From a bacterium HR21 (GTDB taxonomy: Bacteria; Bacteroidota; Ignavibacteria; Kapaibacteriales; HRBIN21), in assembly GCA_002898295.1 (NCBI GenBank), contig BEHX01000011.1, forward strand, positions 1 through 64,000: a DNA stretch of 64,000 nucleotides. The letters are read 5' to 3'. Under the pieces are notes generated by a model. The model searched no databases. It saw only the letters and a list, made by a program, of their open reading frames with translations, and was not told the origin of the DNA. Positions 1-64,000 of the stretch are shown in pieces; position 1 is the stretch's first letter, and each line of letters begins with the position of its first letter. A program made the position numbers and the translations under genes.

Positions 1-129
1 GTAGTAAACATCCACTTCCTGCAGCTGGGGGTCAGCACTGGCGTGGAAGACAGAGAATCCCGCGCTCTGTGCGTGGCTTTCAGCGCAGGTGAGGAGCAAC
101 ACCGTGCAGAGGACAAACACTGCCTGCAT
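1..129 (-). CDS. N-terminus of secreted DUF4397-like protein (runs off window start)
   Basis: Reverse-strand translation from CAT at 127-129 gives MQAVFVLCTVLLLTCAESHAQSAGFSVFHASADPQLQEVDVYY: a signal peptide, then a 'vfHaSaDP...vDVYy' start typical of DUF4397. Confidence 0.5.
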   Translation of the reverse strand, partial: MQAVFVLCTVLLLTCAESHAQSAGFSVFHASADPQLQEVDVYY

Positions 130-224
130 GGCAAGGCTCTGTAGCTGTAGCACGTATGGGCAAACAAATTACGAAGTTCACTGCAGCTTTCGGCTGCCCA
201 GTGACACGCGGGCGGGGGTGGGAG

Positions 225-842
225 TTACGATTCTGCCGGGGGCTGTGGTGGGCGCAGGAGCAGCTCCTTGATCACCTCCAGATTCGGGGAGAGGGATGAG
301 GATTCTGCCTGATAGCGGCGCAGGACTTCATCGGGTCGGACGCTGGGACGCTCCTCTCCCGGTTGAGGAGGTTCCGGCGGTGGTGATGGCAGGGGTTCTT
401 CCACTTCAGTTCGTTGCCGCAAGCGGAGCAGAGCCAGTGCCTGGACGAGCTCGCTACCGAGAATTTCCTGGAGCTTTTCCTGGATGAGCGACCGGGTAAA
501 AGGCTTGCGGATGAAGCCTATTGCGCCTTCCTTGAGGGCGAGTCCGAGGTTTTCCGTGTCCGACATTGCGGTGATCATCAGCACGGGGATATTCCGTGTG
601 GCTTTCAGCCGCTTGAGCAGTTTCAGAGTCTGATGCCCACTCAGTTCGGGCATGATGATGTCCAGGAAGATCACGGCGGGCTTGCGCTCGAGGGCGAGCG
701 CGATGGCTTCGTAACCATCGGCAGCCACGAGGGGCTCAAACCCCATGCTCTCCACGATCCGGGAGAGGATGCGCTGCATCCAGATATCGTCATCCACGAT
801 CAGGACTGGCAGCGCCTGGACAGGAAGCTCACTCTCGCCCAT
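225..842 (-). CDS. Response regulator (REC domain) with Pro/Glu-rich C-terminal tail
   Basis: VLIVDDDIWMQRIL...VIFLDIIMPELSG...VLMITAMSD...FIRKPF has the REC DD, phospho-Asp, T/S and K motifs. Start trimmed to MGESEL from the longer 225..1109 ORF. Confidence 0.85.
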   Translation of the reverse strand: MGESELPVQALPVLIVDDDIWMQRILSRIVESMGFEPLVAADGYEAIALALERKPAVIFLDIIMPELSGHQTLKLLKRLKATRNIPVLMITAMSDTENLGLALKEGAIGFIRKPFTRSLIQEKLQEILGSELVQALALLRLRQRTEVEEPLPSPPPEPPQPGEERPSVRPDEVLRRYQAESSSLSPNLEVIKELLLRPPQPPAES

Positions 843-1134
843 CGGTTTCCAGAGGTTGGGAGTGTTCGGGGAAGACGGTAGGCAGCACTGTCTGCAGCGG
901 CAGTGGATAGAGCCGTGTTCTGCGGAGCGCTGCCACAAGCGGTGGGAGTTCTGCCGTGGTAGCATTCCGGTTGAGCTGTTCCACCGCCCGGTAGAGCTCC
1001 CGCCGGTAGATGGCAACGCCGCGGGGCGCTTCAATCCCGAGCCGCACCACGCCCCGCTCCACGGAGAGAACACGGATGGTAATGACGCCGTCGATAGCGA
1101 TTTCCTCACCTGCCTTGCGAGAGAGAACGAGCAT
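829..1134 (-). CDS. csrA: Carbon storage regulator CsrA, with C-terminal extension
   Basis: MLVLSRKAGEEIAIDGVITIRVLSVERGVVRLGIEAPRGVAIYRRELY is a canonical CsrA core. Confidence 0.92.
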   Translation of the reverse strand: MLVLSRKAGEEIAIDGVITIRVLSVERGVVRLGIEAPRGVAIYRRELYRAVEQLNRNATTAELPPLVAALRRTRLYPLPLQTVLPTVFPEHSQPLETDGRE

Positions 1135-1142
1135 GGGAAACC

Positions 1143-1577
1143 TCACAGTGATGCGACATCTGCGGACAGCATCAGCGGATGGGTTGCTGAGTAACGGTCG
1201 CCAGGCAGAATCAGCTGCTGCCCTTGGCGGGAACGGATGTTGAGCACGATTGGAGCTTTGAGGTTGACGGTAATCTGGGTGGCTTGCGCTGCCAAGGTGA
1301 CGACAACCAGCGGGACATACGTCGTCACGTCGGTGTATGCTGCCGGCAGTTCATAGTGCGGCAGCACGTACCAAGGCAGTAAGACGGGCAAGCCAACGGT
1401 AGGGTCTTCAACAGCGATGAGCCATCGCAGTGGCTCCATGTCTGGGGAGCCAACCAGGATGTAGTCTTTGAGTTGCTCAAAGCCGATCAGTCCAGCGGGA
1501 AAGTGGAAGATATCTCGGCGGCTGAGCCGGACGGTGCCCAGACGGGGGATGATGAGTGTCTGCTTCTGCTTCGGCAT
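1143..1577 (-). CDS. fliW: Flagellar assembly factor FliW
   Basis: FHFPAGLIGFEQLKDYILVGSPDMEPLRWLIAVEDPTVGLPVLLPW is FliW-like; immediately upstream of csrA. Confidence 0.88.
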   Translation of the reverse strand: MPKQKQTLIIPRLGTVRLSRRDIFHFPAGLIGFEQLKDYILVGSPDMEPLRWLIAVEDPTVGLPVLLPWYVLPHYELPAAYTDVTTYVPLVVVTLAAQATQITVNLKAPIVLNIRSRQGQQLILPGDRYSATHPLMLSADVASL

Positions 1578-1580
1578 GGT

Positions 1581-2378
1581 CTACGGTTGCTGTGCGGTGT
1601 TAGACTTCGGAAGAACAACAGGCTGTCCGGGTTTCCAGTAGCCATACGCAGCTCCGTTCCGCTGCTCGATCAGCAGGAGCTCGACGCGGCGGTTTCGGGC
1701 ACGCCCTTCCGGGGTGCTGTTGGAGGCGATGGGACGCTGCGGACCGAAACCGCGGACGACGATGTGTGTCTCCGGAACGCCGTGCTGGATGAGGTAGTAA
1801 GCTACCGCAAGCGCCCGGGCAGTAGAGAGATGCCAGTTGGATTCGTACCGCAGTGTCCGAATGGGGATGCTGTCCGTGTGACCATCGACACTGATGAGAT
1901 AGGGCACGTTTTGGAGGATGTGCGCCAGAGTGTCCAGTACTGGGAGTGCCTGGGGCTGCAGCTCGGCTTTGCCGGATTCGAAGAGGAGTGCTTCGGCGAC
2001 GCGGACGATGGCGCCTTCGGCAGTGCGTTCTACCGTAAGCAAGCCTTGCTCGTGGTATGGTCGGAAGAGGCGCTCGGCAGTTTGAACCCACTCGTCAACG
2101 CTGCCGAAGGCAGAGCGGGGCAGAATCGGCTGCGGGATTCCCTCCTCGCCTGACAGTACGGCGTGTCCCTGCTGCTCTAACGGCATCGGAGCAGTGCCGG
2201 GATTGAAGTACTGCACCAGTGCCTGGGCAACTTCCCGATACTTGCCCAGATCAACCTGGGAGGCAGCGTAGAGAATGACAAACAAGCCCAGAAGGAGCGT
2301 GATGAGGTCGGCGTACGTGATGATGTACCGCTCCGTACTTGCATGCTGCTCCTCTGCTATGGGAGGGCGCCGTCTCAT
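1581..2378 (-). CDS. motB: Flagellar motor protein MotB (OmpA C-terminal domain)
   Basis: N-terminal YIITYADLITLLLGLFVILYAASQVD, then OmpA-like SVDGHTDSIPI...NWHLSTARALAVAYYLI...RNRRVELLL. Confidence 0.85.
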   Translation of the reverse strand: MRRRPPIAEEQHASTERYIITYADLITLLLGLFVILYAASQVDLGKYREVAQALVQYFNPGTAPMPLEQQGHAVLSGEEGIPQPILPRSAFGSVDEWVQTAERLFRPYHEQGLLTVERTAEGAIVRVAEALLFESGKAELQPQALPVLDTLAHILQNVPYLISVDGHTDSIPIRTLRYESNWHLSTARALAVAYYLIQHGVPETHIVVRGFGPQRPIASNSTPEGRARNRRVELLLIEQRNGAAYGYWKPGQPVVLPKSNTAQQP

Positions 2379-2421
2379 AGCATCGGACTATATCGGCATT
2401 TCGTCGGCAAAGTGTAGGGCG

Positions 2422-5400
2422 CTACGGCAGGTAGAGCAGCGGATGGACTTCGCGGACTGTCCCACCGATGGAGAGGACACACCAGTACGTTCCCGGCGTC
2501 AGAGATGCCAGCCCGATCGTCCATGATTGTCCACAGAGGGAGGCAGCGTTGCCTTCAGCGAATGTCGTGCGGTGTTGTCCGAGCAGGTCATAGAGGGCAA
2601 TGCGGACCGGAGCAGCTGGCAGCTCACCGCAGCGGAACCAGAGATGGAGCTGCTCCCGCACCGGCTGCGGTGCCAGGAACAAGTGCTGTCCGACCAGCGG
2701 CGGTGGTGGAGCAACAGAGACCGGCGAACGGAACCCAGCGATTTTGTAGATGTTGCCTTCAAAATCTGTCACCCAGAAGCTCTTGTCGCTCGGGTCGTAT
2801 TCTATGCCCCGGGCGTTCAGCGAGGTACCACGCTGGGAGGACAGCACAAGGGAATCCCGGAGACTTGTCGGGGTAGGCAGAGAAATCTGAAGGAGGTACG
2901 CGGCGGTGAGCGAGTTGCCGCTGAAGTCGGTGGAGATGTGGTAGAGAGCGTCTTCAGCCTCATCGGCAGTCAAGCCGCGCGGTCCGAGCGGGACCCGGAA
3001 GGGGTTCTCGTAGCGGTCCTCTACCGCTCCTGTCTGCGGGTCGAGCACGTAGAGGAACTGTTGTCCATCGCGCTCGGCAACGAGGAGCTTCCCTCGGTAG
3101 AAGGCAAGCCCTGTCGGGTACCGAGCCGGACTCGGGTATTGTCCGAGGAGACGTCCAGTAGTGTCCAGCACGAGGATGATGCCCGAGGCATTCGAGGCAG
3201 TGCTGTTGAGCTTATGCACGTAGAGGATACTCCGGGCACGGTCCATCGTGAGGTCCGTGTAGAGGCTGTCTCCGCCGGGGATGCGAACTTCTTTCTCCAA
3301 CTGCAGCGTTGTGGCGTTGAGTTTGTAGAGGTAGGGCGTGGAAAAGCTCGTCGTCCAGAGCCCCCCACGGTCGTCGCGGACAATACCGTAGGGGATGTGA
3401 ACAACAGCAGCAGACTGCAGAATTGCCCCGCGCTTCCGTTCCAGCAGCGTAAAGGTCGGGGTGATGCGGACTTGCTGGGGATCCGCCTGTGAACTGACCC
3501 GAATTCGTGCCCACAGCGTAGGACGGTTCGGGGTCGTCCAGCGCAGGGTGGTGGAGGTGACGTTCTCTGCGATGAGCTCCCAACTTTGTCCATCATCGGC
3601 GGAGAACTCCACGCGAACTGGGGCGGTGAAGCCGTGCCAAGCAATGACAACCGGGGCACCAACGACGAAGACTTCTCCTCCTGCCGGTGCCGTAATTGCT
3701 GGCTCTGTGATGAGCTCTGTCGGCAGGGGAACTTCCCACATCGAGCGCCCATGCGTGGCAGCGCGGAGCACCCGACGCTGGAAGTGGATAGCAAGATCGA
3801 CAACTGGCGCCCGAGGAAGCCCAACACCGTAAGGAAGCCAGGTAGCACCACCGTCGAGCGAGGCAAATACGCCAATATCGGTCCCGACGAAGATGTGCTG
3901 TTCATTGAGTGGACTCAGCACGATGGCATTGACTGGGATATCCGGCAAGCCGACGCTGATATCCTGCCACGTACGCCCGGTGTCCGTGCTGCGCCAGACG
4001 TGTCCAGCGCCGAAGCCAGAGAGCGTGACGTAGACCGTTCCCGGATCACTTTCGGAGAGGGCAAAATCCGTCACGAAGCGGTTCGGAAGCCCGTTTTTGC
4101 CAACGTTTTCCCAGGTCTGTCCAGCGTCACTGGTGCGCCAGACCTCGCCCCGTGCTGTGCCGATGTAAATGATATTGGGGTCAGCAGCCGAGACCCCAAT
4201 GGCGGTGATGGAGGCGGTCATCGGTGGGCTGATGGCTTGCCAGAGAGCGCCTCCGTTGTATGTCGCGTAGAGGCGGCGGCGTCCATGGTAGAGGGTCTGC
4301 GAATTCGTGGGGTCCATCACCAACGGTGCGGACCAGTATCCGGGGTCGTTCGGATCAATCCCGGTGGTGATGCGCTGGAAAGACCCTGTTGCCAGATTGC
4401 GCTTCCAGAGGTCCCCATTGGGGAATTCGCCGTAGATGACGTCGGGGTTGTCCGGGTCAACGACGACGAAGAAACCGTCTCCCCCGGCGATGGCGCCCCA
4501 GTTACTGCCGCGATTCCCGAGGGTCCCGTTGTCTTGTGTCCCGCCGTAGTTGACGTTGTCCTTTGACTGATCGATTGCCATGGCGTAGAACTGGGTCACC
4601 GCCAGCCCGTTATTGATCGGCGTCCAGGTAAGCCCGGCGTCCGTACTCCGGTACATACCGCCGTCATTTGCAGCGTATACGATCGAGGGGTTGAGCGGGT
4701 TGAAAGCGGCGGCGTGCTGGTCAACGTGGACGTTCCCGCCGGAGTAGCCGTAGGTGACGTTTGTCCATGTCTGCCCGCCGTTGTCGGTGCGGTAGATGTC
4801 GATGCCGCCGGCCAACACGAGGTTGGGATTGGTTGGGTGAATGACGATGTAGGCATTGTACCAGCCCTGTCCGTTGAAGAAGGTGGATTGTCCCTGGTAG
4901 GACAGCTGCCAGCTCTGACCGCGATTGGTGGATTTGTAAATTGCCCCGGTGCCACCCGAACCACCCTGCTCGACGAGGGCATAGAGGATGTTCGGGTCAG
5001 AGGGAGCCTGCTGGACGCAGACGCGCCCGAGTGGGGAGGGAAGCCCGGTGGAGCGCAGTTCCCACGTCCGCCCTCCGTCGCTGGAGCGGTAGACGCCGCG
5101 TCCGGCAACGCCGATGAAGAACTCGGTGGTGTCCCGGGGATTGAGGCTGATATCGGTCACGCTGCCGACGAAGGTGCGTTCCCAGGTTTGCCCCCCATCG
5201 GAGGAGCGCCAGAAGCCGGCGGCGCTCTTCGTTGCACCGGCAACGATGAGGTTGGAGTTGAGCGGATGGACTTCGATTTTCGAGAATGCCCCCACGTGCG
5301 TCAGCCCGAGAGGAGTCCAGCTTTGACCGCCATCGGTGGATTTGAAGATGCCGGCGCCGAGGTAGGAGTCGATGTTATTGCTCATCTCGCCGGTGGCAGC

Positions 5401-5859
5401 GTAGAGAATATCCGGGTTGTTCGGGTCAATGGCTAAGGCGCCGAAGGAAAGGGAGTTGCCGTCATCGAAGAGCGGAATCCAGCTCTGCCCGCCATCGGTC
5501 GTGCGCCAGATACCGCCCGCAGCGGCGCCGATGTAGACCCACCCGTCCTTGCGGGGATGATGGACCACTGTGCGGATGCGCCCACCGACGGTAAACGGAC
5601 CGATGGGCTGCCACCGGGGTTGAGCAGCCTGGAGAGCGACTTTGCCCATCTTGACCTCGAGTGCGCGAGCGTGCTCCAGTGCCCGCAGGCGAGCACCCTC
5701 CGGGATACGTTCAAAGGGGTAGGCACGCGGGAAACGAAATGCTTCGTCGCGCTGGGCAGGGTCCTCCTTGCCCTGAGGGATACCAGAGGTGTCCTGTCCA
5801 TACCCGAGGCTCGGCAGCAGAAGAACCACCGTCAGACAGAGACGCCACAGACTCCGCAT
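2422..5859 (-). CDS. Secreted BNR/VPS10-sortilin-type repeat protein with T9SS-like C-terminal sorting domain
   Basis: Many 'S.DGGQSWTPL' / 'STDAGLTW' repeats; signal peptide; C-terminus HLWFRCGELPAAPVRIALYDLLGQ...LTPGTYWCVLSIGGTVREVHPLLYLP. Confidence 0.85.
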   Translation of the reverse strand: MRSLWRLCLTVVLLLPSLGYGQDTSGIPQGKEDPAQRDEAFRFPRAYPFERIPEGARLRALEHARALEVKMGKVALQAAQPRWQPIGPFTVGGRIRTVVHHPRKDGWVYIGAAAGGIWRTTDGGQSWIPLFDDGNSLSFGALAIDPNNPDILYAATGEMSNNIDSYLGAGIFKSTDGGQSWTPLGLTHVGAFSKIEVHPLNSNLIVAGATKSAAGFWRSSDGGQTWERTFVGSVTDISLNPRDTTEFFIGVAGRGVYRSSDGGRTWELRSTGLPSPLGRVCVQQAPSDPNILYALVEQGGSGGTGAIYKSTNRGQSWQLSYQGQSTFFNGQGWYNAYIVIHPTNPNLVLAGGIDIYRTDNGGQTWTNVTYGYSGGNVHVDQHAAAFNPLNPSIVYAANDGGMYRSTDAGLTWTPINNGLAVTQFYAMAIDQSKDNVNYGGTQDNGTLGNRGSNWGAIAGGDGFFVVVDPDNPDVIYGEFPNGDLWKRNLATGSFQRITTGIDPNDPGYWSAPLVMDPTNSQTLYHGRRRLYATYNGGALWQAISPPMTASITAIGVSAADPNIIYIGTARGEVWRTSDAGQTWENVGKNGLPNRFVTDFALSESDPGTVYVTLSGFGAGHVWRSTDTGRTWQDISVGLPDIPVNAIVLSPLNEQHIFVGTDIGVFASLDGGATWLPYGVGLPRAPVVDLAIHFQRRVLRAATHGRSMWEVPLPTELITEPAITAPAGGEVFVVGAPVVIAWHGFTAPVRVEFSADDGQSWELIAENVTSTTLRWTTPNRPTLWARIRVSSQADPQQVRITPTFTLLERKRGAILQSAAVVHIPYGIVRDDRGGLWTTSFSTPYLYKLNATTLQLEKEVRIPGGDSLYTDLTMDRARSILYVHKLNSTASNASGIILVLDTTGRLLGQYPSPARYPTGLAFYRGKLLVAERDGQQFLYVLDPQTGAVEDRYENPFRVPLGPRGLTADEAEDALYHISTDFSGNSLTAAYLLQISLPTPTSLRDSLVLSSQRGTSLNARGIEYDPSDKSFWVTDFEGNIYKIAGFRSPVSVAPPPPLVGQHLFLAPQPVREQLHLWFRCGELPAAPVRIALYDLLGQHRTTFAEGNAASLCGQSWTIGLASLTPGTYWCVLSIGGTVREVHPLLYLP

Positions 5860-5915
5860 GGGACACTCCGCGATGTTGGGCTTGCTACAAAGTTAGTCGG
5901 TGGCAGCAAAAGAGC

Positions 5916-6107
5916 CTACAGCCGGATGAGCCGCTCGTAGATCAGCTTGATGGCAGCGTAGATGAAGGCAGCAAAGAGCAGCACCCCAGCCCACCAGCCG
6001 TACTCCTGCCCGATGACCACGGTTGTAATGGAGAACAGGAAGACGACCACAGCGGTCAACACGAAGATGAGGGTAGCGCGTACCAGTTGTCCGAGTCCGT
6101 CAGGCAT
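5916..6107 (-). CDS. Small two-TM membrane protein
   Basis: 63 aa, MPDGLGQLVRATLIFVLTAVVVFLFSITTVVIGQEYGWWAGVLLFAAFIYAAIKLIYERLIRL; two hydrophobic helices; overlaps the hflX stop by a few bases. Confidence 0.5.
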   Translation of the reverse strand: MPDGLGQLVRATLIFVLTAVVVFLFSITTVVIGQEYGWWAGVLLFAAFIYAAIKLIYERLIRL

Positions 6108-7398
6108 TGAGCATTCCGGCAGGGTAGACATACGACGCGTATTGCCCGCGCAGGCGTTGCCCGATGGCAAGTGGACACCGGAGGCGAACCAACAATCCAT
6201 CGGGGAGTGCTTCCTGCTGGAGGATCTGTCCAGAGGTGCGCAGATGCCGCAGGAGGCGCAGCTCTGTATAGGGCAGCACGAAGGCAAGCTCTTCGCTTTG
6301 CCCTTCGTACACCCTCTGGAGGGTAGCAAGCAGCTTGCGTATGTTGATGCCCCGTTCGGCGGAAATGAACACTGCCTCGGGGTATTCGCTGCGCAGTTCC
6401 CGCAGTACGGGTGAGTCGGCAGGCAGACGATCGATCTTGTTGAAGACCAGCACGGTAGGCTTTGTTGCGATATTGAGGGTGCGTAGTGTTTCCGTCACCA
6501 CCTGCATGTGCTGGCGGAAGCTCGGATGGGAGACGTCCACAACGTGCACGAGCACATCCGCCTCTATAGCCTCTGCCAGTGTGCTATGGAAGGAGGCGAT
6601 CAGCTGGGGGGGCAGCTTCCGCAGGAAGCCCACAGTATCGGAGAGCAGTGCGGGTTGTCCGCCGGGCAAGCGGAAACGGCGCACGGTCGTGTCCAGTGTA
6701 GCAAAAAGCCGGTCCTCAACGAGGACGGAAGCGGCAGTCAGAGCGCGCATCAGGGTGGATTTCCCGGCATTGGTATAGCCGACCAAGGCGAAGCGGGGGA
6801 GCTCCTCGCGCCGGCGGCGGCGTTGTGCTCGCTGGGCTACAATTTCCTCGAGTTTGCGCTGCAAGTGCTGGATGCGCCGTCGGATGAGGCGGCGGTCTGT
6901 CTCCAGCTGTGTCTCGCCGGGTCCTCGGGTACCGATGCCGCCGACTTGCTTTGACAGGTGTGTCCACAGGCGGCTCAGGCGCGGGAGCATATACTGGAGC
7001 TGCGCCAGCTCCACTTGGACTTTCGCCTCCTGTGTGCGGGCGCGTTCGGCGAAGATGTGGAGGATAATCCCCGCACGGTCGAGCACTTTCACGTTCCAGG
7101 CTCGCTCTAGATTCCGAACCTGGGCGGGGGTAAGTCCCTCATCGAAGACCACCAGCGTGATGCCTTTCTGCTCGATGAGCGCGCGCAGCTCCTCGACCTT
7201 TCCCCGCCCGATAAAGGTTGCCACATCCGGTGTTGGGCGCTGCTGCCAGGAGATGGCAAGCACTTCCGCACCGGCACTGCGGACCAGGGTTTCCAGCTCT
7301 TGCAAGTGGTCTTCTAGCTCTTCCCGTGTCGTGTGCTGGTGAAGGAGTCCAACCAACAAGGCACGCTCCGGCACACTGGGATGCTTCACCGTTGGCAC
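6100..7398 (-). CDS. hflX: GTPase HflX
   Basis: GRGKVEELRALI, GGIGTRGPGETQLETDRRLIRRRI, GYTNAGKSTLMRALT, DTVGFLRKLPPQLIASFHSTLAE, NKID. Confidence 0.95.
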   Translation of the reverse strand: MPTVKHPSVPERALLVGLLHQHTTREELEDHLQELETLVRSAGAEVLAISWQQRPTPDVATFIGRGKVEELRALIEQKGITLVVFDEGLTPAQVRNLERAWNVKVLDRAGIILHIFAERARTQEAKVQVELAQLQYMLPRLSRLWTHLSKQVGGIGTRGPGETQLETDRRLIRRRIQHLQRKLEEIVAQRAQRRRRREELPRFALVGYTNAGKSTLMRALTAASVLVEDRLFATLDTTVRRFRLPGGQPALLSDTVGFLRKLPPQLIASFHSTLAEAIEADVLVHVVDVSHPSFRQHMQVVTETLRTLNIATKPTVLVFNKIDRLPADSPVLRELRSEYPEAVFISAERGINIRKLLATLQRVYEGQSEELAFVLPYTELRLLRHLRTSGQILQQEALPDGLLVRLRCPLAIGQRLRGQYASYVYPAGMLNA

Positions 7399-7449
7399 TC
7401 TTCCCGGCTGTGATTCCGCGCAGGTGTGACGAAGGCAGGAGGGCTTCTA

Positions 7450-9990
7450 TTACGTCTGCGACGTCGTCCACGACTCTGCCCAGTGGCAGAGGCGGAGCTC
7501 CGTCGGGGTGGGGAGCGCAGGATGCCAGGGGACGATGCGGACGGTGAAGCCAAACTGCCCGCTTTCTTCGAGCACCAGACCTCCCTGGAACCAGTGGCGT
7601 CCGGAGCTCTCGGTATGGACGTGCTCCAGAACGGCGGTACGAATTTCTTCAAGAGCCCCCGAAGGGTGGAGCCGTCCCAGGTAGAGCTCGACGCGCACAT
7701 CCTCTGGGGAGAGTTCTCCGAGCTCGGCTTCAACGCGGACGTGCAGGGAGCTCCCGGCGCTGAGCTCGGGTTCGGCGTCGGTGAGGACGTGGAGGATACG
7801 GACTCGGTCCCATGCTGCTTCGAGGCGCTGTCTCCACTGTGCCAGAGCCCGGGCCTGAGCGGCGTTGTTTTCCGCCAAAGACATGCGCCACTGCTGGGCA
7901 GGCAAGTAGCACTCGTCGATGTACTGCTGGAGCATGCGACGGCAGGAGAACGCCGTTCCAACGGTCTGGATCGCGTTCTTCATCATCTGGACCCATCGGT
8001 CGGGAATGCCGTCGGCATTGCGCTCGTAGAAGAGCGGGACAATGTGCTGTTCCAGCAGCGTGTAGAGGGATTCCGCATCGGCGGCGTCCTGTTCTTCGGG
8101 ATTGGCGTACTCCTCAGGGGTACCGATGGCGAAGCCATTTGTGCCCGTGTACGCTTCGTCCCACCAGCCGTCGAGTGTACTGCAGTGCACAACGCCGTTG
8201 AGCGAGGCTTTCATCCCGCTGGTACCACATGCTTCTTGAGGACGGCTTGGGGTATTGAGCCAGAGGTCGCATCCCTGGACGAGGAGCCGTGTCAGTTCCA
8301 GGGAGTAGTTTTCCAGGAAGACCACATGGTGTTCCAGTCCTGCCTCAACGATGGTGCGGATCAGCTGCTGGATGAGGTTCTTGGCGGGGATATCTTGCGG
8401 GTGTGCTTTCCCTGCCAGCACGAGCTGGACGGGACGCTCGGGATGACAGAGGATGCGGCGTAGTCGCTCCACATCTCGGAAGAGCAGCCCCGGGCGCTTG
8501 TAGAGAGCGATGCGGCGGGCAAAGCCGATGGTCAGTGCTGCCGGATTCAGGCGCGCCGGTCCCGGAAATGTCCGGCAGCGTTCCCGGAGAGTGCTCACCA
8601 GGCGGGAGCGGAGCAGCTCGTGAGCACGCCAGAGTTCAGCCGCCGGGATTGCCTGAACGCGTTCCCAGAGGGCTGGGGTGGTGCCGCTGCGGGTGCGCCA
8701 TTCCGTTCCCAGGTAGCGGTCCAGAAGAGCAGCGATCTCCGGTGCAACCCAGCTAGGGAGATGGACCCCGTTCGTGATGGAACCGATCGGGACTTCCTCC
8801 TCGGGGAAGTCGCGCCAGAGCTCGCGCCACATCCGCCGAGCTGTCCGACCATGGAGCCGGCTGACTCCACGCCGGTGCCAGGCAACGTTGAGTCCGAACA
8901 CGGTCGTCCCAAATCCACCCCCTTCCCCGTTGATGTGCCCCAGGGAGAGCAGGTCTGTACACGGGATACCAATTTCCGTGGCATACGGCTCCAGGTATCG
9001 CCGCAGGAGCTCCGGGTCAAAGATTTCGTTACCGGCGGGCACAGGCGTGTGGGTGACGAAGACGGTAGAAGCGCGGACCAGCTCCAATGCGGTGGCGTGG
9101 TCAACCCCGTAGTCTTCCATCATCTGGTGGAGCCATTCGAGTGCGGCAAAGACCGTGTGCCCTTCGTTGAGATGGAGTATCGTCGGGCGGATTCCCAAAG
9201 CCCGCAGAGCCCGCATCCCGCCGATGCCTAGAACGAGCTCTTGCTGGATACGGGTTTCGAGCGTTCCACCGTAGAGCCGGTCGGTGATGTCGCGGTACTC
9301 CACCAGCGGATTATGCTCGTGGTTGGTGTCCAAAAGGTAGAGTGGGACACGCCCGACGAGCATTCGCCAGATGCGCACTGTGACCGGACCTTTCGGGAAA
9401 GGCAGCGAGACCAGCAGGGGGCGACCGGTTTCCTCGCGCATCAGTGTCAGCGGAAGCCGGGAGATGTCGTTGGTGGGGTAAAGCTCGTACTGCCAGCCGC
9501 TCTCGCTGAGCCGTTGTTGGAAGTAGCCTTGCTGGTAGAGCAGTCCGACGGCAACCAGCGGAACCCCCATGTCGCTGGCGGTTTTGAGGTAATCGCCGGA
9601 GAGCACGCCCAGACCGCCGGAGTAGTTCGGGAAACTCTCGTGGATCCCGTACTCGGCGCAGAAGTAGGCAATGGTGCCTAGGGAGGTTCCCGGCGGGGTG
9701 GTGTACTGGACGGGGGCTTGGAGGGCGCTCTGGAAGCGCTGGTGGACGTAGGTCAGGAAGGCGCGGAAGTCGCTGTCGCGGGCGAGCGCTTCCAGGCGTG
9801 CCTGCGAGATGTGTTGGAGCAATGCCAGCGGGTTGTGGTGGACACGCTCCCAGAGCTCGGGATCGGTCCGGGCAAAGAGGGCTTGTGCCTCTTCGTCCCA
9901 GCACCACCAGTAGTTGTAAGCAATTTCCCGCAGCGGCTCAAGCGATGGAGGCAGCGTCGGGGTGACAACGAGAACCCGCAGTGGATGCAT
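7450..9990 (-). CDS. glgP: Alpha-glucan (glycogen) phosphorylase
   Basis: IAYFCAEYGIHESFPNYSGGLGVLSGDYLKTASDMGVPLVAVGLLYQQGYF; HLNEGHTVFAALE; ACGTSGMKASLNGV. Confidence 0.92.
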   Translation of the reverse strand: MHPLRVLVVTPTLPPSLEPLREIAYNYWWCWDEEAQALFARTDPELWERVHHNPLALLQHISQARLEALARDSDFRAFLTYVHQRFQSALQAPVQYTTPPGTSLGTIAYFCAEYGIHESFPNYSGGLGVLSGDYLKTASDMGVPLVAVGLLYQQGYFQQRLSESGWQYELYPTNDISRLPLTLMREETGRPLLVSLPFPKGPVTVRIWRMLVGRVPLYLLDTNHEHNPLVEYRDITDRLYGGTLETRIQQELVLGIGGMRALRALGIRPTILHLNEGHTVFAALEWLHQMMEDYGVDHATALELVRASTVFVTHTPVPAGNEIFDPELLRRYLEPYATEIGIPCTDLLSLGHINGEGGGFGTTVFGLNVAWHRRGVSRLHGRTARRMWRELWRDFPEEEVPIGSITNGVHLPSWVAPEIAALLDRYLGTEWRTRSGTTPALWERVQAIPAAELWRAHELLRSRLVSTLRERCRTFPGPARLNPAALTIGFARRIALYKRPGLLFRDVERLRRILCHPERPVQLVLAGKAHPQDIPAKNLIQQLIRTIVEAGLEHHVVFLENYSLELTRLLVQGCDLWLNTPSRPQEACGTSGMKASLNGVVHCSTLDGWWDEAYTGTNGFAIGTPEEYANPEEQDAADAESLYTLLEQHIVPLFYERNADGIPDRWVQMMKNAIQTVGTAFSCRRMLQQYIDECYLPAQQWRMSLAENNAAQARALAQWRQRLEAAWDRVRILHVLTDAEPELSAGSSLHVRVEAELGELSPEDVRVELYLGRLHPSGALEEIRTAVLEHVHTESSGRHWFQGGLVLEESGQFGFTVRIVPWHPALPTPTELRLCHWAESWTTSQT

Positions 9991-10022
9991 GGAGCAGGTC
10001 GCAGGATACACAACCGGCAACG

Positions 10023-10030
10023 CAAAGTTA
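10023..10030 (-). promoter_or_regulatory. Bacteroidota-type promoter (TAACTTTG) with TTG 18 nt upstream, for glgP
   Basis: Plus-strand caaagtta 10023-10030 = minus TAACTTTG. Plus caa 10049-10051 = minus TTG, spacer 18 nt. glgP start at 9990. Confidence 0.5.
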
Positions 10031-10047
10031 GGGGTGGGAGGCTGCTC

Positions 10048-10620
10048 TCAAGGGGAAGGGGGCGGCGCTGGGGAATTCAGAGCTGCCGCGGCGTACTCGG
10101 GCGGTAAAGCGGTGATGACTCGCGCCGCCTGCCGACGGTTCATCGCCTTGAGGATGCGAGCAGCTTCCTGCGGGGGGAGCTGTTCCAGAATTCGAGCTAC
10201 CTCCTCCGGCGGAGCATTGTTATAGATTTTGGCAAATGCTTCGTAGTGCTGCCACCGCAGGGTATCGCTCTGCTGGCTCCAGCGCTGCTGCCAGAGGAGG
10301 AGCTCGCTGCGGAGGCGCTGCAGTTCTGTCCGCAGGCTGTCAGTATGGTGGCGCAGTCGGTTCAGAGAGTCAAGCAGCGCAGCTTCACGGGCAGCAGAGT
10401 ACCGGAGCTGTTCGTGGAGGTCTTCCCATGGGGAGGGCAATGGGAGGGAATCCAGCGTCTCGGGCAGAGCGTGGGGGTCAGAGGCAAGGGAATCCGCCGC
10501 CGGCAGGCGTAGCCCCAGCCAGTCCGGACGCAGTATGAGGAAGACACCCACGACCAGCACAGCTGTGCTGGAGAGCAGGACCAGCAGGAGAGCCATGCCG
10601 GCAGAGACGCGCCGACTCAC
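10048..10620 (-). CDS. MotE-like flagellar protein (MgtE N-terminal-like repeats)
   Basis: Single N-terminal TM, coiled coil, then ARILEQLPPQEAARILKAMNRRQAARVITALPPEYAA; directly downstream of fliJ. Confidence 0.7.
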   Translation of the reverse strand: MSRRVSAGMALLLVLLSSTAVLVVGVFLILRPDWLGLRLPAADSLASDPHALPETLDSLPLPSPWEDLHEQLRYSAAREAALLDSLNRLRHHTDSLRTELQRLRSELLLWQQRWSQQSDTLRWQHYEAFAKIYNNAPPEEVARILEQLPPQEAARILKAMNRRQAARVITALPPEYAAAALNSPAPPPSP

Positions 10621-11048
10621 CGTTGACGCCGCCGTTGGGAGACTTCATCGAGGAGGCGTTGTTCCTGGGAGGCTTCTGCCCTGCGGAAAGCTTCCCAGCG
10701 GTGCTCTCGGAGGCGCTCCAGGACATCTTTCGCTTTGAGGGCTTCGCGGACGTGATGCTGTTGGGCAGCCTCCAGCTGGCGCAGGCGAGCGTGTTCGTGG
10801 TGTTGCCGTTCCAGTTGCTGCTGGAGGTGTTGGGCGTATGCCCAGAGGTCATGGAAGTGCTGGGCTAGGACCGTCCCTGGTTGAGCAGCCTGGGTCTGAG
10901 CGGTTTCGTGCTCATGGCGGAGCTGCTCAAGGCGTGCCTCGAGAGCCAGGCGGGAAGCGGTCAGGGACTGCAGAATAGACTGTGCCTGGTGCACCTGTTG
11001 GGTGCGCAGCCGCAGAAGCCGTTCCAGTGAGAAGCGGAAGCGTCCCAT
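10617..11048 (-). CDS. fliJ: Flagellar export protein FliJ
   Basis: MGRFRFSLERLLRLRTQQVHQAQSILQSL... coiled coil; position between fliI and motE-like gene; ATGA-type overlap with the next gene. Confidence 0.75.
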   Translation of the reverse strand: MGRFRFSLERLLRLRTQQVHQAQSILQSLTASRLALEARLEQLRHEHETAQTQAAQPGTVLAQHFHDLWAYAQHLQQQLERQHHEHARLRQLEAAQQHHVREALKAKDVLERLREHRWEAFRRAEASQEQRLLDEVSQRRRQR

Positions 11049-11082
11049 AGCGACGAGAGTATCGGCAGAATGTGCGACCTCT

Positions 11083-12417
11083 TTAGCTCCGTTCAGCTTC
11101 TCGTGCCAGCTGCAGGAGCCTGGCAACGGTGTCCTCGAAGAGGGTACTTTCCTGCATATCTTGCCGCAGGAAGCTCATCAGCGCGTCGCGGAGAGCAATA
11201 GCCCGGTCCAATCGGGGATTTGTCCCAGGCTGGTAGGCGCCGACGGTAATGAGCTCCTCGGCTTCCCGGTAGGTTGCCAGCAGCCCCTTCAGGGTGTGGG
11301 CTGCCTTCAAGTGCTCGGGCGTGACAATATCGGGCATGACACGGCTGACGCTCTCCAGGATGTCTACGGCGGGGTAGTGTGCCTGGGCAGCCAACCGACG
11401 GGAGAGCACGATGTGCCCATCGAGAATGCCCCGGACGGCGTCGGCGATGGGCTCGGTCAGGTCATCCCCTTCGACCAGCACGGTGTAGAGCCCGGTAATT
11501 GTGCCATTGACGCCGGTGCCTGCGCGCTCCATGACACGGTGCAGCAGGGCGAAGACCGACGGGGTATATCCTTTCGTGGTGGGCGGCTCTCCGATGGCAA
11601 TACCAATTTCGCGCTGCGCCATCGCAAGCCGGGTAGCGGAATCCATCATCAGGAACACGTCGAAACCGTGGTCGCGGAAATACTCCGCAATTGTTGTTGC
11701 CACCAACGCTGCTTTGACGCGGACCAGCGGGGGCATATCGCTGGTTGCAACCACCAAGACGGAACGGCGGAGCCCTTCGGCTTGGAGGTCTTTCTCGATG
11801 AAGTCTCGGACTTCCCGCCCGCGTTCTCCAACGAGGGCAATGACATTGACGTCGGCACTGGTATTGCGGGCGATCATCCCGAGCAGGACGGATTTCCCGA
11901 CGCCCGAACCGGCGAAAATGCCGACACGTTGCCCCTTGCCAAGTGTTACGAACGCGTCGATGGCACGGATGCCTGTGCCCACAGGCTGGTGGACGCGCTG
12001 GCGCACCAGCGGATTCGGCGGCGTGCTATAGACGGGGCGTTCCTCCAGTCCTGCCGGCAGAGGTTTCCCGTCCAGAGGGTGTCCTAAGCCATCGAGCACG
12101 CGTCCGAGCAGTGCGCTGCCGACGCGGACGGTGAGTGTCTTGCCCAAGGCGACAATATCCATGCCGGGGGCAAGCGCTATAGGCTCTCCCAGCACCATGG
12201 AGAGCATGGTAGTTTCCCGGAACCCTACCACTTCGGCGCGGCAGAGCTCCTGACCAGTCCGAGTGCGGACACTACAGAGTTCCCCGATGGGGACGTACGG
12301 ACCTTGGCTCTCTAGCAGAGGACCGACCACGTTGCGGATGTGCCCGCGCAGGCGCAGCGGACGGGTTGTGCGGATGCGCTCTGCCCAACGGGCAACGATC
12401 TCCTCAGCCGTCAGCAT
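11083..12417 (-). CDS. fliI: Flagellum-specific ATP synthase FliI
   Basis: GIFAGSGVGKSVLLGMIARNTSADVNVIALVGERGREVRDFIE; MMDSATRLAMAQREIGIAIGEPPTTKGYTPSVFALL. Confidence 0.96.
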   Translation of the reverse strand: MLTAEEIVARWAERIRTTRPLRLRGHIRNVVGPLLESQGPYVPIGELCSVRTRTGQELCRAEVVGFRETTMLSMVLGEPIALAPGMDIVALGKTLTVRVGSALLGRVLDGLGHPLDGKPLPAGLEERPVYSTPPNPLVRQRVHQPVGTGIRAIDAFVTLGKGQRVGIFAGSGVGKSVLLGMIARNTSADVNVIALVGERGREVRDFIEKDLQAEGLRRSVLVVATSDMPPLVRVKAALVATTIAEYFRDHGFDVFLMMDSATRLAMAQREIGIAIGEPPTTKGYTPSVFALLHRVMERAGTGVNGTITGLYTVLVEGDDLTEPIADAVRGILDGHIVLSRRLAAQAHYPAVDILESVSRVMPDIVTPEHLKAAHTLKGLLATYREAEELITVGAYQPGTNPRLDRAIALRDALMSFLRQDMQESTLFEDTVARLLQLAREAERS

Positions 12418-13145
12418 TGGAGCTGCTCACGCAGGTTTTGCAGCTGTTCTCGGAGCTGGGCATCAACGCTGCCCCAGGGACTTTCGAGGATACAGCCGGC
12501 AGGCTCAACCGAGGGGTCGGCAACCACGGTAATGCCTTCTTCCTGTCCTGCCACGATCCGGCTGCCGGCGCGTTGGAGGGCTTCGAGCGTATCGGGATGG
12601 AGGCGGATGCGGATTGCCCGTGTTTCGTCCGGGAGGGCGTCGAGCGCACGGCGCAGGAGCTGTTCGAGCTGCTCGGGGTGGTGTCGGAGCTCGTTCCCGA
12701 GGATGTGCTCTGCCAGGATGAATGCCAGGCGGACGGCTGCGCGCTCCATTTCCTGGGAGAGTTCGTGGAGCTGGGCTCGCAGCGTCCGCGCCAGTTCATC
12801 GAAGCGCTGGAGCCACTGGTGGTAGCGGCGGAATTCTGCCTGGTGCAGTGCCCCGGCGGCGGTTTTCCCATCCTCAAAGCCGCGCTCGTAGGCTGCCTGG
12901 AGTTCGCGTTCCCACGCCGGTGGGTCCTGGGGCGTGCTTTCCCAGGCTGCCGAGGGCTGGTCGTCAGCGGGGGAGAGCGGGAGCGGTGGGGTATCTGTGC
13001 TCTCGGCGGCAGGGACAGGCGCGGCAGGCTCCGCGGCAGGTTCTGTCTCCGGGATGGGGTGGCGGGCGAAGTCTTCGAAGACGGCAGGTTTGACCCGGAG
13101 CCGTTCCTGTGGTGCGAGCAGCCCTGTCTTCGGATGCGGAGCCAT
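12411..13145 (-). CDS. fliH: Flagellar assembly protein FliH
   Basis: Position between fliG and fliI; AYERGFEDGK; C-terminal IRLHPDTLEALQ...VVADPSVEPAGCILESPWGSVDAQLREQLQNL. Confidence 0.82.
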   Translation of the reverse strand: MAPHPKTGLLAPQERLRVKPAVFEDFARHPIPETEPAAEPAAPVPAAESTDTPPLPLSPADDQPSAAWESTPQDPPAWERELQAAYERGFEDGKTAAGALHQAEFRRYHQWLQRFDELARTLRAQLHELSQEMERAAVRLAFILAEHILGNELRHHPEQLEQLLRRALDALPDETRAIRIRLHPDTLEALQRAGSRIVAGQEEGITVVADPSVEPAGCILESPWGSVDAQLREQLQNLREQLQC

Positions 13146-13146
13146 C

Positions 13147-14172
13147 TCAGACGTAGACCTCTTCCTTGCCACGTCCGGCAATGACGATTTCTTCCTGTTC
13201 AGCAAGACGGCGGATGACCTCGATGATCCGGGCTTGGGCTGCCTCGACTTCTTTCAAGCGTACCGGACCCATGAACTCGAGCTCTTCCTTGATGACGGCA
13301 GCGGCGCGCTCGGACATGTTCTTGAAGATTTTCTGCCGCACTTTCTCATCGGCGACTTTGAGCGCCAGGGCAAGGTCGCGCTTGTCTACCTCACGGAGGA
13401 TGCGCTGTACACCACGGTCGTCGATGAGGACGATGTCCTCAAAGAGGAACATCTGCCGCTTGATATCGTCGGCAAGCGCGGGGTCGCGTGCTTCGATAGC
13501 CTCCAGCAGAGACTTTGCCAGGGCGGAGCTGCTTTTGTTCAAGATTGCCGCCACGAGCTGGCTACCGCCCCGCATTGTCGTGCCAGGACGCAGCGTGGAT
13601 TCGGCAATCTGCTCCATGACGCTTTCGATTTCCTTGACCAGCTCTGGGGAGACTTTCCCCAGAGTGGCAATGCGGGTGATGACCTCAACGCGGAGACCCT
13701 GCTCGAAGTGCGTCAGGATATCGGCTATTTGGTCGGGTGGCAGGTACGAGAGGATGAAGGCGATGGTCTGCGGGTGTTCTTTGGCAAGGAAGCTGGCAAT
13801 TTGTGCGGGGTCTGCCTTCTTGAGGATGTCAAAGCCGCGGATGCTTGTCAGCAGCTTGATGCGCTCGATGATGTCCCGTGCGTGGTCCAGCCCGAGCGAT
13901 TTCTCCAGCAACAGCGTGGCGTACTCCAGTCCCCCTTCGACCACATAGGAGTGTGCGGTGACAAGCTGGTAGTACTCGTGCAGCACGGCTTGGGTAACCT
14001 CCAGCGGAACCTGGCGCAGGTTGGCGATTTCCATGACGATGGCTTCTACTTCTTTCGGCTCCAGCTCCTTGAGGATGTGGCTGGCGGTGTCCACATCGAG
14101 CGAGAGCAGCAGGACAGCTGCTTTCTGCCGTCCGGTCAACTGCTCGTAGCGGATGGGCTGTGGTGCCGTCAT
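13147..14172 (-). CDS. fliG: Flagellar motor switch protein FliG
   Basis: LTGRQKAAVLLLSLD...EHPQTIAFILSYLPPDQIADIL...FLFEDIVLIDDRGVQRILREVDKRDLALALK...MSERAAAVIKEELEFMGPVRLKEVEAAQ. Confidence 0.96.
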   Translation of the reverse strand: MTAPQPIRYEQLTGRQKAAVLLLSLDVDTASHILKELEPKEVEAIVMEIANLRQVPLEVTQAVLHEYYQLVTAHSYVVEGGLEYATLLLEKSLGLDHARDIIERIKLLTSIRGFDILKKADPAQIASFLAKEHPQTIAFILSYLPPDQIADILTHFEQGLRVEVITRIATLGKVSPELVKEIESVMEQIAESTLRPGTTMRGGSQLVAAILNKSSSALAKSLLEAIEARDPALADDIKRQMFLFEDIVLIDDRGVQRILREVDKRDLALALKVADEKVRQKIFKNMSERAAAVIKEELEFMGPVRLKEVEAAQARIIEVIRRLAEQEEIVIAGRGKEEVYV

Positions 14173-15800
14173 GATTCCTCACTCAGCAGGAGACGCACTA
14201 GGCGTGCGGCATCTTGTGGTTTCTGCTGGATATACTCCCGAATTCGGGAGCGGAGCTCTTCGACCATGAGCGTGCTTTCTGTCGGCAGGGCAGTTGTTTC
14301 CAGGCGCTGGCGGACTCGTTCCTCCAGGGCAAACCGCTCTTCCTCTGGCGGGAGCATGCCTTCGGCAACCTCGCCGGGCAGTGAGGGGAGAGACTCAGCT
14401 GCCGGGGGTAGCGGGGTGATTGCGGGCATACCCAGCGCTGGAACGACCGGTTCGGGGACGAGCTCAATGTGCGGGCGCACAAGGGGAGAACGCAGGATAT
14501 TGCGCAGGGACCACGCTCCGACCAAGAGCGCTAGCACTACCAAGAGCACGCGCAGCCAGTGCTCTGGAGGAAGCTCGTACCACGCCCGTGGGGGCTGCGG
14601 CTCTTCGCCTGTGTCAAACTGCACGTTGACCACCGAGACCTGATCGTTCCGCGCAGGATTGTAGCCCACGGCGTTCTTGATGATCTCGGTCAGCTTCTCC
14701 ATTTCCTCCTGCGTCCGGGGGATGTAGACCTGCTTCCACTGCCCGTTTTCCTGCACCAGGCGCGTCGTCCCATTGATGAGAGCAGCGACGGTGAGACGTT
14801 TGATGACCCCGGGAGCGGTGGTGACGCGTTCGATGGTGCGAGGAATTTCGTAGTTGACGATGGTGTTGGTGCGCTGGGTGGTAGCAGCTGCGGCGGTATC
14901 CCCGCCTCGGCTCTGCTCGCTGATGCTCTGTTCGCTGCGGGTTGCCTGCCGTTCGGGATCGTAGTCTTCACGGGTGCGCTCCAGCTGGGTGAAGTCGAGC
15001 TCGGTGGTGACCCGGACCACCGAGTTACCTACGCCGAGCACGCCGTCCAGGAGCGATTGCACCTTGGCGGTCAGGTACTGATCGACGCGTTGTTGCAGTT
15101 CGTACTGGGCTTGCGTCATCCCAGCCAGGCTGCCTGGGGTGGGCGTCAGCTCGGAGAGGAGCCGTCCCCGCTGGTCTACGATGGTAACGGCGGAGGGATC
15201 CAGTCCTTCCACGCTGCTTGCGACCAGGTGCTGAATACCTTCGATGTTGAGTCGGCTCAGACTGCGCCCATCCTTGAGCCGGAGGATAACCGAGGCGGTA
15301 GGCTTTGTCTGCTGTGTCTCGAAGAGGGCGCGTTCGGGCAGCACGATATGGACCCGGGCGTGCTCAACTTCTTCCAAAGTGCTGATGGTGCGGGCAAGTT
15401 CGCCTTCGAGTGCCCGCCGGTAGTTGAGCTTCTGCACGAAGTCGCTCATGCCGAAGGTGGTTTTGTCGAAGAGTTCGTAGCCAACGGTACTCTTCTGTGG
15501 CAGCCCTTGGGCGGCGAGCTGCAACCGGAGGTCGTACAGCTGTGCCTGAGGGACTTTGATGGTTTGTCCTTGGTCGGCGAGCTCGTAGGGGATGCCGCGC
15601 TCTTTGAGCTTTTCCACAATTGCGGCGGCATCGGAGGGGTCCAATCCGCTGAAGAGGACACCCATATCGGGACGCAGCGCCACAGAGAGCAGCCAGATCC
15701 CTGCAGCCAGAGCGGCAAGTACACCGACCAGCAGCCCGAGCCGCTGTCCTCTGCTGCGCTGCTGCCAGAAGTTCCGGAGCTGTTGCCACAGAGGAGGCAT
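14169..15800 (-). CDS. fliF: Flagellar M-ring protein FliF
   Basis: MGVLFSGLDPSDAAAIVEKLKERGIPYELADQGQTIKVP; ARVHIVLPERALF; PTASVILRLKDGRSLS. Confidence 0.95.
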   Translation of the reverse strand: MPPLWQQLRNFWQQRSRGQRLGLLVGVLAALAAGIWLLSVALRPDMGVLFSGLDPSDAAAIVEKLKERGIPYELADQGQTIKVPQAQLYDLRLQLAAQGLPQKSTVGYELFDKTTFGMSDFVQKLNYRRALEGELARTISTLEEVEHARVHIVLPERALFETQQTKPTASVILRLKDGRSLSRLNIEGIQHLVASSVEGLDPSAVTIVDQRGRLLSELTPTPGSLAGMTQAQYELQQRVDQYLTAKVQSLLDGVLGVGNSVVRVTTELDFTQLERTREDYDPERQATRSEQSISEQSRGGDTAAAATTQRTNTIVNYEIPRTIERVTTAPGVIKRLTVAALINGTTRLVQENGQWKQVYIPRTQEEMEKLTEIIKNAVGYNPARNDQVSVVNVQFDTGEEPQPPRAWYELPPEHWLRVLLVVLALLVGAWSLRNILRSPLVRPHIELVPEPVVPALGMPAITPLPPAAESLPSLPGEVAEGMLPPEEERFALEERVRQRLETTALPTESTLMVEELRSRIREYIQQKPQDAARLVRLLLSEES

Positions 15801-15802
15801 CC

Positions 15803-16105
15803 TCAGACTTGCATGCGGAGGACTTCACGGTAGAGGTCCAGTGCCTTGTTGCGCAACTCCAGCAGCAGCTGGAAGCTCGTACGCGCTTTCTCAGCAGCGA
15901 TCATGACATCGTGGAGCTCGACCGGCTCGCCTTTGAGCAGGCGCTCGGTGTAATCTGCTGCTTCGGCTTGCAGGGAGTTGACCTCTTCGATGAAAGAGCG
16001 CAGGGTCTCCACGAAGCTGGTCCCGGGTGTCGGTGCTGCTGCCTGTAGACGCTGCTGCTGGAGCGGGTCTGAGAGTCGGTTCTGGAGTGCCTCAGGGACT
16101 ACCAT
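15803..16105 (-). CDS. fliE: Flagellar hook-basal body complex protein FliE
   Basis: SFVETLRSFIEEVNSLQAEAADYTERLLKGEPVELHDVMIAAEKARTSFQLLLELRNKALDLYREVLRMQV. Confidence 0.9.
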   Translation of the reverse strand: MVVPEALQNRLSDPLQQQRLQAAAPTPGTSFVETLRSFIEEVNSLQAEAADYTERLLKGEPVELHDVMIAAEKARTSFQLLLELRNKALDLYREVLRMQV

Positions 16106-16123
16106 GGTGCACACGGCTGCTGG

Positions 16124-16387
16124 TTAGACACGAATATCCACGAGTGTGCCCTTGTAGATATCGGGTTCCCGCAGACGTCCATCGGCGGTAAAGAGCACGT
16201 GGCGGGCAATGTAGGGAGCGCTTTCGGGGAAGAGCCGGATGAAGAGTTCACGCTCTGCCGGGGTCAATTGTGGAGACGACGGTGGGGCGGAGGAAGCGGC
16301 TGCCTGTTCCGCCGGTGGGCGGACCGCCGCCGGGGACGGTGCCGAAACTCCGTAGACGCTCACCAGCGAGACGGGCGCAACCTTCAT
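16124..16387 (-). CDS. Hypothetical protein within flagellar rod operon (between flgC and fliE)
   Basis: 87 aa; Ala/Pro-rich middle, then LTPAERELFIRLFPESAPYIARHVLFTADGRLREPDIYKGTLVDIRV; co-directional and tightly spaced. Confidence 0.6.
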   Translation of the reverse strand: MKVAPVSLVSVYGVSAPSPAAVRPPAEQAAASSAPPSSPQLTPAERELFIRLFPESAPYIARHVLFTADGRLREPDIYKGTLVDIRV

Positions 16388-16398
16388 GGCTTTGTGTG

Positions 16399-16884
16399 CT
16401 AAATCTCCAACGAATCCCGGGCAATGCTCTTGACCGCGTTGATCACAGCAGTGTTTGCTTCAAAGGCTCGCTGCGCACTGATGAGCTCGACCATTTCCGT
16501 GACGACATTGACGTTCGGGTAGCGGACATACCCTCGGGCGTCTGCATCCGGGTGCGATGGATCGTAGACGAGGCGGAAGGGCGAGGGATCCTGCACCACG
16601 GTGCTGGAGACCACTCGAGGAGGAGTCCACCGGTGGGGAGGTTCGATGGTCGGAGCATGACCGGTGCTGGTCTGCTGGAGCCGGAGTTGGGCACCCAGAG
16701 CTTGCTCGAAGGCATCGGCAGGATGGGCTCGCAGGAGCACAATTTCCCGCCGGTATGGTTCCCCATTGGGTCCACGGGTTGCGTCCGCATTTGCCAGATT
16801 TTTCGCCACGCTGGTCAGACGCTGCCGTTGCACGGCAAGCCCTTGGGCGCTAATTGCCAGGCTTGTGAAGATGTTCCCTGCCAT
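16399..16884 (-). CDS. flgC: Flagellar basal-body rod protein FlgC
   Basis: FTSLAISAQGLAVQRQRLTSVAKNLANADAT...GYVRYPNVNVVTEMVELISAQRAFEANTAVINAVKSIARDSLEI. Confidence 0.93.
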   Translation of the reverse strand: MAGNIFTSLAISAQGLAVQRQRLTSVAKNLANADATRGPNGEPYRREIVLLRAHPADAFEQALGAQLRLQQTSTGHAPTIEPPHRWTPPRVVSSTVVQDPSPFRLVYDPSHPDADARGYVRYPNVNVVTEMVELISAQRAFEANTAVINAVKSIARDSLEI

Positions 16885-16896
16885 GGTTCCCTGACC

Positions 16897-17322
16897 TTAC
16901 TGCAACGTGCCCCGAATGACAGTCTGCAGGTTTTGAAAGTACCGGGCGACCATCCGTGCCGCGAAGCGGAAGCGGATTTGGGTTTCCAGGAGCTGGCTCA
17001 TCTCCTGGTCCAGGTTCACGTGGGAGATACCAGCGGCATACCGTTCCGGCACCGGCAGAGCTGCGTCGGCGCGCTCGCCTGCCACGGCAGCCGGGTCCGG
17101 GGGACCAATCGGAATATGGCGGGGGTCGCTGCGCACCCCGCGGTTGACTACCCCGTCTTGCTGCTGGAAGAACTCTTCGAAGCGGACACGGTACGGGCGG
17201 TAGTCCGGGGTGGTCGCATTGGCGATATTTTCCGCAATGATCCGCTGCCGGAGTGCGTAGGCATCGAGCGCTCGGTTCAGCAGCGGCAAGCGTTCCCGAA
17301 AGAGCCAGGCACGGATCTTCAT
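16897..17322 (-). CDS. flgB: Flagellar basal-body rod protein FlgB
   Basis: LNRALDAYALRQRIIAENIANATTPDYRPYRVRFEEFFQQ; start trimmed to MKIRAW. Confidence 0.9.
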   Translation of the reverse strand: MKIRAWLFRERLPLLNRALDAYALRQRIIAENIANATTPDYRPYRVRFEEFFQQQDGVVNRGVRSDPRHIPIGPPDPAAVAGERADAALPVPERYAAGISHVNLDQEMSQLLETQIRFRFAARMVARYFQNLQTVIRGTLQ

Positions 17323-17360
17323 CGCCACACTCGTTCTGGGAGAGGCACCGCACAGTTTCT

Positions 17361-17376
17361 TGCGAATCTCGTGCCA
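17361..17376 (-). promoter_or_regulatory. Candidate sigma-54 (-24/-12) promoter upstream of flgB
   Basis: Minus strand reads TGGCACGAGATTCGCA versus consensus TGGCACGNNNNTTGCW: one mismatch, correct GG-N10-GC spacing, about 39 nt upstream of the flgB start. Confidence 0.55.
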
Positions 17377-17464
17377 ACTGCGTTCCCGCCTCGGCACTCG
17401 GGGGAGACGGTGCTGCGGCATTCCGGTATTTTTGTATCGGCGCTCAGGCACGGGACTGAAACAG

Positions 17465-17770
17465 ATGAGGCTCTTCCGGATCGGGGAAGTTGCCCGGCAG
17501 TTGGGGGAACAGCCGCATACGCTGCGGCACTGGGAGCGGCACTTCGGCTGCCCACACCCGCGGCGGGGAAGCTTCGGTGAGCGGCTCTATAGCGAGGACG
17601 ACATCGCCCTCCTGCGGCGTATCCAGCATCTGCTCCGAGTGGAGCGCTTGACACTGGAGCAGGCAAAGCGTCTGTTTGTTCCCCGAACCTCTCCAGAGCG
17701 TGTGAGGCAGGTGCAGCGTGTGCTGCGTGCCCTGCAGCTCCTGGTCGAGCCCACAACGGAAGGCTCTTGA
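17465..17770 (+). CDS. MerR-family transcriptional regulator
   Basis: MRLFRIGEVARQLGEQPHTLRHWERHF...RLYSEDDIALLRRIQHLLRVERLTLEQAKRLF. Confidence 0.88.
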   Translation: MRLFRIGEVARQLGEQPHTLRHWERHFGCPHPRRGSFGERLYSEDDIALLRRIQHLLRVERLTLEQAKRLFVPRTSPERVRQVQRVLRALQLLVEPTTEGS

Positions 17771-17834
17771 GGGCGAAAGTGTGTATTTTCGAGGACGCGC
17801 AGTCTTCAGTCACAGGTGCACGGAGGATGGAGCG

Positions 17835-18275
17835 ATGCGGCATTCGTTGAACAAGGTTATGCTCATCGGCAATGTTGGGCGGGAGCCCGAGCTGCGCTAT
17901 ACCGCCGAAGGAGTGCCCGTGGTCACTTTCCGCATGGCAATGACGGAAACCTGGCGTGACCGCGACGGGGCTCTCCGCGAACACACCGAATGGCACACCA
18001 TCGTGGCATGGCGGGAGCTCGCTGAGGTTGTCCACCGCATTGTCCAGAAAGGCGCACGGGTCTATGTCGAAGGGCGGCTTCGGACGCGCGAATTTGAAGA
18101 CCGCAACGGGAATCGCCGCCGGGAGGTGGAAATTCTAGCCGATACCCTGCTGCTGCTCGATCGGCGCCCGCGCGAGGCGCAAGGCACGGCGGCAGAGAGC
18201 AGCTCGGCACCGGATGTCCCGGATGACTACTCGGCTGGTTCGGCGCTCCCACCGGATGACGAAGTCCCATTCTGA
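17835..18275 (+). CDS. ssb: Single-stranded DNA-binding protein
   Basis: MRHSLNKVMLIGNVGREPELRYTAEGVPVVTFRMAMTETWRD...EWHTIVAWRELAE...KGARVYVEGRLRTREFEDRNGNRR; acidic tail ending DDEVPF. Confidence 0.96.
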   Translation: MRHSLNKVMLIGNVGREPELRYTAEGVPVVTFRMAMTETWRDRDGALREHTEWHTIVAWRELAEVVHRIVQKGARVYVEGRLRTREFEDRNGNRRREVEILADTLLLLDRRPREAQGTAAESSSAPDVPDDYSAGSALPPDDEVPF

Positions 18276-18287
18276 ACAGGTTCGGCT

Positions 18288-19235
18288 GTGGAGGAGACGC
18301 GACGGCAGGAATACCGCGTGGGGCTCATCACGCTCGTAGCGCTGGCTCTCTTCCTCCTGGGAGTGACGTGGGGTCGGGGAGTACGGATCGGACCGGGAAC
18401 AGGCGAGCTGCTGCGCCTTCGCTTCCCCGAGGTAGCAGGGCTGGAGCCAGGTGCGCCCGTCTTCGTTGCCGGTGTCCGGCGCGGGAGCGTGGTGGCGCTG
18501 GAGCCGGACAGCACCTCTGTAGTGGTTGTCGTGCAGCTTGAGCGTGGTATTGCGCTGCGGCGCGATGCATTTGCTCGCATCGGCTTGCAAGAGCTCACAG
18601 GGGGACGGAAGGTAGATCTCTTCCCTGGGACCGCTGCCGAACCACTCCCGGAAGGCAGGGAAATTCCCGGCAGAACAACCCCGGACGTTGCTGAGCTGCT
18701 GGGAAGGCTCGGGGAGCTCTCCGGGCAGATTCAGCAGGCGATCTCCCGGCTCGATACGGCAGCCGCAGCCCTGACTGCGATCCTGACTCCGGAGTCCCGC
18801 CGTGCTCTCCAGCAGAGCATCCAGAATGTGAGCGTGCTGAGCCAGCGCTTGCGGGAATTTACCGAGCAGCATCAGGCTGCGCTGGGACAGACAGCCGAGA
18901 ATGTGGCGATGCTCAGCGCAGAGCTCCGCCAGCTGCTCACAACACAACGCCCTGTGGTGGAGTCCACACTGCAGCGCCTGCAGTACACCTCCGTCGCAGC
19001 CGAGCAGACGCTCGGACGCGCCGATAGCCTTGTGCTCGAGCTGCGGGGAGCAACCCAGCGCCTGGTGCCGATTCTCCAAGAGCTGCAAACCGGCAAGAGC
19101 CTGGCAGCTCGCCTGCTAACGGATGACACCTTGGCGCACCAGGTGGATTCCACCCTCGTCCTGCTGCGGGAGTTTGTCGAGCAGGTTCGGCGCTATGGGA
19201 TCAATGTCAATGTCCGCTTGGGGACCCGCCCGTGA
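18288..19235 (+). CDS. MCE/MlaD-family lipid transport substrate-binding protein
   Basis: N-terminal TM, then LRFPEVAGLEPGAPVFVAGVRRGSVVALEPD...ARIGLQELTGGRKVDLFPG; GTG start. Confidence 0.82.
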   Translation: MEETRRQEYRVGLITLVALALFLLGVTWGRGVRIGPGTGELLRLRFPEVAGLEPGAPVFVAGVRRGSVVALEPDSTSVVVVVQLERGIALRRDAFARIGLQELTGGRKVDLFPGTAAEPLPEGREIPGRTTPDVAELLGRLGELSGQIQQAISRLDTAAAALTAILTPESRRALQQSIQNVSVLSQRLREFTEQHQAALGQTAENVAMLSAELRQLLTTQRPVVESTLQRLQYTSVAAEQTLGRADSLVLELRGATQRLVPILQELQTGKSLAARLLTDDTLAHQVDSTLVLLREFVEQVRRYGINVNVRLGTRP

Positions 19236-19894
19236 TGGCGACGCAGTCGCGCTCGACACCGACCACGCCGGAGCTTCTCGCTTACATTCAGCGCTACTTC
19301 TCCGCGGAAGATGAGTTCCTGGCTGCGGTGCGGCAGGAGGCTCTCGAAGCGGGCTTTCCCGAAATCTGGATTGCTCCCGAGCAAGGAGCCTTTCTCCAAG
19401 TGCTGCTCCGGGCAATGGGAGCCCGCTTCGTCCTGGAGATTGGAACTTTGGCGGGATACTCGGCAATCATGATGGCGCGGGCGCTGCCGGAGGATGGACA
19501 TCTGATCACTGTGGAGCGAGATCCAGAACGGGCTGCCTTTGCCCGACGGGCTATTGAACGAGCCCGACTGCAACAGAAAATCACCGTCGAGTGCGCCGAT
19601 GCCCGGCAGTGGCTGCGGAGTTTCCATCCGCCCGTCCCGCTGGACTTCGTCTTCCTCGACGCCGATAAACCCAGCTACGGCTTCTACCTCGAACACTGCC
19701 TCCCGCTGCTGCGCATCGGGGGCATTCTCTGCGCTGACAACGCCTTGGCGTGGGGAGAGATTGCTTCGGAGTCGAACGATCCAGACGTCCAGGCGTTACA
19801 GGACTTCAACCGTCGTATGGCAACCCATCCGCAGCTGCAATGTTGTCTGGTGCCCTTAGGCGATGGTATGCTCCTGGGGCTGCGGCGCTGGTAG
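19232..19894 (+). CDS. O-methyltransferase (caffeoyl-CoA OMT-like)
   Basis: FVLEIGTLAGYSAIMMARALPEDGHLITVERDPERAAFAR...LDFVFLDADKPSYGFYLEHCLPLLRIGGILCADNALAWG. Confidence 0.9.
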   Translation: MMATQSRSTPTTPELLAYIQRYFSAEDEFLAAVRQEALEAGFPEIWIAPEQGAFLQVLLRAMGARFVLEIGTLAGYSAIMMARALPEDGHLITVERDPERAAFARRAIERARLQQKITVECADARQWLRSFHPPVPLDFVFLDADKPSYGFYLEHCLPLLRIGGILCADNALAWGEIASESNDPDVQALQDFNRRMATHPQLQCCLVPLGDGMLLGLRRW

Positions 19895-21201
19895 GAGGGT
19901 TCCTTGTGGCCACTGTGTCTGCCTCCGGGCAAGGCTCCTGGAGCCGCCCTGCGTCGAGCCTCCGTCCAGGCGAACCACTCTTTGCTGATATCTGGCGCAT
20001 CGATACCCGTGCCTATCCGGAAGAGGTGCGACTGTTTGTCCGCATCCGCGACAACACAGGCACCCCGATCACTCACTTGGCACCGCCTTATGCGCCGGAG
20101 GTGTGGCGCCAGTACTGGACACAGCTCCGCGAGCAGCTCGGGCTCTCCCACGTGCCCATCGACAGCTTCACGGTACGGGAGTACAACGAGTGGGACACCA
20201 CTGCCTACGCACTGGTGTTGCTGCTCGACTGCAGCGGGTCGATCACGCCAGTGCTCTCGCTCGTGCACTCTGCCGCGGAGGCGTTCTTTCGCCTCAAGAA
20301 GCCCAGCGATCTCCTGGCGCTGGCTACGTTTAGCGAGCGCTTCGAGCTGATCAGTCCGCTGGAGCGGGACCTCGGGGTACTGAGCGCGCGCTTCCGGGAA
20401 GGGCGGTATCGTGGAATCGGCGTCTATACGGCGGTCTACGATGCGTTGCTCGCCGCTATCGAGCTGCTGCGGCAGGCAGAAACCCCCTTGCGGGCGCTGA
20501 TTCTCTTCTCCGACGGGGATGATAACGCTTCGACCACATCGGCGCTGCAGGTCTATGAGGCTGCCCGTGCTGCCGATGTCAAGCTCTTCACCGTTGGCTT
20601 TGGCTATGCGCAGGATTCCCTCCTGGCAGCGCTCGCGGTCTATACGGGAGGACGCTACTACCCTCTCAGCCGTCCGGAGGAGCTCAATGCCGTCTTGAGC
20701 GAGATTTATCGGAGCCTGCGCAATTTCTACCTGGTACGCTACCGTCCGCCGCTCTACGCGGGGATACACCGTGTCAGGCTCCAGCTCCAACTCTCCGGCG
20801 ATACCCTCATCGCCGAGGGCGAGTATGACACCGCACCCATCACCCCTTTTGACACCGTGAGCAAGCAGTTCGAACGGATTATCCTCTTCGACTTCGACAA
20901 AGCCACACTCCGCCCGGAGGCTATCCCGATCATCGACGAGATTGCCGAGCTCCTCCGGCGTTATCCCCGGATTCGACTCGAGGTGCAGGGGCATACGGAT
21001 AACATTGGGACGCCGGAGTACAATCAGCGCCTCTCCGAAGCACGAGCACAGGCGGTGGTGGATGCCTTGGTTGAGCGAGGGATTGACCGGCGGCGGCTCC
21101 GCCCGCGGGGCTTCGGCATGACCATGCCTGTTGCACCCAACGACACAGAGGAGAACCGCCAGAAGAACCGCCGGACGGTCTTCAAGATTCTGGCGAAGTG
21201 A
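19840..21201 (+). CDS. vWA domain - OmpA C-terminal domain fusion protein
   Basis: YALVLLLDCSGSITPVLSLVHSAAEAF...ALILFSDGDDNAST (vWA MIDAS-like), then FDFDKATLRPEAIPIIDEIAELLRRYPRIRLEVQGHTDNIGTPEYNQRLSEARAQAV...KNRRTVFKI (OmpA). Confidence 0.88.
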   Translation: MLSGALRRWYAPGAAALVGGFLVATVSASGQGSWSRPASSLRPGEPLFADIWRIDTRAYPEEVRLFVRIRDNTGTPITHLAPPYAPEVWRQYWTQLREQLGLSHVPIDSFTVREYNEWDTTAYALVLLLDCSGSITPVLSLVHSAAEAFFRLKKPSDLLALATFSERFELISPLERDLGVLSARFREGRYRGIGVYTAVYDALLAAIELLRQAETPLRALILFSDGDDNASTTSALQVYEAARAADVKLFTVGFGYAQDSLLAALAVYTGGRYYPLSRPEELNAVLSEIYRSLRNFYLVRYRPPLYAGIHRVRLQLQLSGDTLIAEGEYDTAPITPFDTVSKQFERIILFDFDKATLRPEAIPIIDEIAELLRRYPRIRLEVQGHTDNIGTPEYNQRLSEARAQAVVDALVERGIDRRRLRPRGFGMTMPVAPNDTEENRQKNRRTVFKILAK

Positions 21202-21204
21202 AGC

Positions 21205-22536
21205 CTAGAAGCCCAGCCGGAGGAGTTCCTCCAGGAGAGCCTCAGCGAACACGTTGCGGCTCTCCCCGTACCGCTGTCCTGGAGGAAGGAAGAGCAGCTC
21301 CGCGTAGGTGTCAACCTCCTCTGCCTGGAAGTCCGAAGAGGTGCATACCGTTGTGCCTTCCTCAGGGCGGAAGTCATTGTCAACGTCGAGGAGTTCTGCG
21401 GCGAAGGGGAGCCGAAGAGGGACGCTGCCGAGGCTATCGGGATGCTCCAGGAGGAGTGCAAGCGGAATCCGCAGCTTGGCGCTATAGCCATGAGGGCGGC
21501 GGGAGACAACGGCTTTCGCACGGCGCCAGAGCGACGAACGGGCGATTTCTTCCCACCGATGGCTGTGGAGAGTGAGCTGGGGAGCGCGCTCGGCAAAATC
21601 CCCAAGCCGGAGGCTGATACCGAGCCGCTCCCAAACTATCCGTGCGGACTTCCGCCGGGAGCGGTCCGACACAGTATCGGTTCGGGGGCGGGCAAACCAG
21701 AAGCGCAGCATGTCGGCAGGACAGGTGTCGCAGCGTCCCGTCACCACGGTCTCGTCTGTTACCCACAGAGCCAGATAGAGGAAACGCTCGTCGTAGGCTG
21801 CCCGCAGCCGGAACGAGGCATCTTCCGGACCGCTCCAGTAGTAGGCTCCGTGGGGAACGTAATCGACTGTGGCGCAGACGGCGTCGCGGGCGTATTCCTC
21901 AAAGCCCTGATGGCGGCGATGAAGGGCAGGCAGCACGATGGAGAAGCGCTGGAGCAGCTTCCCATCGGGGCGCCACCGCCGTTCGTGTTTCTGCAGCCAT
22001 TGGTAGCGGAAGACAACCTCAGAGCTTGTGCCAGCCAGTGTCTGCTCCTGCCATAGCACGAAATTGCCGAACCAGTAGCGGTATCCCCGGATGCTCCAAA
22101 CCCCGTTGCGGTGCTTCTGCGTCACAAAGCAGAGGGTATCGCGGATAGCGACTCCAACTTCCAGGGGCAGTTCCAGGTATGGGACCGGGAAGACCGCAAC
22201 GGCGAGCAAGAAGCCATCCTGGTCAATGAAGGCATAGACCCGCACACGCCGCTGGCGCTCCCGAGGGACCAGGACGGTGAGTGCCAGATCAGGGTATCCG
22301 TCGCCGGAGAAATCTCCCACAGCCCATCCCCAGATTTCGTACGGAGCCCCCAGGGGCAGCTGAGTGCGGACATCGGCAAGGAGCGAGGGGTCAAAGTAGG
22401 CTTCCAGCTTGGGGAGCAGCTCCTCGAAGCTCATCCCGCGCTGAGCAGCTGCCGGGATGGGAGCAGTGCTCCACAGCAGCAGCCCGGCTAACACCCAGGC
22501 GCTGTATCGAGCGCCATCTGCACGAGTCGCTCGCAT
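21205..22536 (-). CDS. Secreted protein with C-terminal CBM9-like sugar-binding resemblance
   Basis: Signal peptide; GDFSGDGYPDLALTVLVP; C-terminal FRLRAAYDERFLYLALWVTDETV...PLRLPFAAELLDVDNDFRPEEGT resembles CBM9/DOMON-like folds (weak). Confidence 0.45.
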   Translation of the reverse strand: MRATRADGARYSAWVLAGLLLWSTAPIPAAAQRGMSFEELLPKLEAYFDPSLLADVRTQLPLGAPYEIWGWAVGDFSGDGYPDLALTVLVPRERQRRVRVYAFIDQDGFLLAVAVFPVPYLELPLEVGVAIRDTLCFVTQKHRNGVWSIRGYRYWFGNFVLWQEQTLAGTSSEVVFRYQWLQKHERRWRPDGKLLQRFSIVLPALHRRHQGFEEYARDAVCATVDYVPHGAYYWSGPEDASFRLRAAYDERFLYLALWVTDETVVTGRCDTCPADMLRFWFARPRTDTVSDRSRRKSARIVWERLGISLRLGDFAERAPQLTLHSHRWEEIARSSLWRRAKAVVSRRPHGYSAKLRIPLALLLEHPDSLGSVPLRLPFAAELLDVDNDFRPEEGTTVCTSSDFQAEEVDTYAELLFLPPGQRYGESRNVFAEALLEELLRLGF

Positions 22537-23534
22537 AGCTCAGGGAAGGGAATCCCTGCCACGTGTGCCGCTTTGGGCAGCAGGCTCAGGGGAGTCATGC
22601 CCGGGATGGTGTTGACTTCCAGGCAGAAGGGTTGTCCCTCATCGTCGAGCCGGAAGTCCACGCGGCTGAAGTGCCGGCAGCCCAGGATCCGGTGGGCGCT
22701 GAGGGCAAGCGTCTGGGTAAATTCCGCGATGTCTTCCGGCAACTCCGCCGGACAGAGGTACTGCGTCTTGCCCGGGGTGTACTTGTGCTCGTAGTCGTAG
22801 ACGCCGCCGTCAGGCACGATTTCCAGCACCGGGAGCGGTTCCTCGCCGAGGATACCGACGGTCAACTCCCGCCCGGCGATGTAGCGCTCTATGAGTACCA
22901 GCTCCGAATACCGAGCTGCTTCGGCAACGGCGGCAGCCAGCTCCTCCGGTGTGGGATCGTGGAGGAAGCTCATTCCAATGGTGGAACCCTGATCGTTGGG
23001 TTTGACGACCAGGTGTGTCCCGAGTTCGGCACAGACGTCTTCCAACACTGTCTCGTTGCGGAGGTGCTCCCGATCGAGCGCGATCCAGCGCGGGGTGGGA
23101 ATCCCCGCGGCAACGAAGAGGAGCTTCGCCACGTGCTTGTCCGTTGCCAGCGCGCTCGAGAGAGCTTGGCTGCCGACGTAGGGCAGACCGCGCAGCTCCA
23201 AGAGCGTCTGAATGCGCCCGTCCTCGCCATAGGGACCATGCAGGACCGGGAAGACAACCTCGACGCCCTCGAACAACGGCGAACCGATGCATTCTACCAG
23301 CGCCCAGGGGGAGAGAGAGCGGAGGAAATCCTCCGAGGGCGGATCACTCCCGAGAGTGGCAAGCTCTTCGTCAGCCAAGAGCCCTCCTGCCCCGCGGGCA
23401 GGGTCGATTGCCAGGACTTCGTGCCCGCGCTCGCGGAGAGCGGCAACAACGGCTCGCCCACTCAGAAGCGAGATGCTGCGCTCCGGGGAAATTCCCCCCA
23501 TGAGGACGGCGACACGCACGGCAGAGCAGCGCAC
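22488..23534 (-). CDS. ddl: D-alanine--D-alanine ligase
   Basis: VAVLMGGISPERSISLLSGRAV; VFPVLHGPYGEDGRIQTLLELRGLPYVGS; VDFRLDDEGQPFCLEVNTIPGMTPLSLLPKAA. Confidence 0.95.
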   Translation of the reverse strand: MRCSAVRVAVLMGGISPERSISLLSGRAVVAALRERGHEVLAIDPARGAGGLLADEELATLGSDPPSEDFLRSLSPWALVECIGSPLFEGVEVVFPVLHGPYGEDGRIQTLLELRGLPYVGSQALSSALATDKHVAKLLFVAAGIPTPRWIALDREHLRNETVLEDVCAELGTHLVVKPNDQGSTIGMSFLHDPTPEELAAAVAEAARYSELVLIERYIAGRELTVGILGEEPLPVLEIVPDGGVYDYEHKYTPGKTQYLCPAELPEDIAEFTQTLALSAHRILGCRHFSRVDFRLDDEGQPFCLEVNTIPGMTPLSLLPKAAHVAGIPFPELCERLVQMALDTAPGC

Positions 23535-23564
23535 CGTGGAACCACTGCAAAAATACAGGCTCCC

Positions 23565-25742
23565 TCAGAAGGCGTATCCCAAGCCCAGGTGGAAGCTCCA
23601 CTGCCGGAGAGCCGCCGAGCGCTGGAAGATCCACGGTGCGGAGGCATTCAGCGGGTCATGGAGCCGGAGAGCAGCATCAACCCGAATCGGACCGACATCG
23701 GTGAGGTATCCAATGCCCAGCCCGGCGGAGAGAGCGAGGTTGCGGAAAATGTCCCCCACCGTTGCCGTCCCATAGAGTTGCGGGGTCAACCGATCGTACG
23801 CATTGCCCCAGTCGAGGAAGGTAACCAGCACGAGCTTCTCCACATACGGGCTCAATGGTCCCAAGCGCAGCGGGGGAAGGCGCCAGCGCAGCTCGCCGGA
23901 ACCCTCGATGAGAAGCGCACCGCCTATGTACGAAGCCAATGCGCTGCCTATCCCGGATTGGATGCCCCCGGAGGCAGGGTCCCAGAGGCTCCGAGAAGCC
24001 CAGCCACGGACGCTGTTCGCCCCGCCCGCGAAGAAGTGCCGGTCATAGGGGACGTAGGAGTTTTCCCGATTGCGCCACCAGATTCTGCCAATCCGGAGCT
24101 TGCCTGCCAGAACAGAGCCATGACGCAGCGGAAGGAAACCGAGCAGCAGCGTCTGCAGCCGGACGTACTGTGCCAGCCCGATGGCGCCGACCCCACCGAT
24201 GTCGAGAGTTGCCAGCACCGTGTGTCCGCTGTTCGGCGTGGCGGGATGGTCCCGGTGGTCGGCACCCAGAAGCAGGCTCATCGTGATGTCAGACGGTGGG
24301 AAGAGGCGAGTCCCGCGGTGCGTGTACGCATAGAGCCGCTCGTATTGCCGCAGGAACGGGGCAAGAGCCGGCACCGTGTCGACTGCAGCGGCAGCTCGGG
24401 GGTAGTCCACCGGGCGCTCGGCGCGGATGTCCACGGTGAGCTCCGTGGTAGTCATCCACGTCCACGGAGCGAATTCGACCGGGAGCCGGAGCTGAACAGC
24501 GAGCGCCTCCAGCCGGAGTGGCCAGACCAGCGCCCGGATGCCGTAGCTGAGCTGTGAGCTGAGCCCGACCCGGCGCAGCAAGTACGGGAAGGTCAGTCCT
24601 GCGCTGAGCTGGAATTCGTACTCCAGTTGTCCCCGCTCCAGTGAACCGAGTGGATCCCGCAGCCCGATCCGCCCAAGCAGTTGCCCTTTCTCTGCTCCAC
24701 CGAAGAGGTTGACGTTCGATAGCTGCAGCTCTACCCCGAGATTGGGTGCGCTTTCCAGCGCTGTCCGGTAGAGGCTGGCGCCGAGCAGCGTTTCCTGAAA
24801 GCGCCGGTAGCGTGTCGTTGCCAGAAGGTCAAGCGTGCCTGTTCCGGTGGAAGGGAGGGTATCGATGCGGACCATTTCGAAGACGCCGAGCCGCAGCAGG
24901 CGCAGGCGGGTGCGCTCCACCGCGCGGATGTCGTACCACTGCCCCGGCTGGAACTCGGTGCAGAAGCGGCGGATGCGCTCGGTCAAGGGCGGGGCATTGG
25001 TGGTCGTCTCCACGAAGTGGAGAGCCCCGAAGCGGAGACGAGGTCCAGGAGAGAACCGCACCAGGATGCTGTCGGCATTGCGTTCAGAGAGAATGTAGAT
25101 CTGCGGGCGCTCATACGTTGCATGGGCGTAGCCCCGTTCACGCAGGAGCCGGCGGAGCGCTTCGAGCTCTTCCAGCAAGGCGGACTCGCGGAAGCGCATA
25201 CCGGGGCGGAGGCGACGCAGCTGCTGCAGTTCGCGGCGGATCTCCGCGGGAACTTCCTCCAGCCCGAGGTAGAGAAGGGTATCAATCCGGGCTGCCGGAC
25301 CTTCTTCGATGAGGAAACGGAGCACGACCGCACGGTCCGGCTGCCGGACAAGCTGAGCCTGGATCTGTGCCCAGTGGAATCCCTGCTGCGTGTAGAAGCG
25401 CCGCAAGGTTTCAAGGTCACCTTCGAGAAGCCGGGGGTCGAACGACGGGAGTTCGGATTCGAGCTGGTTTTCCAGCCTCTGAAGATGCCCGAGTAGCGTC
25501 GCCGGCGTTGCCGGATTGGACGCAAGGGCACGGACGTAGGAGCGTACGAGCCGGTGAAAGAATCCCCGCTGTGCCGCTCGGAGTTGAAGGAGGGGAAGGA
25601 GTTCGTCGGAGGAGAAGGCGGTGTTGTCTACAAATTCAATGCGCTCAAGCACTTCTGCCTGACCATGCAGGGGCTGAGCAGTGGAAAGGGCGAGAGCAAC
25701 AAGCACGCACCCCGCCCTTGCCCACCGGCTCATTCCCGGCAT
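23565..25742 (-). CDS. BamA/TamA-like (POTRA + Omp85 beta-barrel) outer membrane protein
   Basis: POTRA-like IEFVDNTAFSSDELLPLLQL; C-terminal FFAGGANSVRGWASRSLWDP (Omp85 loop-6 type VRGW) and terminal FHLGLGYAF. Start trimmed from the 836-aa ORF. Confidence 0.85.
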   Translation of the reverse strand: MPGMSRWARAGCVLVALALSTAQPLHGQAEVLERIEFVDNTAFSSDELLPLLQLRAAQRGFFHRLVRSYVRALASNPATPATLLGHLQRLENQLESELPSFDPRLLEGDLETLRRFYTQQGFHWAQIQAQLVRQPDRAVVLRFLIEEGPAARIDTLLYLGLEEVPAEIRRELQQLRRLRPGMRFRESALLEELEALRRLLRERGYAHATYERPQIYILSERNADSILVRFSPGPRLRFGALHFVETTTNAPPLTERIRRFCTEFQPGQWYDIRAVERTRLRLLRLGVFEMVRIDTLPSTGTGTLDLLATTRYRRFQETLLGASLYRTALESAPNLGVELQLSNVNLFGGAEKGQLLGRIGLRDPLGSLERGQLEYEFQLSAGLTFPYLLRRVGLSSQLSYGIRALVWPLRLEALAVQLRLPVEFAPWTWMTTTELTVDIRAERPVDYPRAAAAVDTVPALAPFLRQYERLYAYTHRGTRLFPPSDITMSLLLGADHRDHPATPNSGHTVLATLDIGGVGAIGLAQYVRLQTLLLGFLPLRHGSVLAGKLRIGRIWWRNRENSYVPYDRHFFAGGANSVRGWASRSLWDPASGGIQSGIGSALASYIGGALLIEGSGELRWRLPPLRLGPLSPYVEKLVLVTFLDWGNAYDRLTPQLYGTATVGDIFRNLALSAGLGIGYLTDVGPIRVDAALRLHDPLNASAPWIFQRSAALRQWSFHLGLGYAF

Positions 25743-25764
25743 GAGAACTGTGCCTGATGGGGCA

Positions 25765-26004
25765 TCAGTATTCCTCCTGTTCCTCCTCGTCCTCGTCGAG
25801 GTAGTCCGGCAGCTGGAAGTCTGCCCACTCAGGCCAGATGTCTTCGATGCCCTCGTACTCCGTGTCGTCGTCCGGCAACTCCTTGAGGTTTTCGATAACC
25901 TGCAAAGGAGCGCCACTGCGCTCAGCGTAGTCGAGCAGCACTTCTTTCGTAGCTGGCCATGGGGCGTCTTCCAGCCATGCTGCCAGTTCCGGAGTCCAGA
26001 ACAT
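25765..26004 (-). CDS. DUF2795-type small acidic protein
   Basis: MFWTPELAAWLEDAPWPATKEVLLDYAERSGAPLQVIENLKELPDDDTEYEGIEDIWPEW with Asp/Glu-rich tail. Confidence 0.75.
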   Translation of the reverse strand: MFWTPELAAWLEDAPWPATKEVLLDYAERSGAPLQVIENLKELPDDDTEYEGIEDIWPEWADFQLPDYLDEDEEEQEEY

Positions 26005-26115
26005 GGGAAGCCGTGTCTGCGCAGACCAACATACCTTCCAACGGCAAGGGCAGTAGTCGGACAATGCGTCGGCATTATTGTATCTTTGCGTTATTGCCTC
26101 AGCGGAGACACTGCG

Positions 26116-27378
26116 ATGGTGGGTTCTCTGGTCGAGTCCCGGCTCTCCAACGGGCTCTGCCTGGTCATACTGCCGCGCCCGCAGACGCCAGTGGTTGCTA
26201 TCGTGGTGCTCTACCGGGTAGGCTCACAGGACGAGCTCCCTGAACAGGCGGGGTTGGCTCACCTGGTTGAGCATCTGGCCTTCGGTACAACAGCCGAGCT
26301 TGCCCGCGAGGAGTTCGACCGCTATTGTACCGATGCCGGAGGCACGAACAATGCCATGACGACCTATAGCTACACGCTCTACTACATGGTGTTGCCGGCG
26401 TACCAAGTGGAGCTCGGATTATGGCTGGAAGCCAGTCGGATGCGGGGATTGCGCTTCAGCGATGAGGAATTCGCTACCCAGCAGCGGGTCATCTTGGAGG
26501 AACTCAAAGAGACGGTCTACAACCAGCCCTACGGGCGCTGGCGCGACGTGCAGGCAGCGCACGCCTTTGCACCGGGGTGCCCGTACCATTGGGAGGTGCA
26601 CGGTTCGCTTGAAAGTGTTGCAGCGCTGAGACCGGAACAGGCTCGTGCTTTTGTCCAGCAGTACTACCGCCCGGACAACGCCGTGGTTGTTGTCTGCGGC
26701 GGGGTGGATCCGCTCTCCGTTCGAGAGCTCGCTGAGCAGCTCTTCGGAGAGATTCCCCGGGGCAATAGCGGGTGTCCACGCCATACCTTCCGACCAGAGT
26801 GCCGCCGCGGGAAGGTCAGGGTAAGCGTGCCTGACCGTGTGCCGGTGGCGGCAGTTTTCCTCTCATTCCACAGTGGGGGCTACACTGCTCCGGAGTTCCT
26901 CGAGCTCCAGGCGCTTGCCGATATTCTCGGTCATGGGCGAAGTAGCCGGCTCTACCGAGAGCTGGTACTTCGGCGTGGTCAGGCTTCCCAGGTTGGGGCA
27001 TTCCTGGACGCACGGCAGTGGGCATCCTTGTTGACCTGCTACGCTTTTGCGGCAAGCCCTGAAGCTCAGGCGGAGGCACTCTGGGAGGCACTCTGGGATG
27101 AACTCCGGCAACTGCAGCGCGAGGGCATCCGTCAGGACGAGTGGCAGACTGCCTGTAATCGGCTCCGGACAGCGTACGTTGAGCTGCTCCAGCACCCGCT
27201 CGGGATTGCCCAGGAGGTTGCTTTCAGCACTGTCTTCTGGGGTGATCCCGAACGCCCCTTCCGAGTGGTGGAGGAGTATGCCCAGCTGCGGACCGACCAG
27301 CTGCAGGAACGTGCTCGTCAGCTGTTCTGTCCGGAGCACTCGGTTGCAACCCTTGTGGTCCCAGATTCTGCGGGATGA
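26116..27378 (+). CDS. M16-family zinc metallopeptidase
   Basis: LAHLVEHLAFGTT (HxxEH) ... VILEELKETVYNQPYGRW; internal M16C-like second domain. Confidence 0.9.
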   Translation: MVGSLVESRLSNGLCLVILPRPQTPVVAIVVLYRVGSQDELPEQAGLAHLVEHLAFGTTAELAREEFDRYCTDAGGTNNAMTTYSYTLYYMVLPAYQVELGLWLEASRMRGLRFSDEEFATQQRVILEELKETVYNQPYGRWRDVQAAHAFAPGCPYHWEVHGSLESVAALRPEQARAFVQQYYRPDNAVVVVCGGVDPLSVRELAEQLFGEIPRGNSGCPRHTFRPECRRGKVRVSVPDRVPVAAVFLSFHSGGYTAPEFLELQALADILGHGRSSRLYRELVLRRGQASQVGAFLDARQWASLLTCYAFAASPEAQAEALWEALWDELRQLQREGIRQDEWQTACNRLRTAYVELLQHPLGIAQEVAFSTVFWGDPERPFRVVEEYAQLRTDQLQERARQLFCPEHSVATLVVPDSAG

Positions 27379-28112
27379 CGGCGGTCAGCCAGGCAATGCG
27401 GCGGTATCGAGTGTGGATAGGGCTTGCTGGCGTGGTGGTATTCCTCCTCGGGATTGTGCTGGCAGACCAGGTAGTGCTGCCGGCGCTGGTGCACTCGCGT
27501 CCGGTGGTCCGGATGCCTGCGTTGGTAGGGATGCCGCTGCCGCAAGCCATCGAGCTCCTCAGGGAGCAAGGCTTTGTGCTCCACGAGGTGCGCTACGAAG
27601 CAAGCCCGAGTATCCCGGAGGGGCACATTATCCGGCAGGTGCCGTATGCCGGTGCGGAGGTCCGAAAGGGACGGCGGGTCTACCTGACCGTCAGCACTGG
27701 GCTGCGGACGGTACGGATGCCTGCGCTGCAGGGGCTGTCCTACCGTGAGGCGCAGATTCGTCTGCTCAGTCAGGGACTCCGCATGGGACAAGTCTTCTAC
27801 GAGTACAGCGACAGCCTCCCTTCGGGAGTCGTGCTCTGGCAAAGCATTGCAGCGCAGAGTCCGGTCGCTGCGGGCACCAGCGTTGATCTGGTTGTTAGCC
27901 AAGGACCGCGCCCTTCGGTTGTTGTCCCGTCGGTGGTGTCGCTCTCGCTGGAGGAGGCTGAGCAGCTCCTGCAGGAAGCGGGACTGGCACTCGGGCAGGT
28001 CACGGCGGTGACGGATCCGACTTTCCTGCCCAACACGGTCATTGCCCAGGAGCCGGCTGCCGGTCAGCTCGTCCCGCCGGGGACGGTGGTCTCAGTCACG
28101 GTGACGCGATGA
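27375..28112 (+). CDS. Membrane-anchored stand-alone PASTA-repeat protein
   Basis: One N-terminal TM, then three repeats of the type 'vRMPALVGMPLPQAIELLREQGFVLHEV...PSIPEGHIIRQVPYAGAEVRKGRRVYLTVS'. Confidence 0.88.
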   Translation: MTAVSQAMRRYRVWIGLAGVVVFLLGIVLADQVVLPALVHSRPVVRMPALVGMPLPQAIELLREQGFVLHEVRYEASPSIPEGHIIRQVPYAGAEVRKGRRVYLTVSTGLRTVRMPALQGLSYREAQIRLLSQGLRMGQVFYEYSDSLPSGVVLWQSIAAQSPVAAGTSVDLVVSQGPRPSVVVPSVVSLSLEEAEQLLQEAGLALGQVTAVTDPTFLPNTVIAQEPAAGQLVPPGTVVSVTVTR

Positions 28113-28492
28113 GCCTGCGCGCGTTCCGACCTGGGGATGAAGCGCCGGAGCTGGAAAGGCAGGGCAAGCGGCTGGTGCAGGTGTGCCCGCTGGAGGCGCT
28201 CCCGGTGGGCGCGGTTGCCGTTGTCCACTTCGATGGGGAGGATGTCGCGCTGGTGCACTGCCGCGAAGGGCTCTTTGCGCTCAGCAATCGCTGTGCTCAC
28301 CAGCATGTCTCCGTGCTGGCTGCAGGGAGCCTTGAGGGGCTTTCCCTCCGGTGCCCGCGCCATGGCTGGCGCTACGATCTGCGAACGGGGAAAGCGCTGG
28401 AGGGAAGCGGCTGCCTTCCTGTCTACGAGGTGCAATGCCACAAAGGCTGGATCTACGTTGAGCGACCCGCTGAGGGCAAGCCATGGGGGTGA
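28109..28492 (+). CDS. Rieske [2Fe-2S] ferredoxin-like protein
   Basis: CAHQHVSVLAAGSLEGLSLRCPRHGWRYDLRTGKAL (CxH...CxxH). Confidence 0.9.
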   Translation: MSLRAFRPGDEAPELERQGKRLVQVCPLEALPVGAVAVVHFDGEDVALVHCREGLFALSNRCAHQHVSVLAAGSLEGLSLRCPRHGWRYDLRTGKALEGSGCLPVYEVQCHKGWIYVERPAEGKPWG

Positions 28493-29496
28493 GTGCCGAG
28501 GAACGCCGCCGGCGCACAGAGGCAGTCAAGGATGCCGCTCGCCACTTAGGCTTTTGCGAAGTTGGCATTGCCCGGGCTGAGCCGCTGCACGAGGAGTTCG
28601 GGCGCTACCTGGCGTGGCTCGAACGCGGCTACCACGGCGCCATGGCTTATTTGGAACGGAACCTGGACCGCCGTGCCGATGTCCGGGCAATCCTCCCTGG
28701 TGCCCAGAGTGTGGTGGTGGTCGCGTACAACTACTACGTTCCGGCGGGGTATGAGGCGTTCGAACGCGAACCGCATCGCTACGGCAAAATCTCCCGCTAC
28801 GCCTGGGGGGAGGACTACCACGAAGTGCTCCGCCCGAAGCTGGAAGCTCTGGCGTTAGTCATCAGCCGCATTGTGCCGGGGGCCGAGAGTCGTATTGCCG
28901 TTGACACCAGCCCCGTTTTGGAGAAAGCCTGGGCGGTTCGTGCAGGGATTGGCTGGCAGGGCAAACATACCAACATCATTTCCCGGCGCTATGGGTCGTG
29001 GCTCTTCCTGGGGGTGGTCATCACCACGGCAGAGCTTGAGCCTGATACGCCCATGAAGGATTACTGCGGCAGCTGTACTGCGTGCCTGCGTGCGTGTCCG
29101 ACGGGCGCGCTCGTCGAGCCCTACGTTCTCGATGCCCGCCGCTGCCTCTCGTACTGGACCATCGAGACGAAGCCCGAGATGCCTATTCCGACGGAAATTG
29201 CCGAGCGCATGGAAGGCTGGATCTTCGGCTGTGACATCTGCCAGGAGGTCTGCCCCTGGAATCGCTTCCAGAAGCCAAGCCAGGACTCTGCCTTTGCGCC
29301 TCGGCAGGGAGAGACATGCCTGGAGCTGGATACCCTGCTGGCAATGACACCGGAGGAATTCCGTCAGCGCTTCCGCCGGAGCCCACTCAAGCGCCCCAAG
29401 TACGCTGGGCTTCGGCGGAATGCCCATGCCTGGAAAAGGGTTGTCTCACAAGCCGTTGCCCATGACGACGATGAGCCAGAACGCTCAGCACCATGA
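28483..29496 (+). CDS. queG: Epoxyqueuosine reductase
   Basis: HGAMAYLERNLDRRADVR; YCGSCTACLRACPTGAL; CLSYWTIE; FGCDICQEVCPWNRF. Confidence 0.95.
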   Translation: MGVSAEERRRRTEAVKDAARHLGFCEVGIARAEPLHEEFGRYLAWLERGYHGAMAYLERNLDRRADVRAILPGAQSVVVVAYNYYVPAGYEAFEREPHRYGKISRYAWGEDYHEVLRPKLEALALVISRIVPGAESRIAVDTSPVLEKAWAVRAGIGWQGKHTNIISRRYGSWLFLGVVITTAELEPDTPMKDYCGSCTACLRACPTGALVEPYVLDARRCLSYWTIETKPEMPIPTEIAERMEGWIFGCDICQEVCPWNRFQKPSQDSAFAPRQGETCLELDTLLAMTPEEFRQRFRRSPLKRPKYAGLRRNAHAWKRVVSQAVAHDDDEPERSAP

Positions 29497-30454
29497 GATT
29501 GCCATTATCGGGGCTGGACCTGCCGGCTTGACAGCAGCTCTCTACACAGCGCGGGCGCGTCTGGACACCGTGGTCTTCGAAGGACCCCAGCCCGGCGGAC
29601 AGTTGACAATTACGACCGAGGTAGAAAACTACCCCGGCTTCGAGCACGGCATCCAAGGACCGGAACTGATGGATATCTTCCGCCGACAGGCGCAGCGTTT
29701 CGGCGCGCGCTCCATCTACGAGACCATCGTTCGCGTGGACTTCCACCAGTACCCTTTCCTGCTCTGGTCGGATGCTGGTACCCTCTACAGTGCTGAGGCT
29801 GTCATCATTGCAACGGGTGCCTCAGCCAAGCGGCTCGGTGTTCCAGGCGAGGCGGAATACATGGGCTACGGTATCTCCGCCTGTGCGACGTGCGATGGGT
29901 TCTTCTTCCGGGACCAGCACGTCTACGTGGTCGGGGGCGGCGATACAGCGATGGAAGAGGCGCTCTTCCTGACTCGCTTTGCTCGACAGGTGACCATCAT
30001 TCACCGTCGGCAGGAGTTTCGGGCATCGAAGATCATGCAGGAGCGGGTGCGGAGCAACCCGAAAATTGATTTCCTGCTCGACACCGTCGTGGAGGAATTC
30101 CTCGGCGAGCAGCGCGATGGTGTCCGCCGCCTGACAGCAATCCGGGTCCGGAATGTCCGCACCGGGGAGCAGCGCGTAGTGCCTGCCGATGGGGTCTTCC
30201 TTGCCATTGGGCACCAGCCGAATACGGAGATTTTCCGGGGCTTCCTCGACATGGACGAGCAGGGCTATCTTGTGACCCAGCCGCGGAGCACCGCGACCAG
30301 CATTCCCGGCGTCTTTGCCTGTGGGGATGTGCAAGACAGGGTCTATCGGCAGGCGGTGACAGCCGCTGGCAGCGGCTGTATGGCAGCGCTGGATGCTGAA
30401 CGCTGGCTGGAAGCCCAGCGTCATGCTCGGGCACACATGGCACGCCTCGACTGA
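29471..30454 (+). CDS. trxB: Thioredoxin reductase
   Basis: IAIIGAGPAGLTAALYTARARL; ACATCDGFFFRDQHVYVVGGGDTAMEEALFLTRFA; GVFACGDVQDRVYRQAVTAAGSGCMAALDAERWL. Confidence 0.95.
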   Translation: MSQNAQHHEIAIIGAGPAGLTAALYTARARLDTVVFEGPQPGGQLTITTEVENYPGFEHGIQGPELMDIFRRQAQRFGARSIYETIVRVDFHQYPFLLWSDAGTLYSAEAVIIATGASAKRLGVPGEAEYMGYGISACATCDGFFFRDQHVYVVGGGDTAMEEALFLTRFARQVTIIHRRQEFRASKIMQERVRSNPKIDFLLDTVVEEFLGEQRDGVRRLTAIRVRNVRTGEQRVVPADGVFLAIGHQPNTEIFRGFLDMDEQGYLVTQPRSTATSIPGVFACGDVQDRVYRQAVTAAGSGCMAALDAERWLEAQRHARAHMARLD

Positions 30455-30460
30455 GACCGG

Positions 30461-31327
30461 CTACTGCCCATACCCCAGCGCCAGTGCCACGGCACCCCAG
30501 AGGGATGCCTCTGCACCGAAGACGCTCAGGCTCACCGCAGGCACTGGGACGAGCATGAGCTGCTCGTGTAAGCTTGCCACAACAATTGGCACGAGCCGTT
30601 CGGCAGCCGCGGCTGCTATGCTACCGCCGAGAACGATCCGCCGGGGAGCATAGAGCACGGCAATGTTCCGCAGTCCATGCCCCAAGATGCGCCCGATGCG
30701 CTCCCAGGTCTCTGCCGGGAGTTCTGCCGGAGAACATCCAAAGCGCTGCTGCAGAGCACGCCCGGAGATCAACGACTCCAGGCAGTTGGAAGCCCCGCAA
30801 GCGCAGCGCACAGGTTCGGAATCACCGAACTCGTTCGGCACAATTTGATGCCCCAACTCTGGATGCGCCCCTGAGGCTCCGCGGTAGAGTTGTCCGTCGA
30901 GCACCAGGGCTCCACCCACCCCAGTGCTGAGCGTGACGTAAACCAGCGGACTTTCCCGGACATTGCCCAAGTGCCACTCCCCGAGAGCAGCAGCGTCCGT
31001 ATCCACCTCAATGTGGCAGGGACAGCGGAAGCGTTCTTCCAGAAGCAGGCGGAGCGGGACATCCCGCCACTGTGGCTGATGCAGAGGGGAAACGGTTCCC
31101 CGACGGCGATCAATGGGTCCGCCGATGCTAACACCGATGGCGCGAATGTGAGCCCCTGCTGCCACTGTCTCGATGGCAGCCACAAGCTGCTGGAGCCCCT
31201 CTGAGAGCGCAGTCGGAGTTGGGAAGCGCTGGCGTTGCACCTCCCGTCCGGTCTCATCGCAGGCAACAACCAGGGTTTTCGTGCCCCCGATATCAGCACC
31301 GATGAAGACCTCTACTCCACCAGCCAT
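30461..31327 (-). CDS. ROK-family sugar kinase / glucokinase-like
   Basis: FIGADIGGTKTLVVACDETG; VDTDAAALGEWHLG; GHQIVPNEFGDSEPVRCACGASNCLESLISG. Confidence 0.9.
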   Translation of the reverse strand: MAGGVEVFIGADIGGTKTLVVACDETGREVQRQRFPTPTALSEGLQQLVAAIETVAAGAHIRAIGVSIGGPIDRRRGTVSPLHQPQWRDVPLRLLLEERFRCPCHIEVDTDAAALGEWHLGNVRESPLVYVTLSTGVGGALVLDGQLYRGASGAHPELGHQIVPNEFGDSEPVRCACGASNCLESLISGRALQQRFGCSPAELPAETWERIGRILGHGLRNIAVLYAPRRIVLGGSIAAAAAERLVPIVVASLHEQLMLVPVPAVSLSVFGAEASLWGAVALALGYGQ

Positions 31328-33189
31328 CGAGTGATGTGGAAGGCGAGGAAGCTGAGACCATAGGCCAGCGCAAACGTATACGCGAATGCCAGTCCCACCC
31401 AGCCCCATGAACCGCTTTCCCGGCGCAGCACTGCCATAGTCGAGATGCACTGCAGGGCGTAGACATAGAAGACCAGCACGCTGAGGGCAACCGGCAGCGG
31501 GAAAGTCTGTGCGAGAACCTCTCGCAGCGTGCTCTCCGCCGCTTCGACATCAATGGCGTAGAGCTGCCCCATGAAGGAGACGAACACCTCCCGGGCAGCA
31601 AAGCTCCCCAGGAGGGCAATGGTAGTTTTCCAGTCGAAGCCCAGCGGAGCGAAGAGAGGCTGTATGAGCCGCCCGAGCTGCCCTGCCAGCGAGCCTTCCA
31701 GCTGCAACCGCTGTGCCTCCAGCGGAGGAGTCCCCGGCGGAATCGCAACGGGAGGAAGCTCCGTCAATGCCCACAAGACAATGGAGAGAGCCAAGATGAT
31801 GGTGCCCGCTGTGCGGAGAAACTCCCGCCCACTACTCCAGGCTCGCCCGACTACATTCCGCCATGTGGGGAGCCGGTATGGAGGAAACTCCACCACGAAC
31901 GGCGTCTTCGCCCCGCGCAGGACAGTGTGGCGGAGAATCCACGCAACGCCGAGCCCAGTTACGGCTCCGAGCGCGTATAGACCCATCATCACGAGTGCTT
32001 GCAGCGAGAAGATGCCACCGATGTACACTGCCGGAACCGTTGCCGCAACCAGCAGTGTGTAGATAGGCAATCGCGCCGAGCAGGTCATCAGGGGAATGAT
32101 GAGCATTGTCGCTAGCCGCTCCTGCCGGGATGGGATGACGCGGGTGGAGAGAATTGCCGGAATAGCGCAGGCAAATCCGCCCAGAATGGGCAGGAATGCC
32201 CGTCCCTGCAGTCCAAAAGCACCCAGCAGGCGGTCTACCAAGAATGCCGCACGAGCAAGGTAGCCGGAATCTTCCAACACCGTCAGCACGACGTAGAGCA
32301 GCACGATTTGCGGCAGAAAGACCACAACGGAACCCACCCCTCCGAGAATGCCGTGGGTGAGGAAGTTCCGCCCTACCCCAGCAGGCAGCCACGCTTCCAG
32401 CGCGTGTTGCAGCCACCCAATGGCAGCCTCGATGGCATCCATAGCAGGCTGGGCAACGGTGAAGATGGTCTGGAAGAAGAGCAGCATCACGAGCCCAAAT
32501 ACGAGCAGCCCGGAGACCGGATGGAGCACAATGCGATCGATCCGCTCGGAGCGGTGGTCGGGTTCGGGAAAACGCAGGACGTGCGCGGCAAGCTCTGTTG
32601 CCCAGCGGTATCGCTCCTCCGGAGGAGCCCCCGGAGGCAACGACAGCAAAGGAATACCCCACGGTTCCCAGGAGAGGAGCGAGCGGCGTACCTCTTCTAC
32701 CCCGATGCCCCGGCGCCCGACAACGGTGAAGACGGGAATTCCGAGCCGGTGCTCTAGCCCCTCAGCATCGAGGACTCCGCCCCGGGCTTTCAGTTCGTCA
32801 ATCATCGTCACAACGAGCGCAGTAGGGCGCTGCAGCAGCGCAATCCACGAAATCAGCACCAGCCCTCGCTCAAGCTGTGTCCCATCGACAACCACAAGGA
32901 TGCGGTCGGCTTTCGGTGCTTTGGGGAGTTCGCCCTGGAGGAAGGACACAGCTAAGCGCTCGTCTTCGGTCTTCGGGGAGAGGCTGTAGATCCCAGGCAG
33001 GTCAACCAGCGTCACGCGGACTCCGTCTTGCTCGAGCGCTCCTAGGAAGGGCTCAATAGTCACCCCGGGATAGTTCGCTGTGCGCTGCCGCAGCCCCGTC
33101 AGAGCATTGAACAACGTGGATTTGCCACTGTTCGGCAATCCGACTAGGGCAACAGTACGCTGGGCTGCTTCAGTGGCTGCCGTTGCCAT
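31312..33189 (-). CDS. feoB: Ferrous iron transport protein B
   Basis: VALVGLPNSGKSTLFNALTGLRQRTANYPGVTIEPFLG; LVDLPGIYSLSP; ARAAFLVDRLLGAFGLQGRAFLPILGGFACAIPAILSTR; SFAAREVFVSFMGQLYA. Confidence 0.96.
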   Translation of the reverse strand: MATAATEAAQRTVALVGLPNSGKSTLFNALTGLRQRTANYPGVTIEPFLGALEQDGVRVTLVDLPGIYSLSPKTEDERLAVSFLQGELPKAPKADRILVVVDGTQLERGLVLISWIALLQRPTALVVTMIDELKARGGVLDAEGLEHRLGIPVFTVVGRRGIGVEEVRRSLLSWEPWGIPLLSLPPGAPPEERYRWATELAAHVLRFPEPDHRSERIDRIVLHPVSGLLVFGLVMLLFFQTIFTVAQPAMDAIEAAIGWLQHALEAWLPAGVGRNFLTHGILGGVGSVVVFLPQIVLLYVVLTVLEDSGYLARAAFLVDRLLGAFGLQGRAFLPILGGFACAIPAILSTRVIPSRQERLATMLIIPLMTCSARLPIYTLLVAATVPAVYIGGIFSLQALVMMGLYALGAVTGLGVAWILRHTVLRGAKTPFVVEFPPYRLPTWRNVVGRAWSSGREFLRTAGTIILALSIVLWALTELPPVAIPPGTPPLEAQRLQLEGSLAGQLGRLIQPLFAPLGFDWKTTIALLGSFAAREVFVSFMGQLYAIDVEAAESTLREVLAQTFPLPVALSVLVFYVYALQCISTMAVLRRESGSWGWVGLAFAYTFALAYGLSFLAFHITRWLVE

Positions 33190-33421
33190 TGGGGATGAGC
33201 ACGTAAATGGTGGCTGCTTCCTCAGCCCGGACCCCAATCCGGAGCCCGCGACACTCAACCTCGAAGCTCCCCCCGAGTGGAGCCCGCCGCCGCACAACCA
33301 GAACGGTCCCGAGCGTGAACCCTAACTCCCGGAAGCGCTCAATGGCAAAATCTTCCCCCGCATACCCGGCAACAATGACCGGGCGGTGCAGAGGAGCCTC
33401 AGAGAGCGGGATAGGTGCCAT
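33170..33421 (-). CDS. feoA: Ferrous iron transport protein A (FeoA)
   Basis: Small SH3-like protein: FAIERFRELGFTLGTVLVVRRRAPLGGSFEVECRGLRIGVRAEEAATIYV; overlaps the feoB start. Confidence 0.85.
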   Translation of the reverse strand: MAPIPLSEAPLHRPVIVAGYAGEDFAIERFRELGFTLGTVLVVRRRAPLGGSFEVECRGLRIGVRAEEAATIYVLIPNGNGSH

Positions 33422-33449
33422 GGAGGAAACGGGCAACTTGGACCAGGTA

Positions 33450-33457
33450 CAAATTTA
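33450..33457 (-). promoter_or_regulatory. TAAATTTG promoter-like box upstream of feoAB
   Basis: Plus caaattta = minus TAAATTTG, 29 nt upstream of the feoA start at 33421; TTG on the minus strand about 21 nt further upstream. Confidence 0.4.
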
Positions 33458-33537
33458 GCGCTTCCTTCGTGCTGCTGCCAACGACGAACGAGAGGAAGCG
33501 ACAGGTATGCGTGGCAGCAGATGTGTAATTTTGCATT

Positions 33538-33610
33538 GCTCCCTTAGCTCAGCTGGAAGAGCAGCGGACTCTTAATCCGCGGGTCGGGGGTTCGAATCCC
33601 CCAGGGAGCA
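33538..33610 (+). tRNA. tRNA-Lys (CTT)
   Basis: GCTCCCTTAGCTCAGCTGGAAGAGCAGCGGACTCTTAATCCGCGGGTCGGGGGTTCGAATCCCCCAGGGAGCA: 7-bp acceptor stem, D/anticodon/T arms, anticodon CTT at 33571-33573; 3' CCA not encoded. Confidence 0.97.
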
Positions 33611-33635
33611 CCGCAGAGGGAAGGAGGGAAGCCAC

Positions 33636-33905
33636 ATGGTACGGCAGACTGTCCCACGGGGCAGAGGCACCAAGTCGCCGATATGGACGTTCCCGCTGGG
33701 GAAGCGGAACTGGCGCATCATTGGGCTGGGGCTTGCTCTCTTGGTGGTAGGCTATGGCTTGATGAGCATTGGCATTTTTACCCGCTACGACAACCCGATT
33801 GCGATGGTCGTCGCGCCGCTGGTCCTGGTGGTAGCGTATTTGGTGATTGTCCCCGCCGGTATTCTCACGCGCTCGAAAGGCTCTTCGCCGGGCGCATCCC
33901 AATGA
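33636..33905 (+). CDS. Small two-TM protein (DUF3098-like)
   Basis: FPLGKRNWRIIGLGLALLVVGYGLMSIGIFTRYDNPIAMVVAPLVLVVAYLVIVPAGIL; AGGAGG 8 nt upstream of ATG. Confidence 0.7.
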   Translation: MVRQTVPRGRGTKSPIWTFPLGKRNWRIIGLGLALLVVGYGLMSIGIFTRYDNPIAMVVAPLVLVVAYLVIVPAGILTRSKGSSPGASQ

Positions 33906-34614
33906 AGGCGACCATTCGTCCGGCGGCAGAGCCATCGCGACGGAAGGAGTGGTAGCGCGGGTCGCCGATCGTACATCCGGGGGAGTGTTCGATAGCGCTC
34001 TCCGGGATGCCCAGCCGGAGGAGGCGACGGTGAAGTTCGCCGCGGAGGTCCAGGCGGAAGAATTCCCGATCGAGTCGGAAGGCACTCTCGGGGAAGAGTT
34101 GCGCGACGTCTTCCCGGACCACATAGCGTTCGACGGAGGCACAGGGCGACAGGTACACCCGTAGCCTGTCTGGGTTACAGCCATGACGGAGCAATTCTTC
34201 AACGCCGGTTTCCACAATCCCGGCAGCAATTCCCCGCCAGCCGGCGTGGAGAGCGGCAATCAGAGGAGGCTCCAGAGAGGCAAGCAGGACAGCACAGCAG
34301 TCCGCAATGCGGACGCAGAGGAAGAGCCCCGGGGTTGCGGTGATCATCCCGTCGCTCTCCTCTGGGGGACTTGTGGGTCCGACCCAGCGAACGCGGGTGC
34401 CGTGGACTTGGTACTGGAACTTGAGGGCATGCCATGGGACTCCCAGCATTGCCGCCAGCAGTTCCGTTTCAGCACTTGGCGAGGAGAATACATCGATGGA
34501 GAACCCGCGGGGCGGGAAACGTTCGGCTGCTCGCAGGGTAACCCCAGCGAGGATCCAGGGTGGGAAAATCCGGGGCAGCTCCAGGGGGAGAGAGGCTACC
34601 ATGGCTTTGAGCAT
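33865..34614 (-). CDS. pgeF: YfiH/PgeF-type laccase-domain purine nucleosidase/polyphenol oxidase
   Basis: VHGTRV; SDGMITATPGLFLCVRIADCCAVLLA; IAALHAGWRGIAAGIVE; SPCASVERYVV. Confidence 0.88.
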   Translation of the reverse strand: MLKAMVASLPLELPRIFPPWILAGVTLRAAERFPPRGFSIDVFSSPSAETELLAAMLGVPWHALKFQYQVHGTRVRWVGPTSPPEESDGMITATPGLFLCVRIADCCAVLLASLEPPLIAALHAGWRGIAAGIVETGVEELLRHGCNPDRLRVYLSPCASVERYVVREDVAQLFPESAFRLDREFFRLDLRGELHRRLLRLGIPESAIEHSPGCTIGDPRYHSFRRDGSAAGRMVAFIGMRPAKSLSSA

Positions 34615-34722
34615 CTATACCCCGGCGGTTGCTCCACCGAGGGAGAGAGACGTGGAGAGCGCAGAGGTTTTGTAGGGAAGCCCTATTTTCGCTCCGCTCG
34701 TATTGGGCTTGGAGGAGCCGGC

Positions 34723-36174
34723 ATGGAGCGCAGAGCAAATTTCATCGGCGGGAGTTTCTGTGAGCCGCTCGGAGGTCAGTATATGGAAAAGCGTGATCCA
34801 GCAACGGGGCAGAGCTTCGCGCTGGTCCCGGCATCCGATGAGCAGGATATTGCCGCAGCGGTGGAGGCAGCGCGGCAGGCATTCCCGCAGTGGGCGGCGT
34901 TGCCGTCGGAGGAGCGTGCCCGGCTCCTTTTGCGTCTTGCCGATATCGTGGAGCAGCATCTGGAGGAGTTGGCCTTGGCAGAGTCGCGCGATACGGGCAA
35001 GCCACTGTGGCTTGCCCGGCAGCTGGATATTCCGCGGGCGGTGCGCAATTTCCGCTTCTTCGCCACGGGACTTTTGCATCTGTCTTCGGAAGCATATCGG
35101 GGGGATGGGGACATTTTCAGCTATACGCTCCGGCAGCCCCTCGGGGTAGTAGGCTGTATTTCTCCATGGAATCTGCCGCTCTACCTGTTGACCTGGAAAG
35201 TCGCTCCGGCATTGGCGGCGGGCAATTGCGTGGTGGCGAAGCCCTCGGAGCTGACCCCGACCACTGCACAGATGCTGGCACAGCTGGCCTGCCAGGCGGG
35301 ATTGCCTGCCGGTGTCCTCAACGTCGTCCATGGGGATGGTCCTCGAGCGGGAGCAGCCCTCGTGGCGCATCCCGAAGTGCGCGCTCTTTCCTTTACTGGC
35401 GGAACCCGCACGGGCGCCGAAATTGCTCGGATTGCGGCGCCGATGTTCAAGAAGCTCACGCTCGAGCTGGGTGGGAAAAATCCCTTCATCCTCTTTGCCG
35501 ATTGCCATTTCGAGCGCGCTGTTGCAGAAGCTCTCCGCGCGGCGTTCTCCAACCAGGGGCAGATCTGCCTGTGTGGTTCCCGGATCCTGGTCCATCGTCC
35601 GCTCTACGAGCGTTTCCGGCAGGAGTTTGTTGCTCGTGTGCGGGCACTCCGCGTCGGCGATCCGCTGGAGCCCACAACCCAGCAGGGTGCCTTGATTTCG
35701 GAAGCCCATCTGCAGAAGGTGCTCGCCTACATTGAGCTGGCACAGCAGGAAGGCGGACGCATCCTCTGCGGAGGGGAGCGCCTCCGGCTGGAAGGACGCT
35801 GCCGCAATGGGTACTTCGTTGCTCCAACAGTCATCGAAGGGCTCGCCCCGGAATGCCGGGTCAATCAGGAGGAGATTTTCGGACCGGTCGTCACGCTCAT
35901 CCCATTCGACACAGAGGAGGAAGCGATCGCTTACGCGAACAGCGTCCCCTATGGGCTAGCTGCCAGCATCTGGACGGAGAATCTTGCCCGTGCGCACCGT
36001 GTCGCGGAAGCCCTGCAGGCGGGAGTTGTCTGGGTCAACTGCTGGATGGTGCGGGATTTGCGCACCCCTTTCGGGGGAGTCAAGCAGTCGGGATTGGGAC
36101 GAGAAGGTGGCTGGGAAGCGTTCCACTTCTTCACCGAACCGAAGAGTGTGACACTGGCTCTCTGGCGGGACTGA
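34723..36174 (+). CDS. Aldehyde dehydrogenase, (amino/hydroxy)muconic semialdehyde dehydrogenase-like
   Basis: GVVGCISPWNLPLYLLTWKVAPALAAGNCVVAKPSELTP; SFTGGTRTGAEI; KLTLELGGKNPFI; FSNQGQICLCGSRI; FGPVVTLIPF; TPFGGVKQSGLGREGG. Confidence 0.9.
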   Translation: MERRANFIGGSFCEPLGGQYMEKRDPATGQSFALVPASDEQDIAAAVEAARQAFPQWAALPSEERARLLLRLADIVEQHLEELALAESRDTGKPLWLARQLDIPRAVRNFRFFATGLLHLSSEAYRGDGDIFSYTLRQPLGVVGCISPWNLPLYLLTWKVAPALAAGNCVVAKPSELTPTTAQMLAQLACQAGLPAGVLNVVHGDGPRAGAALVAHPEVRALSFTGGTRTGAEIARIAAPMFKKLTLELGGKNPFILFADCHFERAVAEALRAAFSNQGQICLCGSRILVHRPLYERFRQEFVARVRALRVGDPLEPTTQQGALISEAHLQKVLAYIELAQQEGGRILCGGERLRLEGRCRNGYFVAPTVIEGLAPECRVNQEEIFGPVVTLIPFDTEEEAIAYANSVPYGLAASIWTENLARAHRVAEALQAGVVWVNCWMVRDLRTPFGGVKQSGLGREGGWEAFHFFTEPKSVTLALWRD

Positions 36175-36176
36175 CA

Positions 36177-36599
36177 ATGCGGCGTGTCATCATTGCGACG
36201 GATGCAGCTGAGCCGGTTGGACCATACCCGCACGCGGTGCAAGTGGGCAACTGGCTCTTTCTGTCCGGCATTGGACCGCGCCGGCGAGGGAGTACCGAGA
36301 TCCCCGGTGTGCTCCGCGACAGAGAGGGGCGCATCATCGGCTACGACTTCGAGACCCAGTGCCATGCTACCTTTGCCAATGTTGGGGCGATTCTCCGTGC
36401 TGCCGGTGCCCGGTGGGAAGATGTGGTAGATGTGACGGCATTCCTGACCAATCTGGAGCGGGATTTTGCGACCTTCAACCGCATCTATGCCCAGTACCTG
36501 GGACATGTGCAAGCATGCCGGACGACGGTAGAGGTGCAGCGTCTCCCGACCCCAATTGCCATCGAGCTGAAGTGCATCGCGTACGTGGAGGGGCAATGA
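36177..36599 (+). CDS. RidA/YjgF-family protein, 2-aminomuconate deaminase-like
   Basis: AEPVGPYPHAVQVGNWLFLSGIGPRRRGSTEIPGVLRD...FANVGAILRAAGARWEDVVDVTAFLTNL...TTVEVQRLPTPIAIELKCIAY. Confidence 0.8.
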   Translation: MRRVIIATDAAEPVGPYPHAVQVGNWLFLSGIGPRRRGSTEIPGVLRDREGRIIGYDFETQCHATFANVGAILRAAGARWEDVVDVTAFLTNLERDFATFNRIYAQYLGHVQACRTTVEVQRLPTPIAIELKCIAYVEGQ

Positions 36600-39500
36600 A
36601 ACGGTGCGTACTCTGGCTCTCTGCTGCCGTCGTCCTGCTGGGGCAGCCGCGGGCGGCGTATATCCTCCCCGATATCGGGGCTCCGGGCATGGCGGTTGCG
36701 GTAGACATCATCGCGTGGCACGATGCCCGGGGCACGTTTGGCAGCGATGGGCTCTATGCCAATGAGCCAGGCGATCCGGTGCGGGTTGAATGTGCTCGCC
36801 TGGAGGACACCGCACGCATCACGCTGGGACCGCTGGTGGTCAGTTGGGAGGGGCGGCTAATCAGCACGCACGTCTTCGTCCATCCCTGGGTACGACCGAA
36901 TAGCTGGCGCTGGACTGAGCTGCAGCCGGAATTCCGTATCCCGCTTCGGGTGGTCGTCGGAGGACAGAGCGTTGTGGTGGATACCTTCTACATCGTTGAG
37001 CCGACCCCCATCGGGGTATACACGGGCACTGAGCGGGTACTCGGGGAGGGGGCTCTCGGGATACGCTCTCGCCGGGGAGCGCTAGTAGTGGATAGCCTCA
37101 TCCTGCCGGCAGGGGCAACCTTCCGGGTCTCGACGGCCGACTGCGATCCATGGACACCGGGCAATCAGGGGTACTTACCCTGTGTGCTCATGGCACGGGG
37201 ACCTATTCGGGGCGGGGCAGGGACCACACTGAGTGTCAGTGCTGAAGGGATCAATGCGGGACCGGGCGGGGGTGGTGGCGGGGGCTCGTTTTGCGATGTG
37301 CTGACCGGCTCAGCGCGTGGCAGCAACGGTGGCAGTGGCTTTACCAGTGGCGGGCGGGGCGGCAAGAATGGGGTTGGGGTTGGTTCCAACGAGTACCGTG
37401 ACTACGGGCAAAGTACAGGGGCTGCGGGAGCCAGTCTCAACGGCGTTGCGCCGGGGACATCGCCGCAGTATGAATCTGCCGGTGGCGGGACGGGGCATCC
37501 GTTCGGGCTCTCCGGACAGGGATGCCGAGATGGGAACACGTGCACACCCGAGGGCGGCTACGGCGGCGGCAGCGGCTTCCAGCAGCGGCAAGCCGGGGGC
37601 GCTGGCGGGTATGCAACGCGTGGGCAGAGTTCTGGAGCGAACAACGGCGGCTACGAGCACGGCAACGCGTGTTTGGTCCCGCTGGCAGGCGGCTCCGGCG
37701 GGGCCAGCGGGAATCCGCAGGGAATCAATGTCTGCTCCGGTTCCGGAGGTGGTGGCGGGGGAGCACTCCAGATTGTGGCGCCAATCGTCCAGGGGCTGCG
37801 CCTCCTTGCCGAGGGAGCACCGGGGGAACTGCCGGGCACGTCCCAGGCAGGGGCAGGGGGCGGGGGCTCCGGAGGAGCGCTCCACATCTGCGCTCCCGGT
37901 GGGTATGAGTTGCCCCCATTGAGCGTTGCCGGCGGACGCGTAGCGGGAGCCCCCTCTGGAGGTGCAGGACGGGTTCGGCTCGATGGTCCGGAGAGAAGCC
38001 CGGCGTCGGTCCAGCCGCCGGAGGCTACACGCTTTGTCGGACCCAGCATTGCACTGTTGCCGCCGTTGCCCCGGCAACGTGCCGTGGTCAGCGGCACCGG
38101 CAATGGACAGCCAATTGTGCTCTATGGTAAGCCGTACGGCGGTCGGTGGCGTCCGCTCGATACCCTTTTCGGATACGGAGTCCGCTGGAGTACACTGGTT
38201 GCACTCCCGGAACCCGACACGCTCTTCTTCCTGGTTGCGCTGCAGCAGATTCCTAATCCGAGCTCGAGCCTCTATGCGGCAGAACCTCCCTGGGTGCTCT
38301 CGCCAGCGGCGGCACGGCTCCTTCTGGTTGCCCGAGTGCCCCGCCTTGTTGCCCCGGCGAGCCGACAGCTGGATACGGTGCTCTGTGCCGAGACCGAGCT
38401 TTGGGATACGGTGACGGTGCGGAATACCGGCGATGCTCCACTGGAGATTCTCTCTGCTGGCTTCCAGCGGGGCACGCAAGGATTCCGCCTGGTGACGCCC
38501 CCGGCTTCCCAGTTCCCGTTGAGTGTGCTGCCGGGTGATTCGCTCCGCCTGGTGGTGGCATTCCAGGCGCCGGCGTCCATGGGAGTCTTCCAGGATACGC
38601 TGCTGCTGGTACATACAGACACGCTCGATGCAGGCTCGCCCTGGTCCATTGCCTATCGTGCCATCAAGGACACGGTCGCGTTCCAACTCACGGATGGGAC
38701 TGCTCCGGTGCGATGGCTCGACTTCGGTACGCTCTGCCCTGGGGAGGAACGGGAGGGCAGAGTGGTGGTCTCCAATACGAGCGGGCGTCCGCTCCGGTTT
38801 GCCCCACCACGCCTGCTGGGTGGAGCAGTCTGGAGCGTAACGCCGGGGACGGCATTCTCGCTGCCGCCGGGAGGGAGCCAGGAGATACGGCTCCGCTGCC
38901 GGGCTGGTTTTGTCGGAAGCCTCCAAGGGAAGCTGGTCGTGAGTAGCGCCGAGTGCCCGATTGCCGATACAATTGCTCTGACGGTCGTTGGGCTGCAGAC
39001 TCACCTGCAGTGGTACGGGTCAGGACAGTTTGGATTCGTCCGCGTCGGGAGTAGGAGCGAGCTGAGTGTCAGTCTGCGGAATGTGGGGTACTCGACGGCG
39101 CAGGTCCTGGCGGTGTCCGGTATTGCGCCGCCGTTTGAGCTGGTGAATGTCTCTTCCCCATTGCCGGCTCTTCTGGCACCGCAGCAGGAATTGGAGTTCC
39201 GTTTCCGCTACACGCCCACGGCGGCACGGTTGGACGTGGCAGAAATTGTTGCCATCGCCGTCCGGGCTGATTCCGCATGCCCGGATACGGCACGGTTGCT
39301 GCTCAGCGGGACCGGCGTTCGGGTGGAGCTGCAGGTGCGTCCGAGTGCGCTCGATTTTGGGCTTGTCAGCCGGTGCGAGATGCCGCTCGATACCGTCTGG
39401 CTGGTCAATACCGGGACGGTGCCTCTGTCTCTGGTGCGTCCGGCACAGGTAGTCGGACCGCATGCGACCGAATTCATCGTCGTCGTTCAGCCGGCTGTTC

Positions 39501-41281
39501 CTGCCGCCATTCCGCCGGGGGATTCGGTCTTCTTCGTCGTCCAGCTCCGTTCACAGGGGCAGCTTGGGACTCGTTCAGCCCAGCTGGTAGTACAGACCTC
39601 CGACAGCCTGGAGCCGTTCATCACGGTTGGGCTGCGTGCAGAGGTAGTCTCGCCTTTCGTTGCCATGCCGGCAGCGCTCGACGTAGGAACCCTCCGCCGA
39701 GGGCAGAGTCGGCAGGCGATGGTGGAGGGGCGCAATCTGCTGTTGCGTCCGCTGACGGTCCAAGCCGTGCAGAGTTCGCATCCTGACGTGACTGTCATGC
39801 CGCAGGCGGTGACCATTCCCGCCTCGGGGACGCAGCTCTTCACCATTACGCTGACGCCGCAACGCTTGGGTCTGCTGCAGGCAGAGCTCCGCTTCTTGGT
39901 CAGCGAGCCGTGTCTGGATACGCATCGGGTGGTGGTGCGCGCAATGGTTACAGGCGAGGGCGTGACGTACACCTCCCTGCTGGATTTCGGGACGGTTGCC
40001 TTCTGTCAGGAGCGGTCAGACACGGTGGTCATTGCCAATGGGACAGCGGACACACTCTGGCTGCTGGCGGCGCAGCTCCGTGGAGCCGATGCGGCAGCAT
40101 TCGTCGTTGAGCTGCCCCCGTTACCCTTTGGGGTTGCGCCGGGGGAGGAGGCTCGCCTGGCGGTGTTCTTCCGCCCGCAGGGGCTCCCCGATGGGCTCAA
40201 GCAAGCTCAGTTGGAGCTGACCGCGCGGCAGGGACTGGAACCGATGGCACTCACGGTCCAGCTGGTCGGGCGTCGGGAGACCCCGTTGCTGGGCGCACCG
40301 CCGCAGATTTCCTTCGGCACCGTCCTGGTGGGTGCCTCGGCGCAGCAGCCTGTGACCCTGACCAACCGGGGGAACGTTGCAGTGCGCGTCGATGGGATTC
40401 AGCTGCAATCAGGGCAAGCCTTCGCCGTGCTCTCCCCGCCGGTCTTCCCAGTCATGCTGGCGCCTGGGGAATCGCTGGTGCTGGCTGTTGCGTTCCGTCC
40501 GGTACAGCCAGGCAGGGTTGCCGACACGCTGCGCTTGCTCATTGGGGACCCGTGCCGAGAGGAGCGTGTCCTGTTGCTTGAGGGCATCGGGGTGTTCCCG
40601 GTGACAGTCACGGTGTGGTTCCCTGAGCTGGAGGCACCGCCGTGGGCGCAGCAGTACCGCATCCCGCTCCGTCTGGAGAGCTCCGCGCCGGTGCCAGGAC
40701 AACGCTGGGCGGAGATGGAGCTTGCCTACGATGGGGATCTCTTCATACTGCGGGGTGTGAGTCGAGGGCGGATTGTGCGGCAGAGTAGGAGCGGCAGTCT
40801 TGTGCAGGTGGTGGTGCGTGTCGAAGGGCTCACGCTTCCAGGCGATAGTGTGGTGACTGAGCTTATCGGCGATGTCCTGCTGGGCAGTCAGGAGGAATCT
40901 CCGTTGCGTGTACTGAGCTTCCTCTGGGACGATGGACTCCTCAGCGGGCAGACACAGCGCCGGGATGGACGCCTGCGGCTGGTGGGAATCTGTCGTGAAG
41001 GTGGACCGCGCCTGCTGCGCCCAGTGGGGCAGACGCGACTGCTGGTGCACTCCGACGGGGACGAGCTTCAGCTCGTGACAGAGGCAGGGGAGCGGGGCAC
41101 GTATGTGCTCCAGATCTGCTCGCTCGAAGGGCGGTGTCTGCCGGTAGCACGGTGGCAAGAGCGGGAAGCCGGCATGCATCAGCGGCGGTGGGTGGTGCCA
41201 AACCTTCCGGCGGGAGTGTACGTGGTGCGTTTCCAGACGCCGACGGAAGAGCGCTCCGTTCTGCTTCCCGTGGTGCCGTGA
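36596..41281 (+). CDS. Giant secreted protein: Gly-rich domain + repeated HYDIN/ASH-like (choice-of-anchor D) domains + T9SS-like C-terminus
   Basis: Signal peptide MKRCVLWLSAAVVLLGQPRAA; Gly-rich block about 37.24-37.99 kb; repeats such as 'LDFGTLCPGEEREGRVVVSNTSGRPLRF'; C-terminal LQICSLEGRCL...NLPAGVYVVRFQTPTEERSVLLPVVP. Confidence 0.85.
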   Translation: MKRCVLWLSAAVVLLGQPRAAYILPDIGAPGMAVAVDIIAWHDARGTFGSDGLYANEPGDPVRVECARLEDTARITLGPLVVSWEGRLISTHVFVHPWVRPNSWRWTELQPEFRIPLRVVVGGQSVVVDTFYIVEPTPIGVYTGTERVLGEGALGIRSRRGALVVDSLILPAGATFRVSTADCDPWTPGNQGYLPCVLMARGPIRGGAGTTLSVSAEGINAGPGGGGGGGSFCDVLTGSARGSNGGSGFTSGGRGGKNGVGVGSNEYRDYGQSTGAAGASLNGVAPGTSPQYESAGGGTGHPFGLSGQGCRDGNTCTPEGGYGGGSGFQQRQAGGAGGYATRGQSSGANNGGYEHGNACLVPLAGGSGGASGNPQGINVCSGSGGGGGGALQIVAPIVQGLRLLAEGAPGELPGTSQAGAGGGGSGGALHICAPGGYELPPLSVAGGRVAGAPSGGAGRVRLDGPERSPASVQPPEATRFVGPSIALLPPLPRQRAVVSGTGNGQPIVLYGKPYGGRWRPLDTLFGYGVRWSTLVALPEPDTLFFLVALQQIPNPSSSLYAAEPPWVLSPAAARLLLVARVPRLVAPASRQLDTVLCAETELWDTVTVRNTGDAPLEILSAGFQRGTQGFRLVTPPASQFPLSVLPGDSLRLVVAFQAPASMGVFQDTLLLVHTDTLDAGSPWSIAYRAIKDTVAFQLTDGTAPVRWLDFGTLCPGEEREGRVVVSNTSGRPLRFAPPRLLGGAVWSVTPGTAFSLPPGGSQEIRLRCRAGFVGSLQGKLVVSSAECPIADTIALTVVGLQTHLQWYGSGQFGFVRVGSRSELSVSLRNVGYSTAQVLAVSGIAPPFELVNVSSPLPALLAPQQELEFRFRYTPTAARLDVAEIVAIAVRADSACPDTARLLLSGTGVRVELQVRPSALDFGLVSRCEMPLDTVWLVNTGTVPLSLVRPAQVVGPHATEFIVVVQPAVPAAIPPGDSVFFVVQLRSQGQLGTRSAQLVVQTSDSLEPFITVGLRAEVVSPFVAMPAALDVGTLRRGQSRQAMVEGRNLLLRPLTVQAVQSSHPDVTVMPQAVTIPASGTQLFTITLTPQRLGLLQAELRFLVSEPCLDTHRVVVRAMVTGEGVTYTSLLDFGTVAFCQERSDTVVIANGTADTLWLLAAQLRGADAAAFVVELPPLPFGVAPGEEARLAVFFRPQGLPDGLKQAQLELTARQGLEPMALTVQLVGRRETPLLGAPPQISFGTVLVGASAQQPVTLTNRGNVAVRVDGIQLQSGQAFAVLSPPVFPVMLAPGESLVLAVAFRPVQPGRVADTLRLLIGDPCREERVLLLEGIGVFPVTVTVWFPELEAPPWAQQYRIPLRLESSAPVPGQRWAEMELAYDGDLFILRGVSRGRIVRQSRSGSLVQVVVRVEGLTLPGDSVVTELIGDVLLGSQEESPLRVLSFLWDDGLLSGQTQRRDGRLRLVGICREGGPRLLRPVGQTRLLVHSDGDELQLVTEAGERGTYVLQICSLEGRCLPVARWQEREAGMHQRRWVVPNLPAGVYVVRFQTPTEERSVLLPVVP

Positions 41282-41283
41282 CG

Positions 41284-41970
41284 ATGTGGGAATTCTGGAT
41301 GCCTACAGAGGTCGTAGCCCATGCGCCGGACCTGTTCGCTGTGGAGTCGGGTCCGGCGGCAACGGTAGGGTATCTCTTGCTGGACCTGGCAGCAAGGGAA
41401 GCGTGCGTGATTGACGTGCCGATGGGGAGTGCGGAGCGCTTCAGAGAGCTAGCGCAGCAGCACGGGGTGCGGATTCGGCGGATTCTGCTAACGCACACGC
41501 ACTGGGATCACATTGCCGATGCGGCAGCCTTGCAGCGGGCAACGGGTGCTCCCATCGCGGTGCATCCTGCCGATGCATACCGGCTGCAGGATCCGGTGGA
41601 ATTGCGTCTCTGGCAGCTCCCGCTTCCTTTCGAGCCGGTGCAGGCGCAGGAGTTTCTCCAGCACGGGCAGCGGCTCCGGTGCGGGACAGTCTGGGAGCTG
41701 GAGGTACGCCATACGCCGGGACACACCGAGGGCGGAGTTTGCTTCGTAGACCAGCGCCGGCGCGTCGTCTTCAGCGGCGATACGCTCTTTGCCGGGAGTA
41801 TCGGGCGGACAGATTTGCCGGGTGGGGATCTCGGGCAGCTGCTCCGGTCCATTGCTGAGCAGCTCCTGGTGTTGCCGGAAGACTTCCGGGTCTATCCCGG
41901 ACACGGGGGTCCGACCACAATCGGGGCGGAACGGCGGGATAACCCCTTCCTCCAGACGGCGGGAAGATGA
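41284..41970 (+). CDS. MBL-fold metallo-hydrolase (glyoxalase II-like)
   Basis: LLTHTHWDHIADAAALQRATGAPIAVH; VRHTPGHTEGGVCFVD; VFSGDTLFAGSIGRTDLPGG; YPGHGGPTTIGAE. Confidence 0.92.
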   Translation: MWEFWMPTEVVAHAPDLFAVESGPAATVGYLLLDLAAREACVIDVPMGSAERFRELAQQHGVRIRRILLTHTHWDHIADAAALQRATGAPIAVHPADAYRLQDPVELRLWQLPLPFEPVQAQEFLQHGQRLRCGTVWELEVRHTPGHTEGGVCFVDQRRRVVFSGDTLFAGSIGRTDLPGGDLGQLLRSIAEQLLVLPEDFRVYPGHGGPTTIGAERRDNPFLQTAGR

Positions 41971-42476
41971 TGAGGCTGTCAGAAAGCACTCAGCATTTGC
42001 TCAGCCTCGTGTGCCTAAGTTGCATCCTGGCAAGCTGTTACTCCTTCACTGGCGGGCGCCTTCCGGCGCATCTGCGCACGGTCGCGCTGAGCCCTGTGGT
42101 GGACAATACAGGCTTTGGGGTGCCGATGTACCGGGAGTACCTCATGCAGCAGTTGGTACGGCGCCTTCCGCAGGAGACGCCGCTACAGCTGACCACTGGG
42201 CAGGCAGATTCCCGGCTCACCGTCTGGATGCAGCGTATCAGTGACCTGACGCAGGCGGTTCGCCCTGGGGAGGTCGAACGGGAGCGTCGGGCAGAAGTTG
42301 CCCTTGAGGTGGAATTCTACGATGCTGTCCAGCGGCGGACGCTGTGGCGGCGGACATTTGTCCGCTCGGAGGTCTACGACCTTGCTGGTGGGCAGGCAGC
42401 ACGGGAACGGACTCTCTTGCGTGTGCTGGATGCCCTCTGTGACGATATCGTGCTGGCAATTGTCTCGCTCTGGTAG
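41967..42476 (+). CDS. LptE-like LPS-assembly lipoprotein
   Basis: Lipobox-like LASCYSFTGGRLPAHLRTVALSPVVDNTGFG...TTGQADSRLTVWMQRISD...; FCB LptE pattern. Confidence 0.65.
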   Translation: MMRLSESTQHLLSLVCLSCILASCYSFTGGRLPAHLRTVALSPVVDNTGFGVPMYREYLMQQLVRRLPQETPLQLTTGQADSRLTVWMQRISDLTQAVRPGEVERERRAEVALEVEFYDAVQRRTLWRRTFVRSEVYDLAGGQAARERTLLRVLDALCDDIVLAIVSLW

Positions 42477-42537
42477 GGTCTGCCACGAGGTGATCATGGA
42501 GGGTGAGCAGTCTGTCCCACAGGGCGCAGGGTGGTGA

Positions 42538-43989
42538 ATGGAGCTGGTGACATTAGGACTGTACACGCTGGCACTGACGGTGCTCTTCCTCTTCGGGCTG
42601 CACAGCCTGGTGATGGTGTACTACCACTGGAAGACCAACAAGCTGCCGCTCCTCCAGCCGCCTCCGCTGGAGGAATTCCCGATGGTGACTGTGCAGCTGC
42701 CGATCTACAACGAGCAGTATGTCGTCGAACGGCTGCTGCGGGCAGTGTGTGCTCTGGACTATCCCCGCCAGCGGCTGGAAATCCAGGTCTTGGATGATTC
42801 CACCGATGAGACCACGGAGCTGCTGGCGCGGCTCTGTGCGGAGTACCGGGCACAGGGCTTTCTCATCGAGCATCTCCGCCGGGCAGACCGCGAGGGTTAC
42901 AAAGCTGGGGCGCTCCGCTATGGGCTGGAGAGGGCACGCGGGGAGTTCATCGCGATCTTCGATGCCGATTTCGTCCCACGCCCGGATTTCCTGAAAAAGA
43001 CGCTGCCCTACTTTGCCGATCCTCGTGTCGGGATGGTGCAGACCCGCTGGGAGCATCTCAACGAGGATTACTCTTTCCTGACCCGGGCGCAGGCACTGTC
43101 GCTCGATGGGCATTTCGCGATGGAGCAGATGGTGCGCTATCGGGCAGGCTTTTTCATCAACTTCAATGGGACTGCCGGGGTGTGGCGGCGGCGCTGCATT
43201 GAGGATGCCGGCAATTGGCAGGCTGATACGCTGGCAGAGGACCTGGATTTGAGCTATCGGGCGCAGCTCCGGGGCTGGCGCTTCGTCTTCCTGCCCGATG
43301 TGACAACGCCGGCAGAGCTTCCCGTTGACATCAATGCCCTCAAGCTCCAGCAGTATCGCTGGACCAAAGGTGCAATTGAGGTTGCCCGCAAGCTCCTGCC
43401 GGCTCTCTGGCGCTCTTCTTTGCCGCTGCGGATCAAGGCGGAGGCGACCGTTCACCTGACCAGCAACCTGGTCTTCCCGTTTATCCTGCTGACGGCACTG
43501 CTGAACGTGCCGGTCGTTATCCTGAAAAACACGCTCGAGGGCTACGACGGCTTCTTTACGGCGCTCTCTGTCTTTGTGCTCGCCGGCATCGGAACCTTCC
43601 TCTTCTACCTCTACGCACAGCGAGCGGTCCACTGGGATTGGCAGCGGCGGCTGTTGCTCTTCCCGGTCTTTCTGGCCGGCAGTATGGGGCTGGCAGTCAA
43701 CAATACGCGGGCGGTGTTCCATGCGCTGCTGGGCAAGAAGACGGAGTTTGTGCGCACGCCGAAGTACCACGTCGTCTCGCGCTCGGATCGCTGGCAGGAT
43801 AAAAAGTACGTGCCTCGCAGACTCCAGCCCGTGGTCATTGTGGAGCTCCTGCTGGGGCTATACTTCCTGGCAGGCATAGGCATTTCGCTGTACCATGCGG
43901 AGTTGGCGGCATTGCCTTTCCAGGCAATGTTCCTGGTTGGCTTTGGGGGGATCGGGCTACTGTCGCTGCGCCATGCCCTGCAGCGCTGA
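42538..43989 (+). CDS. Processive GT2 glycosyltransferase (cellulose synthase/mannan synthase-like)
   Basis: PMVTVQLPIYNEQYVVERLLRAVCALDYPRQRLEIQVLDDSTDETTE; FDADFVP; TLAEDLDLSYRAQLRGW; LQQYRWTKGAIEVARKLLP (Q..RW). Confidence 0.9.
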   Translation: MELVTLGLYTLALTVLFLFGLHSLVMVYYHWKTNKLPLLQPPPLEEFPMVTVQLPIYNEQYVVERLLRAVCALDYPRQRLEIQVLDDSTDETTELLARLCAEYRAQGFLIEHLRRADREGYKAGALRYGLERARGEFIAIFDADFVPRPDFLKKTLPYFADPRVGMVQTRWEHLNEDYSFLTRAQALSLDGHFAMEQMVRYRAGFFINFNGTAGVWRRRCIEDAGNWQADTLAEDLDLSYRAQLRGWRFVFLPDVTTPAELPVDINALKLQQYRWTKGAIEVARKLLPALWRSSLPLRIKAEATVHLTSNLVFPFILLTALLNVPVVILKNTLEGYDGFFTALSVFVLAGIGTFLFYLYAQRAVHWDWQRRLLLFPVFLAGSMGLAVNNTRAVFHALLGKKTEFVRTPKYHVVSRSDRWQDKKYVPRRLQPVVIVELLLGLYFLAGIGISLYHAELAALPFQAMFLVGFGGIGLLSLRHALQR

Positions 43990-44013
43990 TGGTCACACCA
44001 GCAGGGAACGACG

Positions 44014-45027
44014 ATGCGCCTTGCCTCGTACCGCCAGGGAGCCTGTGTGCGGGCAGCATTACTGAGCCAGGAGGAGTGGCTGGTGGATATTGCCGCGGCG
44101 TACGAGCTTGCCCGGCGGGATGGGATGCCGCAGCGGCTCTTCCAGCTCCCGTCCACCGTGCGACAGCTCCTGGAGCTTTGGGACGTTGCTCTCGAGGAAC
44201 TCCGCCGCCTGCAGGAATGGTGTGCTGGGCGGGAGGAGCTCCTCTGCGCTGAGGGAGCAGCACTCCGGCTTGCCGACGCCAGGCTGGAGGCGCCTTTGCA
44301 GCCACGCTCGCTCCGAGATGGATACGCCTTCCGGCAGCATGTCGAGGCGGCACGCCGCAGCCGCGGACTGCCGATGATTCCGGAGTACGACCAGTTCCCG
44401 GTCTTTTACTTCAGCAATCACGCTGCCGTGACGGGTCCGGGTCCGGTCTTCGTCCAACGGCGCCATCTGGAACGGCTCGACTTCGAGCTGGAATGTGCTA
44501 TCGTCATCGGGAAAGCGGGGAAGAATATCCCCGCCAGCGTTGCTGACCGCTTCATTGCCGGCTTTATGGTCATGAATGACTGGAGCGCCCGGGAGCTGCA
44601 GGCGCAGGAGATGAAGCTCAATCTCGGACCTGCCAAAGGGAAAGATTTCGCTACCTCGCTGGGTCCCTGGCTGGTTACCCCGGATGAGCTGGCAGATCGC
44701 ACCATTGCCACGCCGCAGGGGAACCAGTACGATCTGGAAATGACGGCTCGGCTCAATGGGGAACAGGTTTCCCGGGACCGACTCGGCACTATGACCTGGA
44801 CTTTTGCCCAGCTGCTGGAGCGCATCAGCTACGGCGTTTGGCTCTACCCCGGCGATGTGATCGGCTCGGGGACGTGCGGGACGGGATGCCTGCTTGAGCT
44901 CAACGGTACGGGAGCTTTCTCGCCTCCTCGCTGGCTGCAGCCCGGCGATACGGTGGAGCTCACCATCGAACGGCTGGGAACCCTGCAGAACACGGTGGTC
45001 CTGGTGGAAGACGAGCCTGTGCTCTGA
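44014..45027 (+). CDS. Fumarylacetoacetate hydrolase (FAH)-family protein
   Basis: LDFELECAIVIGKAGKNIPASVADRFIAGFMVMNDWSARELQAQEMKLNLGPAKGKDFATSLGPWLVTPDEL; DVIGSGTCGTGCLLEL. Confidence 0.9.
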   Translation: MRLASYRQGACVRAALLSQEEWLVDIAAAYELARRDGMPQRLFQLPSTVRQLLELWDVALEELRRLQEWCAGREELLCAEGAALRLADARLEAPLQPRSLRDGYAFRQHVEAARRSRGLPMIPEYDQFPVFYFSNHAAVTGPGPVFVQRRHLERLDFELECAIVIGKAGKNIPASVADRFIAGFMVMNDWSARELQAQEMKLNLGPAKGKDFATSLGPWLVTPDELADRTIATPQGNQYDLEMTARLNGEQVSRDRLGTMTWTFAQLLERISYGVWLYPGDVIGSGTCGTGCLLELNGTGAFSPPRWLQPGDTVELTIERLGTLQNTVVLVEDEPVL

Positions 45028-45051
45028 CCCCACCGATATGGAGGCAGCTCC

Positions 45052-46314
45052 ATGGCACTCTGGTGGTTGCTCCCCTTCTTCGGGCTCGGATACCTCCTGA
45101 TCGCCTTCGAGCATCCCTTGCGACTCAACAAGAGCGCTGTGGCACTCCTGACGGGGGTTGGCTGCTGGAGCCTTCTCCTCCTGGCACAGCCGCACCGGCA
45201 CCAGGAGCTTTTGCAAGAGCTGACAGAGCACATAGCGGAGATTGCCGGGATTGTCTTCTTCCTGCTGTGTGCCATGGCGATTGTAGAGACGTTACAGGCG
45301 CATCGGAGCTTCCGGCTCCTTGCTCGATGGCTTCCTGTCCGGCATCCGAGTGCTCTCGTACTGGTGTTAGTTGGGGTGACCTTTTTCCTCTCCGCGGTCA
45401 TTGACAACATGACGACCACGCTGGTCATGCTGGCGCTCCTTCGGGAACTCCTCCCGGGGCAGCAGGCGGTGCGCCGGGTCCTTGCCGGAGTGATCATCGT
45501 TGCTGCAAACGCTGGCGGGGCGTGGTCGCCGATTGGGGATGTGACCACGACGATGCTCTGGATTGGAGGGCATGTGCACGCGGTGTCGCTGGTGCGGGAG
45601 CTTCTGGTACCGAGTATGGTGACAGTTGTCCCCCCGCTTGTGCTTGTGCTCCTCGCTGTTCGGCGAGAGTTGCGGGGAGCCACGCGGGCAGACGTTGCCG
45701 TCGAACCCCATGCCGGGGGATTGTTCGCCATCGGGATTGCTGGACTGCTGTTTATCCCGGTTTTCCATACGGTGACTGGTCTGCCGCCTGTGTTTGGGGC
45801 GTTTCTTGCCGTTGGCGTGGTCTGGGTCCTTACGGAGGTGCTCCACCGCGGCTATCCGGAGCGGGAGCATCTACGGGTCCACCAGGTTCTGCATGTGGTG
45901 GATGTCAGCAGTTTGCTCTTTTTTGTGGGCATCCTGTTGGCAGTCGACGCCTTGCAGAGTGCCCATCTGCTCGGAGAGCTTGCCCGGTGGCTGGACCGAG
46001 TGATTCCGGCAAAGGAGGTTACCATTTCCCTCCTGGGGCTGCTGTCGGCAGTTGTGGATAATGTCCCGTTGACGGCAGCGTGTATGAAGATGTACGCGAC
46101 CTACCCACCCGACCATGCGCTCTGGATGCTCATTGCCTATGCGGTTGGGACGGGAGGGAGCATTTTGGTCATCGGCTCGGCTGCTGGAGTGGTGGCGATG
46201 AACGCTGAGAAGCTGGAGTTCTTCTGGTACCTGCTGCGGGTCTCTCCGCTGGCGCTGCTCGGCTATGGCGTGGGCATTGCGACCTTCCTGGCACTCCAGG
46301 CGCTGGGCTGGTAG
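45052..46314 (+). CDS. nhaD: NhaD-like Na+/H+ antiporter (ArsB/NhaD superfamily)
   Basis: SAVIDNMTTTLVMLALLRELLPGQQ; NAGGAWSPIGDVTTTMLWIGGH; SAVVDNVPLTAACMKMY; AVGTGGSILVIGSAAGVVAMN. Confidence 0.88.
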   Translation: MALWWLLPFFGLGYLLIAFEHPLRLNKSAVALLTGVGCWSLLLLAQPHRHQELLQELTEHIAEIAGIVFFLLCAMAIVETLQAHRSFRLLARWLPVRHPSALVLVLVGVTFFLSAVIDNMTTTLVMLALLRELLPGQQAVRRVLAGVIIVAANAGGAWSPIGDVTTTMLWIGGHVHAVSLVRELLVPSMVTVVPPLVLVLLAVRRELRGATRADVAVEPHAGGLFAIGIAGLLFIPVFHTVTGLPPVFGAFLAVGVVWVLTEVLHRGYPEREHLRVHQVLHVVDVSSLLFFVGILLAVDALQSAHLLGELARWLDRVIPAKEVTISLLGLLSAVVDNVPLTAACMKMYATYPPDHALWMLIAYAVGTGGSILVIGSAAGVVAMNAEKLEFFWYLLRVSPLALLGYGVGIATFLALQALGW

Positions 46315-46391
46315 ATGCCCGGCAGGCATTTTCCTGCTTCCCGAAGGCTTTTCCCTAACTTTGCGGCTGGTTCGACCATCCGGGAACAGTG

Positions 46392-47894
46392 ATGCGGCAA
46401 GGCGTACTGTGGGTTGTGGTCCTCTGCGGGGCAGGGCTCGGCTTCCACTGTGCCTCGCCGGAGTTTACCACGGCGAAAATCGCCCTCGGGCAGCGGGATT
46501 ACCCGAAGGCGCTCCGCAGTCTGGAGCTGGAGACGCAGAAGAACCCGGGCAACGTTGAGGCATGGATTCTCCTGGCTCAGCTCCGGCGGGAGCACTTCCG
46601 GGATTACACCGGGGCAGCGCAAGCCCTGCAGAATGCCCGTGCCAATGACAAGGCGGGACGCTGGACACAGCAGATTGCCGCCGAAGAACTCGCGCTCTGG
46701 GTTGCCGTCTATAACGAGGCAATCAGCCTCTACAATGCCCTTGCCGTTGCGGCGCAGCCTGACCCCGAACGTCTCGCCGTCGCGCAGCGGCTCATTGAGC
46801 TGGCGGTGCGCCTCAAGCCGGATGTCCCGGATGCCTATGGCATTCTCGGGACACTGCAGGAGCTATCTGGGGATACCACGGCAGCGTTGCAGACTTTTGC
46901 CCGGTACCGGGAGCTCTTGCAGCCTCTCCTGGAAGCGCACCGCCGGGTGGGGCTCGTGCTCGGAATGACCCGGGGGGAGCTCTTCCAGAAGCTCGGACAG
47001 CCCGCCGCAAGCCGCGCCTTCCCGACAGAGACCGACACGCTCTTCGTTGACCAGTGGCAGCTCGAAGGGGAACCGCTCTACGTCTTCTCCGCCGGAGCAG
47101 GTGCCCAAGCCCGAGTCGAAGGCTGGCGATATAGAGCACCGCAGCATTGGACGCAGACAGAACGGGAGCGCTACTCCCGTCTTGCCCTCCAGCCCTTAGT
47201 CAGCGCTGCCATCGCGCTGCTCGACCGCGGGCAGCTGGAAGAAGCCCTGGGCATTACCCGAGAAATCCTCGAATTCAAGCCCGATAACGAGCAAGGATTA
47301 GCGCTCCTGCTGGAAATCTACGAGCGTCAGGGACGGACCGAGGAGCTCGTCCAGCTGCTCCAGCAGCTCCGAGAGCGGTTCCCGGAGAAGACAACCTACA
47401 CGCTGCAGTACGCCATCCTGTTGACGAAGCTGGAGCGCTACAGCGATGCTGTCTCGCTCTACGAGGAGGTGCTGCGCCGAGAGCCGACCAACGAGCTGGC
47501 GCTCTACAACGCGGCGGTTGCGTATAAGAACTGGGCGGGGAAGCTCCAGCAGGAAGAGTTGGAGAAACGCCGGCAAAACCCGCGGTACCAGGAACAGCGC
47601 GAACGCTACGCACCCCTTCTGCGCCGTTCCGCAGAGCTCTTCGAGCAGTACCGAAGCCTGCCGGGCAAGCGCGAGGAGCTGTCCGTTCTCGACCAATTGG
47701 TCAACATTTACGAAGTTCTGCCCGATCCGGGAAAGCTCAACCGGCTGGTGGCGGAGCTCGAGGGCTTAGAGCCGCTGTTCCGTACGCAGGCACGGTACTA
47801 CGAGATTCTCGGCGGGATCTATGCCCGCCGTGGGCAGAAGGAGAAAGCTCAGCAGTACTACGACCGCGCTGATCAGTTGCGCAAACAGCAGTGA
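46392..47894 (+). CDS. TPR-repeat lipoprotein
   Basis: Lipoprotein-like N-terminus LCGAGLGFHCASPEF; multiple TPR-like helices (KALRSLELETQKNPGNVEAWILLAQL, DAVSLYEEVLRREPTNELALYNAAVAY). Confidence 0.75.
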   Translation: MRQGVLWVVVLCGAGLGFHCASPEFTTAKIALGQRDYPKALRSLELETQKNPGNVEAWILLAQLRREHFRDYTGAAQALQNARANDKAGRWTQQIAAEELALWVAVYNEAISLYNALAVAAQPDPERLAVAQRLIELAVRLKPDVPDAYGILGTLQELSGDTTAALQTFARYRELLQPLLEAHRRVGLVLGMTRGELFQKLGQPAASRAFPTETDTLFVDQWQLEGEPLYVFSAGAGAQARVEGWRYRAPQHWTQTERERYSRLALQPLVSAAIALLDRGQLEEALGITREILEFKPDNEQGLALLLEIYERQGRTEELVQLLQQLRERFPEKTTYTLQYAILLTKLERYSDAVSLYEEVLRREPTNELALYNAAVAYKNWAGKLQQEELEKRRQNPRYQEQRERYAPLLRRSAELFEQYRSLPGKREELSVLDQLVNIYEVLPDPGKLNRLVAELEGLEPLFRTQARYYEILGGIYARRGQKEKAQQYYDRADQLRKQQ

Positions 47895-47903
47895 GGATTC
47901 CTC

Positions 47904-48224
47904 ATGGCAGCCGACAAGCTCCACCCGGACCAGCCTCCCGTTGAGCACCAGATCAACATCGAGCTGGGCGAGCAGGAGGCACAGGGCATTTACTCGAACC
48001 TGGTGATTATCTCGCACTCGATGGCGGAGTTCGTGCTGGATTTCACGCGGATTTTGCCTGGACTGCCGCGTGCGCGGGTGCACGCGCGCATTTTGATGAC
48101 CCCACAGCACGCGAAGCTCTTCTGGATGGCGCTCGGGGAGAACATCCGCAAGTACGAGCAGCAGTATGGGGAGATCCGCGTCGAGTCGCAGCCCTCACTA
48201 TCTGGCTCTTTCCGGGTCCATTGA
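47904..48224 (+). CDS. DUF3467-family protein
   Basis: INIELGEQEAQGIYSNLVIISHSMAEFVLDFTRILPGLPRARVHARILMTPQHAKLFWMALGENIRKYE. Confidence 0.85.
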   Translation: MAADKLHPDQPPVEHQINIELGEQEAQGIYSNLVIISHSMAEFVLDFTRILPGLPRARVHARILMTPQHAKLFWMALGENIRKYEQQYGEIRVESQPSLSGSFRVH

Positions 48225-48239
48225 CCCCGCGCTGTGCCG

Positions 48240-49901
48240 ATGGCAGTGGGAGCGCTCACGCTGGTGCTGCATTCCCATCTGCCGTATGTACTCCATCACG
48301 GACGCTTTCCCCACGGCAGCGAGTGGCTCTGCGAGGCGGTTGCCGAGTGCTACCTCCCGCTTCTGGGCGGGATTCGGCGGCTTGTGCGTCGGGGACTGCT
48401 CCCGCGATGGACGCTGGAGTTTTCGCCCGTCCTCTGCGAGCAGCTGGCTCAGCCTGCCTTTCGGGTGCTTTTCCAGCAGTACTGCCGGGACAAGATGGCA
48501 GCGGCTCGCGACGACGAGCTGCACTTCCTGCGCTACGGCTATGGCGAGCAGTGGGTACGCCTGGCACGCTTCTGGCAGAGTTGGTATGCTGCACGCTTGG
48601 AGGAGTTTCTGGAGGAGTACCGGGGGGAGATCCTTGGGGCATTTGCACGCCTCCAGGAGCTGGGCGTGCTCGAGCTAGCAGGCTCAGCCGCAACGCATGC
48701 GTACCTGCCGCTGTTGCCGAGTGAACAGGCGGTAGCCTTCCAGCTGCGGGTGGGGGTGGAAACGTACCGACGTCACTTCCGGCGCGCCCCTGACTCGTTC
48801 TGGCTACCGGAGTGCGGCTACTACCCGGCAGGTGATCGGACAGCGGTCCCGCTCTACGGGGAGATGGCTGCCCGGATGCGGGGAGTAGAAGAGTGGTTGG
48901 CACGGCTCGGGGTCGGAGGGTTTGTCGTCGAACAACAGCTGCTGGAACGGGCACAGGTGTGGACCGATGCAGAGGCACTCTCGCCCACGGTGCGGCTGCT
49001 GCAACCGCAGTGGTGTGTCTCTTCCCCGGATGCGGGATACGGCTGTACTGTGCTTGCTCGCTACCAGCTGCTGGCTGCCCGTATCTGGGATGCGCGCACG
49101 GGCTATCCCGGCGACGGGGATTACCTGGATTTCCACAAACGGCACTATACCTCGTGGCTGCGCTACTGGCGGGTCACCGATAACCGACTCGATATGCAGT
49201 ACAAGCTTCTCTACGTTCCCGAGTGGGCGGAAGGGAAAGCCCGGCAGCACGCGGAGCATTTTGCCGAGCTGGTGGTCACAACGCTGGCGCAGGTGCGGCA
49301 CAGTACAGCCCTCTTTCCCGTGGCGTGCCTCCCCTTTGATACCGAGCTTTTCGGGCACTGGTGGTTTGAGGGACCGATGTTCCTGGAGCATCTCGTCGAA
49401 CGCCTCACCGAAGCGCAGCAGGTAGAACTGTGGACTTTCCGGGAATGCCGGCAGCGAGTCGGACCAGCGGCACGCGTGCGTCTGCCTGCCGGTTCGTGGG
49501 GCAAAGATGCCGGGCATGAGCCCTGGGGGAATCCGCAGGTATGGTGGATGTGGCACGCTGTGGCACAGGCAGAGCGGCAGCTCAACGAGCTGCTGCGCCG
49601 CTTCCCGGCGCCACGGCGGACCCCGGTGCATGACCGCCTCTTCTGCCAAGCACTGCGAGAACTCCTCCTGATGCAGGCATCGGACTGGAGCTTCCTCGTT
49701 GTGACGGGCTCTGCACGGGACTACGCGGAGCAACGCTTCACTTTCCATGCTCAGGATTTCCAGCGCCTGCTCCAGCTTCTGGAGCAGCTCGACGAGCGTG
49801 GAGAACTCCGCCCTGACGGAGAGGCTTTCCTCCAAGCGCTCGAACAGCGGGATGCTCTCTTCCCTGAACTGAGGCTGCACTGGTGGGAGGAGCCTCTATG
49901 A
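48240..49901 (+). CDS. GH57 1,4-alpha-glucan branching enzyme-like protein
   Basis: VLHSHLPYVLHHGRFPHGSEWLCEAVAECYLPLL; WLPECGYYPA; PFDTELFGHWWFEGPMFLEHLV; SDWSFLV. Confidence 0.88.
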   Translation: MAVGALTLVLHSHLPYVLHHGRFPHGSEWLCEAVAECYLPLLGGIRRLVRRGLLPRWTLEFSPVLCEQLAQPAFRVLFQQYCRDKMAAARDDELHFLRYGYGEQWVRLARFWQSWYAARLEEFLEEYRGEILGAFARLQELGVLELAGSAATHAYLPLLPSEQAVAFQLRVGVETYRRHFRRAPDSFWLPECGYYPAGDRTAVPLYGEMAARMRGVEEWLARLGVGGFVVEQQLLERAQVWTDAEALSPTVRLLQPQWCVSSPDAGYGCTVLARYQLLAARIWDARTGYPGDGDYLDFHKRHYTSWLRYWRVTDNRLDMQYKLLYVPEWAEGKARQHAEHFAELVVTTLAQVRHSTALFPVACLPFDTELFGHWWFEGPMFLEHLVERLTEAQQVELWTFRECRQRVGPAARVRLPAGSWGKDAGHEPWGNPQVWWMWHAVAQAERQLNELLRRFPAPRRTPVHDRLFCQALRELLLMQASDWSFLVVTGSARDYAEQRFTFHAQDFQRLLQLLEQLDERGELRPDGEAFLQALEQRDALFPELRLHWWEEPL

Positions 49902-51313
49902 GTCAGTCATTGCCCCCTCTTGTGGTGGATCTGGACGGCACGCTCCTGCGGACAGACACGCTCTGGGAGAGTTTCCTGGGGCTTCTCCGACGGCGTCCGT
50001 GGCGGATTCTCTGGATGCCGTTCTGGCTCCTGCAGGGACGGGCTGTTCTCAAGGTACGCCTCCTGGCGGAGGCTCTGCCCGATATTGAGTACTTGCCGCT
50101 GCGCGAGGAGGTGCTCCAGTGGCTGCAGGCGGAGCGTTGCCGAGGACGGCGGCTCATTTTGGCAACGGCGAGCCCTGCCTCCGTCGGTCAGGTGCTGGCC
50201 CAGCGGTTAGGACTCTTCGAGGCGGTGGTGGGAAGCTCCGACACGCTCAACGCGCGGGGAAAAGCAAAGCTGGCACTGGTCCGGCAGTACCTGGGTGAGC
50301 TTCCTTTTGAGTACCTCGGCAACTCGTGGGCAGATTTCCCCGTGTGGGCAGGAGCGGTGGAAGCGCACGTGGTCGGCACTCCGCGCTTTATCCGCCGGGT
50401 GCGGCGGCATTTCCCGCGCGGGCGTGACTTCCCTCAGCCGCTGCGGTGGAGCGCGCTGCTGGGGTTGTTGCGTCCGTACCAGTGGGTCAAGAACCTGCTG
50501 GTGTTCCTGCCCATGCTCTTAGCCCACCGGGTGTTGGAGGGAGCGCTCTGGGGAAAGGCGATAGCAGCCTTCGCTGCGCTGAGCTTGGTTGCTTCAGGGC
50601 TGTATGTGGTCAACGATCTGCTCGATGTGGAGGCAGATCGGCACCATCCGCGCAAGCGCTTCCGTCCCCTTGCTCGGGGTGATGTGCCGCTGTGGGTGGG
50701 GATGGTCATGGCACCACTGGTTTTCGGGATGGGCTTCGGGATTGCTGGGGCAGTGCTGCCTCCGCTCGGGGTCTTGGCTGTCGGGCTTTACGGAGGACTT
50801 TCGGCGGCGTACTCGCTGTGGCTCAAAACGCTCCCGCTGCTCGACGTGCTGGCGCTTGCCGGGCTCTACACCGTCCGTGTCCTTGCCGGTGGGTGGGCAA
50901 CGCAGGTACCGCTCTCGGGGTGGCTGTTGACCTTTGCCATTTTCTTCTTCCTGAGCTTGGCGTTTCTGAAGCGCTACGTTGAGCTTCGGGCGTTGGGCGG
51001 AGCAGAGCTCCCGCGACGGGGCTATACGAGCCAGGACGAAGCTCTGGTTCGTACCTTCGGCATCGCCAGCGGGTATTTGGCTGTGCTGGTCTTCGTGCTC
51101 TACTTGAATAGTCCGGCGGTGGTCACGCTCTATCGGGAGCCTCGCTGGCTGTGGTTGAGTGTGCCATTGTTGCTGTACTGGATTGCATACCTCTGGCTCA
51201 GTGCCCATCGTGGGCGCATGCCCGATGATCCGATTCTCTTCGTGCTCCGTGATCCGGTCAGCTACATTGTTGCCGCGGGCTTACTGGGGCTCTTCGTGCT
51301 GGGCAGCGCATGA
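49898..51313 (+). CDS. HAD phosphatase - UbiA prenyltransferase fusion (decaprenyl-phosphate phosphoribosyltransferase-like)
   Basis: N-terminal PLVVDLDGTLLRTDTLWESFLGLL (HAD), then LLRPYQWVKNLLVFLPMLLA...YVVNDLLDVEADRHHPRKRFRPLARG (UbiA NDxxDxxxD). Confidence 0.88.
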   Translation: MSQSLPPLVVDLDGTLLRTDTLWESFLGLLRRRPWRILWMPFWLLQGRAVLKVRLLAEALPDIEYLPLREEVLQWLQAERCRGRRLILATASPASVGQVLAQRLGLFEAVVGSSDTLNARGKAKLALVRQYLGELPFEYLGNSWADFPVWAGAVEAHVVGTPRFIRRVRRHFPRGRDFPQPLRWSALLGLLRPYQWVKNLLVFLPMLLAHRVLEGALWGKAIAAFAALSLVASGLYVVNDLLDVEADRHHPRKRFRPLARGDVPLWVGMVMAPLVFGMGFGIAGAVLPPLGVLAVGLYGGLSAAYSLWLKTLPLLDVLALAGLYTVRVLAGGWATQVPLSGWLLTFAIFFFLSLAFLKRYVELRALGGAELPRRGYTSQDEALVRTFGIASGYLAVLVFVLYLNSPAVVTLYREPRWLWLSVPLLLYWIAYLWLSAHRGRMPDDPILFVLRDPVSYIVAAGLLGLFVLGSA

Positions 51314-52632
51314 GAGTGCATGGCTACCTTTCGTGGGGACGATATCCTCGGCTGTATCCGGCGGCGGTGTGGCGGCTCCACTGGCGCGGCGAGGCGCTGC
51401 CGTCGGTGCCACCGGGGATGAGCCTCTTGCCCCGCGGGTATGGACGGAGCTACGGGGATTGTTGCCTCAACGAGGGTGGGCTGCTGCTCGATGTCACTGG
51501 GTTGGACCGGTTCCTCGCCTTCGATCCGGAGCAGGGGCTGCTCCGGTGCGAGGCGGGGATCAGCATGGCGGAGATTGTGTCTTTCGCGCTGCCTCGCGGC
51601 TACTTCGTACCAGTAACGCCGGGGACGAAGTGGGTCTCGCTCGGTGGGGCGATCGCCAACGATGTGCATGGGAAGAATCACCACCGCGCCGGGAGCTTCG
51701 GGTGTGCGGTGTGCGCCTTTGAACTGGTGCGCTCCTCCGGGGAGCGGCTACGGTGTACGCCGACGGAGAACGCCGAGCTTTTCCGGGCAACAATTGGTGG
51801 GCTGGGCTTGACTGGGCTGATAACGTGGGCAGAGATTCGGCTCCGACCAGTGGAGACAGCCTGGATGCGGGTGGAAGTGATCCCCTTCGGACATGTGCGG
51901 GAGTTCTTCCGCTTGAGCCGGGAATCAGATGCCGCCTTCGAGTACACGGTCGCCTGGGTGGATGTGACAGCTCGGGGAAAGCAGCTCGGGCGCGGGATTT
52001 TCTGGCGGGGCAACCATGCCCGGCGAGAGGAGGCACCCCGGGAGCTCCCGCGGAGGAGGCTCCGCCTGTCCCTGCCAGTGGATGCTCCGGAATGGCTGCT
52101 GAATCCGTGGAGTGCACGGCTGGCCAATGCGCTCTACTTCCGCCTCCATCGCCGGCGGGAAGGGATTGTGCCGTACGACGCCTTTTTCTACCCGCTGGAT
52201 GCGCTCGGGCAGTGGAATCGGCTTTACGGCGCTCGGGGCTTTGTGCAGTACCAGTGTGTTGTGCCGCCGGAGACAGCCGAAGGGGCCGTAGAGGAGCTGC
52301 TCGAGCGGATTGCCGCTGCGCGGGTGACGGCACTTCTGGGGGTGCTCAAAGTGTTCGGTGCACAGCGTTCGCCGGGTATGCTCTCGTTCCCACGTCCTGG
52401 AGTGACACTGGCGGTGGATTTTGCCCTCGAGGGGGAGAAGACCTGGCAAGTGTTGGCGCAGTTGGACGCGTGTGTCCGTGCGGCAGGGGGAGCGCTCTAT
52501 CCGGCAAAGGATGCCCGGATGCCGCCGGAGATGTTCGTCCATTCGTTCCCGCAGTGGCGGGAGTTTGCCCGATATCGGGACCCGCTCTTTTCGTCGAGCT
52601 TCTGGCGACGTGTCACACGGGGGTTGGACTGA
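51310..52632 (+). CDS. FAD-linked oxidase, DprE1-like (decaprenylphosphoryl-beta-D-ribose oxidase)
   Basis: LLPRGYGRSYGDCCLNEGGLLLDVTGLDRFLAFDPEQGLLRCEAGISMAEIVSFALPRGYFVPVTPGTKWVSLGGAIANDVHGKNHHRAGSFGCAV. Confidence 0.88.
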   Translation: MRVHGYLSWGRYPRLYPAAVWRLHWRGEALPSVPPGMSLLPRGYGRSYGDCCLNEGGLLLDVTGLDRFLAFDPEQGLLRCEAGISMAEIVSFALPRGYFVPVTPGTKWVSLGGAIANDVHGKNHHRAGSFGCAVCAFELVRSSGERLRCTPTENAELFRATIGGLGLTGLITWAEIRLRPVETAWMRVEVIPFGHVREFFRLSRESDAAFEYTVAWVDVTARGKQLGRGIFWRGNHARREEAPRELPRRRLRLSLPVDAPEWLLNPWSARLANALYFRLHRRREGIVPYDAFFYPLDALGQWNRLYGARGFVQYQCVVPPETAEGAVEELLERIAAARVTALLGVLKVFGAQRSPGMLSFPRPGVTLAVDFALEGEKTWQVLAQLDACVRAAGGALYPAKDARMPPEMFVHSFPQWREFARYRDPLFSSSFWRRVTRGLD

Positions 52633-53372
52633 TGCGGCGTGTCCTGCTCATCGGGGCAACTTCGGCAATTGCCCAGGAAGTCGGGCGCCTCTACGCGGAG
52701 CGGCAGGCGCAGGTGTTCCTCGTCGGGCGCACGGCAGAGAAGCTCGAAGCGGTGGCGGCAGACCTAACCGTGCGCGGAGCCAAGGTTGTCGGCACCGTGT
52801 GTTGGGATGCACGGGATTGGGCACAGGCAGCCGACATTGTTGCCCGCGCCCGGCACGCGCTGGGGGTGCTGGAAGTCGTGCTCATCGCTCACGGGAGCCT
52901 GCCTCGGCAGGAGGAACTCTGGCATCACCCGGAGCGAAGTGTGGAGCAGTTCCAGCTCAATGCTACCAGTGTGGTGGCGCTTCTCAGCGCGCTCGTGCCC
53001 GTGCTCCAGGCACAGCGTCGTGGCACTGTCGGAGTCATCAGTTCTGTGGCAGGTGAGCGTGGGCGGGCACGTATGGCTGTGTACGGGGCGGCAAAAGCCG
53101 CGGTGACGGCGTTCAGTGCCGGTGTTCGCGGCTACTTGTACCCGTACGGTGTGAAGCTCATCACGATCAAGCCTGGGGTTGTTGACACTCCCATGACCGC
53201 CCATCTGCCGAAGAACTTCCTGTTTGCCTCCGCCCGTGCTGTCGGGAGGCGCATCTACCGGGCGCTCGAGCGTGGGGCGCCGGATATTCTCTACGTGCCC
53301 TGGTGGTGGCGTCCAGTGATGGCGCTTGCCCGGCTCGTGCCGGAACGCCTCTTCAAACGGCTCCGGATCTAG
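52632..53372 (+). CDS. SDR oxidoreductase, DprE2-like
   Basis: RRVLLIGATSAIAQEVGRLYAERQAQVFLVGRTAEKLEAVAADL; VGVISSVAGERGRARMAVYGAAKAAVTAFSAGVRGYLYPYGVKLITIKPGVVDTPMT. Confidence 0.88.
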   Translation: MRRVLLIGATSAIAQEVGRLYAERQAQVFLVGRTAEKLEAVAADLTVRGAKVVGTVCWDARDWAQAADIVARARHALGVLEVVLIAHGSLPRQEELWHHPERSVEQFQLNATSVVALLSALVPVLQAQRRGTVGVISSVAGERGRARMAVYGAAKAAVTAFSAGVRGYLYPYGVKLITIKPGVVDTPMTAHLPKNFLFASARAVGRRIYRALERGAPDILYVPWWWRPVMALARLVPERLFKRLRI

Positions 53373-53411
53373 CCGAGGCGGCGACCGCTTGCTATGTGAC
53401 TCGCGGTGTTG

Positions 53412-53419
53412 TAAATTTG
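53412..53419 (+). promoter_or_regulatory. TAAATTTG promoter-like box (with TTG 20 nt upstream) for fibre-like gene
   Basis: taaatttg at 53412-53419, ttg at 53389-53391; matches the Bacteroidota -33/-7 pattern TTG-N19..20-TAnnTTTG. Confidence 0.45.
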
Positions 53420-53699
53420 CACTGCCGCCGAGGAGTCGGGAAGGGTGGGGGAAAAGAATCAGTAGTGGAAAGAGGGACGGTGTGTATGGGTAGAAGACAC
53501 AACATCGGCGGTTTCCAGCGCTGCTTTTCTCACACGAGTCGAGGCGAATTCGCTAAGTTTGTGCCCAGCAACGTGACGCATGCGGGCGGTGTGCATGCCG
53601 GTGCGATGTCAGAGTACCTCCCTTGGTCTTCCCTGCCGTTCGGTACATGGACTGCACGTTTGCTGCACAGGAAGTCTCACTCTGCGCGCGAGGGTTCTC

Positions 53700-56600
53700 A
53701 TGCGGATGATGACGCTGGTTCTCGGTGTATTTCTCCTCTCGGTGTGGGCAGCACAGGGTGCGCAAGAGCAGCAAGTCCCCTATAGCGGGGTAGCCCTCTC
53801 TGCTGCGGGAGAGCCTGTGCCCGACGGGCTCCATCGGATGGAGTTCTGCCTGTTTGAGTCGGGAGGCACGCAGCCAATCTGGAGCGAAGTCCACCTGGTG
53901 GAGACGCGAGCAGGTGCCTATCAGGTGCTCTTGGGGAGCGCACGCCCTCTCCGACTCGCCGCGGGGAAGCAGTACTGGCTTGAGGTCTTCTGCGATGGGC
54001 ACTCACTGGGACGGTTCGCATTCCCTGTGGTGAGCTCGCAGGAGCAGAAGGGGGTTCCAGGATTCCGGATGGCGCCGATCCAAGACCGGACCGAGGCTGG
54101 CAAGACGGCCGTGATGGATGGACGTGGGCAGCTCCCGGTTCTCGGAGGGGTCTCCCCAGCAATGCCCCTGGTGGTCAATACGTGTGCTGAGTGCACCACA
54201 ACCTTTTGGTCGCTGACGGGGAATGCAGGTACTGATCCGGCGAATAACTTTTTGGGTACAACCGATAACCAGCCCCTCATCATCCGCACGAACAATGTCA
54301 ACCGTGTGCGGATCACCACCGGAGGACAGATTGAGGTTCTCAATAGCGGGCAGTCCGTTGCGCTCGGCGAGGCTGCTGGGACGGCAATGGACTTGACCTC
54401 GCCCCGACAGAATACTTTTGTCGGCTACCAAGCGGGGAGCCTGACAGAGACAGGGGAGAAGAACGTTGCCGTGGGAGCAACTGCGCTGTCGCAGAACATT
54501 GACGGCACGGGCAATACAGCGCTGGGCTCGAGCACGCTCACCAGTGTTACCAGTGGGAATTACAATACCGCGATCGGCTTCGGTGCCGATGTCAATGGAA
54601 ACCTTACGAATGCAACGGCAATAGGTGCCTATGCGTTTGCGGCTTCTGATAACAGTGTTGTCATCGGCTCCATTGCAGGAGTCAATGGTGCGCCGGCGTC
54701 AGCGAATGTGGGGATTGGCACAACGGCACCCACACATCGTCTCCACGTTGTGAGCACCGCTGACCCGCTCCGTATTCAGGGACTCCAGGTGGATAACACG
54801 CTGGACAATGCGTTGGTGATAGACCCCAGCGGCATTGTCAAGATCCGCTCGCTTGCCGGACTGGTTGGCTCAACTGCCTGGTTGTTGACGGGCAATACGC
54901 TCTCGGGAGGAGAGGTTCTGGGGTCGCTCAATGCGCAGCCGTTGGTTGTGGTAACTAATGGTACCGAGCGGCTGCGGGTGACAGCTACAGGAGGGGTGGG
55001 TATTGGGACCAATGCTCCCACGGCACAGGTGCACATTATGAGTCCAAGCGGTGGGGAGGTGTTGAAGCTACAGGCGGTGACTGGACAGAGTGGGTCGTTA
55101 TTGCGGTGGGAGGACGAGTTTGGGAATGCGTGGGGTGTAATTGACAACAGTGGGTTAGTGGGGATTGGGACGGCGACGCCGGTGCAGAAGCTGCACGTAG
55201 TTGGCAATGGGGCGGTATCGGCGGTGTTTGTCGAGGGCGGGGTAGGGGTAGGGACGGTCAATCCGCTGGCGACGCTACACGTGTACGACGAGGGGACGCT
55301 GACTCCGGGGACGACACAGGTATTGATTACGGCGGGGGCAAGTCAGGTCGGTAGTGGGGTCGCGTTACTGCGGTGGGAAGACAATGGGAGCAATGTGCTT
55401 GGGGTCATCGATGAGGTGGGGCAGGTGGGGATTGGGACAGCGGCACCGGCAAGGCGGTTGCACGTGGTGGGACCGGGAGGAGGGATTTCACCGGTGAGGC
55501 TGGAGCAGGTTCCGGTAGCGGCAGATGACGATGTACTGACGGTGAACAGCGGTGGGGATGTGCGCAAGCGGTCGTTGTCGGGGGCAATTAGCGGGATGGC
55601 CTGGTTGTTAGGTGGCAACACGTTGACAAGTGAGCAGGCGTTGGGGACCTTGAGTGGGCATGATTTGCCGATTTACACGGCGGGCAGCGAGCGGATGCGG
55701 ATTACGACCTCGGGCAACGTCGGCATCGGGACGGCAAGTCCGGGTGAGCGGTTGGATGTTGCAGGTAACGTACGTTTCAGCGGGGCATTGATGCCGGCGG
55801 GGATGCCAGGGGCAGGAGGGCAGGTGCTGGTCTCTCAGGGGGCGGGGACAGCCCCGGTGTGGAGCAATGACATGTACTGGGACCAAGGAACACAGCGGCT
55901 TGGGATCGGAACGGCAACGCCGACAGCGAAGCTGGACGTGCGAGGAGGTATCTACGCGCAGCATCCAACTGGTGGAGATGTATTGACACTCCAGGCGGTG
56001 GTGGGGCAGACTGGGGCGTTGTTGACATGGGTGGACGAGACGGGGACGCCCTGGGGTGTGATAGACAACGGTGGGCTTGTTGGGATTGGGACGACGACGC
56101 CGGTACAGAAGCTGCACGTAGTTGGCAATGGGGCGGTATCGGCGGTGTTTGTCGAGGGTGGGGTAGGGGTAGGGACGGTCAATCCGCTGGCGACGCTACA
56201 CGTGTACGACGAGGGGACGCTGACTCCGGGGACGACACAGGTATTGATTACGGCGGGGGCAAGTCAGGTCGGTAGTGGGGTCGCGTTACTGCGGTGGGAA
56301 GACAATGGGAGCAATGTGCTTGGGGTCATCGATGAGGTGGGGCAGGTGGGGATTGGGACAGCGGCACCGGCAAGGCGGTTGCACGTGGAGGGGGATGGGA
56401 CGGCGCCACCGGCACGGGTGACGAACCTGACGACGGGGGCAGCCACGGACAATGTGGTGGTGGTGGATGCCGCGGGGGATCTGAAGCAGATCGGGGCGGG
56501 GGCATTGATTGGGGCGCATGCCTGGTTGCTGACGGGCAACGGTGGGACGGACCCGGCAACGAACTTTTTGGGCACCACGGATGGGCAACCGTTGGTGATT

Positions 56601-59600
56601 CGGACGAACAACGTGGAGCGGGTGCGGGTGACGGCGACAGGGCAGGTGGGGATTGGGACGGCGACGCCGGGGGCGCTGCTGCATGTGGCGGGAGATGTGC
56701 GAGTGGATGGCAACACGACGTTGGGGGATGCGGCGACGGACCAGGTGACCTTTACGGCGCGGGTCAACTCGGCGGTGATACCGGCGGTGGACAATGCGTA
56801 TGATTTCGGGGAGAACCTCACGCCGTTGCGGTGGCGCAGTGGGTATTTTGGGACATCGGTGGTGGTGGGGTCGAGTGTGAGCTTGCTGGGGGCGACGAAC
56901 GAGTTGGCGTACAGTGGTGGGGATGGGCTGATACGGGTTGCGGGGGCGAATGCGTTGCAGGTGTGGACCAACGGGGCGGAGCGGGTGCGGGTGACCGGGG
57001 GTGGGGTGGTGCAGATACAGAATCAGGCAGGGGGGACACCGACGACGGAGCTGCAGGTGTTGGCAGGCAACAGTGGGGCGGGTGCGACGCGGCTGCTTTT
57101 GCGGGCAGGCTTGGGGCAATCGGGGACGAATCTGTTTGAGTGGCAGGATGCCACGGGGACGCCCCTTGGGGTGATAGATGCGTCGGGCTTTGTGGGGATT
57201 GGGACCACGACGCCGCAAGTGCCTTTGCATGTGAAGAGCACGCCGTTTACGGCGACGTTTGAGGATGGGACGGTGCGCATAGGGACCATTGGGATAAGTG
57301 GGAGCACGTCGGGACCGGACCTTGTGGTGTGGGATGAGCCTGGGGCGACGCAGGTGGTGTTGCAGTTAGGGACGTCCCAGGCTGGGGCGAACCTTTTGGA
57401 GTGGCAGGATGCTGTGGGGACGGTGTTCGGTGGGGTCGATGATGCGGGGAACTTCTTTGTGAACACGAACACGACGTTGGGGGATGCGGCGGCGGACCAG
57501 GTGACGATCACTGCTGGGACGGTTGTGGCGGCGAACATACCGGGGGGGAGCACGGCGACCGATGTGGTGGTGCGCGCAGGTGGTGGGGCGTTACAGTATC
57601 GGGATGCCGGTGGGTTGATAGGCGGGTATGCCTGGTTGCTGACGGGCAACAGTGGGACGAACCCGGCGACAAACTTTTTGGGCACCACGGATGGGCAACC
57701 GTTGGTGATTCGGACGAACAACGTGGAGCGGGTGCGGGTGACGGCGGCGGGGCAGGTGGGGATTGGGACGCCGACGCCGGGGGCGACGTTGGATGTGGCG
57801 GGGACAGCGAACGTGAGTGGGAACACCAGTGTTGGGGGGAATCTGACGGTTGGGGGCAACACGACGTTGGGGGATGCGACGAGTGACAACGTGACCTTTA
57901 CGGCGCGGGTCAACTCGGCGGTGATACCGGCGGTGGACAATGCGTATGATTTCGGGGAGAACCTCACGCCGTTGCGGTGGCGCAGTGGGTATTTTGGGAC
58001 ATCGGTGGTGGTGGGGTCGAGTGTGAGCTTGCTGGGGGCGACGAACGAGTTGGCGTACAGTGGTGGGGATGGGCTGATACGGGTTGCGGGGGCGAATGCG
58101 TTGCAGGTGTGGACCAACGGGGCGGAGCGGGTGCGGGTGACGGCGGCGGGGGTAGTGCAGGTGCAGAATCAGGCAGGGGGGACACCGACGACGGAGCTGC
58201 AGGTGTTGGCGGGCAACAGTGGGGCGGGTGCGACGCGGGTGGTTATCCAGGCGGGGAATGCTCAGTCGGGGGTGAACCTGTTGGAGTGGCAGGATAACAC
58301 GGGGCAGCTCATTGGGGTGATTGACAACTCGGGCTTTGTGGGCATTGGGGTGAACAATGCCGGCTTTGGTGGGATTGCAGGGTACTTGCACGTATACAGC
58401 AACGCAGCGCAGCCGGCAGCGATCTTCGAGAACGGGGCGGTCGGAATCGGGACGAATGCACCGGACTTCGCCTCGACACTGCATATCTACGATGCCCGAC
58501 CAGCGGGACCAGGGACAGGAGCCACGCGGGTGGTGCTGCAGATGGGGGCTAACCAGGCAGGGGTGAACCTGTTGGAGTGGCAGGATAACACGGGGCAGCT
58601 CATTGGGGTGATTGACAACTCGGGCTTTGTGGGCATTGGGGTGAACAATGCCGGCTTTGGTGGGATTGCAGGGTACTTGCACGTATACAGCAACGCAGCG
58701 CAGCCGGCAGCGATCTTCGAGAACGGGGCGGTCGGAATCGGGACGAATGCACCGGACTTCGCCTCGACACTGCATATCTACGATGCCCGACCAGCGGGAC
58801 CAGGGACAGGAGCCACGCGGGTGGTGCTGCAGATGGGGGCTAACCAGGCAGGGGTGAACCTGTTGGAGTGGCAGGATAACACGGGGCAGCTCATTGGGGT
58901 GATTGACAACTCGGGCTTTGTGGGCATTGGGGTGAACAATGCCGGCTTTGGTGGGATTGCGGGGTACTTGCACGTATACAGCAACGCAGCGCAGCCGGCA
59001 GCGATTTTCGAGAACGGGGCGGTCGGGATCGGGACGAATGCACCGGACTTCGCCTCGACACTGCATATCTACGATGCCCGACCGGCAGGAGCCACGCGGG
59101 TGATTTTGCAGGCGGGCGCTGGGCAAGGGACGACGAACCTATTGGAGTGGCAGAACAGTTCGGGCACAGTGCTCGGGGTCGTCGATGGGGCAGGACGGGT
59201 CGGGATCGGGACGAACACCCCAGGGGCGAAGCTGCACGTGAAGGAGACAGCTCCTGGGGTCTCTCCCGTACGGCTTGGAGGAGTCCCAGCAGCAGCGGCT
59301 ACCGATGAGGTCCTCCGGATTGACGCCAGCGGGAATGTTACCAAAAGCAGTGCTGCTGCCGTTGTCTCGGCAGGTATCATCAAGGGAAGCTTCCCGATTA
59401 CAACGTCCGGCTCTTCCTTCACAATCTCCGTAGCGCCGGCGGATATCCAGTCTGGTGCAATCGTGACGGTAACCTTGGTTGGTCCCAGCAGTGGTACAAT
59501 CTACCCGCTAATGGTGACCAACATCAATGCGGCAGCCGACCAAATCACGGTGGAATCTTCTGCCGTGATCCCTGGTGGTAGTGGCTACGCTATCCACTAC

Positions 59601-59618
59601 ATCATCATCAATCCGTGA
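53700..59618 (+). CDS. Giant repetitive fibre/adhesin-like secreted protein (YadA-head-like + GIGT-P-LHV repeats)
   Basis: Signal peptide MRMMTLVLGVFLLSVWAAQGA; N-terminal YSGVALSAAGEPVPDGLHRMEFCLFESGG domain; NTFVGYQAGS/NVAVGATALS/NTALGSSTLT/NTAIGFGADV; many 'GIGTATPxxxLHV' repeats. Confidence 0.85.
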   Translation: MRMMTLVLGVFLLSVWAAQGAQEQQVPYSGVALSAAGEPVPDGLHRMEFCLFESGGTQPIWSEVHLVETRAGAYQVLLGSARPLRLAAGKQYWLEVFCDGHSLGRFAFPVVSSQEQKGVPGFRMAPIQDRTEAGKTAVMDGRGQLPVLGGVSPAMPLVVNTCAECTTTFWSLTGNAGTDPANNFLGTTDNQPLIIRTNNVNRVRITTGGQIEVLNSGQSVALGEAAGTAMDLTSPRQNTFVGYQAGSLTETGEKNVAVGATALSQNIDGTGNTALGSSTLTSVTSGNYNTAIGFGADVNGNLTNATAIGAYAFAASDNSVVIGSIAGVNGAPASANVGIGTTAPTHRLHVVSTADPLRIQGLQVDNTLDNALVIDPSGIVKIRSLAGLVGSTAWLLTGNTLSGGEVLGSLNAQPLVVVTNGTERLRVTATGGVGIGTNAPTAQVHIMSPSGGEVLKLQAVTGQSGSLLRWEDEFGNAWGVIDNSGLVGIGTATPVQKLHVVGNGAVSAVFVEGGVGVGTVNPLATLHVYDEGTLTPGTTQVLITAGASQVGSGVALLRWEDNGSNVLGVIDEVGQVGIGTAAPARRLHVVGPGGGISPVRLEQVPVAADDDVLTVNSGGDVRKRSLSGAISGMAWLLGGNTLTSEQALGTLSGHDLPIYTAGSERMRITTSGNVGIGTASPGERLDVAGNVRFSGALMPAGMPGAGGQVLVSQGAGTAPVWSNDMYWDQGTQRLGIGTATPTAKLDVRGGIYAQHPTGGDVLTLQAVVGQTGALLTWVDETGTPWGVIDNGGLVGIGTTTPVQKLHVVGNGAVSAVFVEGGVGVGTVNPLATLHVYDEGTLTPGTTQVLITAGASQVGSGVALLRWEDNGSNVLGVIDEVGQVGIGTAAPARRLHVEGDGTAPPARVTNLTTGAATDNVVVVDAAGDLKQIGAGALIGAHAWLLTGNGGTDPATNFLGTTDGQPLVIRTNNVERVRVTATGQVGIGTATPGALLHVAGDVRVDGNTTLGDAATDQVTFTARVNSAVIPAVDNAYDFGENLTPLRWRSGYFGTSVVVGSSVSLLGATNELAYSGGDGLIRVAGANALQVWTNGAERVRVTGGGVVQIQNQAGGTPTTELQVLAGNSGAGATRLLLRAGLGQSGTNLFEWQDATGTPLGVIDASGFVGIGTTTPQVPLHVKSTPFTATFEDGTVRIGTIGISGSTSGPDLVVWDEPGATQVVLQLGTSQAGANLLEWQDAVGTVFGGVDDAGNFFVNTNTTLGDAAADQVTITAGTVVAANIPGGSTATDVVVRAGGGALQYRDAGGLIGGYAWLLTGNSGTNPATNFLGTTDGQPLVIRTNNVERVRVTAAGQVGIGTPTPGATLDVAGTANVSGNTSVGGNLTVGGNTTLGDATSDNVTFTARVNSAVIPAVDNAYDFGENLTPLRWRSGYFGTSVVVGSSVSLLGATNELAYSGGDGLIRVAGANALQVWTNGAERVRVTAAGVVQVQNQAGGTPTTELQVLAGNSGAGATRVVIQAGNAQSGVNLLEWQDNTGQLIGVIDNSGFVGIGVNNAGFGGIAGYLHVYSNAAQPAAIFENGAVGIGTNAPDFASTLHIYDARPAGPGTGATRVVLQMGANQAGVNLLEWQDNTGQLIGVIDNSGFVGIGVNNAGFGGIAGYLHVYSNAAQPAAIFENGAVGIGTNAPDFASTLHIYDARPAGPGTGATRVVLQMGANQAGVNLLEWQDNTGQLIGVIDNSGFVGIGVNNAGFGGIAGYLHVYSNAAQPAAIFENGAVGIGTNAPDFASTLHIYDARPAGATRVILQAGAGQGTTNLLEWQNSSGTVLGVVDGAGRVGIGTNTPGAKLHVKETAPGVSPVRLGGVPAAAATDEVLRIDASGNVTKSSAAAVVSAGIIKGSFPITTSGSSFTISVAPADIQSGAIVTVTLVGPSSGTIYPLMVTNINAAADQITVESSAVIPGGSGYAIHYIIINP
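55188..55467 (+). repeat. Direct repeat R3 copy 1 (about 280 bp; partner 56109-56388, offset 921 bp)
   Basis: aagctgcacgtagttggcaatggggcggtatcggcggtgtttgtcgag... through ...aaggcggttgcacgtgg; near-identical to the partner. Confidence 0.85.
56109..56388 (+). repeat. Direct repeat R3 copy 2
   Basis: See 55188-55467; same sequence at offset +921 bp (307 codons). Confidence 0.85.
56745..56995 (+). repeat. Direct repeat R2 copy 1 (partner 57891-58141, offset 1146 bp)
   Basis: gtgacctttacggcgcgggtcaactcggcggtgataccggcggtggac...; encodes VTFTARVNSAVIPAVDNAYDFGENLTPLRWRSGYFGTSVVVGSSVSLLGATNELAYSGGDGLIRVAGANALQVWTNGAERVRVT in both copies. Confidence 0.88.
57891..58141 (+). repeat. Direct repeat R2 copy 2
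   Basis: See 56745-56995; offset +1146 bp (382 codons). Confidence 0.88.
58271..59100 (+). repeat. Tandem array, period 291 bp (97 aa), about three units
   Basis: ggtgaacctgttggagtggcaggataac recurs at 58271, 58562 and 58853 (291-bp steps). First two units appear identical; the third has scattered substitutions and a short deletion near 59085. Confidence 0.92.
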
Positions 59619-59652
59619 GCAAGTCCCACGAGGTTTCGGTGAGGGAGCAGAT

Positions 59653-62600
59653 ATGAAGCGGCTCGCGACGGTTCTGGTAGCAGTGCTCGCAACGCAGGTG
59701 GCACTCTACGCCCAAGGTTTGGGTGCCAGCCAGCTCATCCTAACGAATCCCAGCGGTGGGGGGATCATCCTCCAACCCGATCCGGCTGCGACCTCGCTCC
59801 GGCCGCTGGTGGTGACGCCACCGCCAGCTCCGGGATTCCAGCTGGTCTACACCCCCAGCGGGTGGCTGCAGAATCGGCTGGTAAAATGGACCAGTAGCTC
59901 CGTCCCCTCTCTTGGGAACTCCCTCATCTACGATGACGGGACGAATATCGGGATTGGGACGCCGACGCCGGGGGCGCTGCTGCATGTGGCGGGAGATGTG
60001 CGAGTGGATGGCAACACGACGTTGGGGGATGCGGCGACGGACCAGGTGACCTTTACGGCGCGGGTCAACTCGGCGGTGATACCGGCGGTGGACAATGCGT
60101 ACGACCTGGGCAGCAGCAGCCGGCGGTGGCGGGATGGGTGGTTCAGTGGGACGGTGACGGGGCAGAATGTGACGGTGACGGGGCTGACGGCGGGGTCGGT
60201 GGTGTTTGCCGGCAGCGGTGGGGCGTTGAGCCAGGACAATGCGAACTTGTTCTGGGATGATGGGAACAACCGGCTGGGCATTGGGACGAATGCGCCGGCG
60301 ACGACACTGCATGTGGCGGGGGCAGCGACGATCACGGGTGCGGCTTCCGTTGGCGGGAATCTGAGCGTTGTGGGGAGTGCGACGATTGGGACGGGGTTGA
60401 CTGTGTCCGGTGGCGGGGCAGCGATTACGGGGAATGTGTCGGTGACGGGCAACATAACGGCGACGGGGGATCTGACGGTGGAGGGGAACACGACGTTGGG
60501 GAATGCGGCGGCGGACCAGGTGACGATTGTAGCAGGGACGGTGACGGCGGCGAATTTGCCGGCGGTGTTGGCTGGGGATGACTTTGTGATACGGGATGGG
60601 GGGCAGTTGAAGGTACGCACGATTTCCAACATTGTGACTGGGACGGGGACGGCGAACCGGTTGGTACGGTGGACGGGTACGAGCACGATTGGGGATGGGA
60701 GCCTGGATGACAATGGGTCAGGGACGCTGAGCCGTGCGGGGAACATAGCGATCAATCCGGGGGCGGGTAACACATTGTCGACCAATGGGAACTTCAGTGC
60801 GGCGGGGACGGGGACGTTTGGCGGGCAGCTGACGGTTAGCAGTGGCGGGGCAGCGATTACGGGCAATAGCACGGTGAGCGGGACGCTTGGGGTCAGCAGT
60901 GATGTGAGCGTTGGGGGGAATTTGACGGCGACGGGCAACGGGAGCATAGGGGGGAGTTTGAGCGTGACAGGGACGGGTCAGTTTGGCAACACGCTGACGG
61001 TCAGCAGTGGCGGGGCAGCGATTACGGGGAATGTGTCGGTGACGGGCAACCTCTCGGCGACGGGCAACGGGAGCATAGGGGGGAGTTTGAGCGTGACAGG
61101 CAACGGGAGCATAGGGGGAGATTTGGCAGTCAACGGGAATACGACGTTGGGTGCTGGGGCAGGGAACAGTGTGACGATCACCGCTGGGACGGTGACGGCG
61201 GCGAATTTGCCGACGGGGACGAGCGATGACTTTATTGTGCGGGATGGGAGCAATGCGCTGCGGGTACGCACGATTTCCAACATTGTGACTGGGACGGGGA
61301 CGGCGAACCGGTTGGTACGGTGGACGAGTGCGAGCACGATTGGGGATGGGAGCCTGAGTGATGATGGGTCAGGGACGTTGAGCCGTGCGGGGAACATAGC
61401 GATCAATCCGGGGGCAGGCAACACATTGTCGACCAATGGGAACTTCAGGGTGGATGGGAATACGACGTTGGGGGATGCCGCAAGCGATAACGTGACGTTC
61501 ACGGCGCGGGTCAGCTCGGCGATTGTTCCTTCGACTGATGCGACCTACGACTTAGGGTCGAGCACGTTGCGGTGGGCGAACATTTACGGTGGGGATTTTC
61601 TTGGGGACAATTTGGTGCTGGGTGGCAATGCGAACATCAACACGAATGCCACGGTTGGGGAGGTGCTGCAGGTAGGCAATGGGACGAATCCGAGTGCGAT
61701 GGTGCAGGTGCTGGCGAACCGTACGGGGGCGGCGGTGACGATTTCGAATGTGAACGCAGGGGGCTGGGCGATTGATGCCGGAGGGCATGTGCTGCCGACG
61801 ACAGACAATGCGTACGACCTGGGCAGCAGCAGCCGGCGGTGGCGGGATGGGTGGTTCAGTGGGACGGTGACGGGGCAGAATGTGACGGTGACGGGGCTGA
61901 CGGCGGGGTCGGTGGTGTTTGCCGGCAGCGGTGGGGCGTTGAGCCAGGACAATGCGAACTTGTTCTGGGATGATGGGAACAACCGGCTGGGCATTGGGAC
62001 GAATGCGCCGGCGACGACACTGCATGTGGCGGGGGCAGCGACGATCACGGGTGCGGCTTCCGTTGGCGGGAATCTGAGCGTTGTGGGGAGTGCGACGATT
62101 GGGACGGGGTTGACTGTGTCCGGTGGCGGGGCAGCGATTACGGGGAATGTGTCGGTGACGGGCAACATAACGGCGACGGGGGATCTGACGGTGGAGGGGA
62201 ACACGACGTTGGGGAATGCGGCGGCGGACCAGGTGACGATTGTAGCAGGGACGGTGACGGCGGCGAATTTGCCGGCGGTGTTGGCTGGGGATGACTTTGT
62301 GATACGGGATGGGGGGCAGTTGAAGGTACGCACGATTTCCAACATTGTGACTGGGACGGGGACGGCGAACCGGTTGGTACGGTGGACGGGTACGAGCACG
62401 ATTGGGGATGGGAGCCTGGATGACAATGGGTCAGGGACGCTGAGCCGTGCGGGGAACATAGCGATCAATCCGGGGGCGGGTAACACATTGTCGACCAATG
62501 GGAACTTCAGTGCGGCGGGGACGGGGACGTTTGGCGGGCAGCTGACGGTTAGCAGTGGCGGGGCAGCGATTACGGGCAATAGCACGGTGAGCGGGACGCT

Positions 62601-64000
62601 TGGGGTCAGCAGTGATGTGAGCGTTGGGGGGAATTTGACGGCGACGGGCAACGGGAGCATAGGGGGGAGTTTGAGCGTGACAGGGACGGGTCAGTTTGGC
62701 AACACGCTGACGGTCAGCAGTGGCGGGGCAGCGATTACGGGGAATGTGTCGGTGACGGGCAACCTCTCGGCGACGGGCAACGGGAGCATAGGGGGGAGTT
62801 TGAGCGTGACAGGCAACGGGAGCATAGGGGGAGATTTGGCAGTCAACGGGAATACGACGTTGGGTGCTGGGGCAGGGAACAGTGTGACGATCACCGCTGG
62901 GACGGTGACGGCGGCGAATTTGCCGACGGGGACGAGCGATGACTTTATTGTGCGGGATGGGAGCAATGCGCTGCGGGTACGCACGATTTCCAACATTGTG
63001 ACTGGGACGGGGACGGCGAACCGGTTGGTACGGTGGACGAGTGCGAGCACGATTGGGGATGGGAGCCTGAGTGATGATGGGTCAGGGACGTTGAGCCGTG
63101 CGGGGAACATAGCGATCAATCCGGGGGCAGGCAACACATTGTCGACCAATGGGAACTTCAGGGTGGATGGGAATACGACGTTGGGGGATGCCGCAAGCGA
63201 TAACGTGACGTTCACGGCGCGGGTCAGCTCGGCGATTGTTCCTTCGACTGATGCGACCTACGACTTAGGGTCGAGCACGTTGCGGTGGGCGAACATTTAC
63301 GGTGGGGATTTTCTTGGGGACAATTTGGTGCTGGGTGGCAATGCGAACATCAACACGAATGCCACGGTTGGGGAGGTGCTGCAGGTAGGCAATGGGACGA
63401 ATCCGAGTGCGATGGTGCAGGTGCTGGCGAACCGTACGGGGGCGGCGGTGACGATTTCGAATGTGAACGCAGGGGGCTGGGCGATTGATGCCGGAGGGCA
63501 TGTGCTGCCGACGACAGACAATGCGTATGACTTAGGGTCGAGCACGTTGCGGTGGGCGAACATTTACGGTGGGGATTTTCTTGGGGACAATTTGGTGCTG
63601 GGTGGCAATGCGAACATCAACACGAGTGCCACGGTTGGGGAGGTGCTGCAGGTAGGCAATGGGACGAATGCGAATGCGACGGTACAGGTGCTGGCGAACC
63701 GTACGGGAGAAGCGGTCTTCGTGAGTAACTCGGGGAATGGACCGGGAATCGTCATTGATAACTCGGGGGCGACGACCCCAGGGCGTGCCCTGGAGGTGGC
63801 AAACGGAGGCGGCGGGGTGAAGTTCTCGTACGGTACGGTGAATGTCGTCACGGACGCAGCAACGATTCCAGACAACCTGACGGTGGTGCAGGTGAATGGC
63901 GATGCCAATACTACCAACGATGCGATCACCCTGCCTACCGGGGCAGTGAATGGGCAAATCCTCTACGTGCGGTATGTGAGTAATGGTGCTAATGCCGTGT
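59653..64000 (+). CDS. Second giant fibre/adhesin-like repetitive protein (3' end beyond window)
   Basis: MKRLATVLVAVLATQVALYAQGLGASQLILTNPSGGG signal peptide, then GIGTPTPGALLHVAGDVRVDGNTTLGDAATDQVTFTARV...; segments translated in this frame carry no stop, and the ORF track reports no terminated ORF in it. Confidence 0.85.
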   Translation, partial: MKRLATVLVAVLATQVALYAQGLGASQLILTNPSGGGIILQPDPAATSLRPLVVTPPPAPGFQLVYTPSGWLQNRLVKWTSSSVPSLGNSLIYDDGTNIGIGTPTPGALLHVAGDVRVDGNTTLGDAATDQVTFTARVNSAVIPAVDNAYDLGSSSRRWRDGWFSGTVTGQNVTVTGLTAGSVVFAGSGGALSQDNANLFWDDGNNRLGIGTNAPATTLHVAGAATITGAASVGGNLSVVGSATIGTGLTVSGGGAAITGNVSVTGNITATGDLTVEGNTTLGNAAADQVTIVAGTVTAANLPAVLAGDDFVIRDGGQLKVRTISNIVTGTGTANRLVRWTGTSTIGDGSLDDNGSGTLSRAGNIAINPGAGNTLSTNGNFSAAGTGTFGGQLTVSSGGAAITGNSTVSGTLGVSSDVSVGGNLTATGNGSIGGSLSVTGTGQFGNTLTVSSGGAAITGNVSVTGNLSATGNGSIGGSLSVTGNGSIGGDLAVNGNTTLGAGAGNSVTITAGTVTAANLPTGTSDDFIVRDGSNALRVRTISNIVTGTGTANRLVRWTSASTIGDGSLSDDGSGTLSRAGNIAINPGAGNTLSTNGNFRVDGNTTLGDAASDNVTFTARVSSAIVPSTDATYDLGSSTLRWANIYGGDFLGDNLVLGGNANINTNATVGEVLQVGNGTNPSAMVQVLANRTGAAVTISNVNAGGWAIDAGGHVLPTTDNAYDLGSSSRRWRDGWFSGTVTGQNVTVTGLTAGSVVFAGSGGALSQDNANLFWDDGNNRLGIGTNAPATTLHVAGAATITGAASVGGNLSVVGSATIGTGLTVSGGGAAITGNVSVTGNITATGDLTVEGNTTLGNAAADQVTIVAGTVTAANLPAVLAGDDFVIRDGGQLKVRTISNIVTGTGTANRLVRWTGTSTIGDGSLDDNGSGTLSRAGNIAINPGAGNTLSTNGNFSAAGTGTFGGQLTVSSGGAAITGNSTVSGTLGVSSDVSVGGNLTATGNGSIGGSLSVTGTGQFGNTLTVSSGGAAITGNVSVTGNLSATGNGSIGGSLSVTGNGSIGGDLAVNGNTTLGAGAGNSVTITAGTVTAANLPTGTSDDFIVRDGSNALRVRTISNIVTGTGTANRLVRWTSASTIGDGSLSDDGSGTLSRAGNIAINPGAGNTLSTNGNFRVDGNTTLGDAASDNVTFTARVSSAIVPSTDATYDLGSSTLRWANIYGGDFLGDNLVLGGNANINTNATVGEVLQVGNGTNPSAMVQVLANRTGAAVTISNVNAGGWAIDAGGHVLPTTDNAYDLGSSTLRWANIYGGDFLGDNLVLGGNANINTSATVGEVLQVGNGTNANATVQVLANRTGEAVFVSNSGNGPGIVIDNSGATTPGRALEVANGGGGVKFSYGTVNVVTDAATIPDNLTVVQVNGDANTTNDAITLPTGAVNGQILYVRYVSNGANAV
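60091..61803 (+). repeat. Tandem duplication unit 1 (1713 bp, 571 codons)
   Basis: gacaatgcgtacgacctgggcagcagcagccggcgg at 60091 and 61804. Antisense ORFs recur with identical translations at +1713 (60978..61502 vs 62691..63215; 60947 vs 62660 starts). Confidence 0.93.
61804..63527 (+). repeat. Tandem duplication unit 2 (1713 bp, plus start of a partial third unit)
   Basis: Same sequence at +1713; gacaatgcgta recurs at 63517, then diverges to tgacttagggtcgagcacg (a second copy of an internal sub-repeat). Confidence 0.93.

Follow-up and report, generated by a model that had tools for sequence, protein, structure and literature searches.

A G-ending codon dialect in multi-copy fibre-gene segments of a Kapabacteria genus

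Third codon positions have usually been read as one signal, in which mutation bias and expression are combined. GC-biased gene conversion raises G and C alike and does so on both strands, and regions that form R-loops and G-quadruplexes have a positive GC skew. For the giant genes of Apilactobacillus kunkeei, homogenisation has been inferred between strains, with no recent conversion reported among the giant paralogues (PMC12863079). In the window analysed here, the whole 64,000-nt stretch of DNA from the bacterium HR21, two equilibria have been observed within one reading frame; they are kept genus-wide, and the boundary lies where the DNA turns multi-copy. We consider it rather probable that a directional nucleotide pressure on the coding strand holds a separate equilibrium in the multi-copy, homogenised fibre-gene segments of one Kapabacteria genus, with G at about 0.65 or more and C at about 0.1 at the fourfold sites of this pool, and with weaker shifts at codon positions 1 and 2. 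No description of such a codon dialect has been found in a search of open-licence papers.

The step has been located in gene 1, whose open reading frame is intact and whose likely start is the ATG at 53700 (MRMMTLVLG), ahead of a signal-peptide-like stretch. Its parts are the following.

53580 to 59618, plus strand: gene 1, a fibre-like secreted protein; open reading frame of 2012 aa with PHROG tail fibre matches
53700 to 55019, plus strand: body of gene 1, where codon usage is at background; the fibre units at 54228-54329 are spelled in ordinary codons
55020 to 59231, plus strand: repeat block of gene 1, G-ending and C-poor, delimited by fourfold-site composition and breakpoints
59232 to 59615, plus strand: C-terminal part of gene 1, codons again at background
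58221 to 59093, plus strand: 291-nt unit in three head-to-tail copies, 92-100% identical to the reference copy
56745 to 56983, plus strand: tract identical to 57891-58129, adjoining diverged sequence (family D4)

The G fraction of gene 1 at fourfold sites rises at 55,020 from ~0.37 in the body to 0.49-0.87 in the block and falls back at 59,232. Window by window, the body holds G.32-.45 and C.21-.33 at these third positions, C in the block is mostly.05-.16, and the last window is at G.28; the background of the genome, taken from 256 ORFs, is G.36 +/-.08 and C.34. With fourfold codons conditioned on codon family, the best breakpoints have been placed at 55,023 and 59,232, with a log Bayes factor of 50.2 for two breaks and 30.9 for one, as against a highest one-break value of 7.5 in 100 within-family codon shuffles. 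Sharp steps at the repeat boundaries, G-ending codons across ~55.07-59.1 kb and a return of mixed codons at ~59.2 kb had been proposed in an earlier note on this DNA, and the computed breaks bear all of this out. The same is true of its remark that like peptides are spelled differently on the two sides of the step, since 8 of 34 codons end in G and 14 in C at 54228-54329, against 23 and 6 of 34 at 57654-57755.

All four- and six-codon families of the block shift to G relative to the body (GGG.33 to.69, GTG.36 to.68, ACG.33 to.69, GCG.26 to.59, CCG.44 to.76, CGG.32 to.71, TTG.10 to.46 and, for serine, TCG.19 to.35), and the two-codon purine families also move to G (.70 to.93). C-ending codons drop, ATC included, the rare ATA increases, and fourfold T drops from.16 to.11 or less; overall GC stays near.60-.67, and the GC skew is about.4. 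Positions 1 and 2 shift too, more weakly (V over I, G over S), in a comparison that spans genes and genera and is softer than the third-position result; their shift argues for a pressure at the nucleotide level rather than one on codon reading alone. Selection of G-ending codons through tRNA supply could draw on the fact that every C-starting anticodon is present and that two copies of tRNA-Gly(CCC), the reader of GGG, accompany a single tRNA-Gly(TCC) in the tRNA cluster (L154, G000:C7). It is nevertheless highly improbable, as C-ending codons are favoured in EF-Tu, EF-G and most ribosomal proteins (C3.42-.52 and G3.24-.34 in most), and a preference of highly expressed genes for C-ending codons excludes translational optimisation; body and block, moreover, differ within one protein, and the increase of rare ATA also counts against it.

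The phenomenon is wider than the earlier note had described, as the next gene and genes on contig C12 share the dialect.

59575 to 64000, plus strand: gene 2, a second fibre gene, running out of the window as far as about 64.1 kb
59938 to 63706, plus strand: G-ending block of gene 2 (log Bayes factor 32.1)
60291 to 61810, plus strand: 1520-nt stretch within gene 2, with zero differences from 62004-63523

Gene 2 may owe this perfect repeat either to a recent duplication or to an assembly artefact. Both genes match tail-fibre families (gene 1 phrog_18345, E 9e-39; gene 2 phrog_19602, E 9.8e-11); Peptidase_S74 above the Pfam cut-off is absent from these two and present in the cluster genes L020:1358-3679 and 3736-6450. 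Contig C11 (65,702 bases) terminates within another fibre gene, and contig C12, which we infer to continue it, opens within a fibre gene and carries more of them, with Peptidase_S74 and a T9SS-like C-terminal domain (CTD). The fibre genes of C12 have G-rich parts, and a paralogue on C10 is written mostly in ordinary codons. A putative T9SS CTD has been read from the sequence of cluster genes 3-6 (an NPF...GxY...MTLVR ending with many copies in the genome), and no curated T9SS sorting-domain model scored above threshold in the cluster genes scanned. In this genome and its congeners, contig ends often fall within or close to fibre repeats (window 53000-64000; starts of C10 and C12), and public genomes probably contain such fibre genes in incompletely assembled form. 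A search for structured RNA gave no Rfam match, and promoter- and terminator-like sites occur at about shuffle level. Among hundred-codon windows, which overlap and are hence not independent, G of at least.65 together with C below.15 has been found in 119 of 275 inside the fibre-gene cluster and in 1 of 9,692 elsewhere (245,000 codons sampled).

The G fraction is tied to DNA copy number. Its correlation with the DNA copy score has a rho of.70, four congeners giving.63-.72, to be read with the caveat that composition bias alone can inflate DNA match scores; for the protein-level copy score, rho is.47-.64. Segments without a DNA copy have a G fraction of.39, those with a copy at 100 bits or more.71, and those with protein copies and no DNA copies.37. 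The CTD, found many times in the genome, provides the cleanest copy-number control: G3 is.56-.74 in multi-copy CTDs, which comprise four homogenised cluster copies and two of another family (C1, C3) and thus represent two independent families, not six, and it is.25-.51 in 15 single-copy CTDs, so that the ranges are disjoint. Within the same genes, the 150 codons upstream of the CTD show less bias (.38-.61). The apparent DNA duplicates in L248, L252, L261, L263 and L266 have been judged to be probable overlaps of neighbouring ORF calls, and L024 and L156 are one and the same stretch.

The copies are mosaics, with long identical tracts beside diverged ones (families D3, D4, D13), which indicates ongoing exchange or duplication; the tract at 56745-56983 reads as such a mosaic from either process. 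Within the genome, copies are 85-100% identical, while orthologous fourfold identity is near the composition expectation, and the repeats accordingly display both the within-genome likeness and the mosaic tracts of concerted evolution. Near-identical copies differ at too few sites for the direction of recent mutations to be polarised. The pattern does not match GC-biased gene conversion, which would have G and C rise together: at the fourfold sites G rises and C falls.

Two observations weigh against a simple copy-number rule. Tandem arrays of a 42-nt NTASG unit are C-ending in three congeners (C3.6-.8), which means that a multi-copy state is not sufficient for the G dialect, and a CTD of the second family in G002 (L314, G002:C11:60435-60680) reaches G3.77 although a search of that genome returned no close second copy. 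The genomes are drafts, probably metagenome-derived, and the congener contigs with gene 1 end in or near repeats, so copy numbers are lower bounds. The arrays (NTASGxYATVGGG) lie in L187:10412-13474 (aa 480-690), L188:8867-11428 on the minus strand (aa 120-220) and L190:8885-10315 (aa 60-145), in the fixed spelling AAC ACC GCC AGC GGC ... GTC GGC GGG GGC, and they adjoin G-ending C-terminal domains within the same genes, where opposite dialects thus meet.

In the congeners G002-G005, the step lies at the same alignment position, and a G-rich CTD (.56-.71) is shared by the five species compared. Fourfold identity between congeners is about what composition predicts in body and block alike, that is, near saturation. 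With a star tree and 124 orthologous block sites, a stationary G-rich model has been compared with free-root decay to body composition, both having the same number of parameters. The stationary model is better by 9.9 lnL and has been preferred in 40 of 40 bootstraps; the synonymous turnover rate of the block is.77 of that of the body, and the free model returns an equilibrium G of.63. The dialect is consequently a maintained equilibrium and not a decaying relic. These results bear on a founder effect, according to which a G-rich seed unit expanded, neutral concerted evolution keeps the copies similar and the dialect survives as a fossil. Mosaic copies and recent duplicates would fit such a history, as would the C-ending NTASG arrays, which resemble an inherited unit spelling; the equilibrium test disfavours a frozen seed, and the bias is common to unrelated segments (fibre units and two CTD families), which leaves the founder effect rather unlikely. 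Expansion from a seed of different composition, as suggested by the earlier note, is therefore insufficient, since the orthologous fourfold sites have largely turned over and the G-rich equilibrium persists.

The abrupt boundaries within one gene would also be expected after horizontal acquisition from a G-ending donor or from a chimaeric assembly. Both are ruled out by the recurrence of the step in four congeners and by a scan for the G-ending VGIGT..P pattern, which returned 54 contigs among 85,462 genomes. Flanks that are markedly G-rich and C-poor belong to congeners (G.61-.63, C.10-.16), and the best outsiders reach.52-.53 with C.21-.35. Two of these congeners are labelled Candidatus Kapaibacterium sp. 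SKYG35 and Bacteroidota JZ-1, and we accordingly take the genus to be a Kapabacteria lineage. Homologues in other genera of the order have no G bias, and we regard an origin by acquisition or chimaera as very unlikely. Some other-genus fibre homologues deviate from their own background in other ways (A3.43 vs.26 background in L100 of G036; G3.13 vs.24 in L094 of G024). A protein-level scan of the genome collection returned no relatives.

The bias follows the coding strand and is independent of the replication strand. In the genome of the window, every G-rich locus checked is leading-encoded; lagging-encoded CTDs in the three congeners G001, G004 and G005 are G-rich as well, which removes the replication strand as the cause. 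Of the strand-biased mutation considered in the earlier note, the replication sense therefore fails, and a coding-strand pressure linked to transcription or RNA is compatible with the data. Transcription-associated mutation, with R-loops acting on the non-template strand, would account for a bias that keeps to the coding strand on both replication strands and that affects positions 1 and 2. Deamination would, however, raise fourfold T, yet T falls, and C-to-G and T-to-G changes would be needed; the unrepeated parts of the same genes are, in addition, unbiased, and we hold this mutational origin to be quite unlikely, slightly more so than the founder effect.

Selection for G-rich RNA, the remaining suggestion of the earlier note, has found no support in the form of G-quadruplexes: block 1 contains 6 G4 motifs vs 6.0 after permutation of its own synonymous codons and block 2 contains 0 vs 0.7, and runs of at least four G are not raised over the same control, with runs of three slightly raised. 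Rut sites for Rho loading are C-rich and G-poor, and selection on mRNA might favour G-rich, C-poor repeats that avoid structure or Rho loading in very long transcripts. The coding-strand specificity of the bias agrees with this, as does the weaker folding of block 1 RNA (-37.7 vs -42.2 kcal/mol per 120 nt recoded, 11 of 14 windows). Block 2, on the other hand, shows no RNA folding difference, and no bias is present in the gene body, in a 1640-aa ORF lying elsewhere in the window or in other-genus homologues of 2000-2700 aa, which makes selection on mRNA a doubtful, though still conceivable, explanation.

The most likely route, which we put forward tentatively, would combine exchange among the copies with a transcription- or RNA-level pressure, by which G-rich, C-poor variants of the coding strand would be retained. 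One possible reason is that position 1 is already rich in G (Gly/Val/Ala), so that C would render the repeats self-complementary. Native DNA folding is weaker than that of background recoding in five of six blocks, block 2 folding no more weakly than its recoded sequence, and the amino acids of the blocks have moved toward G-rich codons; avoidance of hairpins leaves the choice of G over A/T unaccounted for, which counts against it. A more specific version, in which exchange among multi-copy coding segments is coupled to transcription and imposes a preference to G and away from C on whatever enters the pool, would represent a bacterial, strand-asymmetric analogue of biased gene conversion; we regard coupling and analogy, taken together, as speculative and improbable at present.

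If exchange among copies drives the dialect, it would constitute a strand-asymmetric form of biased conversion, and if RNA-level selection drives it, repetitive secreted proteins would prove to be under a strong nucleotide constraint. In both cases, such genes would give misleading results in dN/dS analysis and in codon-based searches for gene transfer.

Among known systems, phage tail-fibre-like proteins with a Peptidase_S74 chaperone and a T9SS CTD are resembled in the PHROG matches of genes 1 and 2 and in the S74 domain of cluster genes; tail-fibre-type homologues in other genera, however, are without the dialect, and the protein type is thus not its cause. With regions that form R-loops and G-quadruplexes the blocks share, on composition alone, a strongly G-rich, C-poor non-template strand, but unlike G4 regions they have no excess of G4 motifs or of runs of at least four G over their own permuted codons. 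As in bacterial GC-biased gene conversion, a directional change of composition is tied to exchange between homologous copies, whereas here G goes up and C goes down on the coding strand. The closest likeness in organisation is to A. kunkeei, where very large secreted proteins are encoded in clusters and show recombination tracts as well as homogenised segments (PMC12863079); the accessible part of that account does not mention GC skew, and the homogenised segments of the present fibre genes differ in having a nucleotide equilibrium of their own.
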